Source of the DNA: Bacteroides sp. 224
GTDB taxonomy: Bacteria > Bacteroidota > Bacteroidia > Bacteroidales > Bacteroidaceae
Assembly (NCBI RefSeq): GCF_010500995.1
Contig: NZ_QVMK01000002.1
Coordinates: forward strand, 129,429-193,428
Reading direction: 5' to 3'
Length of the DNA: 64,000 nt
Shown here: in pieces, positions 1 through 64,000 of the stretch
Position numbering within the stretch: position 1 is the first letter of the stretch
Layout: each line of letters opens with the position of its first letter
The notes under the pieces: model-generated
Told to the model about the DNA's origin: nothing
Databases searched by the model: none
The model's input: only the letters and a program-made list of their open reading frames with translations
Translations under genes and position numbers: made by a program

Positions 1-119
1 CGTTTCTTCTGCTTATCATCAATCCGACGATTCACCTTCCGCAAGGCTTGCTCCACATCCGGAGTAAAATCATCGGATAAATAGTGGGTGATCTGTTCGT
101 ATGGTGTTTCTTCTTTCAT
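1..119 (-). CDS. FecR-type anti-sigma factor, N-terminal fragment (window edge)
   Basis: The ATG lies at 119-117 on the minus strand and the reading frame stays open to the window edge, giving 39 codons that begin MKEETPYEQITHYLSDDF. It starts 31 bases after the stop of an ECF sigma gene on the same strand. That is the usual place for a FecR-type anti-sigma factor in Bacteroidota sigma/anti-sigma pairs controlling SusC/SusD import genes. The visible part is a charged cytoplasmic N-terminus with no membrane segment yet. The family call rests mostly on position, since too little protein is visible for a domain match. Confidence 0.5.
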   Translation of the reverse strand, partial: MKEETPYEQITHYLSDDFTPDVEQALRKVNRRIDDKQKK

Positions 120-150
120 AATCTTATGACAGTTCTCAAATAGATATCCC

Positions 151-720
151 CTAAAAAAACAGATAAAAGAATAAGAGGACTAATAGTTTCTGCAATTTAG
201 GATAAAGATGTTCTCGCAATTTTCGCAGGGCAATGCTCATCTGGTTCTCGACGGTTTTCTCCGATATATTAAGATAAGCGGCTAATTCTTCGTAGGTAAG
301 CCCTTCTTGTTTGCAGAGAATAAAGATCTCCCGGCATTTCTCGGGCAATTCTTTCACGCCGGTTTGTATTAGTTCCGATATTTCGGCATCAGACATTGTC
401 TCGCTATCTTCGCAAGTGTTTATCTGTGATGAATACTCCTCTAAATGATGTTGTTCGGTTTGCTTCTTTTGAATAGCGTTTAATGTATAATTGCGGGAAG
501 ATTTATATAAATAGGCTTTCACAGAAGTGTTTATATGCAACGTTGGGGCCTTCTCCCATAAACCGACGAACATATCTTGCACACATTCTTCTGCCTCTTC
601 CCGAGAAAGGCAAATAATATAGGAGAAGCGACATAAAGACACATAATACCTGCGGAAAAGTGTATCGAAGGCGGCTCTGTTCTGTTGTTTTATCTCGTTA
701 AATAATTCTATATCGTCCAA
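151..720 (-). CDS. ECF RNA polymerase sigma-70 factor (FecI-like)
   Basis: This 189-residue protein has the two-domain layout of extracytoplasmic-function sigma factors. Region 2 is near residues 15-80 (FDTLFRRYYVSLCRFSY, then EEAEECVQDMFVGLWEK). Region 4 is near residues 115-170 (LPEKCREIFILCKQEGLTYEELAAYL, a helix-turn-helix, then TVENQMSIALRKLREHL). The strongly hydrophobic tail LLVLLFFYLFF is common in Bacteroidota FecI-type factors. The reading frame opens with TTG at 720; an in-frame stop lies five codons upstream and no ATG intervenes, so a TTG start is likely. It precedes a probable anti-sigma gene by 31 bases, which suggests control by substrate-signalling through an outer-membrane transporter that lies beyond the window. 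Confidence 0.88.
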   Translation of the reverse strand: MDDIELFNEIKQQNRAAFDTLFRRYYVSLCRFSYIICLSREEAEECVQDMFVGLWEKAPTLHINTSVKAYLYKSSRNYTLNAIQKKQTEQHHLEEYSSQINTCEDSETMSDAEISELIQTGVKELPEKCREIFILCKQEGLTYEELAAYLNISEKTVENQMSIALRKLREHLYPKLQKLLVLLFFYLFF

Positions 721-838
721 ACTACAAAGGTTTCAATGATTTGTTTATGTAATCCGGCCGCTAAGATAATTATTAATTAGAAACTCCACCGCCGTTAGCA
801 GGTGTATTCTTATCACAATGAGGAATGGAGGGGGTATT

Positions 839-1087
839 TTAAGCTATTTCCAATGTTTGGAACAAGCGTTTTTTAAGTTCTTCGTTTTCTTCGGTTGGGA
901 GCATATATGTTTCATCTTCCCCAAGTAGAATAGCTTTGGCAATCTCTGCCTCTTTTGCCAATGCAGAATATTCCTTCAAAAGATTCTCCCACTGACTGGC
1001 AGCTTCTGAAGGAATATTCAAAGCATAGCAAATAAATTCATTATCCTTTAGTAGATCTTCTACCCTATAATTTACCCTGTAATTCAC
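839..1087 (-). CDS. Stand-alone FecR N-terminal-like domain, putative soluble anti-sigma factor
   Basis: This 82-residue protein lies 65 bases downstream of an ECF sigma gene on the same strand. Its pattern VEDLLKDNEFICYAL, then W-x2-LL, then AKEAEIAKAILLG and LPTEENEELKKRLFQTL resembles the cytoplasmic N-terminal domain of FecR-type anti-sigma factors of Bacteroidota (typically V/I-E-D-F-x2-D-x2-FI-x-W ... W-x3-L ... A-x2-IL). Usual family members are about 300-400 residues, with a membrane helix and a periplasmic FecR domain. Here the frame stops with TAA right after the N-terminal domain, and the 118 bases to the next gene encode no membrane helix. The start is GTG; no in-frame ATG precedes it before a stop. 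It could be a soluble anti-sigma factor or a decayed remnant. Confidence 0.62.
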   Translation of the reverse strand: MNYRVNYRVEDLLKDNEFICYALNIPSEAASQWENLLKEYSALAKEAEIAKAILLGEDETYMLPTEENEELKKRLFQTLEIA

Positions 1088-1152
1088 GCTATTGATACAT
1101 TGTTATATCATATAGACGCACCTATTTTCTGTTTGTACTCAACTAATATTTA

Positions 1153-1758
1153 TTATTTTGCAATACTACGAAGTTTTACCAATCCGCGATGCATCAAATT
1201 TCTTACCGACTGGTAATTCATACTCATAATTTCGCAAATATCTTCGTATTTTCTTTCTTCTATATAATAAAGCGTCAGTGCTTCGCGCTGGCGGGGAGAG
1301 AGTTGCCCCATCAAATGCTTTATCATGCGTCCTTCCACACGTTCTTGCTCTGCTTTCAGATATTTTTTTTCAATATCATCAGTAGCAACAGGATCAACAT
1401 CTTCAATAGCGGCAGTCGACATATTAATACGTTTACGTACCTCATCACAGATTTTATTCTTTAAAGAAATAAAGATGTATGATTTAAAGTTCTCGATAGA
1501 ACCAAGATCACCTCTCCTTGTGTATACCTTTACAAATACATCATGTATACAATCTTTCAGTAATTCTTTATCATTAGTAAGCCTATACCCGTAGTTATAT
1601 AATACATTTATATATAAATCATACAAGCGGGAAAAAGCCATGGGATCACCAGCTTGAAATGCATTTAGTAACTGAGTGGTAAGGTCAGCCCTCTCATCTA
1701 CATTGGATTGAATTGCTCTTGTCGACTCCATTATCACTTGATTTATTGGGTTTTCCAT
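1153..1758 (-). CDS. ECF RNA polymerase sigma-70 factor
   Basis: This 201-residue protein has sigma region 2 at about residues 40-105 (FSRLYDLYINVLYNYGYRL, CIHDVFVKVY) and region 4 at about 140-200 (LMGQLSPRQREALTLYYIEE, then YEDICEIMSMNYQSVRNLMH). It lacks the hydrophobic tail of the neighbouring sigma factor. A second in-frame Met is residue 10 (position 1731). A TAACTTTG sequence, a good Bacteroides minus-7 element, occupies 1773-1766 only a few bases before the first ATG, so Met10 may be the real start. The gene is followed by the small FecR-N-like gene, which is the probable partner. Targets are not visible in the window. Confidence 0.86.
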   Translation of the reverse strand: MENPINQVIMESTRAIQSNVDERADLTTQLLNAFQAGDPMAFSRLYDLYINVLYNYGYRLTNDKELLKDCIHDVFVKVYTRRGDLGSIENFKSYIFISLKNKICDEVRKRINMSTAAIEDVDPVATDDIEKKYLKAEQERVEGRMIKHLMGQLSPRQREALTLYYIEERKYEDICEIMSMNYQSVRNLMHRGLVKLRSIAK

Positions 1759-1913
1759 GATAATGCAAAGTTAAGAGGAGTGCCTGTCGGCGGCTGGGAA
1801 AATTTGATTGCAGGACAGAAAAAATCAGTACTATGTTGAAGAACAGCTTTTTACCAGAAATTACCAGTTTCAAATTAAAAAGCTGTTCTAAATATTAAGC
1901 TTAACTTTTAGGG

Positions 1914-4900
1914 TTATTTTTTATAGAACCAGTACACGCCTACCTTTCCTTTAGGTGCTTCGAAGGTATACTTTCCATTGATTTTCAACGATTTATAAAC
2001 TTCTTCCATTTGTCCGGAAGATGGATTTATGTACATTACAGTGTAACGACCATCGGCTAAAGAAATGGGAGTTGAAGTTTCCGAATAGGAATAAATGACA
2101 CACCCAATATCAGATTTTACCAGTTTCTTATACCCTTCGCCACCTGTTTCTTCTACTTCCATTTGTGCCACATCAGTCAAAAAATGCAAGTCATCCACAC
2201 GAAGCACCGGACAAGAACCTCCTGCCATTAAAACCGCCCATGCCATAGCCGGATAATTCTGTGCATAATAGGTTACTGCTTTTTCCGGGTATTTAGAACG
2301 ATATTCGCTTACTGCTTTATAGGCTTCTTCGAATGTTACTTTGCCTACCTTCATTTTACGGGCGTGCTGACGAGGAGCCAGATTCTTACCACCCTCGGGT
2401 GCATATACCGTACCATCATTTTTATAATGCCAGTAACGTATATCAATAATGTCTACTACTGCTGCGCGTTTGGGATCGCTCAAAATAGCATCCTGTACAT
2501 CCTTCGTTGCACTTAGTGCTACCTTTGCCTGTTTGCCTGTTTCCGCCTCCCATTCTGCAATTACATCCAACCAAAATTCCGTAAAGTGTAGAGGTCCTGT
2601 ATACTCCTCGCTGATTAATTGAACTACATTCTCATTATCGGCAAAGTTGTCAAGACATTGGCGGATATAATCTTTATGCAGCTTACGACGCACGGGATGC
2701 GTTATATCATAAAACATTTCGGCTACAAAGATTCGTTTATCTCCTGCAAAATGTACCGGTTCGGGAAAGTCCGTATCATTCACATTATTAGCTGTACGCC
2801 AGGGAGAATCTACCCAATGAGCACCGGCCTCCAAAATATTATGTTGAAAGTAATTCTCGTGAAAAAGCAACAATCCATCTTTTGCACCTTTATCCGCAAA
2901 CTCTTTTAAGCGTGACCAGTACCAGGCATTCGGGCGGGTCAGGTCATATTTGCTGAGTCCTTCCCACGCCATTTTCTCGCTGTTGGTGCGGGCAAATGGT
3001 TGTTCATAAAAGGGTCCCCAGACATCACCATCACGGCGACGGATACGTTCGTGGTCATCGCGGCGACGATCATACCATAGGCCATAATTGTGATCTATAA
3101 CCCGAATCTTTCGTTTGTTCATATAGGCAATCACCGAATCAATTCTGTCTGTTAATCCTTGCCCTTCTCTTCCGGGTACAAAACGGGTGATATGAGGACC
3201 TGCTTTCTGTATACTTTGCGTACGCAGTTTACCACTCCACCAAGGCACTTCCAGTTTACCTCCTGTTAATAAAGCGCCATCCATGGTAAGTCGTCCGTTT
3301 ATAATTTGAATAGACTTAGATGGCTTATCGGACGCTGGGGTCTTCTTCCATTTACTATCATCAATGGATTTTAGTTTGGCTGGGATATCCACCACAAGTT
3401 CAGATTGATTAATCCATGCTTCCAGCGTTAATTTAGGTTTCTTTGCTTCTTGCGCCAAGTGCATAGCCGTTTCAATATCGGGGCTACTGGATGCATTGGT
3501 ATTCATCGGTAATATACGTGCACGGTCGGATACATCTTTTCCAAGGCGTTCTTTCAGTTGGGCATAGAAAAAGCTACGAGGCTGTACATGATTGTTTGAT
3601 TCTGCCCAATCGCCATCACCCGAGAACTGTGCCCAACAGCCGTAAGCCCTGTTTGCGGCATCTGCTGCCGGAGAGTAACATTCTATTTCAGCAGCCGTAC
3701 ATTGCCAGAATAAGCTATTGGCGGTATTCCATCCGGCTCCGTTTTTACCTTGCCACAGATTCTTAAAGCTAAGATTATGACCATCAATATTCACCACATC
3801 AAATAAAACACCACAAGCCCAGGAGTCAATAGAGCCACTAAAGCTAAAAGATTCTTTAGATTCGCACTGTACAAAAGCATTCGGACCGGCAGCGCAGTAG
3901 CCTACTGCGAAATCATGAATCCCATATTCTGAGTAGCAACGTTGAAAGAGGTTTTGCTGTCCATAAGTTAAGAATGTACTTCTGCGCATTCCTCCTATTT
4001 CTGATACCGGAGCCAAAGAAATACAGTCTTCTACTGTTACTTTGGATGCAGTAGGTTGAAGCACAACAGCACTTCCGGCAAAATGCTTAAAGTTGACTTT
4101 CTGCACAAAGCAATTCTCGGCATTTTCTACGGAAATACCTGTCCAGCAGTGATCTTCATCCTTGGGGTAGTTCTTATCATAATCTGACAGAAGCGTTATA
4201 TTGCTGATTCCAGAGTTGTTGATACGTCCATTCCATTGGTAAGTCACTAATTGTCCACCGCCATAATTGACATCTAAAGCTACTGTTATTGGAGCATCAA
4301 ATTCAACTTGATTGCCTGTAACTTGTGTCACAGTTCTATCCCAATGGAGATCCATCTCACCGGGTTTCCAGCCTAAGGCGCCGATGCCTCCTCCAAAAAC
4401 ATCACACCCCAAAGAGGCAATCCATTCTTTTGTGGAAGGACGAATAATGAATATACGGGAACCTTCATGAATCTTTCCGTTTGTAGCTGCCAACCGTACA
4501 TGAGTACTATTTACCGGAATATATGATTCTGCAATCACTAATGTATCAAGCATCTTTATATCCGACTTACCTTCTATACGAAGGAGCGCTCCTCTGTCTA
4601 CTCCTTTCTTTAATAGGATGGTTTGTTCTTTATTTATGCCTTGCAATACAACGCCGGAGGCTGCTATGTGTAACCCTTCACTTAATTCAAATACTCCTTT
4701 ATCCAGAAGTACAGTTCCTCGGAAGCCCTCTTTATTTAACGGAAGAGAAGATACATAGTCAATAGCTTGTTGTATCCGGGCAGAGTTATCTCCCTCTTTA
4801 GGAGATACCAAGACAGCAGCAAGAACGGCCGGGATATCTTGGTTTGAACTTTTATATCCACAAGTTGAAAAATCAAGAATACGGTTTCCTTTGGCATCAG

Positions 4901-5024
4901 GTAAATAAACAAGCCGATCCCTTTCTACTTTTAAAGGAAAGGTTTGCGCAGTAACCCGCGCAAACCCCGTACATATTACTAACCATAGTAAAACAATACT
5001 CCTAAATAAAGGTATTTTTTTCAT
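1914..5024 (-). CDS. Secreted beta-helix protein with C-terminal DUF6298-like domain, putative pectin-active enzyme
   Basis: This 1036-residue protein has a signal peptide (IVLLWLVICTGFARVTAQ). Residues about 50-500 look like a right-handed parallel beta-helix of the pectin lyase type, with short turns such as ENAENCFVQKVNFKHFAGSA. From about 590 a second domain follows, beginning IQIINGRLTMDG and continuing IRVIDHNYGLWYDRRRDDHE, LLLFHENYFQHNILE and QLISEEYTGPLHFTEFW. It resembles the uncharacterised domain I remember as DUF6298 and may be a TIM-like barrel; the acidic residues in these motifs are candidate catalytic groups. The gene lies 303 bases downstream of the hybrid regulator gene, separated by a palindromic repeat. 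A role on pectin is inferred from the neighbourhood; no activity can be assigned. Confidence 0.68.
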   Translation of the reverse strand: MKKIPLFRSIVLLWLVICTGFARVTAQTFPLKVERDRLVYLPDAKGNRILDFSTCGYKSSNQDIPAVLAAVLVSPKEGDNSARIQQAIDYVSSLPLNKEGFRGTVLLDKGVFELSEGLHIAASGVVLQGINKEQTILLKKGVDRGALLRIEGKSDIKMLDTLVIAESYIPVNSTHVRLAATNGKIHEGSRIFIIRPSTKEWIASLGCDVFGGGIGALGWKPGEMDLHWDRTVTQVTGNQVEFDAPITVALDVNYGGGQLVTYQWNGRINNSGISNITLLSDYDKNYPKDEDHCWTGISVENAENCFVQKVNFKHFAGSAVVLQPTASKVTVEDCISLAPVSEIGGMRRSTFLTYGQQNLFQRCYSEYGIHDFAVGYCAAGPNAFVQCESKESFSFSGSIDSWACGVLFDVVNIDGHNLSFKNLWQGKNGAGWNTANSLFWQCTAAEIECYSPAADAANRAYGCWAQFSGDGDWAESNNHVQPRSFFYAQLKERLGKDVSDRARILPMNTNASSSPDIETAMHLAQEAKKPKLTLEAWINQSELVVDIPAKLKSIDDSKWKKTPASDKPSKSIQIINGRLTMDGALLTGGKLEVPWWSGKLRTQSIQKAGPHITRFVPGREGQGLTDRIDSVIAYMNKRKIRVIDHNYGLWYDRRRDDHERIRRRDGDVWGPFYEQPFARTNSEKMAWEGLSKYDLTRPNAWYWSRLKEFADKGAKDGLLLFHENYFQHNILEAGAHWVDSPWRTANNVNDTDFPEPVHFAGDKRIFVAEMFYDITHPVRRKLHKDYIRQCLDNFADNENVVQLISEEYTGPLHFTEFWLDVIAEWEAETGKQAKVALSATKDVQDAILSDPKRAAVVDIIDIRYWHYKNDGTVYAPEGGKNLAPRQHARKMKVGKVTFEEAYKAVSEYRSKYPEKAVTYYAQNYPAMAWAVLMAGGSCPVLRVDDLHFLTDVAQMEVEETGGEGYKKLVKSDIGCVIYSYSETSTPISLADGRYTVMYINPSSGQMEEVYKSLKINGKYTFEAPKGKVGVYWFYKK

Positions 5025-5077
5025 TATATTATCAATTGCTTTAGTATGTATTCAAAATTAATTCATCTATTTAATTA

Positions 5078-5283
5078 AACTGCAAGCATTTACCCCGACA
5101 GGGGTAATATGTGCATAACCCTGGGTGAGCGAAGCGTAACCCAGGGTAGATAGCTTCTCTTTTCCTCTGAACCCCGAAGTGGGTTCAACCCTTTCAGGTT
5201 GAGTCTGTGTGTAGTGACTTGCCAGCCCCGGGCTGCGCTTCGCTGACCCGGGGTTATGCACATCTCACCCCTCTCGGGGTGAT
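5078..5283. repeat. Composite palindromic intergenic repeat, long form
   Basis: The 303-base gap between the beta-helix gene and the regulator gene is filled by nested inverted repeats. The outer part is TTTACCCCGACAGGGGTAA and, at the far end, CACCCCTCTCGGGGTGA. Inside are AACCCTGGGT/ACCCAGGGT and CCCCGGG/CCCGGGG hairpins sharing GCGAAGCG/CGCTTCGC, and TATGTGCATAACCC mirrored as GGGTTATGCACAT. A shorter version of the same element lies near 42600-42660 in opposite orientation. Short reading frames across it are by-products of the palindromes. Confidence 0.8.
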
Positions 5284-5327
5284 TCATTGATAATGACGAT
5301 TGAAATCCGATATTGTAATCGAAAAAG

Positions 5328-8300
5328 TTACCCTTTTCTCCATTCATTGATATATTCCCTCGGAGTTTGATTGTATTTCTTTCTGAAACACTTGCTGTAG
5401 TAGCCGGAATCTTTAAAGCCAACTGCATAAGCTACTTCGGAAATACTCATATCGGTATTTTTTAGTAGTTCCACAGATTTATTTAAACGGACTTCTTTCA
5501 CCAAATCCACAGGAGCAAGTCCGGTAAGGCTTTTCAGTTTCTTGAAGAATGCTGAGCGACTTAAACCTATATTGGAGGCAATGGCATCTATATTAAAGTC
5601 GCAGTTGTCCATGTTTTCTTCAATCACCTTATGAATTTTCTCAAGCAGTTGCACATCTTTCTTTACCAGATATTGCTCGTAGTTATCCGTCTCCGGGTTT
5701 TCTTGTTGCTGCCATACCCTTTCGCGGAAGAGTTTTCGTTCACGCAATAACTGATCTACACGAGCTATCAGATATTCTTTGCTAAACGGTTTTGTTATAT
5801 AGGCATTGGCTCCCTGACTAATGGCATTGGTTTTAGCCTCATCATCATTTTTAGCTGTCAGGATAATAACCGGAATATGACTAATCTGGAAGTCTTTACG
5901 AATCAGACGAAGCATTTCCAGTCCATCCATCTCGGGCATCATTTGGTCGGTCACTACAATATCGGGATGGTAAAGGTGTACTTTCTTAAGCCCTTCTACT
6001 CCATTATTGGCGGTATATACGTTGAATTTGTCTTCCAATTGTAGTTTAATAAGGCTGGCCAAATCTCTGTTATCTTCTACCAATAGTAAAGTGGGTAAAG
6101 CTGCATTTGCCGGCTCATCAGTGTCTATATTATCTTCGGAAGCTATATCCATATTCTGCAATTCTTCGTCGGTGGCTTTATCATTATCACTCATGTAGAA
6201 GTCGACTTCCGATGGCTTATAATACTCTTTACCTATATTCAATTCAATGGTAAATACAGATCCTTTTTGCTGCTGACTTTCTACTTTGATAGAACCATGA
6301 TGCAAATGCATAATCTCTTTAGAAAGCGCCAACCCGATGCCGGTTCCCTGATAATAAGTTCCCCGAGAATTTTCTCCTTGAGAGAAGCGCTCAAATATCT
6401 CGTCCAACTTACTTTGCTCAATGCCTACGCCGGAATCTTCTACCCGGATATAACAATTCTTACCATCATTGGTAATGCCTGTACTCACAAAAATACTTCC
6501 TCCGGCCGATGTAAACTTAAAAGCATTGGAGATTACATTCCTCACCACAATACCCAGCCTTTCCTTGTCGGCCCAAATCATAATGGGTTCATCGGTAAGG
6601 TGGAACGAATAATTAATTTCATTCTCCTCGGCCAATATCCGGAACTCCTTATGGAAAGAGTTCATCATAACATTCAGGTTCATCTGAGACACATGCAGAC
6701 GCATCTTTCCGTTTTGTATCTTACGGAAATCAAGAATCTGGTTCACCAGTTGTAGCATTTGGTCTGTATTCTTTTCCATTAGTTCCACATACTGCTTACC
6801 TTTGGAAGACAATCTTTCCTTTTCTTTTAATTCTTGAATAGGACCTTTGATCAGCGTAAGCGGTGTACGCAGTTCATGAGAAATATTTGTAAAGAACTTT
6901 ATTTTGAGTTCGGATAACTTCTGTTCAATATAGATATCATTCTTCATCTTCATCAGCAGCAGGGCTACCCGAATGCCAAAGAATAGAAATATAGCTCCCA
7001 AAATAACATAAATGGTATAGGCCCACCAACTCCTCCACCAAGGTGGAAGAATGGTAATATGCAAGGTCTTCTCAGAAACGGTGTCGGGAGTAGCTTCATC
7101 TACGCTTTGCACACGAAACAAGTATTTTCCGGGAGGTACATTTGTATAAGAAGCTATCCGGCTCTTACCACTAAAGTGCCATTCTCTCTCGTAACCCTCT
7201 AAAATATAGGTATAAGATATTCTGTTAGGATTTACATAATTCAATGCTGCAAACTCCAATGCAAACATAGACTGATCATATTTTAATGTAATCTCCTCTG
7301 CGTATTTAATGGATTCTGTAATGATAGGATGGTCTTTAAAATTCCACAGTTCTTTATTCGATATCTTAAAGTCGACAATATAAGTCTGGAAGTTAGAATT
7401 AAAAGATTCTAATTTATCCGGATTAAAGATTAATACGCCTTCTCTACACCCCAACCATAAATCGTTGTTTAGTGTTCGCAGAGCAGAGCCTTCTTCCATT
7501 TTCACATTCAGGAAACCATCGTATTTATCGTAATTACGGAAGTGCTCTGTTTGTTTATTGAAACGAGACAAGCCGCTTTCGGTAGCCAACCAAAGATTTT
7601 GCTTATCATCCTCTACAATAGAAACGATTACATCTGTATTCAATCCTTCTCGCATACCATACGTTTTAAAGATAGGCCGACGCAATTCATGGTCATACTT
7701 AATGAGTTTATTAAGTCCTCCCCCAAACACACTCACCCAGATTTGAGAATCGGCATCTTTGTAAAGCACGTAAATATCATTATCGGCAATATTGGAGCTT
7801 GCGCTTTCTTCGCGGTATGTTTCGAATACAATTTCTTCGGGAGCATTGAAATTTCCATCGAAAGACATCAATCCGTCGGTAGTACCCACCCAGATACGTC
7901 CATCGGCATCTTCGGTTATATTACGAACTTCTAAATAGAGTCCGTAAGGCGGATAATGTTTAAAACCATTGTATTTGTTTTTAAAAGTAATCTCTCCACC
8001 TTCTTCCCAAACTAAGTTGAGTCCTCCCCCCATTAGCCCAGCCCAGATACGCCCTTTGCTGTCTTGGTATGTAAAATAAGCATCGTTATGGTTGATAGAA
8101 GAAAGCACATTCGCATCATTCGTGAAACGAGTAAAGCGGAAACCCGCAGGAGAAAGAATATCCGGTTGAGCTTTCACCAACCCATTCCCTTTAGTTGAGA
8201 ACCAAAGATTTCCTTTATCGTCTTCCATGATATGATATACATTCCCAATAAAGGAGTTTCCTTCGGAGAAAACTTGTTTCAACTGCCCGTTTGCATTTAA

Positions 8301-9731
8301 CCTGTATAGGTCTGCCCACCGGGTACCAATCCATACATCTCCATTCTTTGCCTGAAACAAGGCTCTCACTCCCTTGTTCGAAACATCCAGATTAGAATGT
8401 CCGGATAGTTTCTGGGGTTCGAACAACTTAAACTGCTTCTTGGGGAAGTTAACCCGGTAAACCCCCATAGCAGTTGAAGCCAACCAAAGTACGCCATCTT
8501 CATCTACCATCTGATCGAAGAAAAGCTGTTCGGGCATTACGTCGGTAAAAGGTTTGAGGGTATTCAGAGAGATCATATTGGCATTCTCCCGATCAAACAT
8601 TAACATTTCGCCGGCAGGAGTTAGAAAGAATAGTCCTTGCTCTCCGGCATCCTGATATTCGAAGGAAACAATACTCAACCCCACATTGAAAGGAAAGCGT
8701 TTAGAGGTTTTATTGAGTGGATCATAATACAATAACGCATTATCATTCTCTACAAACCATATCTTATCATATTTATCGACAAAGGAATGAAGAGCATGTG
8801 TTGTATCAAGGCTTACAGGTAGTTTAGATTGTTGCTTATAGCCAAGGTTATACTCATATACTCCCTGATTTCGAACAGATATATAGGCTACACCGGAAGG
8901 AAGAATTAATATATTCTGTATAGCATTAGTTACACCCGGCAACTCGTATTTATTGACTGAACCGGACTGAATATTGATACTGTAAACTCCTCCGGCTTTA
9001 TCTCCTAACCAAACAAAGTCCGACGTTTCGTAAGCACAGGTAAAGATATCATGTGAGGAAACCGACATCTTGCGACAAATAAAATCGGCAGGTTTTCCTT
9101 GCAGTTCATCGCCTTTCCTACAAGAAAAGATTTGGTAATCTTGCCCAATCCAGCTTATGTATTCCTGCGTCTCAACAAATACATTGTATTTAAGACGAGA
9201 ATCATAAGGGTTGATGTCTCCACTGGCATCATGCAGCAATTTTATTTCTATCTTGCCATCGGGAGCAGCGTATGCACGTAGCAGGTTTTTATCTTTCGTA
9301 AGTAAAAGCACTTCGCCATCGGGCGTGTTTTGAATCTTAATAATCTGAGTATTCCCTGAATAATCTTTCACATCATCATAAACCGCATGAAATCTCTCAT
9401 AGTGTTTATTGAAGATATAAAGCTTTCGGTCGATTGTTTTAATCCAAAGGAATCCGTTTTTATCTTCTACAATGCTCTGTATTTTTCGGGGAGGTATGTC
9501 GGAGTAAAAGCCTTCGCGGTTATTATAGGTTTTAAATTTTGTACCGTCAAAACTACACAGACCGTACCAGGTACCAAACCAAATAAAGCCATCCTCTCCT
9601 TTCAGGGAACAGTTTACGTTGTTATTGGGCAGGCCTTGCTCTACGCCGTAGTGTTCCACAATTATATTGGGGTTGGCATATATTCCAAATGATATAGATA
9701 GAAAGAATAAAAGTAAAAGGTGCTTCTTCAT
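5328..9731 (-). CDS. Hybrid two-component system regulator (HTCS) for the pectin locus
   Basis: This 1467-residue protein fuses a sensor kinase and a response regulator. A signal peptide (LLLLFFLSISFGIYA) is followed by about 850 residues of two-component propeller repeats with recurring GLPNN, GFIWFGTWYGL, GNLWFSTKGNGL and GRIWVGTTDGLM motifs. A Y_Y_Y domain then leads to a membrane helix near residues 900-922. HisKA has NISHELRTPL with the phospho-acceptor His952. The HATPase part has NAFKF and GTGIGLAL. The receiver domain has VVTDQMMPEMDGL with Asp1262. The C-terminal 100 residues are an AraC helix-turn-helix (ISEVAYAVGFKDSGYYSKCF). The family binds an oligosaccharide in the periplasm and activates its PUL; a pectin or RG-II fragment is the likely ligand by context. 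Confidence 0.95.
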   Translation of the reverse strand: MKKHLLLLFFLSISFGIYANPNIIVEHYGVEQGLPNNNVNCSLKGEDGFIWFGTWYGLCSFDGTKFKTYNNREGFYSDIPPRKIQSIVEDKNGFLWIKTIDRKLYIFNKHYERFHAVYDDVKDYSGNTQIIKIQNTPDGEVLLLTKDKNLLRAYAAPDGKIEIKLLHDASGDINPYDSRLKYNVFVETQEYISWIGQDYQIFSCRKGDELQGKPADFICRKMSVSSHDIFTCAYETSDFVWLGDKAGGVYSINIQSGSVNKYELPGVTNAIQNILILPSGVAYISVRNQGVYEYNLGYKQQSKLPVSLDTTHALHSFVDKYDKIWFVENDNALLYYDPLNKTSKRFPFNVGLSIVSFEYQDAGEQGLFFLTPAGEMLMFDRENANMISLNTLKPFTDVMPEQLFFDQMVDEDGVLWLASTAMGVYRVNFPKKQFKLFEPQKLSGHSNLDVSNKGVRALFQAKNGDVWIGTRWADLYRLNANGQLKQVFSEGNSFIGNVYHIMEDDKGNLWFSTKGNGLVKAQPDILSPAGFRFTRFTNDANVLSSINHNDAYFTYQDSKGRIWAGLMGGGLNLVWEEGGEITFKNKYNGFKHYPPYGLYLEVRNITEDADGRIWVGTTDGLMSFDGNFNAPEEIVFETYREESASSNIADNDIYVLYKDADSQIWVSVFGGGLNKLIKYDHELRRPIFKTYGMREGLNTDVIVSIVEDDKQNLWLATESGLSRFNKQTEHFRNYDKYDGFLNVKMEEGSALRTLNNDLWLGCREGVLIFNPDKLESFNSNFQTYIVDFKISNKELWNFKDHPIITESIKYAEEITLKYDQSMFALEFAALNYVNPNRISYTYILEGYEREWHFSGKSRIASYTNVPPGKYLFRVQSVDEATPDTVSEKTLHITILPPWWRSWWAYTIYVILGAIFLFFGIRVALLLMKMKNDIYIEQKLSELKIKFFTNISHELRTPLTLIKGPIQELKEKERLSSKGKQYVELMEKNTDQMLQLVNQILDFRKIQNGKMRLHVSQMNLNVMMNSFHKEFRILAEENEINYSFHLTDEPIMIWADKERLGIVVRNVISNAFKFTSAGGSIFVSTGITNDGKNCYIRVEDSGVGIEQSKLDEIFERFSQGENSRGTYYQGTGIGLALSKEIMHLHHGSIKVESQQQKGSVFTIELNIGKEYYKPSEVDFYMSDNDKATDEELQNMDIASEDNIDTDEPANAALPTLLLVEDNRDLASLIKLQLEDKFNVYTANNGVEGLKKVHLYHPDIVVTDQMMPEMDGLEMLRLIRKDFQISHIPVIILTAKNDDEAKTNAISQGANAYITKPFSKEYLIARVDQLLRERKLFRERVWQQQENPETDNYEQYLVKKDVQLLEKIHKVIEENMDNCDFNIDAIASNIGLSRSAFFKKLKSLTGLAPVDLVKEVRLNKSVELLKNTDMSISEVAYAVGFKDSGYYSKCFRKKYNQTPREYINEWRKG

Positions 9732-9819
9732 GGTTAATTATGAATGTATCAGATCAAAGATAATGAAAAAGTTACAAATAGGTAATATACGATTTATACT
9801 ATGCGGTATTTCATCCAAA

Positions 9820-12471
9820 TCATTTCTCAATCCCAAACTCCGTTTGTTGCTTCTCCACTTCTTCCAGCAGTTTCACCTTTTCTTCATCTGTAAGGATATT
9901 CTTTTGCTCACTATTGCTATCTTTCATATCTTTAGTAGTACTCGATGTTTGTTCTTGTTCCAGAAAACAGAACGGCAAATTCGCCGGAATACTTTCAAAC
10001 TCAATTTCCGCAGGAGTCGGTGCCAGTGTTCCTTCAAACAATACACGGGCTTTCACTTTTATCTTTCCGGCCTTACGGGTTGAACGCACTAATAACGGAG
10101 CAGAGCCAAATTCCACTGCACGCGGATTAGCCCCTATACGCTCATCACCAATGATGACACCTTCGCCCTCTACCGTAAACAAAATATTATCTTTTGCCAG
10201 GCGGCGTACATTTCCACTATCATCTGTTACCTCGGCTATTACTACCACAAAGTCAGAGCCATCGGCTACCAATGCTTGTGAACCATGATCTACAAATAAT
10301 CGGAGTTTTGTTGATCGACGAGAAGGCATTTTCTTTTCTGTACACACTACCTTTCCGTTTACAATACCTTCTACTACAAAGTTTACTTTCTGCCAATTCT
10401 TTTGAATGTAACTATATTCGCGTGCTTCCCAGAAATCCCACACATTTTCGAATACGACAGGTGCATTTGGTATATGACCTTTGGCATGTACAACAGGCTT
10501 CACCCAGCTCTTGGTTCCATCATAAGCAGATAGACGAACAGAATCGCAATTGCTGAATACAACTACATCGCTATCTGAGTAGGCAGACATTTCGTGTGCC
10601 ACAAATACCATCGGCCCTGATTCTGCCAAAGGATGTTTTAAATCGGCAGCAGTCTGGCTACGGAACATATAATATGCATATTTAGGTTGACGGAATGCAT
10701 CGCACAGCCCTCCCCAATAAGGATCGGGGTGATAGCCACGCTGGTGGTCGAAAGAGTGCCATTGTGTACCTCCTATAAATCCACCGACAGTATGATACAT
10801 TTCATCGTAACTTTGAGTTAATGAAAGGGCTTGTACCAATAATGCGCGTTCTCCAAAGCTGCGACTGGCACGATTGTTATTGTTATGTGCATACCAATCG
10901 TCTACTTTTTCGCCAAACTCGCGGGTAAAGATGTTTTGCTCGGCTACTCCTTTTGCATCATCTCCCGGCCAACCGTAAACTACATCATAGTTTTCTTTTA
11001 CTCCATCGGAGTGTACATCGGCAGCCGCCACAGGACGACCCGGATAAGGAAATTCGTCTTTGGTTATTTGCAAAGCTTCGAGTGCAAACTCCAACGGATA
11101 GCGGGTTTCATTTAAAATGGGTTCCCACATCAATACAGAGGGGTGATTGCGGTCGCGACGAATGATCTCGCGTGTGTTTTTATGCACCAGACGGGCAAAT
11201 TCAGGATCTTTGTTCCAGTATTGCCATCCGGGTGTAGCTACAATTACAAACATGCCCAGTTCATCGCAAGCATCCATAAAAGACGGATCCATAGGGTAAT
11301 GAGCTACACGAATGATCCGGCAACCGGCATCCCGCAGTAATTTGGCATCCCTCCACTGTTGAGAGTTGGGAACAGCATTACCCACATAAGCAAAATCCTG
11401 ATGACGATTGGTTCCTACTAACTGTCCGAACGGCTTGCCGTTGAGCCAGAAGCCCTCTTTTCCTTTAAACTCAGCTTTGCGAATACCAATACGGGTGATG
11501 CCTCCATCCAACGATTGCTTTCCATCTTTAATACGAGATTCCACCCGGTAAAGATAAGGAGCATCCGGCGACCAAAGTTTAGGGTTTCGAACACTGATTT
11601 GTTGTTTAGTTGCTTTAGATTCTCCCGGCTGAAGCGTAATTCGATTAGAAACCTTCTTCACCAATGTGCCTTCGGCAGTCAGTAAGGTGGTTTCTACGGT
11701 AATGGTTTGAGCAGTTTTTGCGCTATTCTTCACATCGGTATCTACATATACTTCCGCACTTTTATCGGTTATGTTATCGTAATGTACAAAGACACCACCT
11801 CCGGCTACTTTGCGAGCCTCCACAGCATCCGTAATGGCTACCGGAGATTTGGCAATCATCCAAACATCCCGATAGATTCCACCATGATAAGCAAAGTCGA
11901 GCGTGTACTGGCGTTTCCCCGGAGGGTAGTTTTTATCGTCGCTGTTATCGGCAAATACGGCAATCAAACAAGCATCGCCTGCTTTCAATCCTGCTTCCGT
12001 TAGGTTTATCTCAAAAGGCAGATAACCGCCCAAATGTTCTTTTACTTGCTTGCCATTGATGAAAACAATTTGTTTTCCCATAATGGCTTCAAAGTGAATA
12101 ATTACTTCTTTATTTTTAGTTTCGTTGGGAAGTACAAAACGCTTGCGGTACCAAGCCGGCCCCTGATAGTTTCGGCAACCACTGGCTTCTGCCGGCATCA
12201 ATTCTACGGTATGCGGGGTAGATACTATTTCCCAGCTACTATCATCGAAGTTGAGTGCTTCGGCTCCTTTCAAATCGCCTTTGTAATAACGCCATCCAGG
12301 GTTGAAGTTATAAATCAAGCGTCCGCTGTCTTCCAAAGGGATGAAGCCTGCTATGGAGAAGTAAGCCTCTCCCCGGCCCTCTCCCAAGGAGAGGGAGGAA
12401 GACCGTGCGGTAAGAGTTAATATAGAAGGGGACAATAATGCTAAAAGTAGTAAGAGGATATGTTTTTTCAT
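9820..12471 (-). CDS. Glycoside hydrolase family 2 enzyme (beta-galactosidase/glucuronidase type)
   Basis: This 883-residue secreted protein has the GH2 order: a sugar-binding jelly roll (about 50-200, with WYRKRF and GGYLPFEINLT), an immunoglobulin-like domain (about 200-320), a TIM barrel (about 325-600) and a C-terminal beta domain. Barrel landmarks are GTNRHQDFAYVG, IIRVAHYPMDPSFMDACDELG and WEPILNETRYPLEF, where Glu of LNET is the expected acid/base; Glu in FTREFGE is a candidate nucleophile. The exact sugar is not readable. A stretch just after the signal peptide (RSSSLSLGEGRGEA) is encoded by a palindromic element that recurs in neighbouring genes, so it is probably an insertion. The gene begins 12 bases after the DUF5703-type gene and is followed by the regulator, which suggests one operon. 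Confidence 0.9.
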   Translation of the reverse strand: MKKHILLLLLALLSPSILTLTARSSSLSLGEGRGEAYFSIAGFIPLEDSGRLIYNFNPGWRYYKGDLKGAEALNFDDSSWEIVSTPHTVELMPAEASGCRNYQGPAWYRKRFVLPNETKNKEVIIHFEAIMGKQIVFINGKQVKEHLGGYLPFEINLTEAGLKAGDACLIAVFADNSDDKNYPPGKRQYTLDFAYHGGIYRDVWMIAKSPVAITDAVEARKVAGGGVFVHYDNITDKSAEVYVDTDVKNSAKTAQTITVETTLLTAEGTLVKKVSNRITLQPGESKATKQQISVRNPKLWSPDAPYLYRVESRIKDGKQSLDGGITRIGIRKAEFKGKEGFWLNGKPFGQLVGTNRHQDFAYVGNAVPNSQQWRDAKLLRDAGCRIIRVAHYPMDPSFMDACDELGMFVIVATPGWQYWNKDPEFARLVHKNTREIIRRDRNHPSVLMWEPILNETRYPLEFALEALQITKDEFPYPGRPVAAADVHSDGVKENYDVVYGWPGDDAKGVAEQNIFTREFGEKVDDWYAHNNNNRASRSFGERALLVQALSLTQSYDEMYHTVGGFIGGTQWHSFDHQRGYHPDPYWGGLCDAFRQPKYAYYMFRSQTAADLKHPLAESGPMVFVAHEMSAYSDSDVVVFSNCDSVRLSAYDGTKSWVKPVVHAKGHIPNAPVVFENVWDFWEAREYSYIQKNWQKVNFVVEGIVNGKVVCTEKKMPSRRSTKLRLFVDHGSQALVADGSDFVVVIAEVTDDSGNVRRLAKDNILFTVEGEGVIIGDERIGANPRAVEFGSAPLLVRSTRKAGKIKVKARVLFEGTLAPTPAEIEFESIPANLPFCFLEQEQTSSTTKDMKDSNSEQKNILTDEEKVKLLEEVEKQQTEFGIEK
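12363..12410. repeat. Palindromic REP-like element inside the GH2 signal-peptide region (copy A)
   Basis: Forty-eight bases are an exact reverse complement of 12554-12601. The core is CCTCTCCCAAGGAGAGG with a CCGGGGAGAGGCTT flank on the minus strand. It encodes residues just after the GH2 signal peptide without breaking the frame. Confidence 0.9.
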
Positions 12472-12483
12472 ATTGAGGTTATT

Positions 12484-14811
12484 TTAATATTTACGGGTTG
12501 ATTCTCCATTCTCAAAAGTTATGCCATTACACAAAACGATTTCTATTCCCTTTCCGCACGGTCTTCCTCCCTCTCCTTGGGAGAGGGCCGGGGAGAGGCT
12601 TCGGGAGAGGCTTCGGGAGAGGGCCGGGGAGAGGCTTGCTTTTCCATTTTTCAATTTCGCTTCTATGATTCGATTCTTCGGTGCATGCAACTTAAACTCC
12701 ACGTCCCAATCCGAAGGCCATGCCGGGAAAAGATAAATGGTATCTCTGTTTGTTTGCAACAGCATTTCCTGCAATCCAATCATACCGCTTCCACCATGAT
12801 TATGGTCGGGTGTCCAATCGAAACCGGGTCCCCAAAAGGCAGGGAAGCGATGCAGACCATTACTTAGTTTAAGTAGAGCCAGACGAGCCGCTTCATCGGT
12901 CAATCCCAGGCAAGCCGCCCAGATGTTATCTTGCTTCCAACCAATATGCGACCGAAATTTCACAGCATCCGGATCGTACCAATAGGTATTCCGGGCTATT
13001 TCCAAACCATCCTTACCTATACCATACATCCGCCAAGGATACACCGGATAAAGTTGAGGTGTTTCCACATTGTTGATTCGTTCCCAGATTTTAGCGGGAG
13101 AAATCATCTCTTTACCATCTACTATTCTGAGTGGAATGGGGGGAATGGTTTTCAATAGTTCTTCTTTCCGACCGAATGTTTCGAGTACCGTTCGTAAGGC
13201 TGCAATGGTACTGGAAGCATTGTTGGTCATTTTATAGGTTTCGCAGGCAGAGCCGGGGAAAAGAATTAAGTGCCCGTCTCCATCCAGTTCTTTTCTTCCG
13301 CGTCGGCTTGCCCGATATCGGTAATGTTCATCAAAAAAGGTGAGGCAGCTTTCAATAAAAGGAATGTATTTGTTGATATCAGCTCCCTGATAGTTTTGTG
13401 TTTCCAGTATCATTTGGCAGAACTCCAATACCGTATCCCATTCGTATTCCAGCCAAGCGTTATATTCCAATCCTTTATCAAACCAGTCGGGACGCTTAAA
13501 TCCGTATTCCGCAGGATTGGGCAGACCAAAGTTTTCGAGTTGTTCGGCAAAGCAAGCACCTTTGTGCCCCCAATAAACTTCGGAACGTAATTCGGCACTA
13601 CCTAACATCCGATTGTAAAAGTCGAACTGGGCTGCCATCATATCCGTATCACCGCTTTTCAGCATTGGCCAATAAACCAGGCGTTGGTTCTGTGCCGTCA
13701 TGGTTCCCCCACCCCATTTCCGATAATCGGGGGTAAAGGCTTGTTTTTCATCTACATAACAGGGGTCGAAAGTAAACAGCCCCCCGTTAAATTTTGTGGG
13801 AACACTGCTGTATGCATTGCATCCCAACATATAACGGAAAAGGGTATAGTTACGGGTAATCTCTTCCGCCTCACCGGAGGCTTTAATATAGCTACGCTCC
13901 CAAAATGCATTCCACCAGGCACGAGACTGCTTCCGATCTTTGGCTACTTGTATATTTGCAATGGTTTTATTCAACCCTTCCTGCCACTGTTCCATTGTTT
14001 CTGTCTGCTCCGTATGCAAAGCAATACATATATGTTCTTTACGAACAGGTTTCTTGGTACGGAATACCCAAGCACAATAATCGGTACCTGCATAAGTACC
14101 TTCTTGGGTGCCCACATAAGATAAATGATCTCCCCAAAGCCGACCACCAAAAGTTAGATTAGCCAAAGGATTCATCATTCTTTCTTTAACATGCTCCAAC
14201 CCTTGTTGCTTTACTACTACGTCAAAAACTGTTTGTGCAGGATTGCGATGATAAAAAACAAGTTCATCATGAATGGTATATATAGAGTCTTTAGAGGTAT
14301 AACTATCTTTAGGAGGTGCCCACTTATAAGAATTCTGCTGCCCTTCTCCTTTTCGTATCGTTCTGTTCCGGTAACGCCAGTTTTCATAAAATACTTCGGC
14401 CGTAACAGGTTGCTTACTATTCATTTCCAAGTGAACAACCGGGCTAAACACGTATGCCCAGAGTTGGATGGTAGTTCCACCTGCTGCCACCGTTATATAA
14501 CCGTCGTTTAGTTTAAGCTCTTGGCGAAAGTTCGTTGTATTTTCAAAAGGGTTAGGTGATAGGCGCAGACGAATGCGTCCTTGTTTAAGCATACAATTAT
14601 GTTCATCGAAAGTGCCGCTTCGGCTCAGATAGAACAACAAGTCGCCATTCTCTACCCACACATTCATCCCAATGTCTCCGCCTCCGCAAGGCATAGACTC
14701 AGAAGAGTTCTGGCTGGGGGTATTCCAAACAAAAGAGGCATGTTGACTCCGAAGAGTCAACACGCTCGAAAACACCAACAATAGAATGATAAAAAAAATC
14801 TTTCTTTCCAT
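12484..14811 (-). CDS. Secreted DUF5703-type (alpha/alpha)6 protein, putative glycoside hydrolase
   Basis: This 775-residue protein has a signal peptide (FFIILLLVFSSVLTLRS). An N-terminal beta-sandwich begins FVWNTPSQNSSESMPCGGGDIGMNVWVENGD, a pattern I associate with DUF5703 and GH95-like enzymes. A helical barrel (about 300-680) contains NGGLFTFD, YWPMLKSGDTDMM, KGACFAEQLENFG and WTPDHNHGGSGMIGLQEMLLQ, and a small beta domain follows. Family members occur in pectin and RG-II loci, but the substrate cannot be read here. Residues around 735-762 (SLSPALSRSLSRSLSPALSQ) come from a palindromic element inserted into the C-terminal beta domain between KLKNGKA and IEIVLCNG; the frame is kept. The gene heads a minus-strand cluster with GH2 and the regulator. 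Confidence 0.75.
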   Translation of the reverse strand: MERKIFFIILLLVFSSVLTLRSQHASFVWNTPSQNSSESMPCGGGDIGMNVWVENGDLLFYLSRSGTFDEHNCMLKQGRIRLRLSPNPFENTTNFRQELKLNDGYITVAAGGTTIQLWAYVFSPVVHLEMNSKQPVTAEVFYENWRYRNRTIRKGEGQQNSYKWAPPKDSYTSKDSIYTIHDELVFYHRNPAQTVFDVVVKQQGLEHVKERMMNPLANLTFGGRLWGDHLSYVGTQEGTYAGTDYCAWVFRTKKPVRKEHICIALHTEQTETMEQWQEGLNKTIANIQVAKDRKQSRAWWNAFWERSYIKASGEAEEITRNYTLFRYMLGCNAYSSVPTKFNGGLFTFDPCYVDEKQAFTPDYRKWGGGTMTAQNQRLVYWPMLKSGDTDMMAAQFDFYNRMLGSAELRSEVYWGHKGACFAEQLENFGLPNPAEYGFKRPDWFDKGLEYNAWLEYEWDTVLEFCQMILETQNYQGADINKYIPFIESCLTFFDEHYRYRASRRGRKELDGDGHLILFPGSACETYKMTNNASSTIAALRTVLETFGRKEELLKTIPPIPLRIVDGKEMISPAKIWERINNVETPQLYPVYPWRMYGIGKDGLEIARNTYWYDPDAVKFRSHIGWKQDNIWAACLGLTDEAARLALLKLSNGLHRFPAFWGPGFDWTPDHNHGGSGMIGLQEMLLQTNRDTIYLFPAWPSDWDVEFKLHAPKNRIIEAKLKNGKASLSPALSRSLSRSLSPALSQGEGGRPCGKGIEIVLCNGITFENGESTRKY
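12554..12637. repeat. Palindromic REP-like element inside the DUF5703-type gene (copy B)
   Basis: Positions 12554-12601 are the exact reverse complement of 12363-12410. They are followed by extra partial units with GGGAGAGGCTTC repeated, ending near 12637. The element sits in the last 60 codons of the gene and is read through in frame. Confidence 0.9.
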
Positions 14812-14954
14812 AAAGAAAGAGACGAAAATAATCGCGATTTGTACTCAATAAGATTAGTCTATATCATTCTTAGGTTCTTGCCAAGGCTTTTTCGATGGGT
14901 ATAATTAATTCAAGCGGCAAAAGATTTCTGTTCAGATTGATTTTATTGATCAAA

Positions 14955-15058
14955 AAGTGTCACAAGTGTCACAAATCGTTTTAATGAGTTGATTTACAGA
15001 GTTGAATAGTGGGTGATACTTTTCTAAAAAACATCACGGAAGTGTCACAAGTGTCACA
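14955..15058. repeat. Pair of 19-bp direct repeats (GTGTCACAA units)
   Basis: The sequence AAGTGTCACAAGTGTCACA occurs exactly at 14955-14973 and again at 15040-15058, 85 bases apart. Each copy is itself two GTGTCACA half-units in tandem, like a bipartite protein-binding site. It lies in the 632-base gap between two divergently transcribed genes. Confidence 0.85.
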
Positions 15059-15112
15059 CTTGATAAATGGTGTTTTGTTCCAAATTTTGATGCGGTTTTA
15101 AACATCTTTCCC

Positions 15113-15191
15113 CACCCGGGTGTAGACGCCTTCTCCACCTGGGTGTAAGCGGTTTGTACATCCGGGTGGAGCAGGGTTCTACATCCGGGTG
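15113..15191. promoter_or_regulatory. Four CAYCYGGGTG palindromes at an exact 23-bp period
   Basis: CACCCGGGTG, CACCTGGGTG, CATCCGGGTG and CATCCGGGTG begin at 15113, 15136, 15159 and 15182, each 23 bases after the last. Flanks partly extend the palindrome (TACAYCCGGGTGTA). The array lies in the gap between the DUF5703-type gene and the kinase-like gene. A related three-copy array with the same period is at 60053-60114. The motif resembles an operator array; the binding protein is unknown. Confidence 0.8.
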
Positions 15192-15358
15192 TGGAAAGAA
15201 ATTTCAAAGTGATTTATCCCGTTTCTTTCTATTGCCGAGAGCATTTATGCCTCAATAAAAGTTTTTTCGACACACCTTCCCCCCCAAAAAAAAACCACCA
15301 AAACAATTGTTCTTTCATTCCTATTTATTCTTTTTATTGAAAAGAAGAAAAGATTCAT

Positions 15359-15389
15359 TTTGACTGCTACAGCAAAATACGTACTTTTG
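15359..15389 (+). promoter_or_regulatory. Bacteroides-type promoter of the kinase-like gene
   Basis: TTTG at 15359-15362 and TACTTTTG at 15382-15389 are separated by 19 bases, a full match to the Bacteroides primary-sigma consensus (TTTG, 19-21 bases, TAnnTTTG). Transcription would start near 15396, which places the ATG at 15444 about 48 bases downstream and rules out a start near 15360. Confidence 0.82.
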
Positions 15390-15443
15390 TGGAACGTAAT
15401 AATTGAAGTGAAATCTATTTTTAACAAAATAAGACGAAATAAA

Positions 15444-16940
15444 ATGAAGAAAGTCCTTTTAATTTTAATTTGTGTTCTCTGTTACCATGTAGCACAAGCA
15501 CAGATTAATGCTACTACTAAAGTTACAGAAACAGAGTTAAACAATTTGCGTAATGAGTTCCAGGAACTATTCAAGCAAAAAGATTACCAGAATGCAGTAG
15601 AGAAAGGGGCAAAACTTGGTGAACTGTTGGTAGAAGAACAAAAGAATAAAGAAGCTGCTCCCATTTTCTACCAAATGGACCAGTTGGTTTATGAGAGTGA
15701 AAAGAAAACCGGAAAAACAAACTTCCGTTTGCGCTTTCTTATTGCTAATCAGCGTTTGCGTATGTACACTCGCGAAGGTAAGTCCGAAAGCAGTAAAACA
15801 CAATATAACCTGATGCAGTATTGCATGAGCTATCTAAAAAATGATAACTCCCTGATGGATGATATGCTTTTATCGGAAGCTGAATACTACTATACATTCG
15901 GGCAAACAGCCAAGAGTCTGGAATCGTACAAAGAATTATTGCAAAGATGTCTTTCCGGCAACAAGGAAGAAAGTAGAGAAAGTTGCTATAAAGACATGTT
16001 GGCTTATGCGGATCGTAAAAATATGGCTCCGCTAACTAAATCGGTTCAGACGTTGTATACTGCGTGGCAAGATTCTATTAATATGGTAAAAGCTGCCCGC
16101 GAACTGGAAAGCTTAAAACAGCAACATGTTGTTCTTCAACAAGACTTGCAGGAAAAAGAGCAAACCATCAGCACCAACAAGGCTGTCACCATTGGTTTGT
16201 GGACAGTTATTATTGCACTGGCAGCTATAGCCGGTATATTACTTCTCCTTCTTTTCAAGAGCATCTATCAGGCAAGAAAGCTGAAAAACAGTTTGAAGAT
16301 TGCCAATGAAAGCAATGCACAGAAATCTCACTTCATCAGCAATATTAATACACAGATAACTCCTACACTGGAAGTAATGGAGAATGCAGTTGGAAATCCC
16401 GGATTTACCGATATTATTCAGAAAAGCATTGTTGCACTAAAAGGCAGAATCGCCAACATGCAAACTTATATTTCTCTGGAAGAGTCGCGCGAAGAGGCAT
16501 ATCCTATCAACAATCTGGATGTGAAACTGCTTTGCGAAACTGTAATGCAAAAGGCAAGTGCCAATTTCAACCCGGGAGTTGAGTCTGTTACTACCGTGCC
16601 CAGAGTAACCGTAAAAACAAATACAGAAGCGCTGGAACACATCTTAACTTATCTGCTTGCTCGTGCTGCGTCGAATACAGAGGCCGGAAGAATATCATTG
16701 GAATTTAAGAAACGCAATGCACGTACCGGACAGTTCATTATCACAGACACAGGAACAATTATCGAATCCGAAATACAGGAAGAACTGTTTAAACCATTTA
16801 TGGAAACCGATCCTTTGGCAAAAGAAGATGGATGGGGACTTCCAATCTGTCAACTAATGGCATATAAATTGAATGGAACATTGAAGATAGATACGGAATA
16901 CAAGAAAGGAATAAGATTTATCCTGGATTTGTGTTCATAA
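15444..16940 (+). CDS. Membrane histidine-kinase-like protein with degenerate catalytic motifs
   Basis: The ATG at 15444 gives 498 residues with a signal peptide (VLLILICVLCYHVAQAQ), a helical TPR-like periplasmic part (about 25-215), a coiled coil (about 220-245) and one membrane helix (about 249-272). The cytoplasmic part resembles a sensor kinase, but the H-box reads SNINTQITPT, so Thr303 replaces the phospho-acceptor His. The N-box reads LLARAASN rather than LLxNAxKF. The ATP-lid G-boxes are partly kept (ITDTGTIIESEIQEELF, then GWGLPICQLMAYKLNG). Autophosphorylation therefore looks unlikely, and a role as a sensing or scaffolding pseudokinase is an inference. It has its own consensus promoter and faces away from the DUF5703-type gene. 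Confidence 0.72.
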   Translation: MKKVLLILICVLCYHVAQAQINATTKVTETELNNLRNEFQELFKQKDYQNAVEKGAKLGELLVEEQKNKEAAPIFYQMDQLVYESEKKTGKTNFRLRFLIANQRLRMYTREGKSESSKTQYNLMQYCMSYLKNDNSLMDDMLLSEAEYYYTFGQTAKSLESYKELLQRCLSGNKEESRESCYKDMLAYADRKNMAPLTKSVQTLYTAWQDSINMVKAARELESLKQQHVVLQQDLQEKEQTISTNKAVTIGLWTVIIALAAIAGILLLLLFKSIYQARKLKNSLKIANESNAQKSHFISNINTQITPTLEVMENAVGNPGFTDIIQKSIVALKGRIANMQTYISLEESREEAYPINNLDVKLLCETVMQKASANFNPGVESVTTVPRVTVKTNTEALEHILTYLLARAASNTEAGRISLEFKKRNARTGQFIITDTGTIIESEIQEELFKPFMETDPLAKEDGWGLPICQLMAYKLNGTLKIDTEYKKGIRFILDLCS

Positions 16941-16984
16941 AAGGCTTTGGTGTCGCATTATAAAAATTCTTTTTATGAAATCTA

Positions 16985-17020
16985 TACCCTGACGGATTAA
17001 GCAATTACCCCGGCAGGGTA
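16985..17020. repeat. Degenerate copy of the ACCCCG palindrome
   Basis: TACCCTG and CAGGGTA form an imperfect hairpin, and the inner ATTACCCCGGCAGGGTA resembles the outer arm of the composite repeats at 5078-5283 and 42598-42660. It lies just after the kinase-like gene and could double as a weak transcription end. Confidence 0.4.
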
Positions 17021-17084
17021 TATATATCATACACCTTTTATTCCTACTGTTTTTTCACGATTGCAGAGGGAAATCCAATAAAAC

Positions 17085-17840
17085 ATGAAACACACACATC
17101 AATATATCTTTTGCTTTTCACCGAAAACATCTACCATATTCAATAGCATAATCGTCTTGTTATTCTTCTTCACAATGCATCCTTGTATGGCGCAAACTGA
17201 TAATGGTGAGCCATCCGAAATTCGGGTAAATAACAATCTTACACTCTGGATTAAGCAGATTACCAAAGACGAATTTACTGTACAGAAGCAAACTGCAACA
17301 CACTTGCGCCACAAGCCTTACAAGAAGATTGAGAATCTTGCCAAAGTACAGAGAATGCTTGGCAAACGGATGAGAGTAATTGACAAAGAGGATGAAGAAA
17401 TAATCATCCATGAATTTGAGATTACCCTTAACAGTGGAAACAAACGATATCTGGATAATGAATTTTATTTTGTCGCTTATTATCCTGAAATAAAAGTATT
17501 ACTTTTCGATACCGAGGGAGGCTATTATTCAATTGATTTCAAGAATAACACAGAAGAATATGACGTAAGCCCGGATAATCATTCTATATCGCCCAACAGA
17601 CTGTTTCGGATAAATGCGAAATGCCCTAATAATTTAGCCAAAGATGATTATAGTTATTTCATTGAGATATGGAACAGGGATATAAAACAATATGAACACA
17701 TAGGCGACCTGTTCTCTGTGGGTGGATATGATTTTGACTGGATATGGATAGATGACAATACGATACTATTTACATATATAGCTTACCACCAAATAGAAAA
17801 AGAACGCATATATCAAGAAGTAAAGATCAAAGTAGTTTAA
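17085..17840 (+). CDS. Secreted protein of unknown function
   Basis: I do not recognise this 251-residue protein. It has a hydrophobic N-terminal signal (IFNSIIVLLFFFTMHPCMAQ), with an extended charged start before it. The mature part is rich in aromatic and acidic residues and short beta-strand-like stretches (YFVAYYPEIKVLLFDTEGGYYSIDF, FDWIWIDDNTILFTYI), possibly a small propeller or beta-sandwich. It sits between the kinase-like gene and the GH141-type gene on the same strand with gaps of 144 and 97 bases, so co-expression is possible but no function can be assigned. Confidence 0.6.
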   Translation: MKHTHQYIFCFSPKTSTIFNSIIVLLFFFTMHPCMAQTDNGEPSEIRVNNNLTLWIKQITKDEFTVQKQTATHLRHKPYKKIENLAKVQRMLGKRMRVIDKEDEEIIIHEFEITLNSGNKRYLDNEFYFVAYYPEIKVLLFDTEGGYYSIDFKNNTEEYDVSPDNHSISPNRLFRINAKCPNNLAKDDYSYFIEIWNRDIKQYEHIGDLFSVGGYDFDWIWIDDNTILFTYIAYHQIEKERIYQEVKIKVV

Positions 17841-17937
17841 ATAAGACTCACCCTTCTCTCCTCCCCCCCTTTTGCATGAAATGAGTACAAATACTCTCCC
17901 AAGCCGTCCTCTTTGATACATCCGGCAACTATTTAAC

Positions 17938-19911
17938 ATGCAAAATATGAATAAACTATTTGGGATTACACTCTTATCACTCTTATTCTCCACTATAGGG
18001 TATGCACAGCAAACTATTTACGTTTCTCCCGGTGCAGCCAAAGGAGGAAAAGGAACCTTGCAGTCTCCCTACGCAAGCTTAGAGGAAGCACAAAAGGCAG
18101 TCAGAAGAATAAATAAAAAGATGACGGGAGACATCACGGTTTATCTTCGCGAAGGTACTTATTACATGGCATCTCCTCTTAGGTTTTCCGAAAAAGACTC
18201 AGGTACTAACGGACACCGCGTTATATACAAAGCCTATCAAGGCGAAACCCCGGTAATCAGTGGCGGACAAAAGGTGACAGGATGGGAACCTACCATGCAC
18301 CGAAATATATACAGTGCTCCTTTCAAAAGCGAATCAAAACTACGGGCTCTCTTTGTTAACGGACAACGGGCACGAATGGCTATCACCTCGCAACCCATAT
18401 CGGGACAAGGAAGCTGGGGAGCGTTGAAAGTCAACGGAAACGAGCATTGGGCTTATGGCGAAGGAACGGTGGTGGAAGGTATTAAATTCTTAAATGAAGA
18501 CTTGCCGCTATTATCGAACCCCGAAGATGTGGAGCTGATTCACAAACATGTATGGAACGAGAAAATACTCTGCGCCTCGGAAGTAGCACGATTAGACAAT
18601 GATACATTGGTAGTTAAACTTCAACAACCTTACGGCGCTATTCTGACATCGCTGGCATGGGCAGGAAGCACTCAATATGATAAAGGATTCTTTATCCGCA
18701 ATGCGTTCGAGCTACTGGATAGCCCGGGTGAGTTCTACTACGACCGCAAAAAGCAGCGGATTTACTATTACACCGAAGATGAAGATATGTCCAAAGCCGA
18801 AGTAATTGCACCTGTCAGCGAGGGGTTGATACGCATTTATGGTACTTCCAACACTTCAAAGGTAGAGAATCTGGCATTCGAAGGAATCACCTTTAGTCAC
18901 GATGCTTGGGAATTGATGGAGATTGACGGCTCTTACGGTTTCGGAGGAATCCAGAGTTTAGGATTGGCCATTAAATACATCCCCAACGGTAACTGGCACC
19001 CAACGAAGTACAACAGCACCGATGTTCCTCCCGGCACTATCGACGTGAAGAACAGTAAGAACATCTCTTTTGTGGGCAACCGCTTTGAGCAACTGAACTC
19101 GGCAACAAGCATCAGCTATGTAAATGATGTGACCGACTCGCAAATCATCGGCAACTTCTTCAACGATCTGTTAGGCAATGCTGTCAACGTGGGGCATCCG
19201 CAACATTATGAAATCGGCGACGGCGATATTTATGGTCCGGGCATCGAAGGTGTTTGCAAGAATATTAAGATTACCAATAATTATATCCGGAATATCTCGC
19301 TCGACTTCCGGATGGTAGAAGCTATCCTGGCTTTCTTTGTGGAGAATGTAAACTTCGATTATAACGATATCGCAGGAACTCCTTACGGAGCCATTGCCAA
19401 CGGCTGGTGGTGGGCAAACGCAGGAATCCCCCCTTCGACTGTAGCCAAGAATAATACCATGAACTACAACCGGATTCACAATACGCACCTGGTGTTGCAC
19501 GATGGTGGTATGTTATACACTTTAGGCAAACAACCTGATTCTCAGATCATTGGCAACTACCTAACAGACGGTCCTCGTTGTATTTACCCGGACGATGGTT
19601 CGGCCTACTTTACCATCAAAGATAATGTGATTTACAGTTTGCATAATCTGTGGTTGCACATCGCTTCGGATCGCTGCCACGACATTGTAATTGACCACAA
19701 CTTTGTAAAAGATAACGGAACAATCAATAACGGAGTAAACACGCCGCTGACGAATACAATTAACTTCCGCAACCGTCCTTTCGATGATGAATCCAAAGCA
19801 CTGATGGAGAAAGCAGGCATACAGGCACCATACAAGAATATCATTCCGAAAGAGGAGCCGAAGGAGATTTCGATTTATCCATTTGTGCAGAAAGAGGCGT
19901 GGATTAATTAA
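17938..19911 (+). CDS. GH141-type right-handed beta-helix glycosidase
   Basis: This 657-residue secreted protein has a signal peptide ending IGYAQQ and then IYVSPGAAKGGKGTLQSPYASLEEAQKAV, PVISGGQKVTGW and RALFVNGQRARMA. That is the N-terminal signature of the beta-helix glycosidases including GH141. Beta-helix turns follow (NISFVGNRFEQLNSA, IIGNFFNDLLGNAV, NITNNYIRNISLDFRM-like). From memory, the characterised GH141 enzyme is BT1002 of B. thetaiotaomicron, an alpha-L-fucosidase of the RG-II system, which fits the context. The beta-helix superfamily is large, so the exact specificity is uncertain. A second in-frame Met is residue 4. It is followed after 37 bases by the propeller gene. Confidence 0.72.
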   Translation: MQNMNKLFGITLLSLLFSTIGYAQQTIYVSPGAAKGGKGTLQSPYASLEEAQKAVRRINKKMTGDITVYLREGTYYMASPLRFSEKDSGTNGHRVIYKAYQGETPVISGGQKVTGWEPTMHRNIYSAPFKSESKLRALFVNGQRARMAITSQPISGQGSWGALKVNGNEHWAYGEGTVVEGIKFLNEDLPLLSNPEDVELIHKHVWNEKILCASEVARLDNDTLVVKLQQPYGAILTSLAWAGSTQYDKGFFIRNAFELLDSPGEFYYDRKKQRIYYYTEDEDMSKAEVIAPVSEGLIRIYGTSNTSKVENLAFEGITFSHDAWELMEIDGSYGFGGIQSLGLAIKYIPNGNWHPTKYNSTDVPPGTIDVKNSKNISFVGNRFEQLNSATSISYVNDVTDSQIIGNFFNDLLGNAVNVGHPQHYEIGDGDIYGPGIEGVCKNIKITNNYIRNISLDFRMVEAILAFFVENVNFDYNDIAGTPYGAIANGWWWANAGIPPSTVAKNNTMNYNRIHNTHLVLHDGGMLYTLGKQPDSQIIGNYLTDGPRCIYPDDGSAYFTIKDNVIYSLHNLWLHIASDRCHDIVIDHNFVKDNGTINNGVNTPLTNTINFRNRPFDDESKALMEKAGIQAPYKNIIPKEEPKEISIYPFVQKEAWIN

Positions 19912-19948
19912 TACAATCCTTTCTATTATAAACTAATTAAATAACCTT

Positions 19949-21640
19949 ATGAGAATAATATCCACTCTCCTCCTTACCTTCTCCTTCCTGGCAGTGCAAC
20001 ACACCGCTGCCCAATCGGGCAAGGTAAATTATACTGTAACATCATCGGGATTCAATACCTATTCCACCGTATGTTACGGAAACCCTTACTCCGGCAATTG
20101 CCGCAGCATTCTTGAAATTGCCAAAGAAATAGACGGACTCACAGGGGTACGCCTCCCCGTTGACGAACAAGGCAACCTAAAACAAGCTCATTTACAATTA
20201 AAGTTCGATCGTTCGGTGAAGCTCCTATTGGGAGTAACCGTCCCTACCGATCAGGCAAACGCAACCTCTTTATTGTCTAAACTTGACTTTCATCGGGGTA
20301 AGGTTGCCGCCAAACCTGTATTACTGAATGCACTAAGCATCACCGAGCTTCCGGCAATGGATGTATACGAAGTACGTTATCCCGCCGGCGAACAAGAACT
20401 AACCATCCCTGCAAACCCGGGCTTCCACATCGCCATTCTGGGGGCAGTGGCTTCCGGTAAAAAGATTGCCTTCCGAGATGTAAAATTGGAAGATCAAGAG
20501 GATTATGCCTCCTTCCATATCGACGGATTCGCAGAAGGCACTCCCCTATTCACTGTAGTGGGCGGACAAGAACAACCGGTTATCAATGTAGGTTCGCCCG
20601 GCACGGAAGACATCCGGGGAGGCTTCGAAGCCGGTTCGGCAATGAAGGTAAACGGAGTTTATCATATATTTCCTACCGAACGAACAGGTGCCGCCGATAT
20701 GCCAATGAGCCACGACCGCGTAAAAACCCGCATTGGTCACTGGACAAGTCCGGATGCTATTCACTGGACACGTCAATCTACCATTCTGGAATCCAGCGGG
20801 GTATATGCCATTACGCACGAAGACAACCCGATGAACGATCGTCGTTCTGCCATCTGGTCATTCAATGCGGTATTCAGCGAAGAAAACAACCGTTGGTATG
20901 GTTATTACCTGGCTTATACTACCGATCAGGAAATAGAACCGAACCATTCTTGGGGTCGCATCTGGCGGTGCGAGTCGCAAGTGCCCGGTAAAGAGGGAAT
21001 TGGTGGGCCTTACAAAGATATGGGCATCATTGTAGAACCCGGATTGGATTCTCAGCTATGGGAAGGTCGTCAGGGAGTAGCTTCTTTCTATCCTTTTAAA
21101 GTAAAAGATACCTGGTATGGATTTATCAGTGGCGCTTACCCCTTCCTGTCTAAAGAAGACTATCCGCTGCATGGAGGAGAGAAAAAGAAAGCCTGGTATG
21201 TGGGATTGGCACAATCTAAGACTATGGAAGGTCCTTGGACACGCTTAGGCGAGGATATCAATCCGCTTACTTGCATTCATCCTACCTTTGTAGAGAATCC
21301 TATGGTATCCAAACTGCCCAATGGGGTTTACATTGCCATGTTCGACGGTGGACCTTCATACCTCAAACTTCCCAACAAACTGGCTTACACCTTATCTAAA
21401 GATGGAGTAAACTGGACACGTGCGCGCTACCTCGCTATCGACTCGAAAGTTAACAAATGGTGGATGACCATGCGCACACCGCTATGCCTGATTCCCGAAG
21501 GAGACGACGTATACACCATTGTGTACACAGCATGGGTGCATGACGAAAGCAGTGAGAACCCACACGCAAAGACACGTTTCAATCCGGTGGGAATGGTAAA
21601 AGTGAAGATTGACATGAAAGCTTTGGAGGAAGTTTTATAA
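19949..21640 (+). CDS. Secreted beta-propeller protein, putative glycosidase
   Basis: This 563-residue protein has a signal peptide (STLLLTFSFLAVQHTAAQ), a beta-rich N-terminal domain (about 25-200) and a probable five-bladed propeller (about 205-555). Propeller features are GFEAGSAMKVNGVYHIFPTE, IGHWTSPDAIHWTRQSTIL, WSFNAVFSEENNRWYGYYLAYT, GVASFYPFKVKDTWYGFIS and FVENPMVSKLPNGVYIAMFDGG. The layout is like GH43/GH32/GH137-type enzymes, with acidic residues in these blades as candidate catalytic groups, but I cannot name the family. It is co-directional with and 37 bases after the GH141-type gene, so both probably act on the same pectin side chain. Confidence 0.62.
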   Translation: MRIISTLLLTFSFLAVQHTAAQSGKVNYTVTSSGFNTYSTVCYGNPYSGNCRSILEIAKEIDGLTGVRLPVDEQGNLKQAHLQLKFDRSVKLLLGVTVPTDQANATSLLSKLDFHRGKVAAKPVLLNALSITELPAMDVYEVRYPAGEQELTIPANPGFHIAILGAVASGKKIAFRDVKLEDQEDYASFHIDGFAEGTPLFTVVGGQEQPVINVGSPGTEDIRGGFEAGSAMKVNGVYHIFPTERTGAADMPMSHDRVKTRIGHWTSPDAIHWTRQSTILESSGVYAITHEDNPMNDRRSAIWSFNAVFSEENNRWYGYYLAYTTDQEIEPNHSWGRIWRCESQVPGKEGIGGPYKDMGIIVEPGLDSQLWEGRQGVASFYPFKVKDTWYGFISGAYPFLSKEDYPLHGGEKKKAWYVGLAQSKTMEGPWTRLGEDINPLTCIHPTFVENPMVSKLPNGVYIAMFDGGPSYLKLPNKLAYTLSKDGVNWTRARYLAIDSKVNKWWMTMRTPLCLIPEGDDVYTIVYTAWVHDESSENPHAKTRFNPVGMVKVKIDMKALEEVL

Positions 21641-21665
21641 AAAGCCCGTTTTCTCATTCTTCTCA

Positions 21666-21715
21666 AGCCCTTGAGATTTTTTTCTCTACGGCTTGAGTAC
21701 AAATACTCAAGGGCT
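21666..21715. terminator. Hairpins after the propeller gene
   Basis: CTTGAGTA-CAAA-TACTCAAG (21692-21711) is a perfect 8-bp stem. AGCCCTTGAG at 21666 can alternatively pair with CTCAAGGGCT at 21706. The site lies 26 bases after the propeller stop codon, where a transcription end is expected before the converging rplS gene. The T-run is upstream rather than downstream, so the terminator role is tentative. Confidence 0.5.
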
Positions 21716-21775
21716 TAAGAATATTTTCTCAAAGGCTCGAGAATAGCTATTCAAAAGGCTGGATTAAAGCCAAAT

Positions 21776-21811
21776 AAAAAGCGGAAACCTCCAAAGAGAT
21801 CTCCGCTTTTT
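21776..21811 (-). terminator. Terminator of rplS
   Basis: AAAAAGCGGA and TCCGCTTTTT form a stem with T-runs on either strand. It ends 19 bases past the rplS stop on the minus strand, and could also work bidirectionally for the converging propeller gene. Confidence 0.8.
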
Positions 21812-21830
21812 ATGCTGAATCAGAGTGCTA

Positions 21831-22190
21831 TTAAGCGTTGTTGATAACTCTCTTTTCTTTGATTCTTGCTTTCTTACCGGTAAGTGCACGCAGGTAATAC
21901 AATTTAGCGCGACGTACTTTACCCACTTTGTTCACTTCGATTTTGTCGATAGCAGGTGATTCAATTGGGAAAATTCTTTCTACGCCCACAGTTCCTGACA
22001 TTTTACGTACAGTAAAACGTTTTTTGTCGCCATGACCGGCAATTTTAATAACAACACCACGGTACAACTGTACACGTTCTTTGTTACCCTCAACGATACG
22101 ATATGCTACAGTTACAGTATCACCAGCTTTAAAAGCAGGATGTTTCTTTCCGGTAGCAAATGCTTCTTCTGCAATTTTAATAAGATCCAT
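21831..22190 (-). CDS. rplS: 50S ribosomal protein L19 (bL19)
   Basis: This 119-residue basic protein carries the conserved bL19 pattern: [55 protein letters not shown] and [20 protein letters not shown]. Its length is normal for the family. L19 sits at the interface of the 30S and 50S subunits. It is transcribed alone, divergently from the 5'-nucleotidase pair, and ends in a clear hairpin terminator. As a housekeeping gene it marks a boundary between the left pectin genes and the cell-wall/envelope genes. Confidence 0.98.
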
Positions 22191-22353
22191 CTTTTATTTC
22201 TTTAAATTGTTTATCGATACAACGCAACATATCAAGTAACTCAACACTCTTGACAGCGATTGCGCGAAAGCGGTGCAAAGGAACGAATTTATTGGCAAAC
22301 AGCCAAACAATCCCCTTGATAAATAAGTCATTATGGATGTTTTTCTCGTACCT

Positions 22354-22386
22354 TTTAGGAAAATAGAATATTTAGCTTTATATTTG
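22354..22386 (+). promoter_or_regulatory. Probable Bacteroides-type promoter of the nucleotidase pair
   Basis: TATATTTG at 22379-22386 matches the minus-7 consensus, and TTTA at 22354-22357 is one base off the minus-33 TTTG with a 21-base spacer. A transcript start near 22393 fits translation from the ATG at 22407, not from the GTG at 22386. Confidence 0.6.
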
Positions 22387-22406
22387 TGAATCAAAAAAAA
22401 CATACT

Positions 22407-23183
22407 ATGTATAGTTCATCAAGATATATTCATTATATAGCTCTGGCGGGGTGTATGCTTGCATCACAGTCTTTTCTGTCGTGCCGGTCGTCCGAGAAAG
22501 TCGTATCCGTCAAAGGAGATATGATCACCATATCGTCCGAATGGGATCATTCGCCGGATAATAAAGCGTTAGCCATTGTAGCTCCTTTCAAGGCAAAGGT
22601 AGACAGCATCATGTCTCCTGTTATCGGGGAAAGCGAGATGAATATGGAAGCTAAACGCCCGGAAAGTTTACTATCCAACTTAATTGCTGATGTGCTTCGC
22701 GATGCTACCATTCCGCACATCGGGCATCCGGCCGATCTGGGTATTATTAATATAGGTGGCTTGCGCAGCAGTTTGAATAAAGGAAAAATCACCTTTGGCA
22801 ATGTATACGAGATTCTGCCCTTTCAGAATACGTTATGCATTGTTTATATCAAAGGAAAGAATTTGAAAGAACTCATGCAAAACATTGTTAGTGTAGGGGG
22901 CGAAGGGGTCAGCAATCTGGAGTTAATTGCAAACAAGCAGGAAATTGTCAGCGTAAAGATCGGAGGGAAACCTATCGATGACGAGCATATATACGAAGTG
23001 GCTACTGTTGATTATCTGGCAGAAGGAAACGACAAAATGATTGCCCTACAAAAAGCCGAAAGAAAAGAGTACATAGCAACCGAGGCTGTTCGCGACCTTT
23101 TCCTGAAGTACATTAAAGCACTCCATGCCGAAGGTAAAGGAGTTACTTCCCGAATAGAAGGAAGAATTCAACTTAATAATTGA
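22407..23183 (+). CDS. 5'-nucleotidase C-terminal domain lipoprotein
   Basis: From the ATG at 22407 the protein is 258 residues with a lipoprotein signal (ALAGCMLASQSFLSC). It consists of the 5'-nucleotidase C-terminal, substrate-binding domain: SLLSNLIADVLRD, DLGIINIGGLRSSL, GNVYEILPFQNTLCIVYIKG and YEVATVDYLAEGNDKM. The catalytic metallophosphatase domain is absent and is supplied by the next gene, which starts 5 bases after this stop. The pair would together form a periplasmic UshA-like nucleotidase or cyclic phosphodiesterase. An upstream GTG at 22386 lies within the promoter and is not used as the start. Confidence 0.85.
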   Translation: MYSSSRYIHYIALAGCMLASQSFLSCRSSEKVVSVKGDMITISSEWDHSPDNKALAIVAPFKAKVDSIMSPVIGESEMNMEAKRPESLLSNLIADVLRDATIPHIGHPADLGIINIGGLRSSLNKGKITFGNVYEILPFQNTLCIVYIKGKNLKELMQNIVSVGGEGVSNLELIANKQEIVSVKIGGKPIDDEHIYEVATVDYLAEGNDKMIALQKAERKEYIATEAVRDLFLKYIKALHAEGKGVTSRIEGRIQLNN

Positions 23184-23188
23184 TACAG

Positions 23189-24043
23189 ATGAAGCAACCG
23201 ATAATCACATTCAAATCATTCACATTATTTCTCTTCTTATGCTTAGCCACCTCAATGGCAGCACAGAAGAAGTTAACCATATACCACACCAATGATATTC
23301 ATAGTAGGATTGAACCCGTTCAGGATAAATCAGCAGATGATGTTTCGGCAGGCAAAGGCGGCCTTATCCGAGTGACAGGATGCGTGGAACAACTGCGCAA
23401 AAAAGATCCCAACCTACTGTTATTTGATTGTGGCGACTTCTCTCAGGGTACGCCCTACTACAATCTTTTTAAAGGAGATGTAGAAATTCAACTGATGAAC
23501 GCAGCCGGTTATAATGCCGGTACTATTGGCAATCATGAGTTCGACTTTGGTATGGACAACCTGGCACGCTTAGTCAAGATGGCAAACTTCCCAATTGTTT
23601 GTGCCAATTATGATTTCAAAGGAACCGTACTCGAAGGATTGGTTAAACCCTATATCATTCTGAAAAAGAACGGACTGAAAATCGGTGTATTCGGACTGGG
23701 TTCCCGATTAGATGGGCTGGTACAAGCCTCTAATTGCGAAGGTGTTATCTTTCATGAACCTTATGACATAGCTAACAAAATAGCAGCATTACTCAAAAAG
23801 AAAGGTTGCAACATCGTAATCTGCCTCTCTCATTTAGGGTTACAAGGAAGCCCCAAAGAATCGGTTTGCGACATTGAATTGATACAACAAACACGTAACA
23901 TTGATTTAGTTTTAGGAGGACATTCGCACACACTTATGCAAAGCCCCCAAGTTTACCAGAATCTCGACGGCAAAGACGTTTACGTCAACCAAGTAGGGAA
24001 AAGCGGAATATATTTGGGGAAAATGGACATCACCTTTAAATAA
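23189..24043 (+). CDS. Periplasmic 5'-nucleotidase/metallophosphatase catalytic domain
   Basis: This protein (ATG at 23189, 284 residues) has a signal peptide (LFLFLCLATSMAAQ) and the full set of calcineurin-type metal motifs: IYHTNDIHSR (DxH), FDCGDFSQGT (GD), GTIGNHEFDFGMD (GNHE), ICLSHLG and VLGGHSHTL (GHxH). It ends where the UshA catalytic domain ends. The substrate-binding C-terminal domain is encoded separately just upstream, so the domain order is reversed across two genes. It probably releases nucleosides and phosphate from nucleotides outside the cytoplasm. It is followed 14 bases later by the serine-hydrolase-like gene, so all four genes to 28903 may form one operon. Confidence 0.9.
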   Translation: MKQPIITFKSFTLFLFLCLATSMAAQKKLTIYHTNDIHSRIEPVQDKSADDVSAGKGGLIRVTGCVEQLRKKDPNLLLFDCGDFSQGTPYYNLFKGDVEIQLMNAAGYNAGTIGNHEFDFGMDNLARLVKMANFPIVCANYDFKGTVLEGLVKPYIILKKNGLKIGVFGLGSRLDGLVQASNCEGVIFHEPYDIANKIAALLKKKGCNIVICLSHLGLQGSPKESVCDIELIQQTRNIDLVLGGHSHTLMQSPQVYQNLDGKDVYVNQVGKSGIYLGKMDITFK

Positions 24044-24057
24044 GCATTTACCACATT

Positions 24058-25926
24058 ATGAAAAAATCACTCTCCATAGCAATCCTGCTATGGTTCGGAA
24101 TCGTGCTGTTACAAGCACAACCCATTACTGTACTCGGAAACTATGCTCCGGTTATTCCACTAACAGCAGGCGACATTGCTGTATTAAGTATCGGAAAGCC
24201 CGGTAGCGACGGCGAGTTTCTACTTTCCTTAGAGGAACATACACCTATAAAAACATTTCGGATAAACAGTAAAACAACAGATAAAGACTATCTGAAAATA
24301 GCCAATGAATTAAAAGAGTACCGCCGCGTTATTGTCAGTGTTACGGGCGAAACGGTGGACGTACGCCAGCACCGTAAATTTCTCTCTTCGCTGAAGCTTC
24401 GTGCTCCTTTAATATATGTGGTATTCTCTTCCTACAGAATGCTTCATCTATTGGTAGAGCCCTTGGAGAAAGCAGCCGCCGTAGTAGTTACCCACGAACT
24501 GAACAAAAGTATTCAGAAAGATGCTGCCGATGTTCTGTTAGGTAAGAAAGATGTTAATGGCAAATTATCTATGCCCATCGAAGATCTGTTTCCCGAAGGA
24601 AGCGGAGAAGAGATTCTTAAAAACACTCCTACCGACGGTATTGTAGCAGATGATTACGGCATGAAGTCTCATATCTTAAACCGCAAAATAGGTCAACTGA
24701 TAGAAAATTCTATTCAAGACACCATCTTCCCCGGTTGCCAGGTACTCATCTTAAAAGACGGAATTCCCGTAGTTGATAAATGCTATGGCACACATGCTTA
24801 TAACAACCCAACACCTGTTATTCCTACCAGCATGTATGATCTTGCCGAGATCTCCCAAACAACAGGAACCCTACTTGCCATCATGAAACTGTATGATAGC
24901 GGATTGCTGAAACTCAATGATAAATTATCCGATTATCTACCCGACTTAAAAACAACCAATAAGAAGAACATCACCATTCGCGAAGTACTGTTGCACGAAT
25001 CGGGATTAGCCCCTTACATTCGTCCTTACCAATATCTGGTAGACGACCATAGCGTGCAAGGACCTTTCTTCCAAGGGTTTAAAGATAAATCGCATTATAC
25101 ACAGGTGGGAGCCCGGGCGTATGCCTGTTCCGATTTCACCTTTAAGAAAGGGGTAATATCCTATCGGCAAGATAAAGAACACAACCTGCAAATGGCAGAT
25201 GGTATATGGGTAGCAGACAGCTTCAAACAAACAGTCATGCAAGCTATTGCATATTCCGAAATGAGCCCCAAGCGCCATATACAAAGTAATATTGGCTTTG
25301 TGCTTCTGCAACAAGTAATTGAAAACATTACAGGTATGCCGCTACATCAATATTTATATGCGCAGTTCTTCGAGCCTATGGAGCTTTCCTATACATTATA
25401 TCACCCTATACAGAAATACAATAAAGCCGAAATTGTACCAACAGTGACTAATGAATATCTCCGTCGTCAGGATATTCATGGGTATGTGCACGATGAGATG
25501 GCTGCTTGCCTGGGCGGGGTAGCGGGTAATGCAGGTTTGTTTTCTACTGCTCGCGAAATAGGCGCCATTCACTCCATGCTGCTCAATAAGGGCGTGTATA
25601 AGGGAATACGCTACCTGAAGAAAGAAACATGCCGCCTCTTCACCACCGGAGAATCCACCATCAGCCACCGAGGTTTAGGGTTCGACAGACCTGATTTGGA
25701 AAACCCTTTGTCGAGTCCTTGTTCGGCCTCTACCCCTGCCGAAGTATATGGTCAGACAGGATTTACCGGCTCTTGTGTATGGACAGATCCGATAAATAAT
25801 ATTATTTTTGTATTCCTAACCAATAGTATTTGTCCGAATGTATGGAATGATAAGATCATTTGGACAAAGACACGTGAAAAAATTCAGGAGTTCATTTATC
25901 AATCAATGGAGTACCAAAATGACTAA
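24058..25926 (+). CDS. Catalytically dead serine-hydrolase (beta-lactamase class C fold) paralog
   Basis: This 622-residue secreted protein (signal IAILLWFGIVLLQAQ) aligns along its whole length with the C-terminal 620 or so residues of the next gene: a remnant of the GH3 C-terminal domain (about 30-190) followed by a class C beta-lactamase/esterase domain (about 205-615). Every key residue differs. The SLTK nucleophile motif is EISQ (Glu264, Gln267), the catalytic Tyr position is Gln409 (IQSN), and the HTG motif is QTG (Gln566). The fold-defining surroundings are kept (YDLA, LLAIMKLYDSG, TIREVLLHESGL, GNAGLFSTA). It is therefore probably a binding or regulatory pseudoenzyme. It overlaps the next gene by 8 bases. 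Confidence 0.85.
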   Translation: MKKSLSIAILLWFGIVLLQAQPITVLGNYAPVIPLTAGDIAVLSIGKPGSDGEFLLSLEEHTPIKTFRINSKTTDKDYLKIANELKEYRRVIVSVTGETVDVRQHRKFLSSLKLRAPLIYVVFSSYRMLHLLVEPLEKAAAVVVTHELNKSIQKDAADVLLGKKDVNGKLSMPIEDLFPEGSGEEILKNTPTDGIVADDYGMKSHILNRKIGQLIENSIQDTIFPGCQVLILKDGIPVVDKCYGTHAYNNPTPVIPTSMYDLAEISQTTGTLLAIMKLYDSGLLKLNDKLSDYLPDLKTTNKKNITIREVLLHESGLAPYIRPYQYLVDDHSVQGPFFQGFKDKSHYTQVGARAYACSDFTFKKGVISYRQDKEHNLQMADGIWVADSFKQTVMQAIAYSEMSPKRHIQSNIGFVLLQQVIENITGMPLHQYLYAQFFEPMELSYTLYHPIQKYNKAEIVPTVTNEYLRRQDIHGYVHDEMAACLGGVAGNAGLFSTAREIGAIHSMLLNKGVYKGIRYLKKETCRLFTTGESTISHRGLGFDRPDLENPLSSPCSASTPAEVYGQTGFTGSCVWTDPINNIIFVFLTNSICPNVWNDKIIWTKTREKIQEFIYQSMEYQND

Positions 25927-28903
25927 GAAAACTATTGTTCTTACACTTATTTCTATTTTATCGGTTCACCTAAAAGCTCAAATAGAGCCTGTTCTTTATT
26001 ATAAAGCCACACAAGATGAACGCTGCCGGCAATGGGTAGATTCCATCTTCAATGAAATGAGTTTAAAAGAAAAAGTAGGTCAATTATTTATTTATACCAT
26101 AGCTCCACAAACCACCAGTGCCAATATGACTTTGCTACGCGATGTAGTGAAAACCTATAAAGTAGGAGGATTATTATTCTCCGGAGGCGCATTGGAGAAC
26201 TATGCCAAGCTCATCAACGAATCGCAAGAGATGGCAAAAACACCCCTAATGATTACTTTTGATGGGGAATGGGGACTTGGCATGCGCATTAAAACCATTC
26301 CTTCTTATCCTCGCAATATGATATTGGGATGCATTCAGGATGAACGACTCATTTATGAATATGGGCAGGAAGTAGCCCGTCAATGCAAAGAGTTGGGGGT
26401 ACACGTTAACTTTGCTCCTGTGGCAGATATCAACATCAATCCTAAAAACCCGGTTATCAATACCCGTTCTTTTGGCGAAGACCCGGTTAATGTTACAGAT
26501 AAAGTTATTGCTTATTCCTCGGGATTGGAGAGCGAAGGTGTGCTTTCCGTATCCAAGCATTTTCCCGGGCATGGCGATACAGATGTAGACTCTCACCATT
26601 CATTGCCTGTACTTTCTTTCTCTCGCGAACGTTTAGATAGTGTAGAGCTCTATCCTTTTAAGCAAGTCATACGTGCCGGCTTGGGTGGTGTCATGGTTGG
26701 TCATTTAGAAGTACCGGTGCTTGAGCCAACCAAAGGATTGCCCTCTTCTCTCTCGCGCAATATCGTAAACGACCTGCTTGTAGAAGAACTCGGATTCCGC
26801 GGTCTTGTATTTACTGATGCTTTGGCCATGCAAGGCGCTGCGGCGCTTAAGCATTTATCTTTGCAAGCTATTAAAGCCGGACATGATATGGTGTTGACTC
26901 CCCGTCAGCTTAAACAAGAAATAGAAGCTGTATTGCAAGCAGTGGATAAAGGCGAACTTAGCGAAGAGGAAATTGATCGTAAATGCAAAAAGATACTCAC
27001 CTATAAATATGCACTCGGTCTTTCCAAAGAGCAAAAAATACAATTGTCGGGCTTGGAGCAACGCATCAACACGCCGCAAGCACGTGACTTAATCCGTCGC
27101 CTGAATCTGGCTGCTATCACTGTGCTCAAGAATAAAGATCAGGTATTGCCTCTTCATACAGATATAAAAGAAGTAGCACTCTTGCATGTTGGGGCTCCTG
27201 CCGATGCCGGTGTATTCAATGAAACACTAAAGAAATATGTCTCCGTAAAACCAATTACTTTGCGAGGCAATATGGGTGCAACGGAAAGAAAAACCATGCA
27301 CGAGAGTCTGGCCAAACACAAACAAATCATTGTGTGTGTTACCGAAAAGCAGTTGACTCCTTACCAAACCTTCTTTGCCGAATTTGCGCCCGAAACTCCG
27401 GTTACTTATGTATTCTTCACACAAGCCAAACCGTTGCAACAGGTAGCAAATGAGGTTTCCAAAGCCTCTACGGTTGTTCTGGCTCACTCCACCGACAAAT
27501 TTGTGCAAGGGCAAGTGGGTAACATGCTATTTGGAGAGGCTACAGCAGACGGACGCTTATCTGCCAGCATAGGCGATGCATTCAAAACCGGCGACGGTGT
27601 TTCCATCTCTATACGCACTCCACATCATTTCAACCCGGCCGACTACGGTTTTAAAACAAATATATTAAACCGAATCGACTCCATTGCACTCGAAGGAATC
27701 ACCAAAGGAGCATACCCCGGATGCCAAATCGTGATTCTGAAAGAAGGAAAAACAATGTATGACAAATGCTTTGGCACCGTTACCGGAAAAGAGAGTACTC
27801 CGGTTACGCCTACTCATATCTACGACATTGCTTCATTAACTAAAACCAGTGCTACACTATTGGCTATCATGAAGTTATATGATAAAGGACTCTTTAACCT
27901 ATCAGATAAGGCCTCTGCCCATTTGCCGTTTTTAAAGGATACCGACAAAGAAGATATTACCATCCGGGAGTTGCTTTATCACGAATCGGGCTTGCCTTCC
28001 AGTATCTTCTTTTACCTGAAAGCCATCAACAAAGACAGTTACGAAGGTCGATTATTCAGTGCTAAAAGCGATGCACTCCATACGGTACAAATAGGTGCTC
28101 AAACGTATGCTCAGCCTAAGTTTAAATTCTTAGATGGATTTATTTCTTCTACCTCTACAGCCAATCACACTTTGCAAGTATCTGATAATATGTGGTTAAC
28201 AAACACATTCAAAGATTCTATCAACATAGGAATTGCAGATGCCAAACTCGGTTTAAAGCAATACAGATACAGTTGCGTAGGTTTTGTTTTGCTACAGAAA
28301 ATAGCCGAGAAGTTAAGCGGCATGTCATTGGATGAATTTCTTCAAAAAGAGTTTTATACACCGATGGGGCTTCAAAGAACCGGTTATCTCCCACTACGCA
28401 AACATGCCAAAGACGAAATTGTACCGGCTTCTACAGATCCTTTCTTACGAAAAACAACTGTACAAGGCTACGTGCACGATGAGACTGCCGCTTTCCAGGG
28501 AGGTATCTCAGGTAATGCAGGACTCTTCTCAACTGCTCAGGAAATTGCCATGCTTCATCAAATGCTATTAAATGAAGGTGAGTTGGAAGGTAAACGGTAT
28601 TTAAGCAAGGAAACTTGTCACCTCTTCACCACTGCCAAAGCAAAAAATAGCCGCAGAGGATTAGGATTCGATAAGCCGGATACTAAAGACAAACGAAAGA
28701 ACCCATGTTCCGACTCCACACCTGCCTCAGTGTTTGGGCATACCGGATTCACAGGAACAGCCGCCTGGGTAGATCCTACAAACAAACTGGTATTTGTGTT
28801 TATCAGCAACCGCATTTACCCGAATGTATGGGTGAATGAACTTTCGAAACAGAATATACGAGGAAGAATACAAGAAACGATGTACGAGGCTTTGAAGAAA
28901 TAA
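25919..28903 (+). CDS. GH3 beta-N-acetylhexosaminidase (NagZ-like) fused to a serine hydrolase
   Basis: The ATG at 25919 gives 994 residues with a signal peptide (IVLTLISILSVHLKAQ). The GH3 N-terminal domain (about 40-390) shows KHFPGHGDTDVDSHHSLP, with the Asp/His dyad typical of NagZ, and VFTDALAMQGA with the nucleophile Asp. A GH3 C-terminal-like domain follows (about 395-580). The last domain (about 600-990) is of the beta-lactamase class C type with an intact SLTK (Ser639, Lys642), YSC (Tyr784) and HTG (His941). Such fusions in Bacteroidota are thought to act on peptidoglycan fragments outside the cytoplasm. The start overlaps the preceding gene's end by 8 bases, which points to coupled translation. 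Confidence 0.92.
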   Translation: MTKKTIVLTLISILSVHLKAQIEPVLYYKATQDERCRQWVDSIFNEMSLKEKVGQLFIYTIAPQTTSANMTLLRDVVKTYKVGGLLFSGGALENYAKLINESQEMAKTPLMITFDGEWGLGMRIKTIPSYPRNMILGCIQDERLIYEYGQEVARQCKELGVHVNFAPVADININPKNPVINTRSFGEDPVNVTDKVIAYSSGLESEGVLSVSKHFPGHGDTDVDSHHSLPVLSFSRERLDSVELYPFKQVIRAGLGGVMVGHLEVPVLEPTKGLPSSLSRNIVNDLLVEELGFRGLVFTDALAMQGAAALKHLSLQAIKAGHDMVLTPRQLKQEIEAVLQAVDKGELSEEEIDRKCKKILTYKYALGLSKEQKIQLSGLEQRINTPQARDLIRRLNLAAITVLKNKDQVLPLHTDIKEVALLHVGAPADAGVFNETLKKYVSVKPITLRGNMGATERKTMHESLAKHKQIIVCVTEKQLTPYQTFFAEFAPETPVTYVFFTQAKPLQQVANEVSKASTVVLAHSTDKFVQGQVGNMLFGEATADGRLSASIGDAFKTGDGVSISIRTPHHFNPADYGFKTNILNRIDSIALEGITKGAYPGCQIVILKEGKTMYDKCFGTVTGKESTPVTPTHIYDIASLTKTSATLLAIMKLYDKGLFNLSDKASAHLPFLKDTDKEDITIRELLYHESGLPSSIFFYLKAINKDSYEGRLFSAKSDALHTVQIGAQTYAQPKFKFLDGFISSTSTANHTLQVSDNMWLTNTFKDSINIGIADAKLGLKQYRYSCVGFVLLQKIAEKLSGMSLDEFLQKEFYTPMGLQRTGYLPLRKHAKDEIVPASTDPFLRKTTVQGYVHDETAAFQGGISGNAGLFSTAQEIAMLHQMLLNEGELEGKRYLSKETCHLFTTAKAKNSRRGLGFDKPDTKDKRKNPCSDSTPASVFGHTGFTGTAAWVDPTNKLVFVFISNRIYPNVWVNELSKQNIRGRIQETMYEALKK

Positions 28904-28911
28904 GATTCGCT

Positions 28912-29595
28912 CTATAAACGTATTCTATAGCCAACAGTAAGTCCGAATACCCATCCTTTATAGGGCGTTCGGACACGTTTATATTGGGTGTCGTATGATT
29001 GGTTATCCTCTCCCTTAAACAGATTGGTGATATTCTCTGCCCACCAATCACCATTGCCATATCCAAAGTTATACTCACCAAAGCCAGTCAACAAAATGTT
29101 CTTGAAATAATAGGAGGCAGTAAGCCCAAATGCTCCGGTTACTCTATTGTTATGCTGTTCCTTATACTTCGAAACTCTTAACAGGCTCCAATAGGGCTGT
29201 ACTTCAATATTATCTGTCAAAGGAAGATTTACTCCCATACTTTCTAAAGAGAGCATGGTGAAAATAAGCCTCATAACATCATTCTTAAACAACATATTAC
29301 CAGTCACTCCTATAACCGTACAAGGATTATAGGTCCAATAGGCATTGGTTCTTGCAAACATTGCATTCGCACTAACCATACCCTCAAAGGGAAAATACGA
29401 GGCAGTTACATGAACACCTGTACTATTCTCGAAACGTAAATTAGCTTGCTGAATACCAACACGCACGATTAGCTCATCGCCATTATCATGAGATGTATCT
29501 TGCGCCAAAGAGAAATCCGCAATGCAAAGAAAGCATAACAGAAAGATACACTTCGCAGTTTCCGAAACAGAAGATACAGATAAAATTGTCTTCAT
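28912..29595 (-). CDS. Predicted outer-membrane beta-barrel protein, function unknown
   Basis: From the ATG at 29595 the protein has 227 residues and a signal sequence (CIFLLCFLCIADFSLAQ). The mature part has alternating hydrophobic strands ending in FGLTVGYRIRL, a typical outer-membrane C-terminal signature with aromatic residues, and internal strands such as GAFGLTASYYFKNILLTGFGEYNFGYG. About eight to ten strands could be formed. I recognise no named family. It converges with the GH3 fusion gene (8 bases between stop codons) and sits 76 bases downstream of tamL on the same strand, so it may be a late member of the envelope operon. Confidence 0.65.
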   Translation of the reverse strand: MKTILSVSSVSETAKCIFLLCFLCIADFSLAQDTSHDNGDELIVRVGIQQANLRFENSTGVHVTASYFPFEGMVSANAMFARTNAYWTYNPCTVIGVTGNMLFKNDVMRLIFTMLSLESMGVNLPLTDNIEVQPYWSLLRVSKYKEQHNNRVTGAFGLTASYYFKNILLTGFGEYNFGYGNGDWWAENITNLFKGEDNQSYDTQYKRVRTPYKGWVFGLTVGYRIRL

Positions 29596-29671
29596 AGTTT
29601 TGCGTTGTTCCAATTATTGTGCCCAAAAATAACAATTAATACTTATATCGGCACCGCATCACGCAAAATAA

Positions 29672-31996
29672 TTAAAACGGATATCCTATTGCAAAATGGA
29701 ATCCCAGTCCATCACTAAACTTCGGAATATTATAGTATCCGCTCTTGCCGGTATCATAAGGTGCATGAATTCCTATACCTAAGTCTAAACGGATAACTAA
29801 AAAAGTAAGGTCGTAGCGTAAACCGGCACCTGTACCAAGGGCAATATTATCGCCAAGATTCTTCAGAGTGAACTTTCCATTATCAATTCCCTCTCTATCA
29901 CGAAGCAGCCAAACGTTACCGGCATCTAAAAAGATGGCTCCATGCAAATCTTTAACAATACGAAAACGATACTCCATGTTAGCTTCAAACTTCAGGTCGC
30001 CCGTTTGGTCAAGGTACGAATATTTGCTTTCTTCTTTGGGATAATAACTGCCCGGACCTATACCACGCACAGTAAAAGCGCGGATACTATTGGCACCCCC
30101 AATAAAGAATTGTTCTTTGTAAGGTGCATATTTGCTTCCTCCGTAGGCATAAATACCACCGGCAAGAAATCGCGTAGCTATAGACTGGTTTCTGTCAATA
30201 CCCCAAGTATAACGGAGTTCGCTTGTTAGCTTTAAAAATTGGGCTAAGTTAGAATTCAACAATTTCTTTTCCTCATTAAAACCCTTACCCAATAAAGCAT
30301 AAACGCCGGAAGTTATATTGCCCGAAGATGTTAATGAGCTTTGCCACCAGAAATGATTACGATCCTTCTGTTTGCGTTTGGATATATCATCATAAGTATA
30401 TGTGTACACCAAAGCCGGGATAAACTGATTCTCCATACTCTTTGCTAAAGCCGGATTATTATTCATGATCTCATCAAACTGTTTTGTCCGGTTCTGCAAA
30501 GTACTGAAAGTCAACCTCAACGGAGTTATTGTATGCTTGCTTACCCGGGTTGGCTGAAAGGTATAAGTAGCATCTCCACCAAAAGAAAGCATCTTAAAGA
30601 AATGAGCCCGGTTCAACTGGTCGATGTTGGCATTAAAAGTGGTAGTAGCCGGAAAGTCATAGTCTTTCTTGCCTAACCTGGGGAATAAGATTCGTGGGAA
30701 CTTCAATGCGGCATTTAACCCTATCTCCCAAGAGTTTACTTTACCGGTGCTTCCTCCCGAGGGAGTTTTGGTTTGCCATTCATAAGAGCCTTTCACGCCA
30801 ACGGTAAACGTTTCTCCTCCTTTAAATACATTGCGTTTTGTTACGCTGTAAGAGGCTCCCGGCCCGGCATAGTCATTACTCTTGGTGGCCAGATTCAATT
30901 CAAGTTCGCTATCATAAGGAAGGTCGAAGCCCGACTTAACCTTCACGTCCAGGATGTTATTTGTCCGGACGGTATCACGCGGGTGAAACTGCATTTCGGT
31001 ATACCTGAAGATACCCAGTTCTGCAAACTTTTGTTGAGTCAGGGTAGTACGTCTTTGCGAATAACGCTGCTCGGGAGCAAAGCGAAAACGTTGGTGCAGA
31101 ACTTTAGGGCGAAGATCCAACTTATTATGGTAATAAATGGTCAGATCTTTATATTTCATAGAGTCATTGGGCACTTCGCCGTTTCTGCCGTAGAGTTCCA
31201 CCGAAATATCTCCGATATACCAACGCTTAGTAACATCGGCGGGTAAACCGGATTTCGGTACTACCTGAATATCAACTAAGCCACTGACCCGGGTAGTATC
31301 TGCCCGAAAGCCTATAAAGTCCGGACGAAAATAATAGAAGCCAACATTACGGAAAATGGTACTCAACCGTTCTCTTTCATTGGAGAGGTCAATAACGTTG
31401 AACTGATTTCCTTTGCGTAGTACACTTCGTGTTTCGCTTCGGCTAATAATTTCCATCATTTCGGGCGAGAAGCGTCGATAGGCTATGGAATCCAGGAAAT
31501 AAGGATTCTTCATATCTATGTGAAACTGTATGCGAGCTCTTTTATCGTTTTTCTTATTGGGGATAAGTTGATAATCGACCGTAGCATTAAAGAATCCATA
31601 ATCACGCAAAATATTATTTGCCGACTTCTGGCGCAAGCCCGGGTTTACTGTCGATATTAATATAGGCTGACTACCCAGCTTTTTATACAGGAATCTCCCC
31701 AATCCTTTTTTAGATTCGCCATAATGTTTGTATAGCCAAATGCCAAGAGGAAACGGAATACGTGTGGTAGAACTTTTCATAAAAGAGTTGTTAGGGGCCT
31801 TTGCCAAAGCCACTTCTACCTCCTCCATAGCCATTTCGGCAATTGGAGATTTAAGTTGGTTATCAATAATCAGCTCTTTCTGTCCGTCGTAAAAGATCTG
31901 CCCCTCCGGTAAGGTTTTAGTTACCGAATTGGTTACTTTACAAGAGTTTAAAATCAACAACGCAAGTAGTACAACAGTTATTCCTTTTATTCTCAT
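29672..31996 (-). CDS. tamL: TamL, lipoprotein-type TamA/BamA family outer-membrane protein
   Basis: This 774-residue protein starts with a lipobox (LLALLILNSC), which is unusual for a beta-barrel but known for TamL, the Bacteroidota version of TamA. POTRA-like repeats cover about 100-380 (LRQKSANNILRDYGFFNATVDY, RRTTLTQQKFAELGIFRYTEM). The 16-strand Omp85 barrel follows, with VRGIGPGSYYPKEES (the VRGF/Y-like lid motif region), FLDAGNVW and the final DGLGFHFAIGYPF. It follows the tamB gene by 7 bases. The two proteins form an envelope-spanning complex thought to move or assemble outer-membrane material. Confidence 0.92.
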   Translation of the reverse strand: MRIKGITVVLLALLILNSCKVTNSVTKTLPEGQIFYDGQKELIIDNQLKSPIAEMAMEEVEVALAKAPNNSFMKSSTTRIPFPLGIWLYKHYGESKKGLGRFLYKKLGSQPILISTVNPGLRQKSANNILRDYGFFNATVDYQLIPNKKNDKRARIQFHIDMKNPYFLDSIAYRRFSPEMMEIISRSETRSVLRKGNQFNVIDLSNERERLSTIFRNVGFYYFRPDFIGFRADTTRVSGLVDIQVVPKSGLPADVTKRWYIGDISVELYGRNGEVPNDSMKYKDLTIYYHNKLDLRPKVLHQRFRFAPEQRYSQRRTTLTQQKFAELGIFRYTEMQFHPRDTVRTNNILDVKVKSGFDLPYDSELELNLATKSNDYAGPGASYSVTKRNVFKGGETFTVGVKGSYEWQTKTPSGGSTGKVNSWEIGLNAALKFPRILFPRLGKKDYDFPATTTFNANIDQLNRAHFFKMLSFGGDATYTFQPTRVSKHTITPLRLTFSTLQNRTKQFDEIMNNNPALAKSMENQFIPALVYTYTYDDISKRKQKDRNHFWWQSSLTSSGNITSGVYALLGKGFNEEKKLLNSNLAQFLKLTSELRYTWGIDRNQSIATRFLAGGIYAYGGSKYAPYKEQFFIGGANSIRAFTVRGIGPGSYYPKEESKYSYLDQTGDLKFEANMEYRFRIVKDLHGAIFLDAGNVWLLRDREGIDNGKFTLKNLGDNIALGTGAGLRYDLTFLVIRLDLGIGIHAPYDTGKSGYYNIPKFSDGLGFHFAIGYPF

Positions 31997-32003
31997 ATAC
32001 CTT

Positions 32004-35000
32004 CTATTTTTTCTTCTTAAAAATGAATAACTCGCCTAATTTATTCACCTTCTTACGAAGCACCACCCCTGCACCGGTTTCTACTACTTCACCTTCCAGC
32101 AAACTCTCATAGTTCTTATTATGAAAAAGGCGTAAGTATCGTGTACCGGAAGAATCTAACCTGTATTCCAATGAAACATTGTCGATGAAAGAATTATCTT
32201 TTTCCTGTTCATCTCCTCCGGTCGAAACACGACCACCAATCACCACCTGAACTCTATCATTGAAGAAACGTTGTGCATACCGGAAATTATAATCTGTACG
32301 GGTAGAGCCACTACCATCATCATAGTTATCCATCCCGAAACTAATGTTGACTGTTTTTAGTGCAGAACCTGCAATACTGGATATTGAACTTTGCAATAGC
32401 GTATTCATGGCCGAGCCCATATCGAGCCCTCCACTACCACCTGCACCTCCTCGTGCCAGATAAATACCGGTCACCATCATGGCTACAGCTTGCTTTCCTC
32501 TTTCGGCCTCATCCATAGCGCTCAGTTCTTGCTGAACATCCTGATTCTCGGGTGCTGTTATAGTGAAAGCCAGATCTAAATCTTCAAGTCTGTTTTTTAT
32601 GGTAAGCCCCACATCGAAGTTTACCATTTGGGTAGCTCCACTTTCTGTTGGTACAGAAGCTCTCATCCGCTCGGTTGCCACAATATTCAGATTCGGGTCC
32701 ATTGGGTTTCCTAACCATTCAACATAACTACCACTTTTCACCGCAAACTCTTTAAGTGGAATAACCGGCAAAGAATATTTAAGCGCACCTCCCGTAAATT
32801 CGTAACGACCGGTAAGCGACATGTCTCCTTGTGGAGTGTAACCAAATGAGAGTGTTCCTCCTCCTTCGAGATTAACATAGCTGTTCCGGTCTTCACTTAA
32901 TTCAACTCCCATTTTAACAGCCGGATCTATATTAATCGTCATCATCATATCCAGTCCACCCCATGAAGTTAGGGTACTTTCTTCTTCAACAACCTGTAGG
33001 TTATCATCGGCAAAAGAAGCAAACTCAACCAAATCTCCTAATCTATCCTGAACGGTCAATGGCGAATCTTTCAGCACGTATGTAACATTGGTACTCGATA
33101 ATATATTGAGGTTGCCTCTCATCATTAATGATTCGAGTGGTCCTCTTAGTGTGGAGTTCAAATCTACATAAACACGCCCATACAGTTCGCTTATGTTAGA
33201 GCGCTTCACATTCAACAACGGATAATTGCGAGCCGTAAGTGTTAAGTTCGCATGGCTGGCCGATAGATTAGAGAAATCTACATATCCATCTACTATAAAA
33301 GGATTATCCGGAGACGCCGTAGAATAAATGGCGTATTTATTGAACGCCAGACGACTATTGGCTATTTTTAACGGATGTTCATCCAACTTGAAATGTACTC
33401 CGTAAATATGCGATCGCATTTCTACCTCATGCATACCTAATTCGCCTTCTACTTTGGGGCGGGAAGTAGAGCCTCTAATAGCAACATTTCCATCTATGTC
33501 TCCACTTAATTCCAGCACTTCAACCGGAACAAAGGCATTTGCTACATAGAGAGGGAAGTGCTCTAATGCAGCCGAAAGGTCTAATGCATCACTGGCAACA
33601 TTATATGTTCCGTTAGCCGTCATTATTTCCTGCCCTTCATTGGTCAGATAAGTATCCAGGTAATGTGTATTTCCGTTAGGGAGCCAGGTTACACCTAAGC
33701 CTAAGTTTCCAATCCGGGTTTTCTCATAAAAGAATCGTCCGATGGTAGCTTCGGCAGATACCTGCATGTTTTTTCCCGATTGTTTATAATTGGCTTCCAA
33801 CGAGAATAAGCCCGAGATTTCAGGCAGATAGGGTAATATTTTACTGACCTCTGCCAAGTCAATACGCCGTATTTCAATATCCAGATTATGCAAGTTCACC
33901 GAATCCGGAATAGAATGTAGGCGAAATCCCATTCCAACAGAATCGAGCAGTTCAACATCGGCTATCAAACCAAGATCTTTCTGTAAAATTACTTGGTTAT
34001 GATCTTTCAATAGAAACTTCTTAAATGCTATAATCGGCTCTTCGGGGGTAAAAGAGAACTCCATACCATCTTTCGCCGGACGAGCTTTCACACCCAGAAG
34101 CACTCCTGTTTCTTCTTTATCATTCTGAAATTCGAGTGTTAATTCCGCATCATCACTTCGAACCTCTCCGGTAAGAGAAGAACGGAAGGTTATGTGAGGA
34201 TTGCCCGGTCCATTAATCACTCCACTACGTAATCTTAGTTTAGCTGTATCCTGATGGGTAGAGAAATAAACGGTATCAAGTTGTAGAGTATCCACTCTCA
34301 AACTATGGATAGCCGCACGCCCATTGATGCCCAGCCGTGGGGTTGCAACAAAACCTACATTGATATCATTGTACCTTATATTATTGGTTATTCTTACATA
34401 CTCTGCCAGGGGATTATCTTTACCGGAACGAATACTTAATGCTGCCGATGGCAACGTACGCCGTAATGCAGCATGATTAAGTTCTTTACTATCAACCTGC
34501 TTCATCAGCTCATTGGTAAAGGCAGTGGTTTCTTTCATAAGTGTTTCCAAAGAACCGCGTGAGCGGAAGTTTGCCCGTAAATCTCCTGTGGTTAATGTAG
34601 CTCGAATGGAGTCTCTCATTAATCCGGCTTGCAACTTCAAGGAAACGGGTTTAGACATAGAATCGGTTAGCAACCCCAGTTCATTCATATTGAGGTTTTG
34701 TACATTGGCATCTATACGGGCTTCGGTATAGGGTTTATTCAAACTGTATGCTGCTTTTACATCAGCTACAAGCAAGCTATTGCGGCTATTCAGTTGTGCC
34801 GATGCCACAGAGTTTTTAAGTTCGGCTGTTAGGTCAAGACCGGACAAATCATAACGGGCATACTCCAATCGGTCGAGGTTGACCGAGGCCTTGGCATACG
34901 TCGATGATGAAGTGTAGTCAAAACCCTTCCCGGCGACATCTGCTGTGATAGCCAATATACCGATAGAATCTCTGGGCATAAAATGATTAATCTGCAATGA

Positions 35001-36464
35001 ATCTACTTTAAGGGAAGCGGTGTAATTCTCTGTTTGCCCGTCAAAAGTGGCACCTACCTGAATAAAACCGGCACTCTCCATAGCACGCATGGCAGCTTCG
35101 TAGCGAGAGCCTTTCATCTCTGCTTTCACATCCAACGTCATGTCATGAGGGATTACAATAGAACTATCGGCTACCATCAGGGAACGAACAAAATCCAGAT
35201 TAGCAGTTCTCATGTTCATTTCCACCTTTCCGGTGCGTGCAATGCTATCCGTTAATTGTTGTGCACTTCCGGTTCCTGTCAACGAAAAGGCTCCGGGCAA
35301 TTCGGCGGTTAAGCGGGATATTCGTAATTCATCCATAGTACCTTCAATGCCCATTTGCATGCTAAGCGGAGCAGAAGGGAAGTTTGTTTTAAAAGCTACC
35401 GGAAAGTCATGGGCAAACAAGAAGATGTCTTGCTTACTCAAACGTACGGAAAGGGCTGCCTCTAAAGCACCTCTTTCTCCATTGATAACCTCTGCGGCAA
35501 CCAATGCCCTTGCATTTATTTCCGACGAAGGGGTAGTTAGCTTGAATTCCGGCAAACATATCTGAGAGGAATCCATCTCAAAGCGTCCTTCCAGAGAAGC
35601 GATGCTAAGTCCTGACCGTTCATTCATGCGCATGCCTTTGATTATGGCTTTCATTTCCTTGCCGGAGCTCAATACGGAATCAATTTCTACATAGATATCT
35701 CTTAAAACAAGGTGGTTAGGATCGATGCCTTTCAGTGGTTCTGCCTCTCCCAGGTTATACACTACAGATGATTCCTGAAGCAACAGTTTTTCCAAACCAT
35801 AATACTGTTCGCCCAGCCTGGCTTCGACGTTATTGATGAATGCTTTGCCTAAATGCGTGGATAAATAAAGCGAATCTGCCGGCATCTGCATTCCGAAAGA
35901 CACGTTTTCTACTTCCAACTCTTCCAGCAGTACTCTCCAGTTTAGTGCAGATGCGGTTGAATCCTGAGGTGTTTCAGTTGTATCATTCAGGTTCAATAAT
36001 ATATGGGTATCGGCTAACTTTATGGAATTAATGAAAGCCGTTTCTTTGGATAAATCAATGCCCCGACTTGTTAATTGCAGCAAGCCCAGTTTTCCGTCTA
36101 TCCGCATTCCGTCTATCAGTTCGACAGTATTTACAGATGCTTCTTTCAAGGTGATATCGTCCAGTTCAATTCTGCCTTTAAACAAAGGCATTACCTGTAC
36201 GCTTGCACTCAGGCTTTGAAGGGTTAATAAGGTATCGGGGGCTTGTACTACTTCAACTCCTCGCACTAATAGCTTCAAAGGAAATCTAAGGTCAATACGC
36301 TTTACATTGATATTCATGCCTGTGGCTTCCGAGGCATAAGAAATTGCCTCCTTGCGCAGAAGATTCTGCACAGGAGGTATATAAAGCAGTATGATTAATA
36401 TAGCAAATAGCAATATAGGAATGGAAAGTACCAGTGCTATTCGCTTTATCCACTTTTTAGCCAT
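32004..36464 (-). CDS. tamB: TamB-like translocation and assembly module protein
   Basis: From the ATG at 36464 the protein has 1486 residues; a TTG 42 bases upstream is a weaker start. One membrane anchor lies at residues 5-30 (IALVLSIPILLFAILIILLYI). AsmA-like sequence follows (IDLRFPLKLLVRGVEV), then a very long beta-taco of short amphipathic strands and the C-terminal TamB domain (about 1150-1460) with GDMSLTGRYEFTGGALKYSLPVIP and FTITAPENQDVQQELSAMDE. It would span the periplasm and dock on TamL, encoded 7 bases downstream. Confidence 0.93.
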   Translation of the reverse strand: MAKKWIKRIALVLSIPILLFAILIILLYIPPVQNLLRKEAISYASEATGMNINVKRIDLRFPLKLLVRGVEVVQAPDTLLTLQSLSASVQVMPLFKGRIELDDITLKEASVNTVELIDGMRIDGKLGLLQLTSRGIDLSKETAFINSIKLADTHILLNLNDTTETPQDSTASALNWRVLLEELEVENVSFGMQMPADSLYLSTHLGKAFINNVEARLGEQYYGLEKLLLQESSVVYNLGEAEPLKGIDPNHLVLRDIYVEIDSVLSSGKEMKAIIKGMRMNERSGLSIASLEGRFEMDSSQICLPEFKLTTPSSEINARALVAAEVINGERGALEAALSVRLSKQDIFLFAHDFPVAFKTNFPSAPLSMQMGIEGTMDELRISRLTAELPGAFSLTGTGSAQQLTDSIARTGKVEMNMRTANLDFVRSLMVADSSIVIPHDMTLDVKAEMKGSRYEAAMRAMESAGFIQVGATFDGQTENYTASLKVDSLQINHFMPRDSIGILAITADVAGKGFDYTSSSTYAKASVNLDRLEYARYDLSGLDLTAELKNSVASAQLNSRNSLLVADVKAAYSLNKPYTEARIDANVQNLNMNELGLLTDSMSKPVSLKLQAGLMRDSIRATLTTGDLRANFRSRGSLETLMKETTAFTNELMKQVDSKELNHAALRRTLPSAALSIRSGKDNPLAEYVRITNNIRYNDINVGFVATPRLGINGRAAIHSLRVDTLQLDTVYFSTHQDTAKLRLRSGVINGPGNPHITFRSSLTGEVRSDDAELTLEFQNDKEETGVLLGVKARPAKDGMEFSFTPEEPIIAFKKFLLKDHNQVILQKDLGLIADVELLDSVGMGFRLHSIPDSVNLHNLDIEIRRIDLAEVSKILPYLPEISGLFSLEANYKQSGKNMQVSAEATIGRFFYEKTRIGNLGLGVTWLPNGNTHYLDTYLTNEGQEIMTANGTYNVASDALDLSAALEHFPLYVANAFVPVEVLELSGDIDGNVAIRGSTSRPKVEGELGMHEVEMRSHIYGVHFKLDEHPLKIANSRLAFNKYAIYSTASPDNPFIVDGYVDFSNLSASHANLTLTARNYPLLNVKRSNISELYGRVYVDLNSTLRGPLESLMMRGNLNILSSTNVTYVLKDSPLTVQDRLGDLVEFASFADDNLQVVEEESTLTSWGGLDMMMTINIDPAVKMGVELSEDRNSYVNLEGGGTLSFGYTPQGDMSLTGRYEFTGGALKYSLPVIPLKEFAVKSGSYVEWLGNPMDPNLNIVATERMRASVPTESGATQMVNFDVGLTIKNRLEDLDLAFTITAPENQDVQQELSAMDEAERGKQAVAMMVTGIYLARGGAGGSGGLDMGSAMNTLLQSSISSIAGSALKTVNISFGMDNYDDGSGSTRTDYNFRYAQRFFNDRVQVVIGGRVSTGGDEQEKDNSFIDNVSLEYRLDSSGTRYLRLFHNKNYESLLEGEVVETGAGVVLRKKVNKLGELFIFKKKK

Positions 36465-36508
36465 GCAATTCCAGGATTTGGAGTTTATTATTCTATGTAA
36501 GAACAACC

Positions 36509-38782
36509 TTATCCTACTTCTTGTTCAGCTAAAATTAACACATTTCCAACGCCTTCTATTACTAATTGGGTTTTATGCTTTATTTCAGGAGTAAATGGAG
36601 TGTCGCGCGAAGCTTCCAGCTCATTTAGCAACGGTACTAATTGAGTGGCATTTATCAACGTAAACAATGGCAATAACTTATGCGCCATATTTGCAATTCC
36701 ATTCACATCTTTCTGCTGAAGCGCCTGTTTCATTCTCTCTATATTCTTTTGCGTTTCGACTATAAAAGAAAGGATGAAAGAACGTGCAGCTTCCGGATCG
36801 CCTCCCGAGAAAGCAGTAAGAGGAGTAAAATCTAATGTTTGTTCTGATGTTGTATTTCCACTACTCTTTTCTTCCCGAACGATTTGTTTACCAAGTACTT
36901 GCATTAAGTCTTTCAGAGAGAAAGGTTTATTCAGCCTTGCCACAAATCCATGAGCTACAAAATCGGCTTCGCTCATTTCGCTACGGGCAGTAACAGCCAC
37001 CACCGGAATGTGTTTGGCTTGTTGAATATTAGATGCACGCAATAGCTTTAATAAATCAAATCCATTAATAGCAGGCATCTGAACATCGGTTAGCAATATA
37101 TCAAAAGTATCATACCGAAGTTGCTCTATCAACTCTTCCAATTGTTGACAACAAACGGTTGTTACTCCTTGCTGTTGCAACATAGCGGCAGTCATATCCA
37201 ATTGGAGTTTATCATCATCAATCAACAAAACTTTCATCGGTTTCTCTAATACGGCAAGTGTAGCCTTTTCGTCTTCTTGCTCTTTCGGCTCTGCACCTTC
37301 GGCAGCAGGGCAAAGCGGTATACTGACTGTGAATACACTGCCCTTTCCTTCGGTACTTTCCACCTTAATGGTACCTTCCAACAATTGCACCAGCTTATTT
37401 ACAATAGACAGGCCAAGTCCCACTCCTTCTTCTCCTTGTGCTCCGGGAAGGCGAGTAAATTCCTGGAAGATTCGTTCTTTATCTTCCTGCTTCATACCCT
37501 TGCCTGTATCTTTAACCTGAATAATCAGTTCGAGTTCGCGGCAACTCGTAATTAAGGATACTTTTCCTTTTTCTGTAAACTTAATGGCATTGGATAATAA
37601 GTTGTTAACGATCTGACGAATACGCAAAGGATCGCCTATATATCTATCATCTAAAGCAGGATCGGTTTCAAGTTCCAACCGGAGTCCTTTCTGCTTGGCC
37701 AGCAGTTCAAAGCTAACTCTGACTTCTTCGAACAATTGCGCCGGATTAAAGCTCACTTGGTTTACTTCTGTTTTATTGAGGTCGAGCTTATGGAAATCGA
37801 GCAAATCATTGACCAGCTTTAACAGGTGTTGCGAAGAGCTTTTCATATTGTTGAGGTAGAACTGTTCACGTTCATCCTTCACCAAACGGGAAAGTAATTC
37901 GGCATATCCTATAATAGAGCCCAAAGGAGCTTTAAAGTCATGAGTAATGGTTAGCATCAACTTTTCGCGCGCTTGAAGTAATTCTTCTGCACGAGCTCTT
38001 GCTTCTTCCAACTGACGTTTATATCGGTTGCTACGGGTAATATCTCTCCAGATTATGAACAAGAAAATCACCGATAGAAGTACAGCACCCATAGCTATCC
38101 ATGCAATGGCACGCCCGGATCGGTAGTGCACATCTTGGTGTACTTCCTCTTCCGATTGCATTTGCGCTACCATTTCCTCTTCATAAGCATTAATCAACGT
38201 ATCAAGTCGGTTTGTCAGTATCCGGTTTATTTCTCTCAATCGCTCATTATTCCGAACAGCCCGTTTGTAGGTTGCTGTTCTTTGTTTAGTAATCTCCTCT
38301 AATTGCTGTTGCAATTCCTCTACCGGATTATAAACCTGTAATACCGTATCATTGATATACTCTATCTCTTGTTGTGCACGCTTGGTTGAATCCTTTGGAG
38401 GCACAAATACTTCGGACAACCGCTTGAAGAATCCTTTCTTATTCACCGGATCAACTATTGTATCTTGCTTGGCCACCGTCCGTTTCGTCACATCCTTCTG
38501 AGAGATTATCATATTCTTTAGTTCGAATAATCTATTCACCTCTTCCATAGAGATTAATTCTTCATTGGCTTTCGTCAATGAACGAAGCATCTGAACTACA
38601 GTCTCATCTTTTTCTTTGATCAGATTCAGCAGGCTGTCGCCTTTCATAACTTGCTCGGTATCTATACGCGAAAGCTCTTCCATTTCTCTACGAATAAAAC
38701 ACAGAGATAGAAATAAAATAATAAGTAGCAAGAGGTATCCGAGGGCTACTTTAATCTTGGTGAAACGATCCGAAGTATTCAA
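36509..38782 (-). CDS. Hybrid sensor histidine kinase with receiver and HPt domains
   Basis: This 757-residue protein has two membrane helices (about 11-30 and 224-245) flanking a coiled-coil-rich periplasmic part. HisKA has LTITHDFKAPLG with His281. The HATPase part shows NLLSNAIKF, DTGKGM and GVGLGLSI. A receiver domain has ILLTDVQMPAING (Asp near 566). A C-terminal HPt domain has MAHKLLPLF (His near 698). The frame opens with TTG at 38782, just after the MATE stop; no ATG precedes the first helix, so a TTG start is likely. It probably passes phosphate through the receiver and HPt to a separate response regulator not in this window. It lies within the Tam/protease operon, so envelope stress is a reasonable guess. 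Confidence 0.9.
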   Translation of the reverse strand: MNTSDRFTKIKVALGYLLLLIILFLSLCFIRREMEELSRIDTEQVMKGDSLLNLIKEKDETVVQMLRSLTKANEELISMEEVNRLFELKNMIISQKDVTKRTVAKQDTIVDPVNKKGFFKRLSEVFVPPKDSTKRAQQEIEYINDTVLQVYNPVEELQQQLEEITKQRTATYKRAVRNNERLREINRILTNRLDTLINAYEEEMVAQMQSEEEVHQDVHYRSGRAIAWIAMGAVLLSVIFLFIIWRDITRSNRYKRQLEEARARAEELLQAREKLMLTITHDFKAPLGSIIGYAELLSRLVKDEREQFYLNNMKSSSQHLLKLVNDLLDFHKLDLNKTEVNQVSFNPAQLFEEVRVSFELLAKQKGLRLELETDPALDDRYIGDPLRIRQIVNNLLSNAIKFTEKGKVSLITSCRELELIIQVKDTGKGMKQEDKERIFQEFTRLPGAQGEEGVGLGLSIVNKLVQLLEGTIKVESTEGKGSVFTVSIPLCPAAEGAEPKEQEDEKATLAVLEKPMKVLLIDDDKLQLDMTAAMLQQQGVTTVCCQQLEELIEQLRYDTFDILLTDVQMPAINGFDLLKLLRASNIQQAKHIPVVAVTARSEMSEADFVAHGFVARLNKPFSLKDLMQVLGKQIVREEKSSGNTTSEQTLDFTPLTAFSGGDPEAARSFILSFIVETQKNIERMKQALQQKDVNGIANMAHKLLPLFTLINATQLVPLLNELEASRDTPFTPEIKHKTQLVIEGVGNVLILAEQEVG

Positions 38783-38786
38783 TGTC

Positions 38787-40127
38787 TTAAATATATTTTT
38801 TCGTTTGTTTTCTAAATCTTAGCCAAAGCATCATAGCCGCACTTGTTAATCCGAAAGGAAATGCCATCCATACACCGAAAGCTCCCCAACCTACCACAAA
38901 GCCCAACAGATAACCTACGGGTAGCGAAATAATAAAGTAAGCGATAAAAGCTATGATCATCATTGGTTTTACATCAGAGATTCCCCGAAGGGCATTGGCA
39001 AAGGCAATCTGCATTCCGTCGCCAAACTGATAGAGAAGCATCGGAATCATTAATGTTACCACAGTTGCTGTTACATCTTCGCTATCTGTAAACCAGCCTC
39101 CTAATTGATATCTTAAAGAATAAAGGAAAATACAGAAGAAAACGGCCATCACTAAAATAATATGCGCCCCTGCATAAGCAGACCGCCGTACATTTACCCA
39201 ATCGTCTTGCCCGCGGAAGTTGCTCACCCTAATGGCTATCGCTGCACCCATACCATAGTAAATCATAAAAGCGAGGGTGGAGATGGTAAGCATTACCTGA
39301 TGAGACGCCAGTGCAATAGTGCCTAACCATCCTATCATAATGGTGCTTAAACTGAAAGAGGCAGTTTCCATTCCCATTTGTAGTGAAACAGGCCAACCTA
39401 ACTCATTTAAGCGGCGGAATAATGTTTTGGAAAATTTAATCTGCTTAAATCCTTCTCGGTATTTTAAGAATCGCGCACTTTTGGCAAATATCAGAATAAA
39501 GACCAGAAGCATGATGATGCGGGCAAACAGTGTGCTTAAACCGGCTCCCAGAAGTCCTAATTCCGGAAACCCGAATTTACCGTAAATAAGTATCCAGTTG
39601 CCTACAATATTCAACACATTTCCGCTTAACAATATCCACATGGAAGTACGTGTATCCATAATTCCATCCGTAAATTGTTTAAAGGCATTAAACAAGGATA
39701 CGAATAGTAAGGAAGCCAGCAAAACCAGGTAATAAGGTTTTATTAAAGGGATTAATTCCCGCGGCTGCCCCAAACGCTCTACATTAAAATACAAGCCCGT
39801 CATTATCACAGTTACAAAAACACCTATCAGCAGATTGGCAAATAAGCTACACTTTAAAGCTCCGCCTGCCTCTCTGAGTTCTCCTCTTCCAAAGAGCCCC
39901 CCTACAATGGGAGTCAATCCGTAAGAAAAGCCGGTACTGAAAATAATAACAAGATTAAACATATTATTAACAAAAGAAGCAGCAGCCAGTTCGTCGGTAC
40001 CATGATGTCCAATCATCAAAGTATCAGCAAAACTGAGAATAATCATTCCTAACTGCCCTACAACAATAGGTAGCCCAAGCTGCAATAATGCTTTATAATG
40101 CCCTTTGTATGCTTCAATTAGTTTCAT
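38787..40127 (-). CDS. MATE family multidrug/toxin exporter
   Basis: This 446-residue protein has about 12 hydrophobic helices and two related halves, starting LLQLGLPIVVGQLGMIILSFADTLMIG and later LGWPVSLQMGMETASFSLSTIMIGWLG, the repeat typical of NorM/MATE transporters. Such proteins exchange protons or sodium for cationic drugs or metabolites across the inner membrane. Its start overlaps the end of the M16 protease gene by 14 bases, so translation is probably coupled. The substrate is not readable. Confidence 0.95.
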   Translation of the reverse strand: MKLIEAYKGHYKALLQLGLPIVVGQLGMIILSFADTLMIGHHGTDELAAASFVNNMFNLVIIFSTGFSYGLTPIVGGLFGRGELREAGGALKCSLFANLLIGVFVTVIMTGLYFNVERLGQPRELIPLIKPYYLVLLASLLFVSLFNAFKQFTDGIMDTRTSMWILLSGNVLNIVGNWILIYGKFGFPELGLLGAGLSTLFARIIMLLVFILIFAKSARFLKYREGFKQIKFSKTLFRRLNELGWPVSLQMGMETASFSLSTIMIGWLGTIALASHQVMLTISTLAFMIYYGMGAAIAIRVSNFRGQDDWVNVRRSAYAGAHIILVMAVFFCIFLYSLRYQLGGWFTDSEDVTATVVTLMIPMLLYQFGDGMQIAFANALRGISDVKPMMIIAFIAYFIISLPVGYLLGFVVGWGAFGVWMAFPFGLTSAAMMLWLRFRKQTKKYI

Positions 40128-41352
40128 GTTTATAATATAGAATGCAACTGTTCTCCGGAATAAAGGTTTCAGTAGCTACGCGTTGCAATTGTTCGGCTGT
40201 TATTGCACGATATTTATCTACCTCATGCAACATATCTTCTGCACGAGTAATTAGTTCGAACCATGCCAAGTTAGTAGCAATATTCAAGTAACTGGTATTT
40301 CCAAATATCCAGGTAGACTCAAATTTATTCTTTACTTTATCCAGTTCCTGCGTTTCAATCAGCTCTTGATGGAGCAGATTCAATTCATTCCAAACAGCTT
40401 CTTCGGCCTGTTCTAACGAGATACCGGAAACCGGTTTACCTACGATATAAAACAATCCTGCATCAAGGCTACCGGAAATGTAAGCGTCGATGCCCGAAAA
40501 GATCCGCTTTTCTTGTACCAACCTCTGCTTAAGTCTGCCAGACCGACCGTTGCTTAATATATCCGACAACATATCAAAAGCATGATAATCCGGGCTTAAA
40601 CGATCAGATATATGGAAACTCATAAATAGCGAATCAAGAGGTACATTCCTTTCTACCGTTAACCTTCGTTGTTCTGTTTGCACAGGTTCTTGTGGCAGGT
40701 TTCTTACCTGTACGTCTCTGCGCGGAATAGGGCCAAACCACTTCTCGGTTAGTGCTACTGCTTCTTCAAAATCGATATTGCCTGTAACTGCTAATATTGC
40801 ATTGTTGGGCGCGTAGAAACGATAAAAGAAGTCTTTTACCTCCTCCATCGTTGCCTGAGCGATATGCGATAGTTCCTTCCCGATGGTAGGCCAGCGATAG
40901 GGATGTACTTTATAGGCCATTTCATGCTGTATATGCCCTACATCTCCATAAGGTTGATTCAAACAACGCTGTTTAAACTCTTCCATCACCACTCCGCGCT
41001 GCACTTCCAGGCTCTTTTCGTCGAAGGCCAAGCTAAGCATACGATCCGATTCGAGCCAGAATCCTATCTCTACATTCTGTTTCGGAATGGTTAAGTAGTA
41101 ATTGGTGATATCGTTGTTTGTCCATGCATTATTCTCGCCACCTGCCAGTTGCAAAGGTTCGTCGTAATCGGGTATATTGACGGAACCACCAAACATCAAA
41201 TGCTCAAAGAGATGTGCAAAGCCTGTATGATCGGGATGTTCATCTCTCGCTCCTACATTATAGATGATATTCATTGCCACCATCTGCGTACTTGTATCCT
41301 GAAAGTGTACAAGCCGCAGACCATTGGACAATGTATGTTTTTGAATATTCAT
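40114..41352 (-). CDS. M16 family zinc metalloprotease
   Basis: This 412-residue protein is a single M16 unit. The inverted zinc motif HLFEH is at residues 47-51, followed by the third ligand region (LEVQRGVVMEEFKQR) near 115-128, then APNNAILAVTGNID and a second M16-like half (about 170-405). No signal peptide is visible, so it is probably cytoplasmic unless the start is elsewhere. Many Bacteroidota carry longer or paired M16 proteins; here the zinc site is intact and no inactive partner adjoins it. The ATG directly abuts the cyclophilin stop codon with no gap. Confidence 0.93.
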   Translation of the reverse strand: MNIQKHTLSNGLRLVHFQDTSTQMVAMNIIYNVGARDEHPDHTGFAHLFEHLMFGGSVNIPDYDEPLQLAGGENNAWTNNDITNYYLTIPKQNVEIGFWLESDRMLSLAFDEKSLEVQRGVVMEEFKQRCLNQPYGDVGHIQHEMAYKVHPYRWPTIGKELSHIAQATMEEVKDFFYRFYAPNNAILAVTGNIDFEEAVALTEKWFGPIPRRDVQVRNLPQEPVQTEQRRLTVERNVPLDSLFMSFHISDRLSPDYHAFDMLSDILSNGRSGRLKQRLVQEKRIFSGIDAYISGSLDAGLFYIVGKPVSGISLEQAEEAVWNELNLLHQELIETQELDKVKNKFESTWIFGNTSYLNIATNLAWFELITRAEDMLHEVDKYRAITAEQLQRVATETFIPENSCILYYKHETN

Positions 41353-42189
41353 TTACAGTACAACTACTTTCTTTATTTTCACGTCTTCTTCCGGACGATC
41401 ATTGCGATCTGTTTTTACCTTTTGGATTTTATCAATAACATCCAGTCCATCCAAAACTTCGCCAAATACGGTGTACTCGCCATCCAGGTGAGGGCTTCCG
41501 CCTACGGTAGAATATGCTTCAATTTGTTCCGGTGTAAATTTAAAATCGGGTTGTTGGGCTGCTTCCGCCTCGGCTTCTGCAAAAAGTTCTTCCTGAAGGG
41601 CATATAATCCGTCCTGGTCTTTTTCATTCTGCATCTTACGGATTTCGTCCATCCGCTTATATGCCAATGAGTTAAAGATGGTATTCAGTTTTCCCTGATT
41701 CATTTGTTGCTCCATATCTAACAACGTAGAATCATTGTACACCTTACCGGTTACAATATAAAACTGACAACCTGATGATGCTTTCTCCGGATTAATCTGA
41801 TCTCCTTGTCTGGCAGCCGAAAGAGCTCCTTTCTTATGGAAATATTGAGGGTAAACAAATTCGGCAGGAATGGTATAGCCCACATCGCCCGTACCCAACA
41901 TAGCACCTTTTTCTGCTTTTTTCGATTCAGGATCTCCTGCTTGTATCATAAAGTCTTTTATCACTCTATGGAAAAGCGTGCCGTTATATACACTTTCTTT
42001 AGCCAGTTTAATAAAGTTATCTCTGTGTTTAGGGGTTTCATCATAAAGCATAACTATGATATCGCCCATGCTTGTTTCAATACGCAATTTTGTTTCTTTA
42101 CCGTCCATATTTACATTCTTTTTACCCGGTTGACAAGCCGAGGCCAGCCCTCCCAGTATGATTAATAATAGCCATAAGTTCTTCTTCAT
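41353..42189 (-). CDS. Cyclophilin-type peptidyl-prolyl isomerase lipoprotein
   Basis: From the ATG at 42189 the protein has 278 residues and a lipobox (ILGGLASAC). The cyclophilin core includes GDIIVMLYDETPKHRDNFIKLA, YNGTLFHRVIKDFMIQAGDP, KGALSAARQGDQINPEKASSGCQFYIV and YTVFGEVLDGLDVIDKI. A helical insertion of roughly 80 residues (about 165-245) between the SSGCQFYIV and YTVFGEVL segments is longer than in minimal cyclophilins. It assists folding in the periplasm or at the outer membrane. It is the first gene of the run cyclophilin, M16, MATE, kinase, TamB, TamL, which are spaced from a 14-base overlap to 44 bases apart. Confidence 0.93.
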   Translation of the reverse strand: MKKNLWLLLIILGGLASACQPGKKNVNMDGKETKLRIETSMGDIIVMLYDETPKHRDNFIKLAKESVYNGTLFHRVIKDFMIQAGDPESKKAEKGAMLGTGDVGYTIPAEFVYPQYFHKKGALSAARQGDQINPEKASSGCQFYIVTGKVYNDSTLLDMEQQMNQGKLNTIFNSLAYKRMDEIRKMQNEKDQDGLYALQEELFAEAEAEAAQQPDFKFTPEQIEAYSTVGGSPHLDGEYTVFGEVLDGLDVIDKIQKVKTDRNDRPEEDVKIKKVVVL

Positions 42190-42212
42190 GATGCTGTTTT
42201 TAAAGTTCAACG

Positions 42213-42246
42213 CAAAAGTACGATTTTATAATTATTCTAAGGCAAA
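42213..42246 (-). promoter_or_regulatory. Near-consensus Bacteroides promoter of the envelope operon
   Basis: On the minus strand TTTG (42246-42243) and TACTTTTG (42220-42213) are 22 bases apart, one more than the usual 19-21. The site lies 23 bases before the cyclophilin ATG at 42189. Confidence 0.55.
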
Positions 42247-42324
42247 GGTACTAAACAGAAAATAAATTGAATGGATGAATTGCGTCAAACAAGCGCAAAT
42301 TGCGAGATAAAGTATTCATCTTAT

Positions 42325-42470
42325 GAAAAGAACACTTCTTCCAGTGGAAAAGAATACTTCTTTCGGAACAAATGAAGGTTCTTTTACATTAAATGAAGTG
42401 TTTCTTTTCTACTGCTACTATTTTCATTTCCAACAACAGCAGTAGTAACTTTGTTGTTGTTGTTGTTGTT
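42325..42470. repeat. A/T-rich repeat tract with hairpin and (TTG)n run
   Basis: GAAAAGAACACTTCTT (42325) recurs as GAAAAGAATACTTCTT (42347) and inverted as GAAGTGTTTCTTTTC (42395-42409). CTACTGCT (42409-42416) pairs with AGCAGTAG (42438-42445). A (TTG)6TT run fills 42451-42470. The tract has no coding potential and lies in the 616-base gap between the cyclophilin and esterase genes. Confidence 0.6.
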
Positions 42471-42570
42471 TTCTTCTCTTTTCTTTTATATTCTTTTCTT
42501 TTGTTGCAACGGATTTCAACGGACGTTGAATTTGGAGTGAGTGGTAATGTCTACAATTTATACTAAGTAA

Positions 42571-42690
42571 GTATTCAGAATTAGTTCATATCTTAGCAGT
42601 CACCCCGAGAGGGGTTATGCACATATTACCCCTGTCGGGGTAAATGCTTGCAGTTTAATAATAGAAGTAGGTATTCAAAATTAATTCATA
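42571..42690. repeat. Palindromic intergenic repeat, short form, with flanking 20-bp direct repeats
   Basis: The core (about 42598-42656) has CACCCCGAGAGGGGTTATGC and ATTACCCCTGTCGGGGTAA. It equals the two outer ends of the composite repeat at 5078-5283, joined without the internal part and inverted. Imperfect direct repeats GTATTCARAATTARTTCATA lie at 42571-42590 and 42671-42690, exactly 100 bases apart. Confidence 0.75.
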
Positions 42691-42702
42691 ATATGAGAAA
42701 GT

Positions 42703-42801
42703 CCCCCTCCGCCCTTTGGGCACCTCCCCCTTGCAGGGGAGGAGTCGATGCCGCAGGAATTCCTCCCCTGCAAGGGGGAGGTGCCCAAAGGGCGGAGGGG
42801 G
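42703..42801. repeat. Perfect 41-bp inverted repeat after the esterase gene
   Basis: Arms 42703-42743 and 42761-42801 are exact reverse complements around a 17-base loop. Left-arm landmarks are CCCCCTCCGCCCTTTGGGCA and CCCTTGCAGGGGAGGA. The structure begins 4 bases past the stop codon of the gene ending at 42806, so it could end transcription or protect the 3' end. There is no T-run, so it is not a classical terminator. Confidence 0.92.
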
Positions 42802-42805
42802 TAAT

Positions 42806-44767
42806 TTATTTCTTCCCCGCTGCTTTCTCCGCATTCCGCTTATTTACATAATCCTTAAACAACTGTCGCCAGTTACGCCCGTTATTATTCAGGTATTGTT
42901 CGCACTTGGTTTTGTAAATTTCGAAGATAGCAGAGATTTGCTTCATATTCTTATAATCAATGGCTTTCTCCCGTGCTTCTTTTAAGTGACCGATGATGAT
43001 TGACTCTTCTTCGGCTGTTAAATCAGGAACGATTGCCTGATATCCTTTGAGTGTAAAAGCCACTTTGCCTACGGTATATTTATCTAAGATTTGCTCTACC
43101 TGTTCTTCGGTTAAGGCACGACGCAGACCGTTCATCAATTTATCATGTACTTCTTTGGGCATGGCAGAATCGGCTATCATTTCCCGATCTAACTTACTGA
43201 GCTTATTGCCCGTAGCAGGGTTAATGCCTTCGGGTATGGTGGTATAAGGATGATCATTATGCCAATCGCGTACCTGACGAAGGTGATTATAAATCAATGT
43301 GCGTACAAAAGAGGCATCTTTTTCGTTCTCCAATTGCAGGCTTGCTACCCAATCGGTTGCTTTCTTTTCCAATCCGGCATCTGATTTAAGGTTGGAATAG
43401 AGTTTCTTATCAAAGTAAACGGCTACATCATTGAAGGAACGAATGGCGTTTTCAGGCATCAACTCGCCTTTCTTTCCGAAGCTGAGTAAAGCACTTTGGG
43501 GTTCGATGGTTACTTTGTCTTCGTCGATCATCTTCTTATCTAATTGGAAGACATCGGCAAAGAAATCATATACGGCATTTCGTTTGTTGGGGCCAAAGTC
43601 ATGTCCTTCTTGGGGAAGATGCACATTACTTACTTTATCGGTGGCATTATAAAAGCCATAGATGCGTTGCAGATAAGGATATTCGAGGGTAGGCACGCTG
43701 GCAGTCCAGTCTTTGCCATCCGAAACAACCAATAAAGGTTGTGGGGCAAACATAGCCATCAGTTCGGCATTATTGGTGCCTCTGCCTGCTAAAGAAATGG
43801 GCATGCCACTCTCGCAAGGGCAACCACCATCGAAATGAGAGGCAAGACTTACTATGGGGGCAGCAGCAGTAAAACGATTGTCCAATACGGTTAACAACAC
43901 TACCTGCGAACCTCCGCCTGAGCCTCCATTGGCACCAATGCGAGTTGCATCAATGTCTTTACGGGTAAGTATATAATCCAGTAACGATAATCCGTTCATG
44001 GCTTGGATAATATGGGCGGCACTGGAACGGTGAGCCACACCTCCTACTTGCAGTTCGGATTCTCCCCATCCAAACAGATCGTAGTCTACACAAACTGCTC
44101 CCATACGGGCGAGGGTGGCCATGCGTTGTTGTTGGTCTTTGCGGTAACGGCCGTCGCCGAAATGTCCGTTCGGGCAAATAATAACGGGATGTTTTCCTTT
44201 CTTGGCAGGGGTATAGATGGAACCGCAGACATATAAACCCGGCAGGGTTTCCAATGCTATATTCTGAACGGTATAGCCATCGAACTTACGAACTTTGGAA
44301 AGAATCGGTTTGGTATTCACTCTTTGTTTAAGAATGGTGTCGATGCCCAACTTCTCGCGTACTTCGGAACGAAGGAGGGCTTTGCGGGCTTCCCAACTTG
44401 CCTGGTCTTTGTATAATGTATTGAGGTAGGCTAACATCTTTTTTCCGTCTTCGTCGATACGGCGGGGGTATTCGTAAGATTTTAGTTTATATACGTTATT
44501 GCCTTGCTTTACGAATTTGTAATCGAAGTAAGCAAGTACGTTGGTTAATGATTCTTCGGCGGAATAAGGGCGAATGCGAAAGTCGGCATAAGGAAGTATT
44601 TTACCTATGGTATCAATGTCGTATTTAAGGCGAACGTTGAAACGGGTAGAGATTTCGTTAAGGACATCGCTTAAGGGGCGGACGAATTGGTTTTCGACGG
44701 TGAGGGTTTGGGCTATCAGGAGTAGCGAGCTACTTAAACAGAGGGATAAAAGAATACTTTTTCTCAT
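42806..44767 (-). CDS. STN domain - alpha/beta-hydrolase esterase - DUF3826 fusion (CE19-like pectin esterase)
   Basis: This 653-residue secreted protein (signal ILLSLCLSSSLLLIAQ) has three parts. Residues about 22-100 resemble an STN/secretin short domain (PLSDVLNEISTRFNVRLKYD, SAEESLTNVL). Residues about 150-420 are an alpha/beta hydrolase with nucleophile motif GANGGSGGG (Ser near 281), Asp in LLVVSDGKDW and His in LPQEGHDFGP. Residues about 535-635 align with the separate DUF3826 protein at 55557-56219 (LTEEQVEQ, then DLTAEEESIIIGHLKEARE). From memory, the matching B. thetaiotaomicron RG-II gene is BT1017, a pectin methylesterase founding family CE19. Ester removal from pectin is therefore likely; methyl versus acetyl cannot be told here. 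Confidence 0.82.
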   Translation of the reverse strand: MRKSILLSLCLSSSLLLIAQTLTVENQFVRPLSDVLNEISTRFNVRLKYDIDTIGKILPYADFRIRPYSAEESLTNVLAYFDYKFVKQGNNVYKLKSYEYPRRIDEDGKKMLAYLNTLYKDQASWEARKALLRSEVREKLGIDTILKQRVNTKPILSKVRKFDGYTVQNIALETLPGLYVCGSIYTPAKKGKHPVIICPNGHFGDGRYRKDQQQRMATLARMGAVCVDYDLFGWGESELQVGGVAHRSSAAHIIQAMNGLSLLDYILTRKDIDATRIGANGGSGGGSQVVLLTVLDNRFTAAAPIVSLASHFDGGCPCESGMPISLAGRGTNNAELMAMFAPQPLLVVSDGKDWTASVPTLEYPYLQRIYGFYNATDKVSNVHLPQEGHDFGPNKRNAVYDFFADVFQLDKKMIDEDKVTIEPQSALLSFGKKGELMPENAIRSFNDVAVYFDKKLYSNLKSDAGLEKKATDWVASLQLENEKDASFVRTLIYNHLRQVRDWHNDHPYTTIPEGINPATGNKLSKLDREMIADSAMPKEVHDKLMNGLRRALTEEQVEQILDKYTVGKVAFTLKGYQAIVPDLTAEEESIIIGHLKEAREKAIDYKNMKQISAIFEIYKTKCEQYLNNNGRNWRQLFKDYVNKRNAEKAAGKK

Positions 44768-44801
44768 ATTACGAATGTTTTGTTATCTACTTTTATAATA
44801 A

Positions 44802-44908
44802 AATGAATAGGTACGCGGAAAAAGCAGAATGAGCGGAAACACGCGGAAAAGAAAAATAAAATTCCGTGTTCATCCGCTCATTCCGCTTTTTCCGCGTATC
44901 TATCCATT
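44802..44908. repeat. Long imperfect inverted repeat between GH28 and esterase genes
   Basis: Arms of about 46 bases (44802-44848 and 44862-44908) contain TACGCGGAAAAAGC-GAATGAG and its complement, with a few mismatches and a 13-base loop. A partly deleted relative lies at 58152-58253. It occupies most of the 157-base gap. Confidence 0.82.
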
Positions 44909-44924
44909 AAGTACACATAAAATA

Positions 44925-46259
44925 TTATTCTAAAGTCACTTCTTTATCATTAATAATCACATCGCTCAACTTAATACGCTCGTAGTTTTCAAAAGTTGGC
45001 TTTTGCTTGCTATTCATATTAATATCGCGTAAGGTGATATCCGTAATAGGAGATTCTTCCAACCCACGGATATAAATAGGTATATTTACATCCATCCCTG
45101 TTAATCCTGAGATATGGATATTGCGGAAGATGGGAGTACGTTCTGTTACTTCTTCCTGCGGCATGTTGCTATACTTCAAATCCAGAATCACTGCTTCCTT
45201 CTTAATATTGCTCATTACAATGTTGCTCACACGGATTCCTTCTACAATTCCTCCGCGGCCACGTGTAGCTTTCAGGCGAATACCGCGATCGGTTCCATCG
45301 AACACACAATTGCTGATGGTTACCTTCCGAACGCTGCCACTGACCTCGCTTCCTATTACTACGCCTCCATGTCCTGATAGCATGGTACAATTGGTAATGG
45401 TGATATTCTCGCAAGGTACCCCGTAGTTGCGTCCCTGTAAGTCGCGACCGGATTTGATGGTAATACAATCATCTCCCACCGAGATATGGCAATCGCTGAT
45501 GTGTACATTACGGCAAGAACTTGGGTTGATGCCGTCTGTATTGGGAGAAGGATCGTTATGAATGGTTATTCCTTTCACTGTTACATTATCGCAGAACTCC
45601 GGGTTTACCGTCCAGAAAGGAGAATTCCGAATCTTCACGCCTTCGATGCGCACATTCTTGCAGCGAATAGGCTGAATAAAAGGAGGACGGAAGAAACGAC
45701 GTTCGAGCGTTCTCACATAATCAGCGTTGGTTTGGGCATACAAGGCTTTGGTATCATTCGATTTGTCCCATAATGGTTGATATTTATTCAGATCGCGCTT
45801 TCCATTGTCTTTGATATCAACTTCTACGCGATAAATTTCCATCCACCAGGCTTTGCCTTGTCCGTCGAGGGTTCCTTCTCCTTTGATGGTGATGTTTTCG
45901 CAATCAACGGCATAGATTAATGGAGAGAAGCTTTTCATCACCACTCCTTCGTAACGCATTTCTACAAAGGGGAGGTAATGGTCGAAGTTATCGGAGAACA
46001 TGATAGTGGCTCCGGCTTCTATATCCAGAGTGATATTGCTTTTCATCACAATAGGGCCTGTGAGGTATTTTCCCGCAGGGAAGAAAAGAGTACCACCACC
46101 TGCTTTATTCAAACGTTCGATGGTAGCGTTTATTAGTTTGGTATTCAAGGTTTTTCCGTCTGCTTTTGCTCCTGCTTTCAACATGTCGACACGCTCGGCG
46201 CGCAGGGTTGTTGCAGCACAAAAACAAACGAGTAATAAGAGGATTGATTTTAATTTCAT
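44925..46259 (-). CDS. GH28 polygalacturonase-family enzyme
   Basis: This 444-residue secreted protein (signal ILLLLVCFCAATTLRA) is a right-handed beta-helix with the GH28 landmarks NTDGIN, SVGDDCITIKSG, LSGHGGVVIGSE and RGIRLKATRGRGG. These carry the three catalytic Asp, the His and the RxK substrate-binding pair. Length is normal for bacterial exo-acting members. It would cleave alpha-1,4-galacturonic acid linkages at or near the backbone; from memory its RG-II locus counterpart is BT1018. It follows the GH78 gene by 35 bases on the same strand. Confidence 0.95.
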   Translation of the reverse strand: MKLKSILLLLVCFCAATTLRAERVDMLKAGAKADGKTLNTKLINATIERLNKAGGGTLFFPAGKYLTGPIVMKSNITLDIEAGATIMFSDNFDHYLPFVEMRYEGVVMKSFSPLIYAVDCENITIKGEGTLDGQGKAWWMEIYRVEVDIKDNGKRDLNKYQPLWDKSNDTKALYAQTNADYVRTLERRFFRPPFIQPIRCKNVRIEGVKIRNSPFWTVNPEFCDNVTVKGITIHNDPSPNTDGINPSSCRNVHISDCHISVGDDCITIKSGRDLQGRNYGVPCENITITNCTMLSGHGGVVIGSEVSGSVRKVTISNCVFDGTDRGIRLKATRGRGGIVEGIRVSNIVMSNIKKEAVILDLKYSNMPQEEVTERTPIFRNIHISGLTGMDVNIPIYIRGLEESPITDITLRDINMNSKQKPTFENYERIKLSDVIINDKEVTLE

Positions 46260-46294
46260 TTTTATGTAGGTTTAAATTATGAACGAATTAATAT

Positions 46295-49072
46295 CTACTC
46301 AAGTTGAGATTGGAATGTATAATGACCACTGCCCACTTCTTCGGGTTCTTTTTTACCGGGCACATATACTTTCGCTGTGGTATTTACGGGAACATAAACA
46401 TCCATGGTGAAGTTATTCCCTGATCGTTTCCAAGAGACTTTCACTTCTCCATAAGGAGTTGCGGTAGAAGCTTTTACAGAGGTAAGATCTCCTACAGCGT
46501 TAGGACGAATCCGGATCTTCTTAAAGCCTTTTTCATTCGAATCGCTTTCAATACCCGCCAGTGAATGAAAGAACCACTCATCTATTTGTCCCATCATAAA
46601 GTGATTCCAGGATGAGCCTTGACGAGGGTCCCACTGTTCAGTCAGCGTGGTTGCACCAAATTTAAGTTGAAAGCCATAGCCTGGTGCTTCATAGTGATTG
46701 AACATCTTATACATCAATTCATTATAACCATTGCGAGCCAGCGACTGAAACAGATACCGATTGCCAACATCGCCTGTAGTTAAACGATTTCCATGAGCTT
46801 CTATGTCTGTCACTAAGTTCTGTAAGACTTCGGAGCCTTTCACTCGTTTGAAGTCAACCATATTCAGGAAAAGAGGCAAAGCATTACTACACTGGCTGCC
46901 TGTACCATATTGAGATGTTTCAACATTCAAGAATTTCTCATTAAAGGCATCCTTTACTTTTTGTGCCAGTTTCATGTAGTAATTCTTATCAAACTGATTA
47001 CCAACTATCGAACTCGCCTTTCGCACACACTCAATAGCCATATAATAATGAGCAGTGGCTACCAATGCCACAGGGGTATTGCGCGAGAATCCGGCTTTGA
47101 AGTCTCCATAGTCATACCAATCTCCCAGTCCAAAAGAAACGATGTGGTTATCAGCACGCGAAGTCAGATAATCCACATAACTGCGCATATTGTGAAAGTA
47201 CTTTGTAATCAGCGAATCGTCTCCATAAAACTCATAATACATAAATGGAAGAATCACTAATGCACTCCCCCACTCGGGCGATTCGGCAAAAGGTTCTAAC
47301 CCTGGCCCGTCAAAGATAACATATTGAGGGGCCGTAGTAGGCATGGCACCGTTAGGCATCTGAGCATCTGCCATATCCTGCATAATCTTAGGAATATAAG
47401 TCCTCAAGTCGTAGTTATAGAGTAATCCCGGACCATTCAGGTGAGTTTGTTCCAACCAACCGAGCTTTTCGCGATGGGGACAATCAGTGAAAACAGATTG
47501 CATATTGCTGCGTACAGCTTTCTCTATCAGTCGATGAGTATCATTAAACAACTGATTGGAGGTTTCGAAAGTAGAAACTTTAGGGGCTGAGTTATAGATA
47601 AAACAGGACTGAATCTTCTTTAATACAGGTAAGTTCTGCGGATTCTTTTTCCCTTTTAGTACAGTTCCTTCTACCTGAATATACCGAAATCCGTAATAAG
47701 AGAATCTGGGATGCCAGGTTTCTTCTCCGTCTCCTTTTAAGGTATATTGATAGTAATGCTGGCGTCCTGTTTGACGTTGATTAACAGCGCCTTCTTCGGT
47801 AAGAGATTCTCCAACAAGTAAAGTTACGGTTTGTCCTTTCTTTCCTTTTACGGTAATCTCCGGAAAGCCTGCTAAGTTCTGCCCCATATCCAACACAAAG
47901 GCAGAAGGATCCACTGTGCGCTTGATTGTTTTGGTAGCAGATATCACTTGATCGGGAGTCAGCTTGGTTACCTTTTGGATGTCGTAACGCTCCATAATCT
48001 TCACAGGGGTGGTTTGTTGCGGACGCAGCTTTCCTTTAGGGGCTTCCTGAACAACAACGGGGAGCCATTCCGAATCATCAAATCCGGGTTTGTTCCACCC
48101 TTTTTGTTCCAGGCGGGCATCGTAGTTTTCGCCTCCGTATATACAATTAAAGGTAAGGGGACTAAGGCTGTACTTCCAGTCGGCTCCCGATTTTATTTCT
48201 TCACTTGTGCCATCTGTATAGTTTATCAATAGCTTAAATGAGAGTGTAGGAGGGCCAAAGCTAATCTTTAATTTGGTGTATCGACCTCCCTGTACATTAT
48301 AAAAGCCATTGCCAAGCAGTACACCTGTTGTATTCTCTCCTTTCTTTATAAAGCCGGTAACATCATATACATTATAATAAACTGTCTTATCAAAATCACT
48401 CCATAGGGGAGCAAACTCACTATCTCCCACTTTCTTTCCGTTGAAGGAGAGTTCATAATTACCCAAGCCACAAATAAAAACGGTTGCTTCTATTATGTCT
48501 TTTTGAATAGCAAAAGCTTTACGCAAACAAATGCTTTTTCTCGATAAAGAGTCTACTGCATCCCAGGCTGCTTTTACTTCGGGCTTCTTTAGTTCTGTTC
48601 CATGAAACTTTCGTCCTTCAGGCAGATTGGCATCTTTTCGAGTAATGACTCCAACCCATTCACAGTTATTTAACTCCTGTCCTGTGACGATACGAAAAGC
48701 AACTTCCTCGCTCCATGAAGAAGGAGTATCGACCTCGTCCCATACACGAACACGCCATGTATATCTATAGTGACTGTAAATTGCCCGAAAGGCAGCCCCG
48801 TCAGTTGGCACTAAATGATTTTGGGAAGATATCACTTTACCCGAGTTCCATACTTCTCTATTTGTGTGAGCTTCCCGAATCTCTATTTCATAAGCGGTTT
48901 GACGTGTGCCATTCTCATCAGACTTCATTGTCCAGCTTAAACGGGGGTAGGTATTATCCACAATGGCAAATCCATCTTGCAGTTCGGTAGTAAGCTTATC
49001 TATTACAATTCCTTTGGCTTGGAGTTGTAACGAGAAATACATAGAAAGGAGTACCCATAAAAATCTATTCAT
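46295..49072 (-). CDS. GH78 alpha-L-rhamnosidase
   Basis: This 925-residue secreted protein (signal LWVLLSMYFSLQLQA) has the bacterial rhamnosidase order: a fibronectin-like start (PRLSWTMKSDENGTRQTAYE), N-terminal jelly roll (FICGLGNYELSFNGKKVG, then TGVLLGNGFYNVQGG), a second beta domain (VLDMGQNLAGFPEI), the (alpha/alpha)6 catalytic domain (about 500-830) and a C-terminal beta-sandwich. Catalytic-region motifs are VFTDCPHREKLGWLEQ and TLTEQWDPRQGSSWNHFMMGQ. It releases terminal L-rhamnose from pectin side chains; from memory its counterpart is BT1019. Between it and the GH143-GH142 gene lies the inserted defense module. Confidence 0.94.
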   Translation of the reverse strand: MNRFLWVLLSMYFSLQLQAKGIVIDKLTTELQDGFAIVDNTYPRLSWTMKSDENGTRQTAYEIEIREAHTNREVWNSGKVISSQNHLVPTDGAAFRAIYSHYRYTWRVRVWDEVDTPSSWSEEVAFRIVTGQELNNCEWVGVITRKDANLPEGRKFHGTELKKPEVKAAWDAVDSLSRKSICLRKAFAIQKDIIEATVFICGLGNYELSFNGKKVGDSEFAPLWSDFDKTVYYNVYDVTGFIKKGENTTGVLLGNGFYNVQGGRYTKLKISFGPPTLSFKLLINYTDGTSEEIKSGADWKYSLSPLTFNCIYGGENYDARLEQKGWNKPGFDDSEWLPVVVQEAPKGKLRPQQTTPVKIMERYDIQKVTKLTPDQVISATKTIKRTVDPSAFVLDMGQNLAGFPEITVKGKKGQTVTLLVGESLTEEGAVNQRQTGRQHYYQYTLKGDGEETWHPRFSYYGFRYIQVEGTVLKGKKNPQNLPVLKKIQSCFIYNSAPKVSTFETSNQLFNDTHRLIEKAVRSNMQSVFTDCPHREKLGWLEQTHLNGPGLLYNYDLRTYIPKIMQDMADAQMPNGAMPTTAPQYVIFDGPGLEPFAESPEWGSALVILPFMYYEFYGDDSLITKYFHNMRSYVDYLTSRADNHIVSFGLGDWYDYGDFKAGFSRNTPVALVATAHYYMAIECVRKASSIVGNQFDKNYYMKLAQKVKDAFNEKFLNVETSQYGTGSQCSNALPLFLNMVDFKRVKGSEVLQNLVTDIEAHGNRLTTGDVGNRYLFQSLARNGYNELMYKMFNHYEAPGYGFQLKFGATTLTEQWDPRQGSSWNHFMMGQIDEWFFHSLAGIESDSNEKGFKKIRIRPNAVGDLTSVKASTATPYGEVKVSWKRSGNNFTMDVYVPVNTTAKVYVPGKKEPEEVGSGHYTFQSQLE

Positions 49073-49158
49073 ATTAATGATGTGAAATTAACTCTATAAA
49101 AGTATTTTCATTTTATTACAAGACGAGAAAACGGGAAAAATGTACCTACTATTATCAA

Positions 49159-49803
49159 TTAAAAAAGCATCTCAATGATCTTCTTTGAGTTAATTTCCGT
49201 ATCATAAAACAAATGCATTTGAGCGATTCCACAAGGATTATTCACTTCAAATGTATTCGTACTTTTTGCATTTGCAATAGCAGCCGGTAAAAAGGGCTTT
49301 AGCTTCTTATAAATATCATCCTTTTGCATATAGTACTTTTGAGACTTATCATAATTCGGAAGATATTTTCTAAGATCAGGTTTTAGAGAATCATATTTTT
49401 CATAATGACGAGTTGTTTTTACAAAATGTAATAAATACCAATATTCCAAACATGGATTATTAATAATAACAATAACATTTTCATAATTACTCCGTAAATC
49501 AGCATAATACTCTTTAAAATATTGCATTGGAGTTTTCTTTCCCTTTGGGGTTTCCCGTGTTTCCTTTTGTATTACATCAAAATCTACAATCCAAAAAACT
49601 TTCGTGTAATCTTTCGATAATTCTTTGGCTTTCATATATAAGTCTGATAGTTCTTTGCGTTGTGGTATTTCAGGTTTCAAATCTACTTTCAGATTCTGTT
49701 CATTGCGCTTCAACAACTGTATATACCAATATTCACAATCCCCATCTACCAAGAATGCGAATGTTGTTTTAACTGGACGTATGATTGTTTTAGCCCTTCT
49801 CAT
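49159..49803 (-). CDS. RloB-family TOPRIM-like protein (AbiL-type defense effector)
   Basis: This 214-residue protein has the RloB pattern FLVDGDCEYWYIQLL (Glu24), then VFWIVDFDVIQ (Asp74 and Asp76), matching the Glu and DxD metal ligands of TOPRIM nucleases, and later INNPCLEYWYLLHF, which is characteristic of RloB. Its ATG overlaps the end of the AAA ATPase gene by 14 bases, so the two are translated together. ATPase plus RloB pairs correspond to the AbiL abortive-infection type, related in plan to PARIS (AAA15 ATPase with TOPRIM effector). The two genes are visibly more A/T-rich than their enzyme neighbours, consistent with transfer. A nuclease effector activity is inferred. Confidence 0.85.
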   Translation of the reverse strand: MRRAKTIIRPVKTTFAFLVDGDCEYWYIQLLKRNEQNLKVDLKPEIPQRKELSDLYMKAKELSKDYTKVFWIVDFDVIQKETRETPKGKKTPMQYFKEYYADLRSNYENVIVIINNPCLEYWYLLHFVKTTRHYEKYDSLKPDLRKYLPNYDKSQKYYMQKDDIYKKLKPFLPAAIANAKSTNTFEVNNPCGIAQMHLFYDTEINSKKIIEMLF

Positions 49804-51010
49804 TACTTTCTTTTTCTATGTAATTGTCTCCTAAATTAGGCACTCCACCAAATTTACCTGCTTTATAGGCATTGTAAATATTACTCGTATTTCTTATCAC
49901 AGAAGTATCAAAGTCAACCAGCGAATATAATTCAGTAGAACATTCCTCCGTACGATCTACAATCCAGATAGCATCATTTCTAAATAAATCCCGATTATTT
50001 AATATTTCCCGATTATGAGTAGTGGCTATCAATTGAGATTGTTGAGAGTTCAATAAAAAGGTAATCAAAAAATGTTCAAACAGATCGGGGTGTAATGATG
50101 AATCTATTTCATCAATAGGAATCCCTACAGGTAAAGTTATCAATGCATTTAATAGTAATGCAAACATATAATAACGTTTAGTCCCTCTCGATTCATACTC
50201 AAAAGGAAGCAAATATTGTTTTCCTTTTATAGTATGTTCAAATTTTAATTCAACATCAGCATCCTCTTTTTTAATTAAGACATCAGATATGTTAAAATCA
50301 GCTTTCTTTAAAATCTGAATAATAGTATTCTTCACAGAATTTAATTCTCCAGCCACAGTTGTTGCTGCATTCTCCAAATTGGTTTCAGGAAATATCAAAG
50401 GGCTCAAATAATTATCAAACCAGTTTTTTACATCTGTTAGTTCTTTAGATTCTATATTTGTTTTTAGAAAGCCTCCTATTACAGTATTATTCCATAATGT
50501 ATTTGCCTCTAACGTTTTCTTAAAGATAGAATTTCCTTTTATTTTTCCTCCAAAAGTTATTTGAGAGAATTGTTTCTCTATATCTGTTGTACGTTTAAAA
50601 ACATTGGCTTTATGCGGATTATAATTATAAAGTTCTTCCTTTATTATCGTTTTTTGATTAAATTCCACTTCATATTCATAGCGTACCCTTGCTTGAATAA
50701 ACTCTATCCCCAGAATTGTATTTTCATGGGGGGTATTTTCATCAAAAAGAAAAGGTTCAAAATCTAATGGTTCAGTTTTCTTTTCTAAGGGAAGCAATAC
50801 TAATTCTTTCAAAAATTGTAACGCCCTCAATATCATTGTTTTCCCCGAGGCATTTGAGCCATAAATAAGCGCCATCTTCAATAAACGAAGATTTTCGTTT
50901 ACCTGAAAGACATAATAATCTTCTAAATGCTTTGATTTATCAGCCTCAAAAGATAATGTCTGCCTATCTTTTATTGAACCAAAATTTTGAACGTAGAAAT
51001 TTATAATCAT
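49790..51010 (-). CDS. RloA-like AAA/ABC-type ATPase of the defense pair
   Basis: This 406-residue protein has an ABC-like ATPase layout: N-terminal FYVQNFGSIKDRQTLSF, Walker A YGSNASGKT (residues 50-58), a long middle helical/coiled part, the SRGT-type signature ESRGTKRYYMFALLLNAL, Walker B PIDEIDSSLHPDLFEHF near 300 and the H-loop QLIATTHNREILN. This is the AAA_15/AAA_21 class found in RloA, AbiLi and AriA. It probably holds the RloB partner inactive until phage infection; that mechanism is taken from related systems. A weak minus-7-like TTACTTTG lies at 51042-51035, so the pair may have its own promoter. Confidence 0.88.
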   Translation of the reverse strand: MIINFYVQNFGSIKDRQTLSFEADKSKHLEDYYVFQVNENLRLLKMALIYGSNASGKTMILRALQFLKELVLLPLEKKTEPLDFEPFLFDENTPHENTILGIEFIQARVRYEYEVEFNQKTIIKEELYNYNPHKANVFKRTTDIEKQFSQITFGGKIKGNSIFKKTLEANTLWNNTVIGGFLKTNIESKELTDVKNWFDNYLSPLIFPETNLENAATTVAGELNSVKNTIIQILKKADFNISDVLIKKEDADVELKFEHTIKGKQYLLPFEYESRGTKRYYMFALLLNALITLPVGIPIDEIDSSLHPDLFEHFLITFLLNSQQSQLIATTHNREILNNRDLFRNDAIWIVDRTEECSTELYSLVDFDTSVIRNTSNIYNAYKAGKFGGVPNLGDNYIEKESNEKG

Positions 51011-51101
51011 TGCTTAAATCTGCTATTGTTATTGCAAAGTAACAGATAAAAGAATAAAAAAACGATAGCTTATATGCTTTTTTTGCAATCCATCTGCAAA
51101 T

Positions 51102-54100
51102 TTAAGGGCAAAATGACTCACACACCAATTTAGAAAGCCTTTCGGCATGCCCCACTTCCCTACCATCTACATACACACGCAATCCTTTACCGCGATAATA
51201 GCGGGTGCCGTCTTTATCCCAAAGGATGGTGATGTTATGTCCGTGATACAGAACATTATCCAAACAGAACCAATCCCATTTTCCTTCGGGGATAAGCGGA
51301 TTAACTTCCAACGCATTATCCATACGCGGACGAAGACCTACCAATCCTGTTATAATCAAATCATTAAAGGTAGAATGATTATAGTAGCGCGATCTTTCCT
51401 GATCTCCTTTCAGCCAGTATCCGGTTACTTCATCTAAGTACTCACCGATATAAGGACGACCGCGGTGATATTGCGATTCTACATAAAGCTCCATCTGACG
51501 GAAATAAACACTGTCAGTCAGCACGGTTTGCGGATAGTTGTTCATAAAATTAGCCATGGCTGTTAGGGTTTGAGCAGAGGCAAAAGGCCAGATAGCCCCG
51601 TCCCACTCGCACTTGCCTACGCCACGGGTACGGAATTCGGGGTGACGACGTTCTGCGGTAGTCAAACCGTAGGGAGCAGAAAAGCCGCCTTCTTCCATGA
51701 TTTGTTTCCAGGCTGCATCGTATTTGCCGGCATCGGGAAGATTAAAATACCAGGGGATATAACCGATGGCTTCGCGCGCATTGGAAAATGAATCGGTACG
51801 CATGGTTTCGAAAAACTCGCGGGGTGCATTCCACAAACGTTCTTCTATATGGTGTTTCAGGGTATCGGCTTTCATGCTGTAAGTCATAGCCATGCCTTCA
51901 TCGCCTGATAATACACCTATTTTATATAAAGCTTTGGCATTTCCATACATGTAGCTGTTGATGGTGGGGCGGGCGTACTTCTTGCGTCTTCCTCCGCTGA
52001 TGGATTCTTCCATACCATCTTGTACATCGCCTTGCCAGTAGAGTCCGTTTGGTAAGCGGTGTGTACTTTCCCAACGCAGGTACTCTGCTTCCAAATCATT
52101 CTTCATATCTAAAAGGAAATCTTTGTTTCCGTCTACCAGGTAGCGGTTGAGTATAGCATCGACATTCCAGGAACTGAAGTTCATCATTTTAGCCATCGGC
52201 TTGCCTTCATTGCCGCGATACCAAGTGCGAATAATCTGATCCAGATAATCGCGATTACGCAACCAACGGCTTTCATAAATATGATGCCCGATGGCACAGG
52301 CTATCAGGTTGTATTTATCTGCATAAGAACGGTTTACCAGAAACTCTGTCATTCCATAACCTACAGGTGTATGCTTTATATGCTTGCGCAGATTCCACCA
52401 GCGATAATAATACATTTCTTCGAAGTTCTGTTGCGGACATTCAAACAACGGAATGTTTTGCTCCATCCAGGCCGAAGATTCAGAATTAGGGATAGCCTGA
52501 ATAATGTTTTCATCTTCCATCCGGTTGAAATAATCGGCATAGTGAGCAAAGTCTGCATATCTCAATACGGCGGCAGTAGCGTCTTTATCGGCCGAAGAAG
52601 ATTTGAAATTGGTGAGGCGATACCAGCTTTCCGGGTCTTGCTCTCCTGCATTTTCCAAATCGTAATCAGGATCGGTAGGGGTTTCGGGTGTAGGAAAGTC
52701 GCGTACCTCTCCTGTGCGGAACACTACTCGTTCAATGGATTGCACGGGGGCATATAGCATACGCAAGCCTACTTTCTTTCCATCGGCATACACGGTGATG
52801 TTGCGATTCTCTACGGAGATTACAGCTTCTATGTGGTAAGTTTTGCCTGGTTCATAGCTCATCATATTAGAACTACGGTAGCCGTACTTGGCTTTTAAAT
52901 AGCCATCGGGGGCAAACTCCAAATGGGAGCAGGCAATGCTGTTTGCATCTACAAACTCAATTTGAAGGGTACCTTTATCGTTCTGCCCTGTCATGATGTC
53001 GAAAGCAAAAGTAAGATCGCGGGTAGCAGGAATCTTACGTTCTACCTTGGCATAGTCGAAGGGGTCTTTATCTCGCAGTGTCAGCCAGTTCTTACCATTT
53101 TCCTTTTCTAAGGAGACGGGTGCCCATAGCGGAGAATAAATATTCCATTCGCTCATCTCGGCCAGACTGTTATAAGCTGATAAATCATCTTCTACATGAG
53201 AAGTAGCTTCCAACTTTACAGGAACCGGCACATGGGCTACCCACATATCTTCTTTGTTGACACTGTAGGTAAGCCATAAATCGTTATCGGGAGGTGTTCC
53301 GTTTCCTTCGAGAATACCGCGCACGTATTGAGGACCATAAGATTTATAGTTTCCACCGTAGCGCATAGATGTGATTTCGCCGTGAATAAGATTCAGGGTG
53401 GTATATTCCAATCCGTCTTTACTTAAAGAGATACCCAACGGCCAACGAAACTCGGAAGGGTTGTATACGGTGGCATACATGCCGTCGCTTAATCGTTGTC
53501 CCCAGATTTTGGCATTGCTGTTCACAAATCCTTTGGCACGGAGAACGGGTTCTGCCCAAGTGCGACCGCCATCTTCGCTAATGGAAGTAAGTGCGTGTTT
53601 CCAAAGGCCGGCAATGCGTCCGTCGGGAAGTGTATAATAAGAAAAGGCTCTGTATTCTTTATGTAGAGGAATCAGAGGATCATTGCGGTCGGCTTCTTCT
53701 ACCCATTGCATCATGTAGAGGGGATTACTCATGATCTCTTCGCAAGCCTTTTTCAATGCTTTATCTTTGCTTTTTTTGTAGTAGGGATAAATTGCATCTT
53801 TTTCTTTCATGCCATGATTGAAATAGATGAAATGGATAGGACCGTAAGTGCCATCGGCTTTAATCTCACGAATTACCCGGCCGATACCGTTCCCGTCATT
53901 GGGGGAATCTTTTTTATCATAAGCTACGCCGTAAGCTCCCATAGTATAAAGTTTACCTGCTTTAGATATATAGAAGCCAACACGTTGGTGAGCAATGGCT
54001 ATCAGATCTTTTGCTTTATCCTCTCTGCCTGGTTTGGTAAAGCCATCGGGCACTTTATAAGGAGGGAATATAATATCGGGATTCGACCAGTTATATCCAT

Positions 54101-54479
54101 CCTTCGAAGTCATTAACAAGGTTTGTGAAGGAGGTATGTGTTCATCGGCTACATCCGAAAGGTATTGCATATAGAAAGTTCCATTCCAATAGGCAAGCAT
54201 GGGTTGGTGATTGTAAGTCCACCCTCCCCCATTGGAAGGATCGGGGTGCTGACGGTTGGCTCGCATCACTTGGATATTGTGAACGCCTATGACGGGAGAT
54301 AACTGCCCGTCGTGGTAGCGGGGGTTGGAAAGTTGGGTTCCGGTATAGTGCAGCCTCTCCCCAGACAGCCTCTCCCCGACCCTCTCCGAAGGAGAGGGAG
54401 CTAAACCTTGCGGAATAAGACCAAAAAGAGTATTAAATGTGAATAGTTGAATCAAAAAAAGAAAGATATATTTTTTCAT
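51102..54479 (-). CDS. GH143-GH142 fusion: DHA hydrolase plus beta-L-arabinofuranosidase
   Basis: This 1125-residue secreted protein has an N-terminal sialidase-like propeller (about 50-430; MLAYWNGTFYMQYLSDVAD, TLLMTSKDGYNWSNPDIIF, SISEDGGRTWAEPVL), a laminin-G-like domain (about 440-600; LTFAFDIMTGQNDKGTLQIEF) and a C-terminal (alpha/alpha)6 barrel (about 680-1085; MMNFSSWNVDAILNRYL, GKCEWDGAIWPFASAQTL, YNHSTFNDLIITGLVGLRP). From memory this is the organisation of BT1020, whose N-terminal domain removes 3-deoxy-D-lyxo-heptulosaric acid (DHA) and whose C-terminal domain removes beta-L-arabinofuranose from RG-II. Residues about 23-43 (LIPQGLAPSPSERVGERLSG) are encoded by a palindromic element inserted after the signal peptide. 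The last residues (SKLVCESFCP) look atypical and adjoin the defense module. Confidence 0.87.
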   Translation of the reverse strand: MKKYIFLFLIQLFTFNTLFGLIPQGLAPSPSERVGERLSGERLHYTGTQLSNPRYHDGQLSPVIGVHNIQVMRANRQHPDPSNGGGWTYNHQPMLAYWNGTFYMQYLSDVADEHIPPSQTLLMTSKDGYNWSNPDIIFPPYKVPDGFTKPGREDKAKDLIAIAHQRVGFYISKAGKLYTMGAYGVAYDKKDSPNDGNGIGRVIREIKADGTYGPIHFIYFNHGMKEKDAIYPYYKKSKDKALKKACEEIMSNPLYMMQWVEEADRNDPLIPLHKEYRAFSYYTLPDGRIAGLWKHALTSISEDGGRTWAEPVLRAKGFVNSNAKIWGQRLSDGMYATVYNPSEFRWPLGISLSKDGLEYTTLNLIHGEITSMRYGGNYKSYGPQYVRGILEGNGTPPDNDLWLTYSVNKEDMWVAHVPVPVKLEATSHVEDDLSAYNSLAEMSEWNIYSPLWAPVSLEKENGKNWLTLRDKDPFDYAKVERKIPATRDLTFAFDIMTGQNDKGTLQIEFVDANSIACSHLEFAPDGYLKAKYGYRSSNMMSYEPGKTYHIEAVISVENRNITVYADGKKVGLRMLYAPVQSIERVVFRTGEVRDFPTPETPTDPDYDLENAGEQDPESWYRLTNFKSSSADKDATAAVLRYADFAHYADYFNRMEDENIIQAIPNSESSAWMEQNIPLFECPQQNFEEMYYYRWWNLRKHIKHTPVGYGMTEFLVNRSYADKYNLIACAIGHHIYESRWLRNRDYLDQIIRTWYRGNEGKPMAKMMNFSSWNVDAILNRYLVDGNKDFLLDMKNDLEAEYLRWESTHRLPNGLYWQGDVQDGMEESISGGRRKKYARPTINSYMYGNAKALYKIGVLSGDEGMAMTYSMKADTLKHHIEERLWNAPREFFETMRTDSFSNAREAIGYIPWYFNLPDAGKYDAAWKQIMEEGGFSAPYGLTTAERRHPEFRTRGVGKCEWDGAIWPFASAQTLTAMANFMNNYPQTVLTDSVYFRQMELYVESQYHRGRPYIGEYLDEVTGYWLKGDQERSRYYNHSTFNDLIITGLVGLRPRMDNALEVNPLIPEGKWDWFCLDNVLYHGHNITILWDKDGTRYYRGKGLRVYVDGREVGHAERLSKLVCESFCP
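54351..54413. repeat. Palindromic REP-like element in the GH143-GH142 signal-peptide region (copy C)
   Basis: A full unit (54367-54413, core CCTCTCCGAAGGAGAGG) follows a partial one (54351-54362). It is a close relative of copies A and B near 12.4-12.6 kb and lies inverted to copy D at 54505-54550. Confidence 0.85.
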
Positions 54480-54499
54480 TGTAATTGCATTATAATTAA

Positions 54500-55453
54500 T
54501 TAGTCCGCATGGTTACTCCCCTCTCCTTTGGAGAGGGTTGGGGAGAGGCTGTCTATAACCTTTTTTGATGCTTTAAATATAGTACCATGCTTATGCAACT
54601 TAGGAACAGAAATCTCTTTCGTTGCACTTGTAAAATTAATAAAGTCTTTTGTCTTTACCGCATCGTACACTTTCTCGCGGTAGGCATCAAAATAGATATA
54701 ATACTCATCGCCTAATTTAACGACTGAGGGACCTTCTACAAACTCCTCCGTAAAAGGTTCCGATGCTTCGGAATAGGGTCCAATCGGTGTTTTCCCGAAA
54801 GCGACTTTCAGGTTACGATTGGGGCGTGTATTGTCTTTATGCACCAATACATAATCTTCTTTTGCTCTTTTTACAATCACGGCATCAATCACACTGAATC
54901 CCGGATCGTAGAATAACTTCGTTTCGGATATTGTTTTAAAATCTTTGGTGGTGAGGTAATACAAGCGATGGTTGTTTTTTTCGTCTTCTATTCCTCTTTC
55001 AAAACGCCCGGGAACGCAAGAAGCCCATACTACGATAAATTCTTCTTTCTCGTCATCATAATATATTTCGGGAGCCCAGGTGTTCACGGTAGTCGGTTCG
55101 TGCTTCATGGCGGGGATGAATTGTTGTTCCGACCAGTTTTTTAAGTCTTTGGTATTGGCGTATCCAAAACCTAAATCTCCGTTCCAACTCGATGTCCAGA
55201 CCAAATGGAAAGTTCCATCGGGAGTACGTACCATAGAAGGGTCACGCATAATCTTATGTGAACCGAGTTCCGGTTTTAGCCATATACCCGGGATGCTATC
55301 CCAATGTAAACCATCCTCACTGTATAAGAAACGCAGTCCTTCGTCGGCAGGCTCATGAAAGGAAGTAAACACATAATATTCTTTCTCCGCCGATTTACAT
55401 GAAGCCAAAACGATCAGAAAAAGCAGCCCCAGTAATTTTAATGATTCCTTCAT
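54500..55453 (-). CDS. GH43-family lipoprotein glycosidase
   Basis: The ATG at 55453 gives 317 residues with a lipobox (LFLIVLASC). The five-bladed propeller has the GH43 catalytic signatures: MRDPSMVRTPDGTFHLVW (base Asp), NTWAPEIYYDDEKEEFIVVW (pKa-modulating Asp region) and EEFVEGPSVVKLGDEYYIYFD (acid Glu). From memory the matching RG-II locus gene is BT1021 (GH43). It would trim an arabinosyl- or galactosyl-type side chain at the cell surface or periplasm. The C-terminal DSLSPTLSKGEGSNHAD is encoded by a palindromic element and is probably not part of the original fold. The next gene starts 20 bases later. Confidence 0.88.
   Translation of the reverse strand: MKESLKLLGLLFLIVLASCKSAEKEYYVFTSFHEPADEGLRFLYSEDGLHWDSIPGIWLKPELGSHKIMRDPSMVRTPDGTFHLVWTSSWNGDLGFGYANTKDLKNWSEQQFIPAMKHEPTTVNTWAPEIYYDDEKEEFIVVWASCVPGRFERGIEDEKNNHRLYYLTTKDFKTISETKLFYDPGFSVIDAVIVKRAKEDYVLVHKDNTRPNRNLKVAFGKTPIGPYSEASEPFTEEFVEGPSVVKLGDEYYIYFDAYREKVYDAVKTKDFINFTSATKEISVPKLHKHGTIFKASKKVIDSLSPTLSKGEGSNHAD
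54505..54550. repeat. Palindromic REP-like element at the GH43 gene 3' end (copy D)
   Basis: CCGCATGG, then CCCTCTCCTTTGGAGAGGG and TTGGGGAGAGGCT: the same unit as copy B. It is inverted relative to copy C, 91 bases away across the gene junction. It supplies the last codons and stop of the GH43 gene. Confidence 0.85.
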
Positions 55454-55486
55454 ATCGAGTTTTATATTATTATATAGTACAAGACG

Positions 55487-55518
55487 CAAAAACAGCCCTG
55501 TTGTACTCAACAAGGGCT
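55487..55518 (-). terminator. Hairpin with T-run after the DUF3826 gene
   Basis: On the minus strand AGCCCTTGTTG-AGTA-CAACAGGGCT (one bulge) is followed by GTTTTT. It lies 38 bases past the DUF3826 stop and 33 bases before the GH43 start, so it probably reduces read-through within the operon. Confidence 0.72.
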
Positions 55519-55556
55519 ATTTAAGGAATATAGAAAAAAAAGAATGCTATAAGCAA

Positions 55557-56219
55557 TTATTTTTTCTTTTTAGCATCTTCTATACGCTTATACCAGCCTT
55601 CTCTTTCTTTCACGAGGTCGTAGCCTCTTTTAGAGAGGTAGTTGTTGATGCGTCCTTTGTATTTGCCGAATGCTTCGTGTTTCTTATTCGAATTTTCGGC
55701 ATCCATGGCAAATTCGCGAGCTTCTACCAACCAGGCGTAGATTTGTGCTTTCTCTTCTTCGGTTAGTGTAGGAATCATTTCCAATGTAGCGGTGTAAGTT
55801 ACATCTACTACACCATACGTCATTCCGTCTTTTACAGCTTCTACCTGTTTTTCATTCAGATAGAGTGACAAGGCAGCCGGGAAAGCAAAATGAGAGCGAT
55901 AAAGTGCCGCGTCTTTCTCATGGTCGGCAGCTTTCAATGCTTCGCTTTTGGCTTCGCCTTCCAAAGAAGATTCTTTGATTTTCTTCACTTTACTATCGCG
56001 GGCTTCATAGATATCGTTTAGTTCGAAATAACGATTGGCTATGATGTTGCGTACATTTTCGGTAACGTTCTGATCGGTAATCCCTAATTTATCTACAATC
56101 TTTTGCGAACGGTTTACGATAGATTCTACATATTGGGGATCACGATTTTCTTTATTCAATTCTATGGCAAATAGAGATAGAGAGAAGAATAGAAGGAAAA
56201 TGGTTATGGTTGTTTTCAT
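55557..56219 (-). CDS. DUF3826 secreted protein
   Basis: This 220-residue protein has a signal peptide (ITIFLLFFSLSLFA) and an all-helical body rich in charged residues. The part from about 115 (LSLYLNEKQVEAVKDGMTYG, IPTLTEEEKAQIYAWLVEARE, then NNYLSKRGYDL) is homologous to the C-terminal domain of the esterase fusion at 42806-44767, and I know the family as DUF3826. The family is frequent in pectin loci but its function is unknown; from memory the counterpart is BT1022. It lies between PL1 and GH43 genes on the same strand. Confidence 0.85.
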   Translation of the reverse strand: MKTTITIFLLFFSLSLFAIELNKENRDPQYVESIVNRSQKIVDKLGITDQNVTENVRNIIANRYFELNDIYEARDSKVKKIKESSLEGEAKSEALKAADHEKDAALYRSHFAFPAALSLYLNEKQVEAVKDGMTYGVVDVTYTATLEMIPTLTEEEKAQIYAWLVEAREFAMDAENSNKKHEAFGKYKGRINNYLSKRGYDLVKEREGWYKRIEDAKKKK

Positions 56220-56234
56220 TTTATATATTTTTTA

Positions 56235-56326
56235 TTGAACCGCAGATTAACGCAGATTTTCGCAGATTATTATTTTACTAAAAATGATATTCACTCTGCG
56301 AAAATCTGCGTTAATCTGTGGTTCAA
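56235..56326. repeat. 32-bp inverted repeat downstream of the PL1 gene
   Basis: Arms 56235-56266 and 56295-56326 (TTGAACCGCAGATTAACGCA and complement) match with one mismatch around a 28-base loop. The same family occurs on the other side of the PL1 gene at 58269-58371. Confidence 0.9.
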
Positions 56327-56345
56327 AATATAATTAAAGCGATAA

Positions 56346-58031
56346 TTACATCAATTTACCCTTTTCAGCCAATGTATCCTGATTGTTTTTCAGGTCTGTC
56401 CAGTCTGTTTTCTTTTTGGTGCTGATACCGTTGATATATTTTTCAATATTGGTATAGCCATCGCCTGTACAATCCTGGTTGGCATCCGAAGGATCATTAG
56501 GGTTCAGTCCGTTGGCTATTTCCCATTTGTCGGGCATGCCATCTCCATCTGTGTCTACATAAGGAGTTCCTTTATATTCGGGATAGCCACCTACCTGAGC
56601 GATATCGGTGATGATACCTTTCTCGTAAGAGTTGGCAGGTAAACGGCGGTGTTTAAATTGATAGAATGATTCAGGATCCAGTCCTTTTACATAATACGCT
56701 TTGCCTGTTTTTACTTCTTTCAATACACGTTCGTCTACGATATCTCTTTTAGGAAGGGTTGCTCCTACATTCTTCAATACATAGTTGTAGGCTTCTTTGG
56801 CCGACATAATAGTCAGGTGAGGCATAGGGAAAGGTTCATTCCATTTCATGTTATCGGTGTACTGACCCGTGTTAGGTAGACTTTCTACCTGCACTCCACC
56901 GTTCCAGTTGTCTTTGGTTACGGCTTCGTTTCCTTCTAAGATATTTCCGTTACAATACACGCGACCGTACACTTTGTAGCCCAGTTTGCTACGTCCCGAT
57001 TCGGGTTTCACCAAACGATGCCCTACCTGAGATTTCGGAGTCAGCGGACCGGGTTTATAGTAGTTATTTACAATATTATAAAGAGCTGTATAGTCACCAC
57101 CATCTACTGATCGGTGTACCCAGTTATACAACACATTGTTTACAAAGTTGAATACGCCATTCCAACCGATAGACGGATTACGTCCTGCATTGCTGGCCCA
57201 CAAGTTGCGCATGAAAGAGCAGTTTTCGCCTCCCAGCGTACTTCCGAATGCATGATTGTAAGTGTCGAGTGCCTGCGCAGAAATGGTATTTTGTATGGTT
57301 ACATTTACTGTAGGGAGTTTCAGTTCTTTGCTTCCGTCGCCCGGATCGAACATGTGGCGATAGAATGAGATATTTTCATCCAATCCCCAACTGGTTGAAC
57401 AGTGGTCGATCATGATATTACCTACGGGGTTTCCTCCGAAAGCATCGTCACGACGACCCACGTTGGTTTCTCCTCTGCGGAAACGCATGTGGCGTACTAC
57501 TACATCGTGTGTATTTACCCAGAATGATTCGCCTGCAATACAAACACCATCTCCGGGAGCAGTTTGTCCGGCAATAGTGATATAAGGAGCACGTACAATG
57601 ATTGGCGTTTCCAGTTTAATAATACCCGCCACGTTGAATACAACAATACGGGCACCTCCTGTTTCGCAAGCTTCGCGGAAGGAACCGGGACCACGGTCGT
57701 TGAGGTTTGTTACAGTAATAACTTTGCCACCACGACCGCCAATGCTATACATACCTCCCCCTTCGGCACCCGGGAAAGCAGGTATATTTGCCTGAGGAAG
57801 ATCGGTAGGACGCGCTGCCCAGGGAATGTAGGGGCGCCCTTCTTTGGCTTGTTGTTCAATAATAGGCAGTGCCTTTTGCCAGGCTTCTTCGGAACGACGA
57901 TATTCTTCGTCCATTCTGGCTTTTACAGCTGCTTTTACTTCGGGTGGTTCTTGAGGATACTGTGCTTTCAACACAGAAAAAGGAACAGTCAAGAGAATGG
58001 CTAAAATTCCTGTAAATAGTTTCTTATTCAT
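56346..58031 (-). CDS. PL1-family pectate lyase with calcium-binding C-terminal repeat
   Basis: The ATG at 58031 gives 561 residues with signal ILAILLTVPFSVLKAQ. The beta-helix begins IPAFPGAEGGGMYSIGGRGG and continues VTNLNDRGPGSFREAC, ITIAGQTAPGDGVCI, VVRHMRFRRGETN, IMIDHCSTSWGLDEN and RNLWASNAGRNPSIGW, which is the Bacteroides PL1 pattern. The C-terminus has a thrombospondin type 3/dockerin-like calcium repeat (DTDGDGMPDKWEIANGLNP, then NQDCTGDGYTNIEKYI). It would cleave polygalacturonan by beta-elimination with calcium, opening the substrate for SusC/SusD. From memory the counterpart is BT1023. The gene is flanked by inverted repeats on both sides. Confidence 0.92.
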   Translation of the reverse strand: MNKKLFTGILAILLTVPFSVLKAQYPQEPPEVKAAVKARMDEEYRRSEEAWQKALPIIEQQAKEGRPYIPWAARPTDLPQANIPAFPGAEGGGMYSIGGRGGKVITVTNLNDRGPGSFREACETGGARIVVFNVAGIIKLETPIIVRAPYITIAGQTAPGDGVCIAGESFWVNTHDVVVRHMRFRRGETNVGRRDDAFGGNPVGNIMIDHCSTSWGLDENISFYRHMFDPGDGSKELKLPTVNVTIQNTISAQALDTYNHAFGSTLGGENCSFMRNLWASNAGRNPSIGWNGVFNFVNNVLYNWVHRSVDGGDYTALYNIVNNYYKPGPLTPKSQVGHRLVKPESGRSKLGYKVYGRVYCNGNILEGNEAVTKDNWNGGVQVESLPNTGQYTDNMKWNEPFPMPHLTIMSAKEAYNYVLKNVGATLPKRDIVDERVLKEVKTGKAYYVKGLDPESFYQFKHRRLPANSYEKGIITDIAQVGGYPEYKGTPYVDTDGDGMPDKWEIANGLNPNDPSDANQDCTGDGYTNIEKYINGISTKKKTDWTDLKNNQDTLAEKGKLM

Positions 58032-58151
58032 TACCTTAAAAATTAAATTCTTTCTCTGGAAAGACGGCATGGGGCTTTTATTGTAATCAGTAGTTTACAA
58101 AATAAAGATAATATTCGCAAATATTCACAAGATTACATATTAGTAGCTAAT

Positions 58152-58253
58152 AATGAACGGATGAACGCGGAATATATATTTTCGTCCTTATGTCGCAAGA
58201 AAAAAAATAATTCCGCGTGTTTCTGCTCATTCCGCGTTTTCCGCGTATCTATT
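58152..58253. repeat. Partly deleted CGCGGAA-type inverted repeat
   Basis: The right part (58211-58253, TTCCGCGTGTTTCTGCTCAT, then TTCCGCGTTTTCCGCGTATC) matches an arm of the repeat at 44802-44908. The left arm is reduced to AATGAACGGATGAACGCGGAA. It lies in the 411-base gap upstream of the PL1 gene, which otherwise holds only the next repeat. Confidence 0.7.
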
Positions 58254-58268
58254 TTCTTTTGAGTTATA

Positions 58269-58371
58269 TTGAACCGCAGAGTTACGCAGATTAACACAGA
58301 GTATCAAGTTTTAGTTCTATGCAGCATTGTATTAAAAACTCTGTGTTAATCTGCGTAACTCTGCGGTTCAA
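58269..58371. repeat. Perfect 34-bp inverted repeat upstream of the PL1 gene
   Basis: Arms 58269-58302 and 58338-58371 (TTGAACCGCAGAGTTACGCA and complement) are exact over 34 bases with a 35-base loop. The family is shared with 56235-56326. Confidence 0.93.
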
Positions 58372-58442
58372 ATTCAATCATTTCCGAACCTATATAAACT
58401 AATTATGAACATTTACTTATTTGTAAAGCTTATACAAACTTA

Positions 58443-59495
58443 TTATTGCTTTTTATTCTTCTTTATAACAAACGTCGCCAGATTCGCTTTATGATCGGTA
58501 GGCCAGATGCCCGTAGGAACTATAAAAGGATCTGAAGCATCTTTCTCCTGCACTTTTCCGAAGCGAATGGTTTCCTGAGGTCCTACTATCACTGCCTGTT
58601 TCAACTTCCAGGAGGGATTGGGGTAGTAGTAGATAAAATCAATCCGATCTCTTTCATCGGCTTCGGGTGCCCAGGTCAGCTTAGCAGTTTCAGCAGACGG
58701 ATTGGCTGACGGGTAGGTTATTCCGGGGTATTTTACAGCATCGGGGTACAATTCCCGATAGGTATCTTTCATTCCCATTTGGGTGAGCATCAGCGAACAA
58801 TCCCAATTAATGATCATTCCATTATGATCTCTCAGGTCTTTGGTATCGGCTTGCCAATCGAGATGGGATGGCTCGTTGAAATCGCCTCCCAATAAAACCA
58901 GGTTACCTTTCTCTATTTCTTGTTTTGCATCTTCGATGAAGGCAGTAATAGTTTCATTTCGTTCCGACATTCGGTTGGCACGGAGTATAGAATCGGCATC
59001 CAATACTGGCGCATCAAGTTTCTTCCAGGTGGTTCCACTATAGCCACGAGGCAAGTAACATTCGTAGTGTTTATAATCTAAATGAGATGAGTAAGCTATG
59101 ATGGTTTTTCCGCCGACGGTAATGCGAGATTTTATCATAAACCCTTGCACTTTGGAGGGGCAACACTTGATATTTTCCTCTATCTTATATTTTGAAATGA
59201 GCCCTGCACTTTCATGAGACACCTCACCGTAGTATGTTTTGTTTAGCGCCTTCAGGCTATCCAGCAATTGGGGGATGAAGTTTGTGTTCCCCCCGCGCAC
59301 TTCGCTCAGCAGCACAATATCCGGGTCGGTTTGGTTTATGATGCTCACTAAACCCGAAAAGGCATCGGGAACGGCGGTAGCTTGGTGCCAGGCGTTGATT
59401 TGAAGGACTTTGAGGGTGAGGGGAGTTTTGGAGGTAGCGCAGCTACTAACGAAGAATGGCAACAATAAAAGCCAAAATAAATGTTTCTTTTTCAT
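58443..59495 (-). CDS. Endonuclease/exonuclease/phosphatase-fold lipoprotein
   Basis: This 350-residue protein has a lipobox (LLLLPFFVSSCA) and the EEP fold: LKVLQINAWH (Asn), DIVLLSEVRG (catalytic Glu), IIAYSSHLDYK, LVLLGGDFNEPSH (Asp/Asn), DRIDFIYYY and PTDHKANLATF (catalytic Asp-His). This fold serves nucleases, phosphodiesterases and sphingomyelinases. A surface-attached phosphodiesterase within a pectin locus has no obvious carbohydrate substrate, though similar proteins recur in Bacteroides PULs. It lies between the HU-like gene and PL1 on the same strand. Confidence 0.88.
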   Translation of the reverse strand: MKKKHLFWLLLLPFFVSSCATSKTPLTLKVLQINAWHQATAVPDAFSGLVSIINQTDPDIVLLSEVRGGNTNFIPQLLDSLKALNKTYYGEVSHESAGLISKYKIEENIKCCPSKVQGFMIKSRITVGGKTIIAYSSHLDYKHYECYLPRGYSGTTWKKLDAPVLDADSILRANRMSERNETITAFIEDAKQEIEKGNLVLLGGDFNEPSHLDWQADTKDLRDHNGMIINWDCSLMLTQMGMKDTYRELYPDAVKYPGITYPSANPSAETAKLTWAPEADERDRIDFIYYYPNPSWKLKQAVIVGPQETIRFGKVQEKDASDPFIVPTGIWPTDHKANLATFVIKKNKKQ

Positions 59496-59544
59496 TGTTT
59501 ATTTGTATGTATTAATGGTATTGATGAGTTACTTATATCTATTT

Positions 59545-59988
59545 TCACTCTTCCTGTTCTTCTTTTTCCCAATATTCTTTGGGCAAATAATCTTTAAATG
59601 GCACTTTGAAATATCCGCTCTCCCGTATTCTACCTGCCATCTTACGATTCGCCATAAAATACACACGCGATAGCTTTACTTCTTCGGGAGTTACCTGAGA
59701 CGGATGTTCAAAGCCATTGCTGGTAAGTGCCGTTTTAAACGTACCCAGTTTTTTAAGGTTTACAGTAAAGCCATAACTCAGAAAGAATTCAAGTGCTTCG
59801 GCTATTTCAGTCAAAATTCCTTCTATTACACCGGGACTAAAGCCTGTTCTTTGGGATATGCGTCTCACAAATTCTTCGTCCGTAATTCCGCCTCTTTCTT
59901 GCATGGTTTTTGCTATGGCATACCACAATTCTTTGTCTTCGCCACCTGTTCTATCCAGTTTCTTTCGTACCACATAAGGAATTGCCAT
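59545..59988 (-). CDS. HU-like DNA-binding protein (Bacteroidota HU-related type)
   Basis: This 147-residue protein begins MAIPYVVRKKLDRTGGEDK, the usual start of the HU-related family of Bacteroidota. An HU/IHF-like core follows (TDEEFVRRISQRTGFSPGVIEGILTEIAEALEFFLSYGFTVNLKKLGTF in segments), and an acidic tail closes it (YLPKEYWEKEEQEE). It probably bends or coats DNA. Its leader contains three palindromic operator-like sites at 60053-60114. It sits between the EEP gene and the SusD gene; HU-like genes are often found near surface-polysaccharide and PUL genes in Bacteroides. Confidence 0.85.
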   Translation of the reverse strand: MAIPYVVRKKLDRTGGEDKELWYAIAKTMQERGGITDEEFVRRISQRTGFSPGVIEGILTEIAEALEFFLSYGFTVNLKKLGTFKTALTSNGFEHPSQVTPEEVKLSRVYFMANRKMAGRIRESGYFKVPFKDYLPKEYWEKEEQEE

Positions 59989-60052
59989 ATTTTGCTGATT
60001 TATGTTTTAACTTAATAAAAAGTATTATTTGTTTTGCCGAGAGCTGCATGTA

Positions 60053-60114
60053 TTAGACCCGGGTCTAATTCGTTTTTTAATCCGGGTTTAACGCAGTGTT
60101 AGATCTGGGTCTAA
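60053..60114. promoter_or_regulatory. Three CCGGGT palindromes at a 23-bp period in the HU-like gene leader
   Basis: TTAGACCCGGGTCTAA (60053-60068) is a perfect 16-bp palindrome. TTAATCCGGGTTTAA and TTAGATCTGGGTCTAA follow with their YCYGGG cores at 60058, 60081 and 60104, each 23 bases apart. The array lies between the probable promoter and the HU-like start codon. A related four-copy array is at 15113-15191. Confidence 0.85.
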
Positions 60115-60129
60115 GACATATTACTTTGG

Positions 60130-60160
60130 CAAAGATACATTTATATATTAAGCAAAGCAA
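60130..60160 (-). promoter_or_regulatory. Probable promoter of the HU-like gene
   Basis: TATCTTTG at 60137-60130 matches the minus-7 consensus on the minus strand. TTGC at 60160-60157, 19 bases upstream, is a weak minus-33. Transcription would start near 60123, putting the palindrome array in the first 70 bases of the transcript and giving a leader of about 135 bases. Confidence 0.5.
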
Positions 60161-60189
60161 GAAGGGAGGTTGGAAGAGGTTAGGTGGTA

Positions 60190-60324
60190 ATGCAGTTTAC
60201 ACCTGAGTTTGCTATGGCTAAAGGGGTAGGAAGGACGCGCTCGCAGTTTAAAAATGTAGAATATGTATTGTGGGGCGGAAAAGGCTCCGGAAGTGGGGAT
60301 GAGTTTATTGATCCATCGGTGTAA
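60190..60324 (+). CDS. Possible 44-residue small protein (uncertain)
   Basis: An ATG-to-TAA frame on the plus strand encodes 44 residues starting MQFTPEFAMAKGVGRTRSQF and ending GSGSGDEFIDPSV. A purine-rich GGGAGGTTGGAAGAGG lies just upstream and a bidirectional hairpin terminator begins 25 bases after the stop. I recognise no family, and it may be a chance frame or gene remnant. It is the only coding-like segment in the 393-base gap between the HU-like and SusD genes. Confidence 0.25.
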   Translation: MQFTPEFAMAKGVGRTRSQFKNVEYVLWGGKGSGSGDEFIDPSV

Positions 60325-60348
60325 TGATCTATCTGTAAATAAAAATAA

Positions 60349-60376
60349 GGGCTTCCCGAAATGAGAAGCCCAATTT
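60349..60376. terminator. Terminator of the SusD gene (bidirectional)
   Basis: GGGCTTC and GAAGCCC form a 7-bp stem with a 9-base loop. On the minus strand it is followed by TTATTTTTATTT, and on the plus strand by AATTTTT. It lies 6 bases past the SusD stop. Confidence 0.85.
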
Positions 60377-60381
60377 TTATC

Positions 60382-62685
60382 TTATCTACTATATCCTGTA
60401 TCCGTATCTACCGGAATCTTAGCCGGATCTTCTTCCAATGGATCAAAGATTCCATTACCACCATGAGCAGTATCTTCCCAACCTATGTTCTGATATAAAG
60501 TCGGGTTATTAATCATGGCACTGTTACCTAATCCCATTATATAGAAATTAGGCTGCCAGAAAATAGATATTTTACTTTCATTCCCTTCTCCATCTCTATC
60601 TTTACGCTCGAAATAAGTTTCATAAAACGCTTTAAGCTGTTGCTCGCCTTGATTATTATTTTTCTCTCTATCAAGCAAGTTCAATCCTGCATATACTTTA
60701 TTGCGATCAATCTCTGCCAAAATAGGATCTGACTTAAAGTCTTCGCCGGAAGCTTTATTTTTTGCATAGATCTCAATATAATGATATTTCGCCCGTCCAT
60801 TTGTGGGAGTTAAACCTAAGTACGCACAAGTATTACCTCCCCAACCTGTCAGTTTAAAATTAGCTCCCAAATACTCATGACCTACACCACCATCAAATAA
60901 TAACCAACGACGCATGTCTTCAAAACGTTTACCTTCGTATGCCAACTCAATCTGGCGTTCGTATAAGATGGCTGCTATTAATCTTCCATCTGTCATACCT
61001 GCTTCCAATCCATAATTGGTTGCTTCATATTTGCTGTCATAAACACGAGAACGGATCATTTTAAGAGCTTCAAACGCTTCAACATTCTTGTTGATAGCGG
61101 CAGCAGCTTCGGCATAATTCAATAAAACTTCGGCATAACGCATTTCCATATAAGGAAGAGCACAACGCGAAAATCCTTTTCCATCAGCATCGGTTTTAAC
61201 ATGTGCATAAATATAAGTTGTATTACCATTTAGCTGAAGATCATCCGAGCGTTTACGGATGTAGACTGAAGATCTACCGCTTAAAGAACCTAATCCATCA
61301 GCTCCATAACCGGACTTATGAGGATCAGTCATATTAGCTTCATTCGCATAAAAAGCATAGCTCCATAGCACATATTCACCACCATTATAGGGGTATTCGC
61401 TACGCATGGTAACACCACTATTAAAAGTCACATCATTATTGGCTGCTGTAGTCAGGTTATCTTTTGTCTGGCCTTTATAAAACCATCTTACTCCCGGAAA
61501 AGCAAAGGTACGATAGAAACGCGGATCACGATTCATAAAGAAAGAGAGTTTATCATATTCATGCTCTGATTCACCAGCTTTCTTTCCATCAGCCATTGGG
61601 AAAAGATCTACCATCTCAGCCGTTGGATGTTTTCCTCCACCGCCAAATGTATTCTTCGGACGATTGTCTTCCTCCCAACTATTCCATTTGATATTATTAT
61701 TTGTTTTTTGTACGTTATTATACAAAGTAACAAACACAGCTTCATTCACACTTCCATCAGTTCCTTTGGTATTGAGAAACATCTTACCCCAATTGGCCGC
61801 ACTTTCTTTTTGAGATCCTGCATTATCCTTAAATGCTAAACCATATCCACTATTGTTTAGTACTTTCAATGCACTGTCATTTGCAGCAAAAGCAGCCTCC
61901 CAGCGGGAAAGATCATTCTTCCGGTTCCATAAGGGGCTAGCCCAATGTAATAGAATACGACCTTTTACGGCTAATGCAGTTCCGGCAGTTACACGTCCCC
62001 AATCTTTTTCATCCTCCTCCCATTTAAGAGGTAAGAGTTTAGCTGCTTTATCCAAATCTCCACAAATAAAGTCAATACACTCTTTAGTAGAAGAACGTGG
62101 CACTACTAAGTCCAATCCTTCGCCATTTCCTACTAAAGCTGCTTGTACATGATCTATAATAGGCACTCCACCGTACCATTTTACCATTAAATAATAGCGC
62201 CATGCACGAAGGAAATGAGCTTGCCCAAGAAGGCCGTTATATTGCCATTCTTCCAAATTGTCTTTCCCGTACTTCTGCAAATTTTCTATAAATTCATTTA
62301 TTTCGCGAACCTGACCATAAGGACTAATTTCTTTATTTTCTACGTAAAAATGGTCTTCGGTATCCGAATAAGTTAATGATTTGCTGCTATCCTCCCATTT
62401 AGATACTCCACCGTACTCTTCAGTAGTTTTAGCCCAATCATCTTCTGTACCTGTACTGATCATATTTGCATATCTTCCATTCCCTTCCTTTTGTCCGGGA
62501 AGCACCATATAGTAAAGATTATCAATACGCCCAACTGCTGTTATGTAATTAGAGTAAACGCTTACCTCATTATCTTTACCATATAGTTTCTTTTCTTCCA
62601 GAAAATCATCACTACATCCGATATTACATGCCGCTGTTGCACTCATCAGGGCAAGCATGCCCCATTTGATTATATTTTTTCTCAT
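60382..62685 (-). CDS. SusD/RagB-family outer-membrane glycan-binding lipoprotein
   Basis: This 767-residue protein has a lipoprotein signal with Cys in NIGCSDDFLE, the typical SusD start. TPR-like helices include LEEWQYNGLLGQAHFLRAWRYYLMVKWYGGVPIID, the SusD hallmark, and ALPYMEMRYAEVLLNYAEAAA with IRSRVY and ILYERQIELAYEGKRFEDMRRW near the C-terminal half. At 767 residues it is longer than the usual 500-650, consistent with binding a large branched ligand such as RG-II. It caps the SusC channel encoded 16 bases upstream and closes over bound oligosaccharide. Confidence 0.96.
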   Translation of the reverse strand: MRKNIIKWGMLALMSATAACNIGCSDDFLEEKKLYGKDNEVSVYSNYITAVGRIDNLYYMVLPGQKEGNGRYANMISTGTEDDWAKTTEEYGGVSKWEDSSKSLTYSDTEDHFYVENKEISPYGQVREINEFIENLQKYGKDNLEEWQYNGLLGQAHFLRAWRYYLMVKWYGGVPIIDHVQAALVGNGEGLDLVVPRSSTKECIDFICGDLDKAAKLLPLKWEEDEKDWGRVTAGTALAVKGRILLHWASPLWNRKNDLSRWEAAFAANDSALKVLNNSGYGLAFKDNAGSQKESAANWGKMFLNTKGTDGSVNEAVFVTLYNNVQKTNNNIKWNSWEEDNRPKNTFGGGGKHPTAEMVDLFPMADGKKAGESEHEYDKLSFFMNRDPRFYRTFAFPGVRWFYKGQTKDNLTTAANNDVTFNSGVTMRSEYPYNGGEYVLWSYAFYANEANMTDPHKSGYGADGLGSLSGRSSVYIRKRSDDLQLNGNTTYIYAHVKTDADGKGFSRCALPYMEMRYAEVLLNYAEAAAAINKNVEAFEALKMIRSRVYDSKYEATNYGLEAGMTDGRLIAAILYERQIELAYEGKRFEDMRRWLLFDGGVGHEYLGANFKLTGWGGNTCAYLGLTPTNGRAKYHYIEIYAKNKASGEDFKSDPILAEIDRNKVYAGLNLLDREKNNNQGEQQLKAFYETYFERKDRDGEGNESKISIFWQPNFYIMGLGNSAMINNPTLYQNIGWEDTAHGGNGIFDPLEEDPAKIPVDTDTGYSR

Positions 62686-62701
62686 AATTCTTTTTCTTTA
62701 A

Positions 62702-64000
62702 TTAGAATGATAGATTTACCCCTAACGTAATTTTGCGCAAGTTTGGATAATTTCCATAAGTACCTCCCCAACTGCTCCAAGCATCTTCAAAATGAGGACT
62801 TACAAAATTAACCACGTTCTGGCAAGTCAAATTTAATCGACAGCTTTCTACGCCTGCAACTCTCAGCCATTTTTTAGGTACTGTATATGCCAACGACAAA
62901 TTGCGTATTGAAATAGTAGTACCATCCACTACCCAAAATGTAGAGGCATGGTTATTTATACCATCATATTGTAGATTCGGATATTTAGCATTTCTATTTT
63001 GTGCAGCTACAACATTACCTTTAGAATCTATTACATCTTCATATACATACATATCTTTCCAGAAATCGGGTATATTGGTGTATTCTAATTTAGTAGCACT
63101 TTTACGAATACCAGTTCCTGCCATTACTTTTCCACCCCAGCTTGCACCTAATTGCGCCTGAATACTGAAACTTTTAAAGCTTCCACCAAAGTTAAATGTC
63201 ATTCCGTACGGATTATCTGAGCGATGAGAAATTTTAATTTTATCTTCGTCATCTTTCAAGCTAACTATGCCATCAGGGGTTGAATCATACTGTTTCTTTA
63301 CCGGATCCCATTTACCTCCATTATCTTTATAAATCAACATACCCGGACGAACAGCCTCTTTTCCCATTCCCATGTAAGAAGTAATATTATATTTAGCAAA
63401 ATATTCTTCAATTTGCTGATAATCACGGAACATACCAATACATTCATACCCCCAAAGTCCACGATCCTGACGTTTATTTGGTATAGGATCATTTACTCCT
63501 ATTACCTCTTTTACCGCCATTAGTTTTACTTTATCGTCACTGTAACCAGTATTCAATTTCACCCAATAGGTAAAATCTTTGCCAATTTTATCTTTCCAAC
63601 CTATACTTAATTCAACACCATATACATCTTTTTCTACAAAGTTTTCCGGTGTTGGTTGAAGCCCCACTGTCATTGGAAAGTATTTAGTACCTTGATGAGA
63701 ACCAAAAATTTCACGTCCCATGTCATAATATCCATCCACATTTACAGAAAGACGACTATTCAGAAAGCGCATATCAAGACCAAAGTTTGTTTTATAGGTT
63801 TTATCCCAATGTGCATCCGGATTGGCGCCACCTTGTTCAATTGTTATACCCGAACTAAGATTATTCCCCATTGAATTTACACCAAATACAGCCCCATTTT
63901 CATTTACGGATCGGTTATAACGAGTTAACCACACAAATGGGTTAATATTATCACGTCCCAACATACCAAATGATCCTCTGATTTTCAAGAAATCAATTCC
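62702..64000 (-). CDS. SusC/RagA-family TonB-dependent transporter, C-terminal part (window edge)
   Basis: The frame is open to the window edge, leaving the last 432 or so codons. It contains late barrel strands and conserved SusC features: FLKIRGSFGMLGRDNI, GANPDAHWDKTYKTNFGLDMRFLNSRLSVNVDGY, GLWGYECIGMFRDYQQIEEY, DNPYGMTFNFGGSFKSFSI, STFWVVDGTTISIRNLSLAYTVPKKW and the terminal LRKITLGVNLSF. These are given here in separate pieces. It imports oligosaccharides across the outer membrane with TonB energy, partnered by the SusD encoded 16 bases downstream. The signal peptide, carboxypeptidase-like domain and plug lie outside the window; a TTG at 63988 is internal. Confidence 0.96.
   Translation of the reverse strand, partial: GIDFLKIRGSFGMLGRDNINPFVWLTRYNRSVNENGAVFGVNSMGNNLSSGITIEQGGANPDAHWDKTYKTNFGLDMRFLNSRLSVNVDGYYDMGREIFGSHQGTKYFPMTVGLQPTPENFVEKDVYGVELSIGWKDKIGKDFTYWVKLNTGYSDDKVKLMAVKEVIGVNDPIPNKRQDRGLWGYECIGMFRDYQQIEEYFAKYNITSYMGMGKEAVRPGMLIYKDNGGKWDPVKKQYDSTPDGIVSLKDDEDKIKISHRSDNPYGMTFNFGGSFKSFSIQAQLGASWGGKVMAGTGIRKSATKLEYTNIPDFWKDMYVYEDVIDSKGNVVAAQNRNAKYPNLQYDGINNHASTFWVVDGTTISIRNLSLAYTVPKKWLRVAGVESCRLNLTCQNVVNFVSPHFEDAWSSWGGTYGNYPNLRKITLGVNLSF

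Follow-up and report, generated by a model that had tools for sequence, protein, structure and literature searches.

HU is a textbook DNA packer that binds with little sequence preference, and the sites of IHF are asymmetric and single; both proteins bind DNA as dimers. Sites of a helix-turn-helix repressor that form a row of palindromes near a promoter, spaced by 23–24 bp, are found in operators of the lambda OR type. Scattered short symmetric sites tied to one protein are found in the REP/RAYT and matS/MatP systems.

According to the accessible parts of its description, BrickBuilt of P. gingivalis is an intergenic MITE with a 23-nt tandem repeat, occupies 19 places in ATCC 33277, and has terminal inverted repeats like those of IS5-family elements (PMC4596501). 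Its copy BrickBuilt_5 contains 18 full repeats, and a table of the same source places BrickBuilt_14 beside a gene for a DNA-binding protein of PF00216 (PMC4596501). Computed on the published consensus, the BrickBuilt unit contains a 12-bp palindrome. BrickBuilt and the arrays described below share a 23-bp period and an intergenic location; a link to HU-HIG is unstated in the accessible parts of that source (PMC4596501), and such a link is suggestive only, by analogy. The study of the P. gingivalis HU protein PG0121, as far as its text is accessible, concerns a 77-bp inverted repeat (PMC3969353).

The locus described here carries a gene of the HU-HIG/HU_rel family (PF18291, TIGR01201), to which its protein belongs by both profiles and by predicted fold. 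The protein shares the HU fold with IHF and classical HU. Its candidate sites are unlike those of IHF and HU, namely tandem two-fold palindromes with a fixed period and a paralog-specific word. They differ from lambda OR-type operators in the protein family, in the copy number of 3–5 and in having scattered gene-less copies, and from REP/RAYT and matS/MatP in having several private words per genome and an HU-fold protein. In the open full-text literature, whose silence does not establish absence from print, we found no description of operators, words or scattered arrays for HU-HIG proteins, nor of the wider pattern of rows before their genes.

The palindrome row and its HU-HIG gene

In the window, namely the whole stretch of 64,000 nucleotides analysed, the leader of an HU-HIG gene on the minus strand contains three palindromes that repeat every 23 bp exactly (Table 1). 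On re-reading of the coordinates, the core hexamers start at 60058, 60081 and 60104, just as the preliminary description had put it. With any common period of 15–40 bp allowed, this is the sole row of three palindromes in the 64 kb with at least 20 of 24 pairs in total and at least 5 per copy, and 20 dinucleotide-shuffled windows contained no row at the same thresholds. In the gene sense, the array lies between the TATCTTTG box and the start codon, 15 nt behind the end of the box as measured by eye. This agrees with the position just behind a probable promoter that had been described earlier, and the distance is a set one in Bacteroides leaders (see below).

Table 1. Positions within the window of the features discussed in the text
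Feature	Position	Strand	Details
Palindrome copy 1	60053..60068	.	TTAGACCCGGGTCTAA, 8/8 pairs
Palindrome copy 2	60076..60091	.	TTTAATCCGGGTTTAA, 6/8 pairs, 23 bp from copy 1
Palindrome copy 3	60099..60114	.	TTAGATCTGGGTCTAA, 6/8 pairs, 23 bp from copy 2
Probable promoter -7 box	60130..60137	-	TATCTTTG, TAnnTTTG type, by eye
HU-HIG protein gene	59545..59988	-	147 aa; PF18291 E 4e-19, TIGR01201, fold model
Left block of CTCC element	14931..15056	+	AAGTGTCAC repeats; one of 16 genome copies
Second, gene-less array	15110..15194	.	4 copies, 23 bp, CTCC-type

The gene had been described as HU-like, and the profiles place it in the HU-HIG family. Specifically, the protein scores 69.3 bits against a curated cut-off of 26.2 for PF18291 and 78.8 against 68.6 for TIGR01201 (HU_rel). 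Its structural model (pLDDT 92.5) predicts an HU fold with an extra N-terminal beta-hairpin. HU/IHF-like structures head the fold-match lists, and the core of the model aligns with HU and IHF chains. The matches include 6n2l (Z 9.9, 88 aligned, 4.3 Å), 4fmr_B (BVU_2165 of Bacteroides vulgatus; Z 9.5, 128 aligned, 4.8 Å), which spans model residues 1–147, and HU 6o8q (Z 9.3, 75 aligned, 1.6 Å). The gene is not widespread, since the protein is matched (E ≤ 1e-8) in only 10 of 151 genomes of the family. A plasmid collection and a phage collection gave four and two weak-to-moderate matches, respectively. Three of their leaders were examined, of which L322 has a clear row, L323 a likely 22-bp row and L324 none; the L323 leader, before an HU-family gene of B. 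finegoldii, carries a different, TCACCTTGCAAGGTGA-like word.

The same assembly contains 29 HU-HIG or HU matches at E ≤ 1, 26 of them at E ≤ 1e-6; five of the 29 (L063–L067: classical HU, fragments and broken frames) were left unscored. Seven short genes belong to the clade of the window gene, which is marked by YVVR or YVIR near the N-terminus, and have leaders that contain rows of three or four palindromes with a period of 23 bp in all. The inner part of the palindrome, ACCCGGGT, is common to the seven leaders, and the outer letters differ. By eye, the outer words fall into the classes TTAG (window gene), GTAC (L043 and L046), CTCC (L048), AAAC (L053 and L054) and CGAC (L058). Rows of different words precede two longer paralogs, as judged by score for L039 and by eye for L040, and none of the 12 scored genes whose protein ends in IDPSA has a row at the 1-in-100 level.

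Rows before HU-HIG genes of other genomes

In the family search, which covered 60 genomes of the order, the list includes 62 foreign HU-HIG matches that score more than 50 bits; 60 of these were retrieved. Together with 24 from the own genome they gave a first set of 84 leaders, of which two were dropped (short leader or N) and 82 scored. Summed over three palindromes, 20 or more of the 24 pairs were formed in 13 of the 82 leaders and in 0 of 984 shuffles, and 19 or more in 19 leaders and 3 shuffles. All of the latter 19 leaders have a period of 21, 22 or 23 bp, though periods of 17–31 bp were searched. One of the 33 window leaders used as controls also reached 19, with a period of 29. Chance is frequent at the lower score of 17, which was reached by 80 of the 984 shuffles and 6 of the 33 window control leaders.

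Named Bacteroides and other loci brought the set to 137 leaders (135 scored, 132 distinct). The three-copy array was unequalled in 100 shuffles in 60 of the 132 distinct leaders, with a period of 23 bp in 34, 22 bp in 19 and 21 bp in 7, and at most one of 100 shuffles was as good in 69. About half of the HU-HIG leaders are rowless, 65 of the 135 lying above the 1-in-100 shuffle level. Three leaders with arrays by score (L042, L179 and L189) are doubtful and were kept out of the RNA, promoter-box and tree tests. The words are very diverse and include GCTGTCAGCTGACAGC, TGGTACGATCGTACCA, TTTGATGTACATCAAA, AAACCCTCGAGGGTTT, CGAACTACGTAGTTCG and AATCATGTACGATGATT.

Between orthologs, the layout and the period are kept and the exact outer word is not. 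Specifically, 23-bp rows precede five close relatives of the window gene, namely L083 (51% identical), L084 (B. reticulotermitis, 49%), L085 (B. faecalis, 47%), L322 (B. finegoldii, 47%, a clear row) and L276 (from G238), and their outer letters are mostly CGAC, TGAC or similar, not TTAG. Within the clade of the window gene, a row passes the 1-in-100 level in 28 of 32 distinct leaders, and its period is 23 bp in every one. As for the remaining clade leaders, L092 is cut by a contig end, spaced ACCCGGGT-like sites are visible by eye in L068 (the locus of L088), and the script accepted no row in L089 or L093. Two outcomes had been named in the preliminary description as speaking against it, a row or spacing absent before orthologs and no excess over shuffled DNA. 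Neither was observed: the 23-bp row is found in 5 of 5 close relatives and 28 of 32 clade loci, and in 0 of the 20 shuffled windows.

Individual leaders show further variation. The leader of L102 (Bacteroides sp. 51) is of the same clade and period and has a CTAGG-like core (CCCGATCTAGGTCGGG), not CCCGGG, which makes it a useful natural variant for specificity work. L284 of G230 has a CTTTTAA-type word at 22 bp. In G175, the L188 leader carries a word close to TCTCACATATGTGAGA that resembles the palindrome in the P. gingivalis BrickBuilt unit, TCTCATATGAGA, and in G002 the L189 leader consists of tandem 23-bp units, ATCGGCAAGGCGATGGCTCCGTC and variants, a longer minisatellite with a period like that of BrickBuilt. 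L322 of B. finegoldii adjoins a gene annotated as gyrase/topoisomerase IV subunit A, and a gene-less CGAC array of G222 (L311) precedes an ORF that resembles gyrase A by eye.

The rows lie at a set distance from a promoter box in Bacteroides leaders. An exact TAnnTTTG, which we take to be the Bacteroidota -7 box consensus, precedes the row by 0–45 nt in 33 of 57 distinct array leaders, compared with 26 of 1140 background draws. The distance from box to array is exactly 18 nt in 14 leaders, the commonest value in Bacteroides leaders; thus, in the Bacteroides cases, the row starts shortly behind the transcription start. Such a position would suit a repressor that acts as a roadblock or prevents promoter escape. 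No exact TAnnTTTG is present in the tested span of the other 24 leaders, which include all 16 from G002, G168, G174, G175, G185 and G200; 33 of the 41 others have the box. G002 belongs to the genus of the window, so presence or absence of the box is not a clean Bacteroides split. The window leader is not among the 33, because the script placed a fourth palindrome over its promoter box.

The period goes with the protein. On a tree of the proteins built with FastTree, it changes 5 times over 67 array-bearing proteins, compared with a shuffled mean of 25.7. Since the full set still includes close relatives, the tree was also thinned to 81 proteins, 37 of them with arrays; there the period again changes 5 times, compared with 13.6, and 0 of 500 shuffles were as low. 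Whether a row is present changes 21 times over the protein tree, compared with 43.1 when shuffled. Words have diverged within clades of constant period. Spacing tied to clades would be expected if the protein sets the pitch, and shared descent of leader and gene contributes.

Gene-less arrays and the CTCC element

The palindromes also occur in arrays without an HU-HIG gene. In the own genome, the spaced core RYCCGGRY-N15-RYCCGGRY with up to two mismatches gave 167 matches per strand, compared with 13 for a reversed control, and with up to one mismatch 92, compared with 0. At up to one mismatch, 54 of 60 genus genomes (own included) have at least one match, and the richest have 49, 47 and 46, compared with 0 for the control. 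The figure of 54 overstates the number of array-bearing genomes, since the weak genomes are near control level (9 vs 7, 7 vs 4, 6 vs 4 and 0 vs 1 for spaced core and control) and the one-mismatch matches listed for G217, G248 and G250, like most of those for G239, stand as lone pairs and form no row. The search itself partly imposes the 23-bp spacing on the arrays recovered, and a search with the left block, described below, is the unbiased check.

Twenty array loci from the first 100 matches listed and the window's gene-less array make up an own-genome sample of 21. By eye, 11 are CTCC, 4 GTAC, 4 AAAC, 1 CGAC and 1 (L230) unclear. Words match within the genome: in 20 of the 21, judged by eye on the outer letters, the word also precedes a resident HU-HIG gene. 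The window's second array has the word of the paralog L048, unlike the window's own HU-HIG gene. The TTAG word of the window gene has just one further array in the genome, at C46:21783-21844; single TTAG sites are uninformative, with 32 per strand for the pattern and 73 per strand for its reversed control. The neighbours of the 21 arrays are convergent in 7, divergent in 7 and tandem in 7 by a crude ORF call. This absence of promoter bias makes a simple promoter regulon unlikely. Two gene-less arrays overlap short ORFs (81 and 96 aa).

From G238, G230, G222 and G209, arrays without mismatch were retrieved (for G222, among the matches listed), and 30 of the 61 HU-HIG matches in these four genomes were examined. 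G238 has one clade gene among the 8 of 19 matches examined, the best-scoring L276, with a CGAC-type row, and its three other retrieved arrays are also CGAC-type. G222 has CGAC-type and AACAT-type genes and, among the matches listed, one gene-less array of each. In G230, an AAACAT gene is accompanied by three AAACAT arrays. The single array from G209 is a two-copy TGAC one, and no clade gene is among the 8 of 22 matches examined there. Thus, by eye on the outer letters, the gene-less array matches a resident gene in 8 of 8 cases in G238, G222 and G230 and in 0 of 1 in G209, that is, in 8 of 9. The word of the G175 gene L201, CGAACTACGTAGTTCG, when used for searching, gave three more rows whose expected side lacks an HU-HIG gene. 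At L023:660-767, five palindromes with a 23-bp period carry the words TTAAGTGTACACTTAA and AAAGGTATATACCTAA; the 3-kb locus contains no HU-HIG gene and the word is absent from the scored resident HU-HIG leaders, which makes it an orphan array.

The CTCC arrays are part of an element of ~275 bp, with a kept left block of AAGTGTCAC direct and inverted repeats. In the window, the element (14931-15194) lies between a minus-strand gene at 12484-14811 and a plus-strand gene at about 15444. Searched alone with spacing ignored, the 127-bp left block gave 16 copies over at least 124 of 127 bases, one before the HU-HIG gene L048 and 15 gene-less; the gene-less ones are 77–100% identical to the query. 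Four of the CTCC copies recovered by this search were retrieved in addition to the own-genome sample. All 16 are followed by a 23-bp row, of four palindromes in 15 and three in one. The AAAC arrays and three of the four GTAC arrays likewise have left parts in common with the leaders of their HU-HIG genes; the fourth GTAC array, L226, has a different left part. These shared AAAC and GTAC left blocks have the layout of the CTCC block with other words. The direct and inverted repeats of the left blocks, upstream in L225, L053 and L046, are family-specific (AAGTGTCAC; CCTAACGCACC; AAGTCCCACC or AAGTTCCACC), which would suit private sites of a second factor as well.

The scattered copies are constrained in the palindromes. 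In 14 of the 16 left-block copies (all except L315, which has three palindromes, and the gene copy L048), identity is 80–91% in the palindromes, 42–55% in the linkers and 28% in the right flank. The gap between left block and array varies from 11 to 96 bp, and the pitch of the row stays at 23 bp. The gene-less copies thus keep palindromes and pitch and little else on that side, as sites of a protein would. At the locus of the second window array, 22 of 158 genus genomes match (E ≤ 1e-30); the foreign matches are partial, 68–78% identical, and none extends over the array.

Operator, mobile element and other candidate explanations

We propose that the three palindromes are probably a cooperative operator for the protein of the adjoining HU-HIG gene. 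A homodimer of the HU-HIG protein would read one palindrome of ~16 bp, and neighbouring dimers, held 23 bp apart, would fill the row jointly. A leader row ~10 bp behind the inferred transcription start would block promoter escape, and blocked escape would cap the protein's own level. Several other HU-HIG clades would use the same layout with their own word and a period of 21 or 22 bp, and the same word in intergenic gene-less arrays would give each protein private chromosomal sites beyond its own promoter. From sequence, we infer that the HU-HIG protein is the binder, that its binding represses and that the scattered sites have a role; anchoring, bridging and a part in the element's own spread would all be possible for them.

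Symmetric sites near the gene's own promoter that are kept in relatives, as in an autoregulatory operator, are present here, with outer letters that vary. Putative autoregulation by the HU-like protein, as suggested in the preliminary description, is well supported by comparison, namely by the conserved rows, by a period and word that go with the protein, and by the promoter distance. The description of the row as an operator of this one gene holds in that the row is real and kept. It does not hold as a one-off, since rows of other words precede other HU-HIG clades and scattered arrays exist. The finding is thus larger than first described, with a layout common to several HU-HIG clades, private words and scattered arrays that would be cognate to them. 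Against the operator, HU proteins usually bind with little sequence preference, and common descent of gene and leader could by itself make word and period track the protein. The rowless half of the leaders, the 24 of 57 leaders without a box and the lack of promoter bias of the scattered arrays also count against it.

It is possible, though short of probable, that the arrays belong to a repetitive MITE-like element and that the palindromes serve its mobility rather than regulation. HU-HIG leaders would then be one home of the element, and the scattered copies gene-less descendants moved in trans, as in REP and BrickBuilt. Scattered similar gene-less copies, as in a MITE, are seen in 15 of the 16 CTCC left blocks, and the left parts that the AAAC and three of the four GTAC arrays share with HU-HIG leaders, together with the gene-less arrays' indifference to promoters, point the same way. 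BrickBuilt provides a precedent in the form of a MITE with a 23-nt tandem repeat (PMC4596501, accessible parts) and a palindromic consensus. However, no consistent target-site duplication was found in 11 copies, in which the element ends are inexact, and the set distance to the promoter box, the clade-specific period and the conservation of palindromes beyond linkers and flank fit protein sites. The mobile element and the operator overlap, and both may hold.

A different DNA-binding protein that occupies the arrays and controls HU-HIG genes and other sites is unlikely. In its favour, palindromes of 16 bp repeated every 23 bp would also fit helix-turn-helix repressors, as at lambda OR, which has such a spacing. 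However, the words differ among paralogs of one genome and the period follows the HU-HIG tree; with words and period both following the paralogs, a second factor would need equally many private versions. The leaders compared here were chosen because they lie upstream of HU-HIG genes, and other genes are sampled by the 33 window leaders and the scattered arrays.

The palindromes lie within the probable transcribed leader and can fold, and they might therefore work as RNA hairpins, which we consider very improbable. An RNA hairpin would tolerate G-U and not A-C. In the 57 leaders read in mRNA sense, the non-Watson-Crick pairs are G-T in 76 cases and A-C in 73 (p 0.87), and 11 scattered copies have 29 G-T and 20 A-C deviations. 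The absence of a G-U bias indicates that the sites act as DNA. Rfam gave no family at gathering score in the 64-kb window, and no copy-to-copy pairing stands out; a candidate long leader hairpin was dropped, because copies 1-4 and 2-3 show no pairing advantage over other combinations of copies. Accidental palindromes, favoured by their short length and nothing else, are refuted by the shuffles of leaders and window and by the excess of the spaced core (167 matches) over its reversed control (13).

Extending the cooperative operator to the family, we tentatively suggest that many HU-HIG proteins could be sequence-specific, mutually orthogonal HU proteins. Their private palindromes, in rows of 3–5 at a clade-specific pitch of 21, 22 or 23 bp, would control their own genes, and the proteins would decorate or bridge matching scattered arrays that spread as a gene-less repeat, with several such systems per Bacteroides chromosome. 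For dozens of HU-like genes, the genome seems to give a private, readable address beside the gene. Such addresses would provide ready protein–site pairs from which sequence reading by an HU fold could be studied, as well as potentially orthogonal regulators. They would also give access to the numerous HU-like paralogs of gut Bacteroidales, and might explain a class of intergenic repeats scattered over these genomes.
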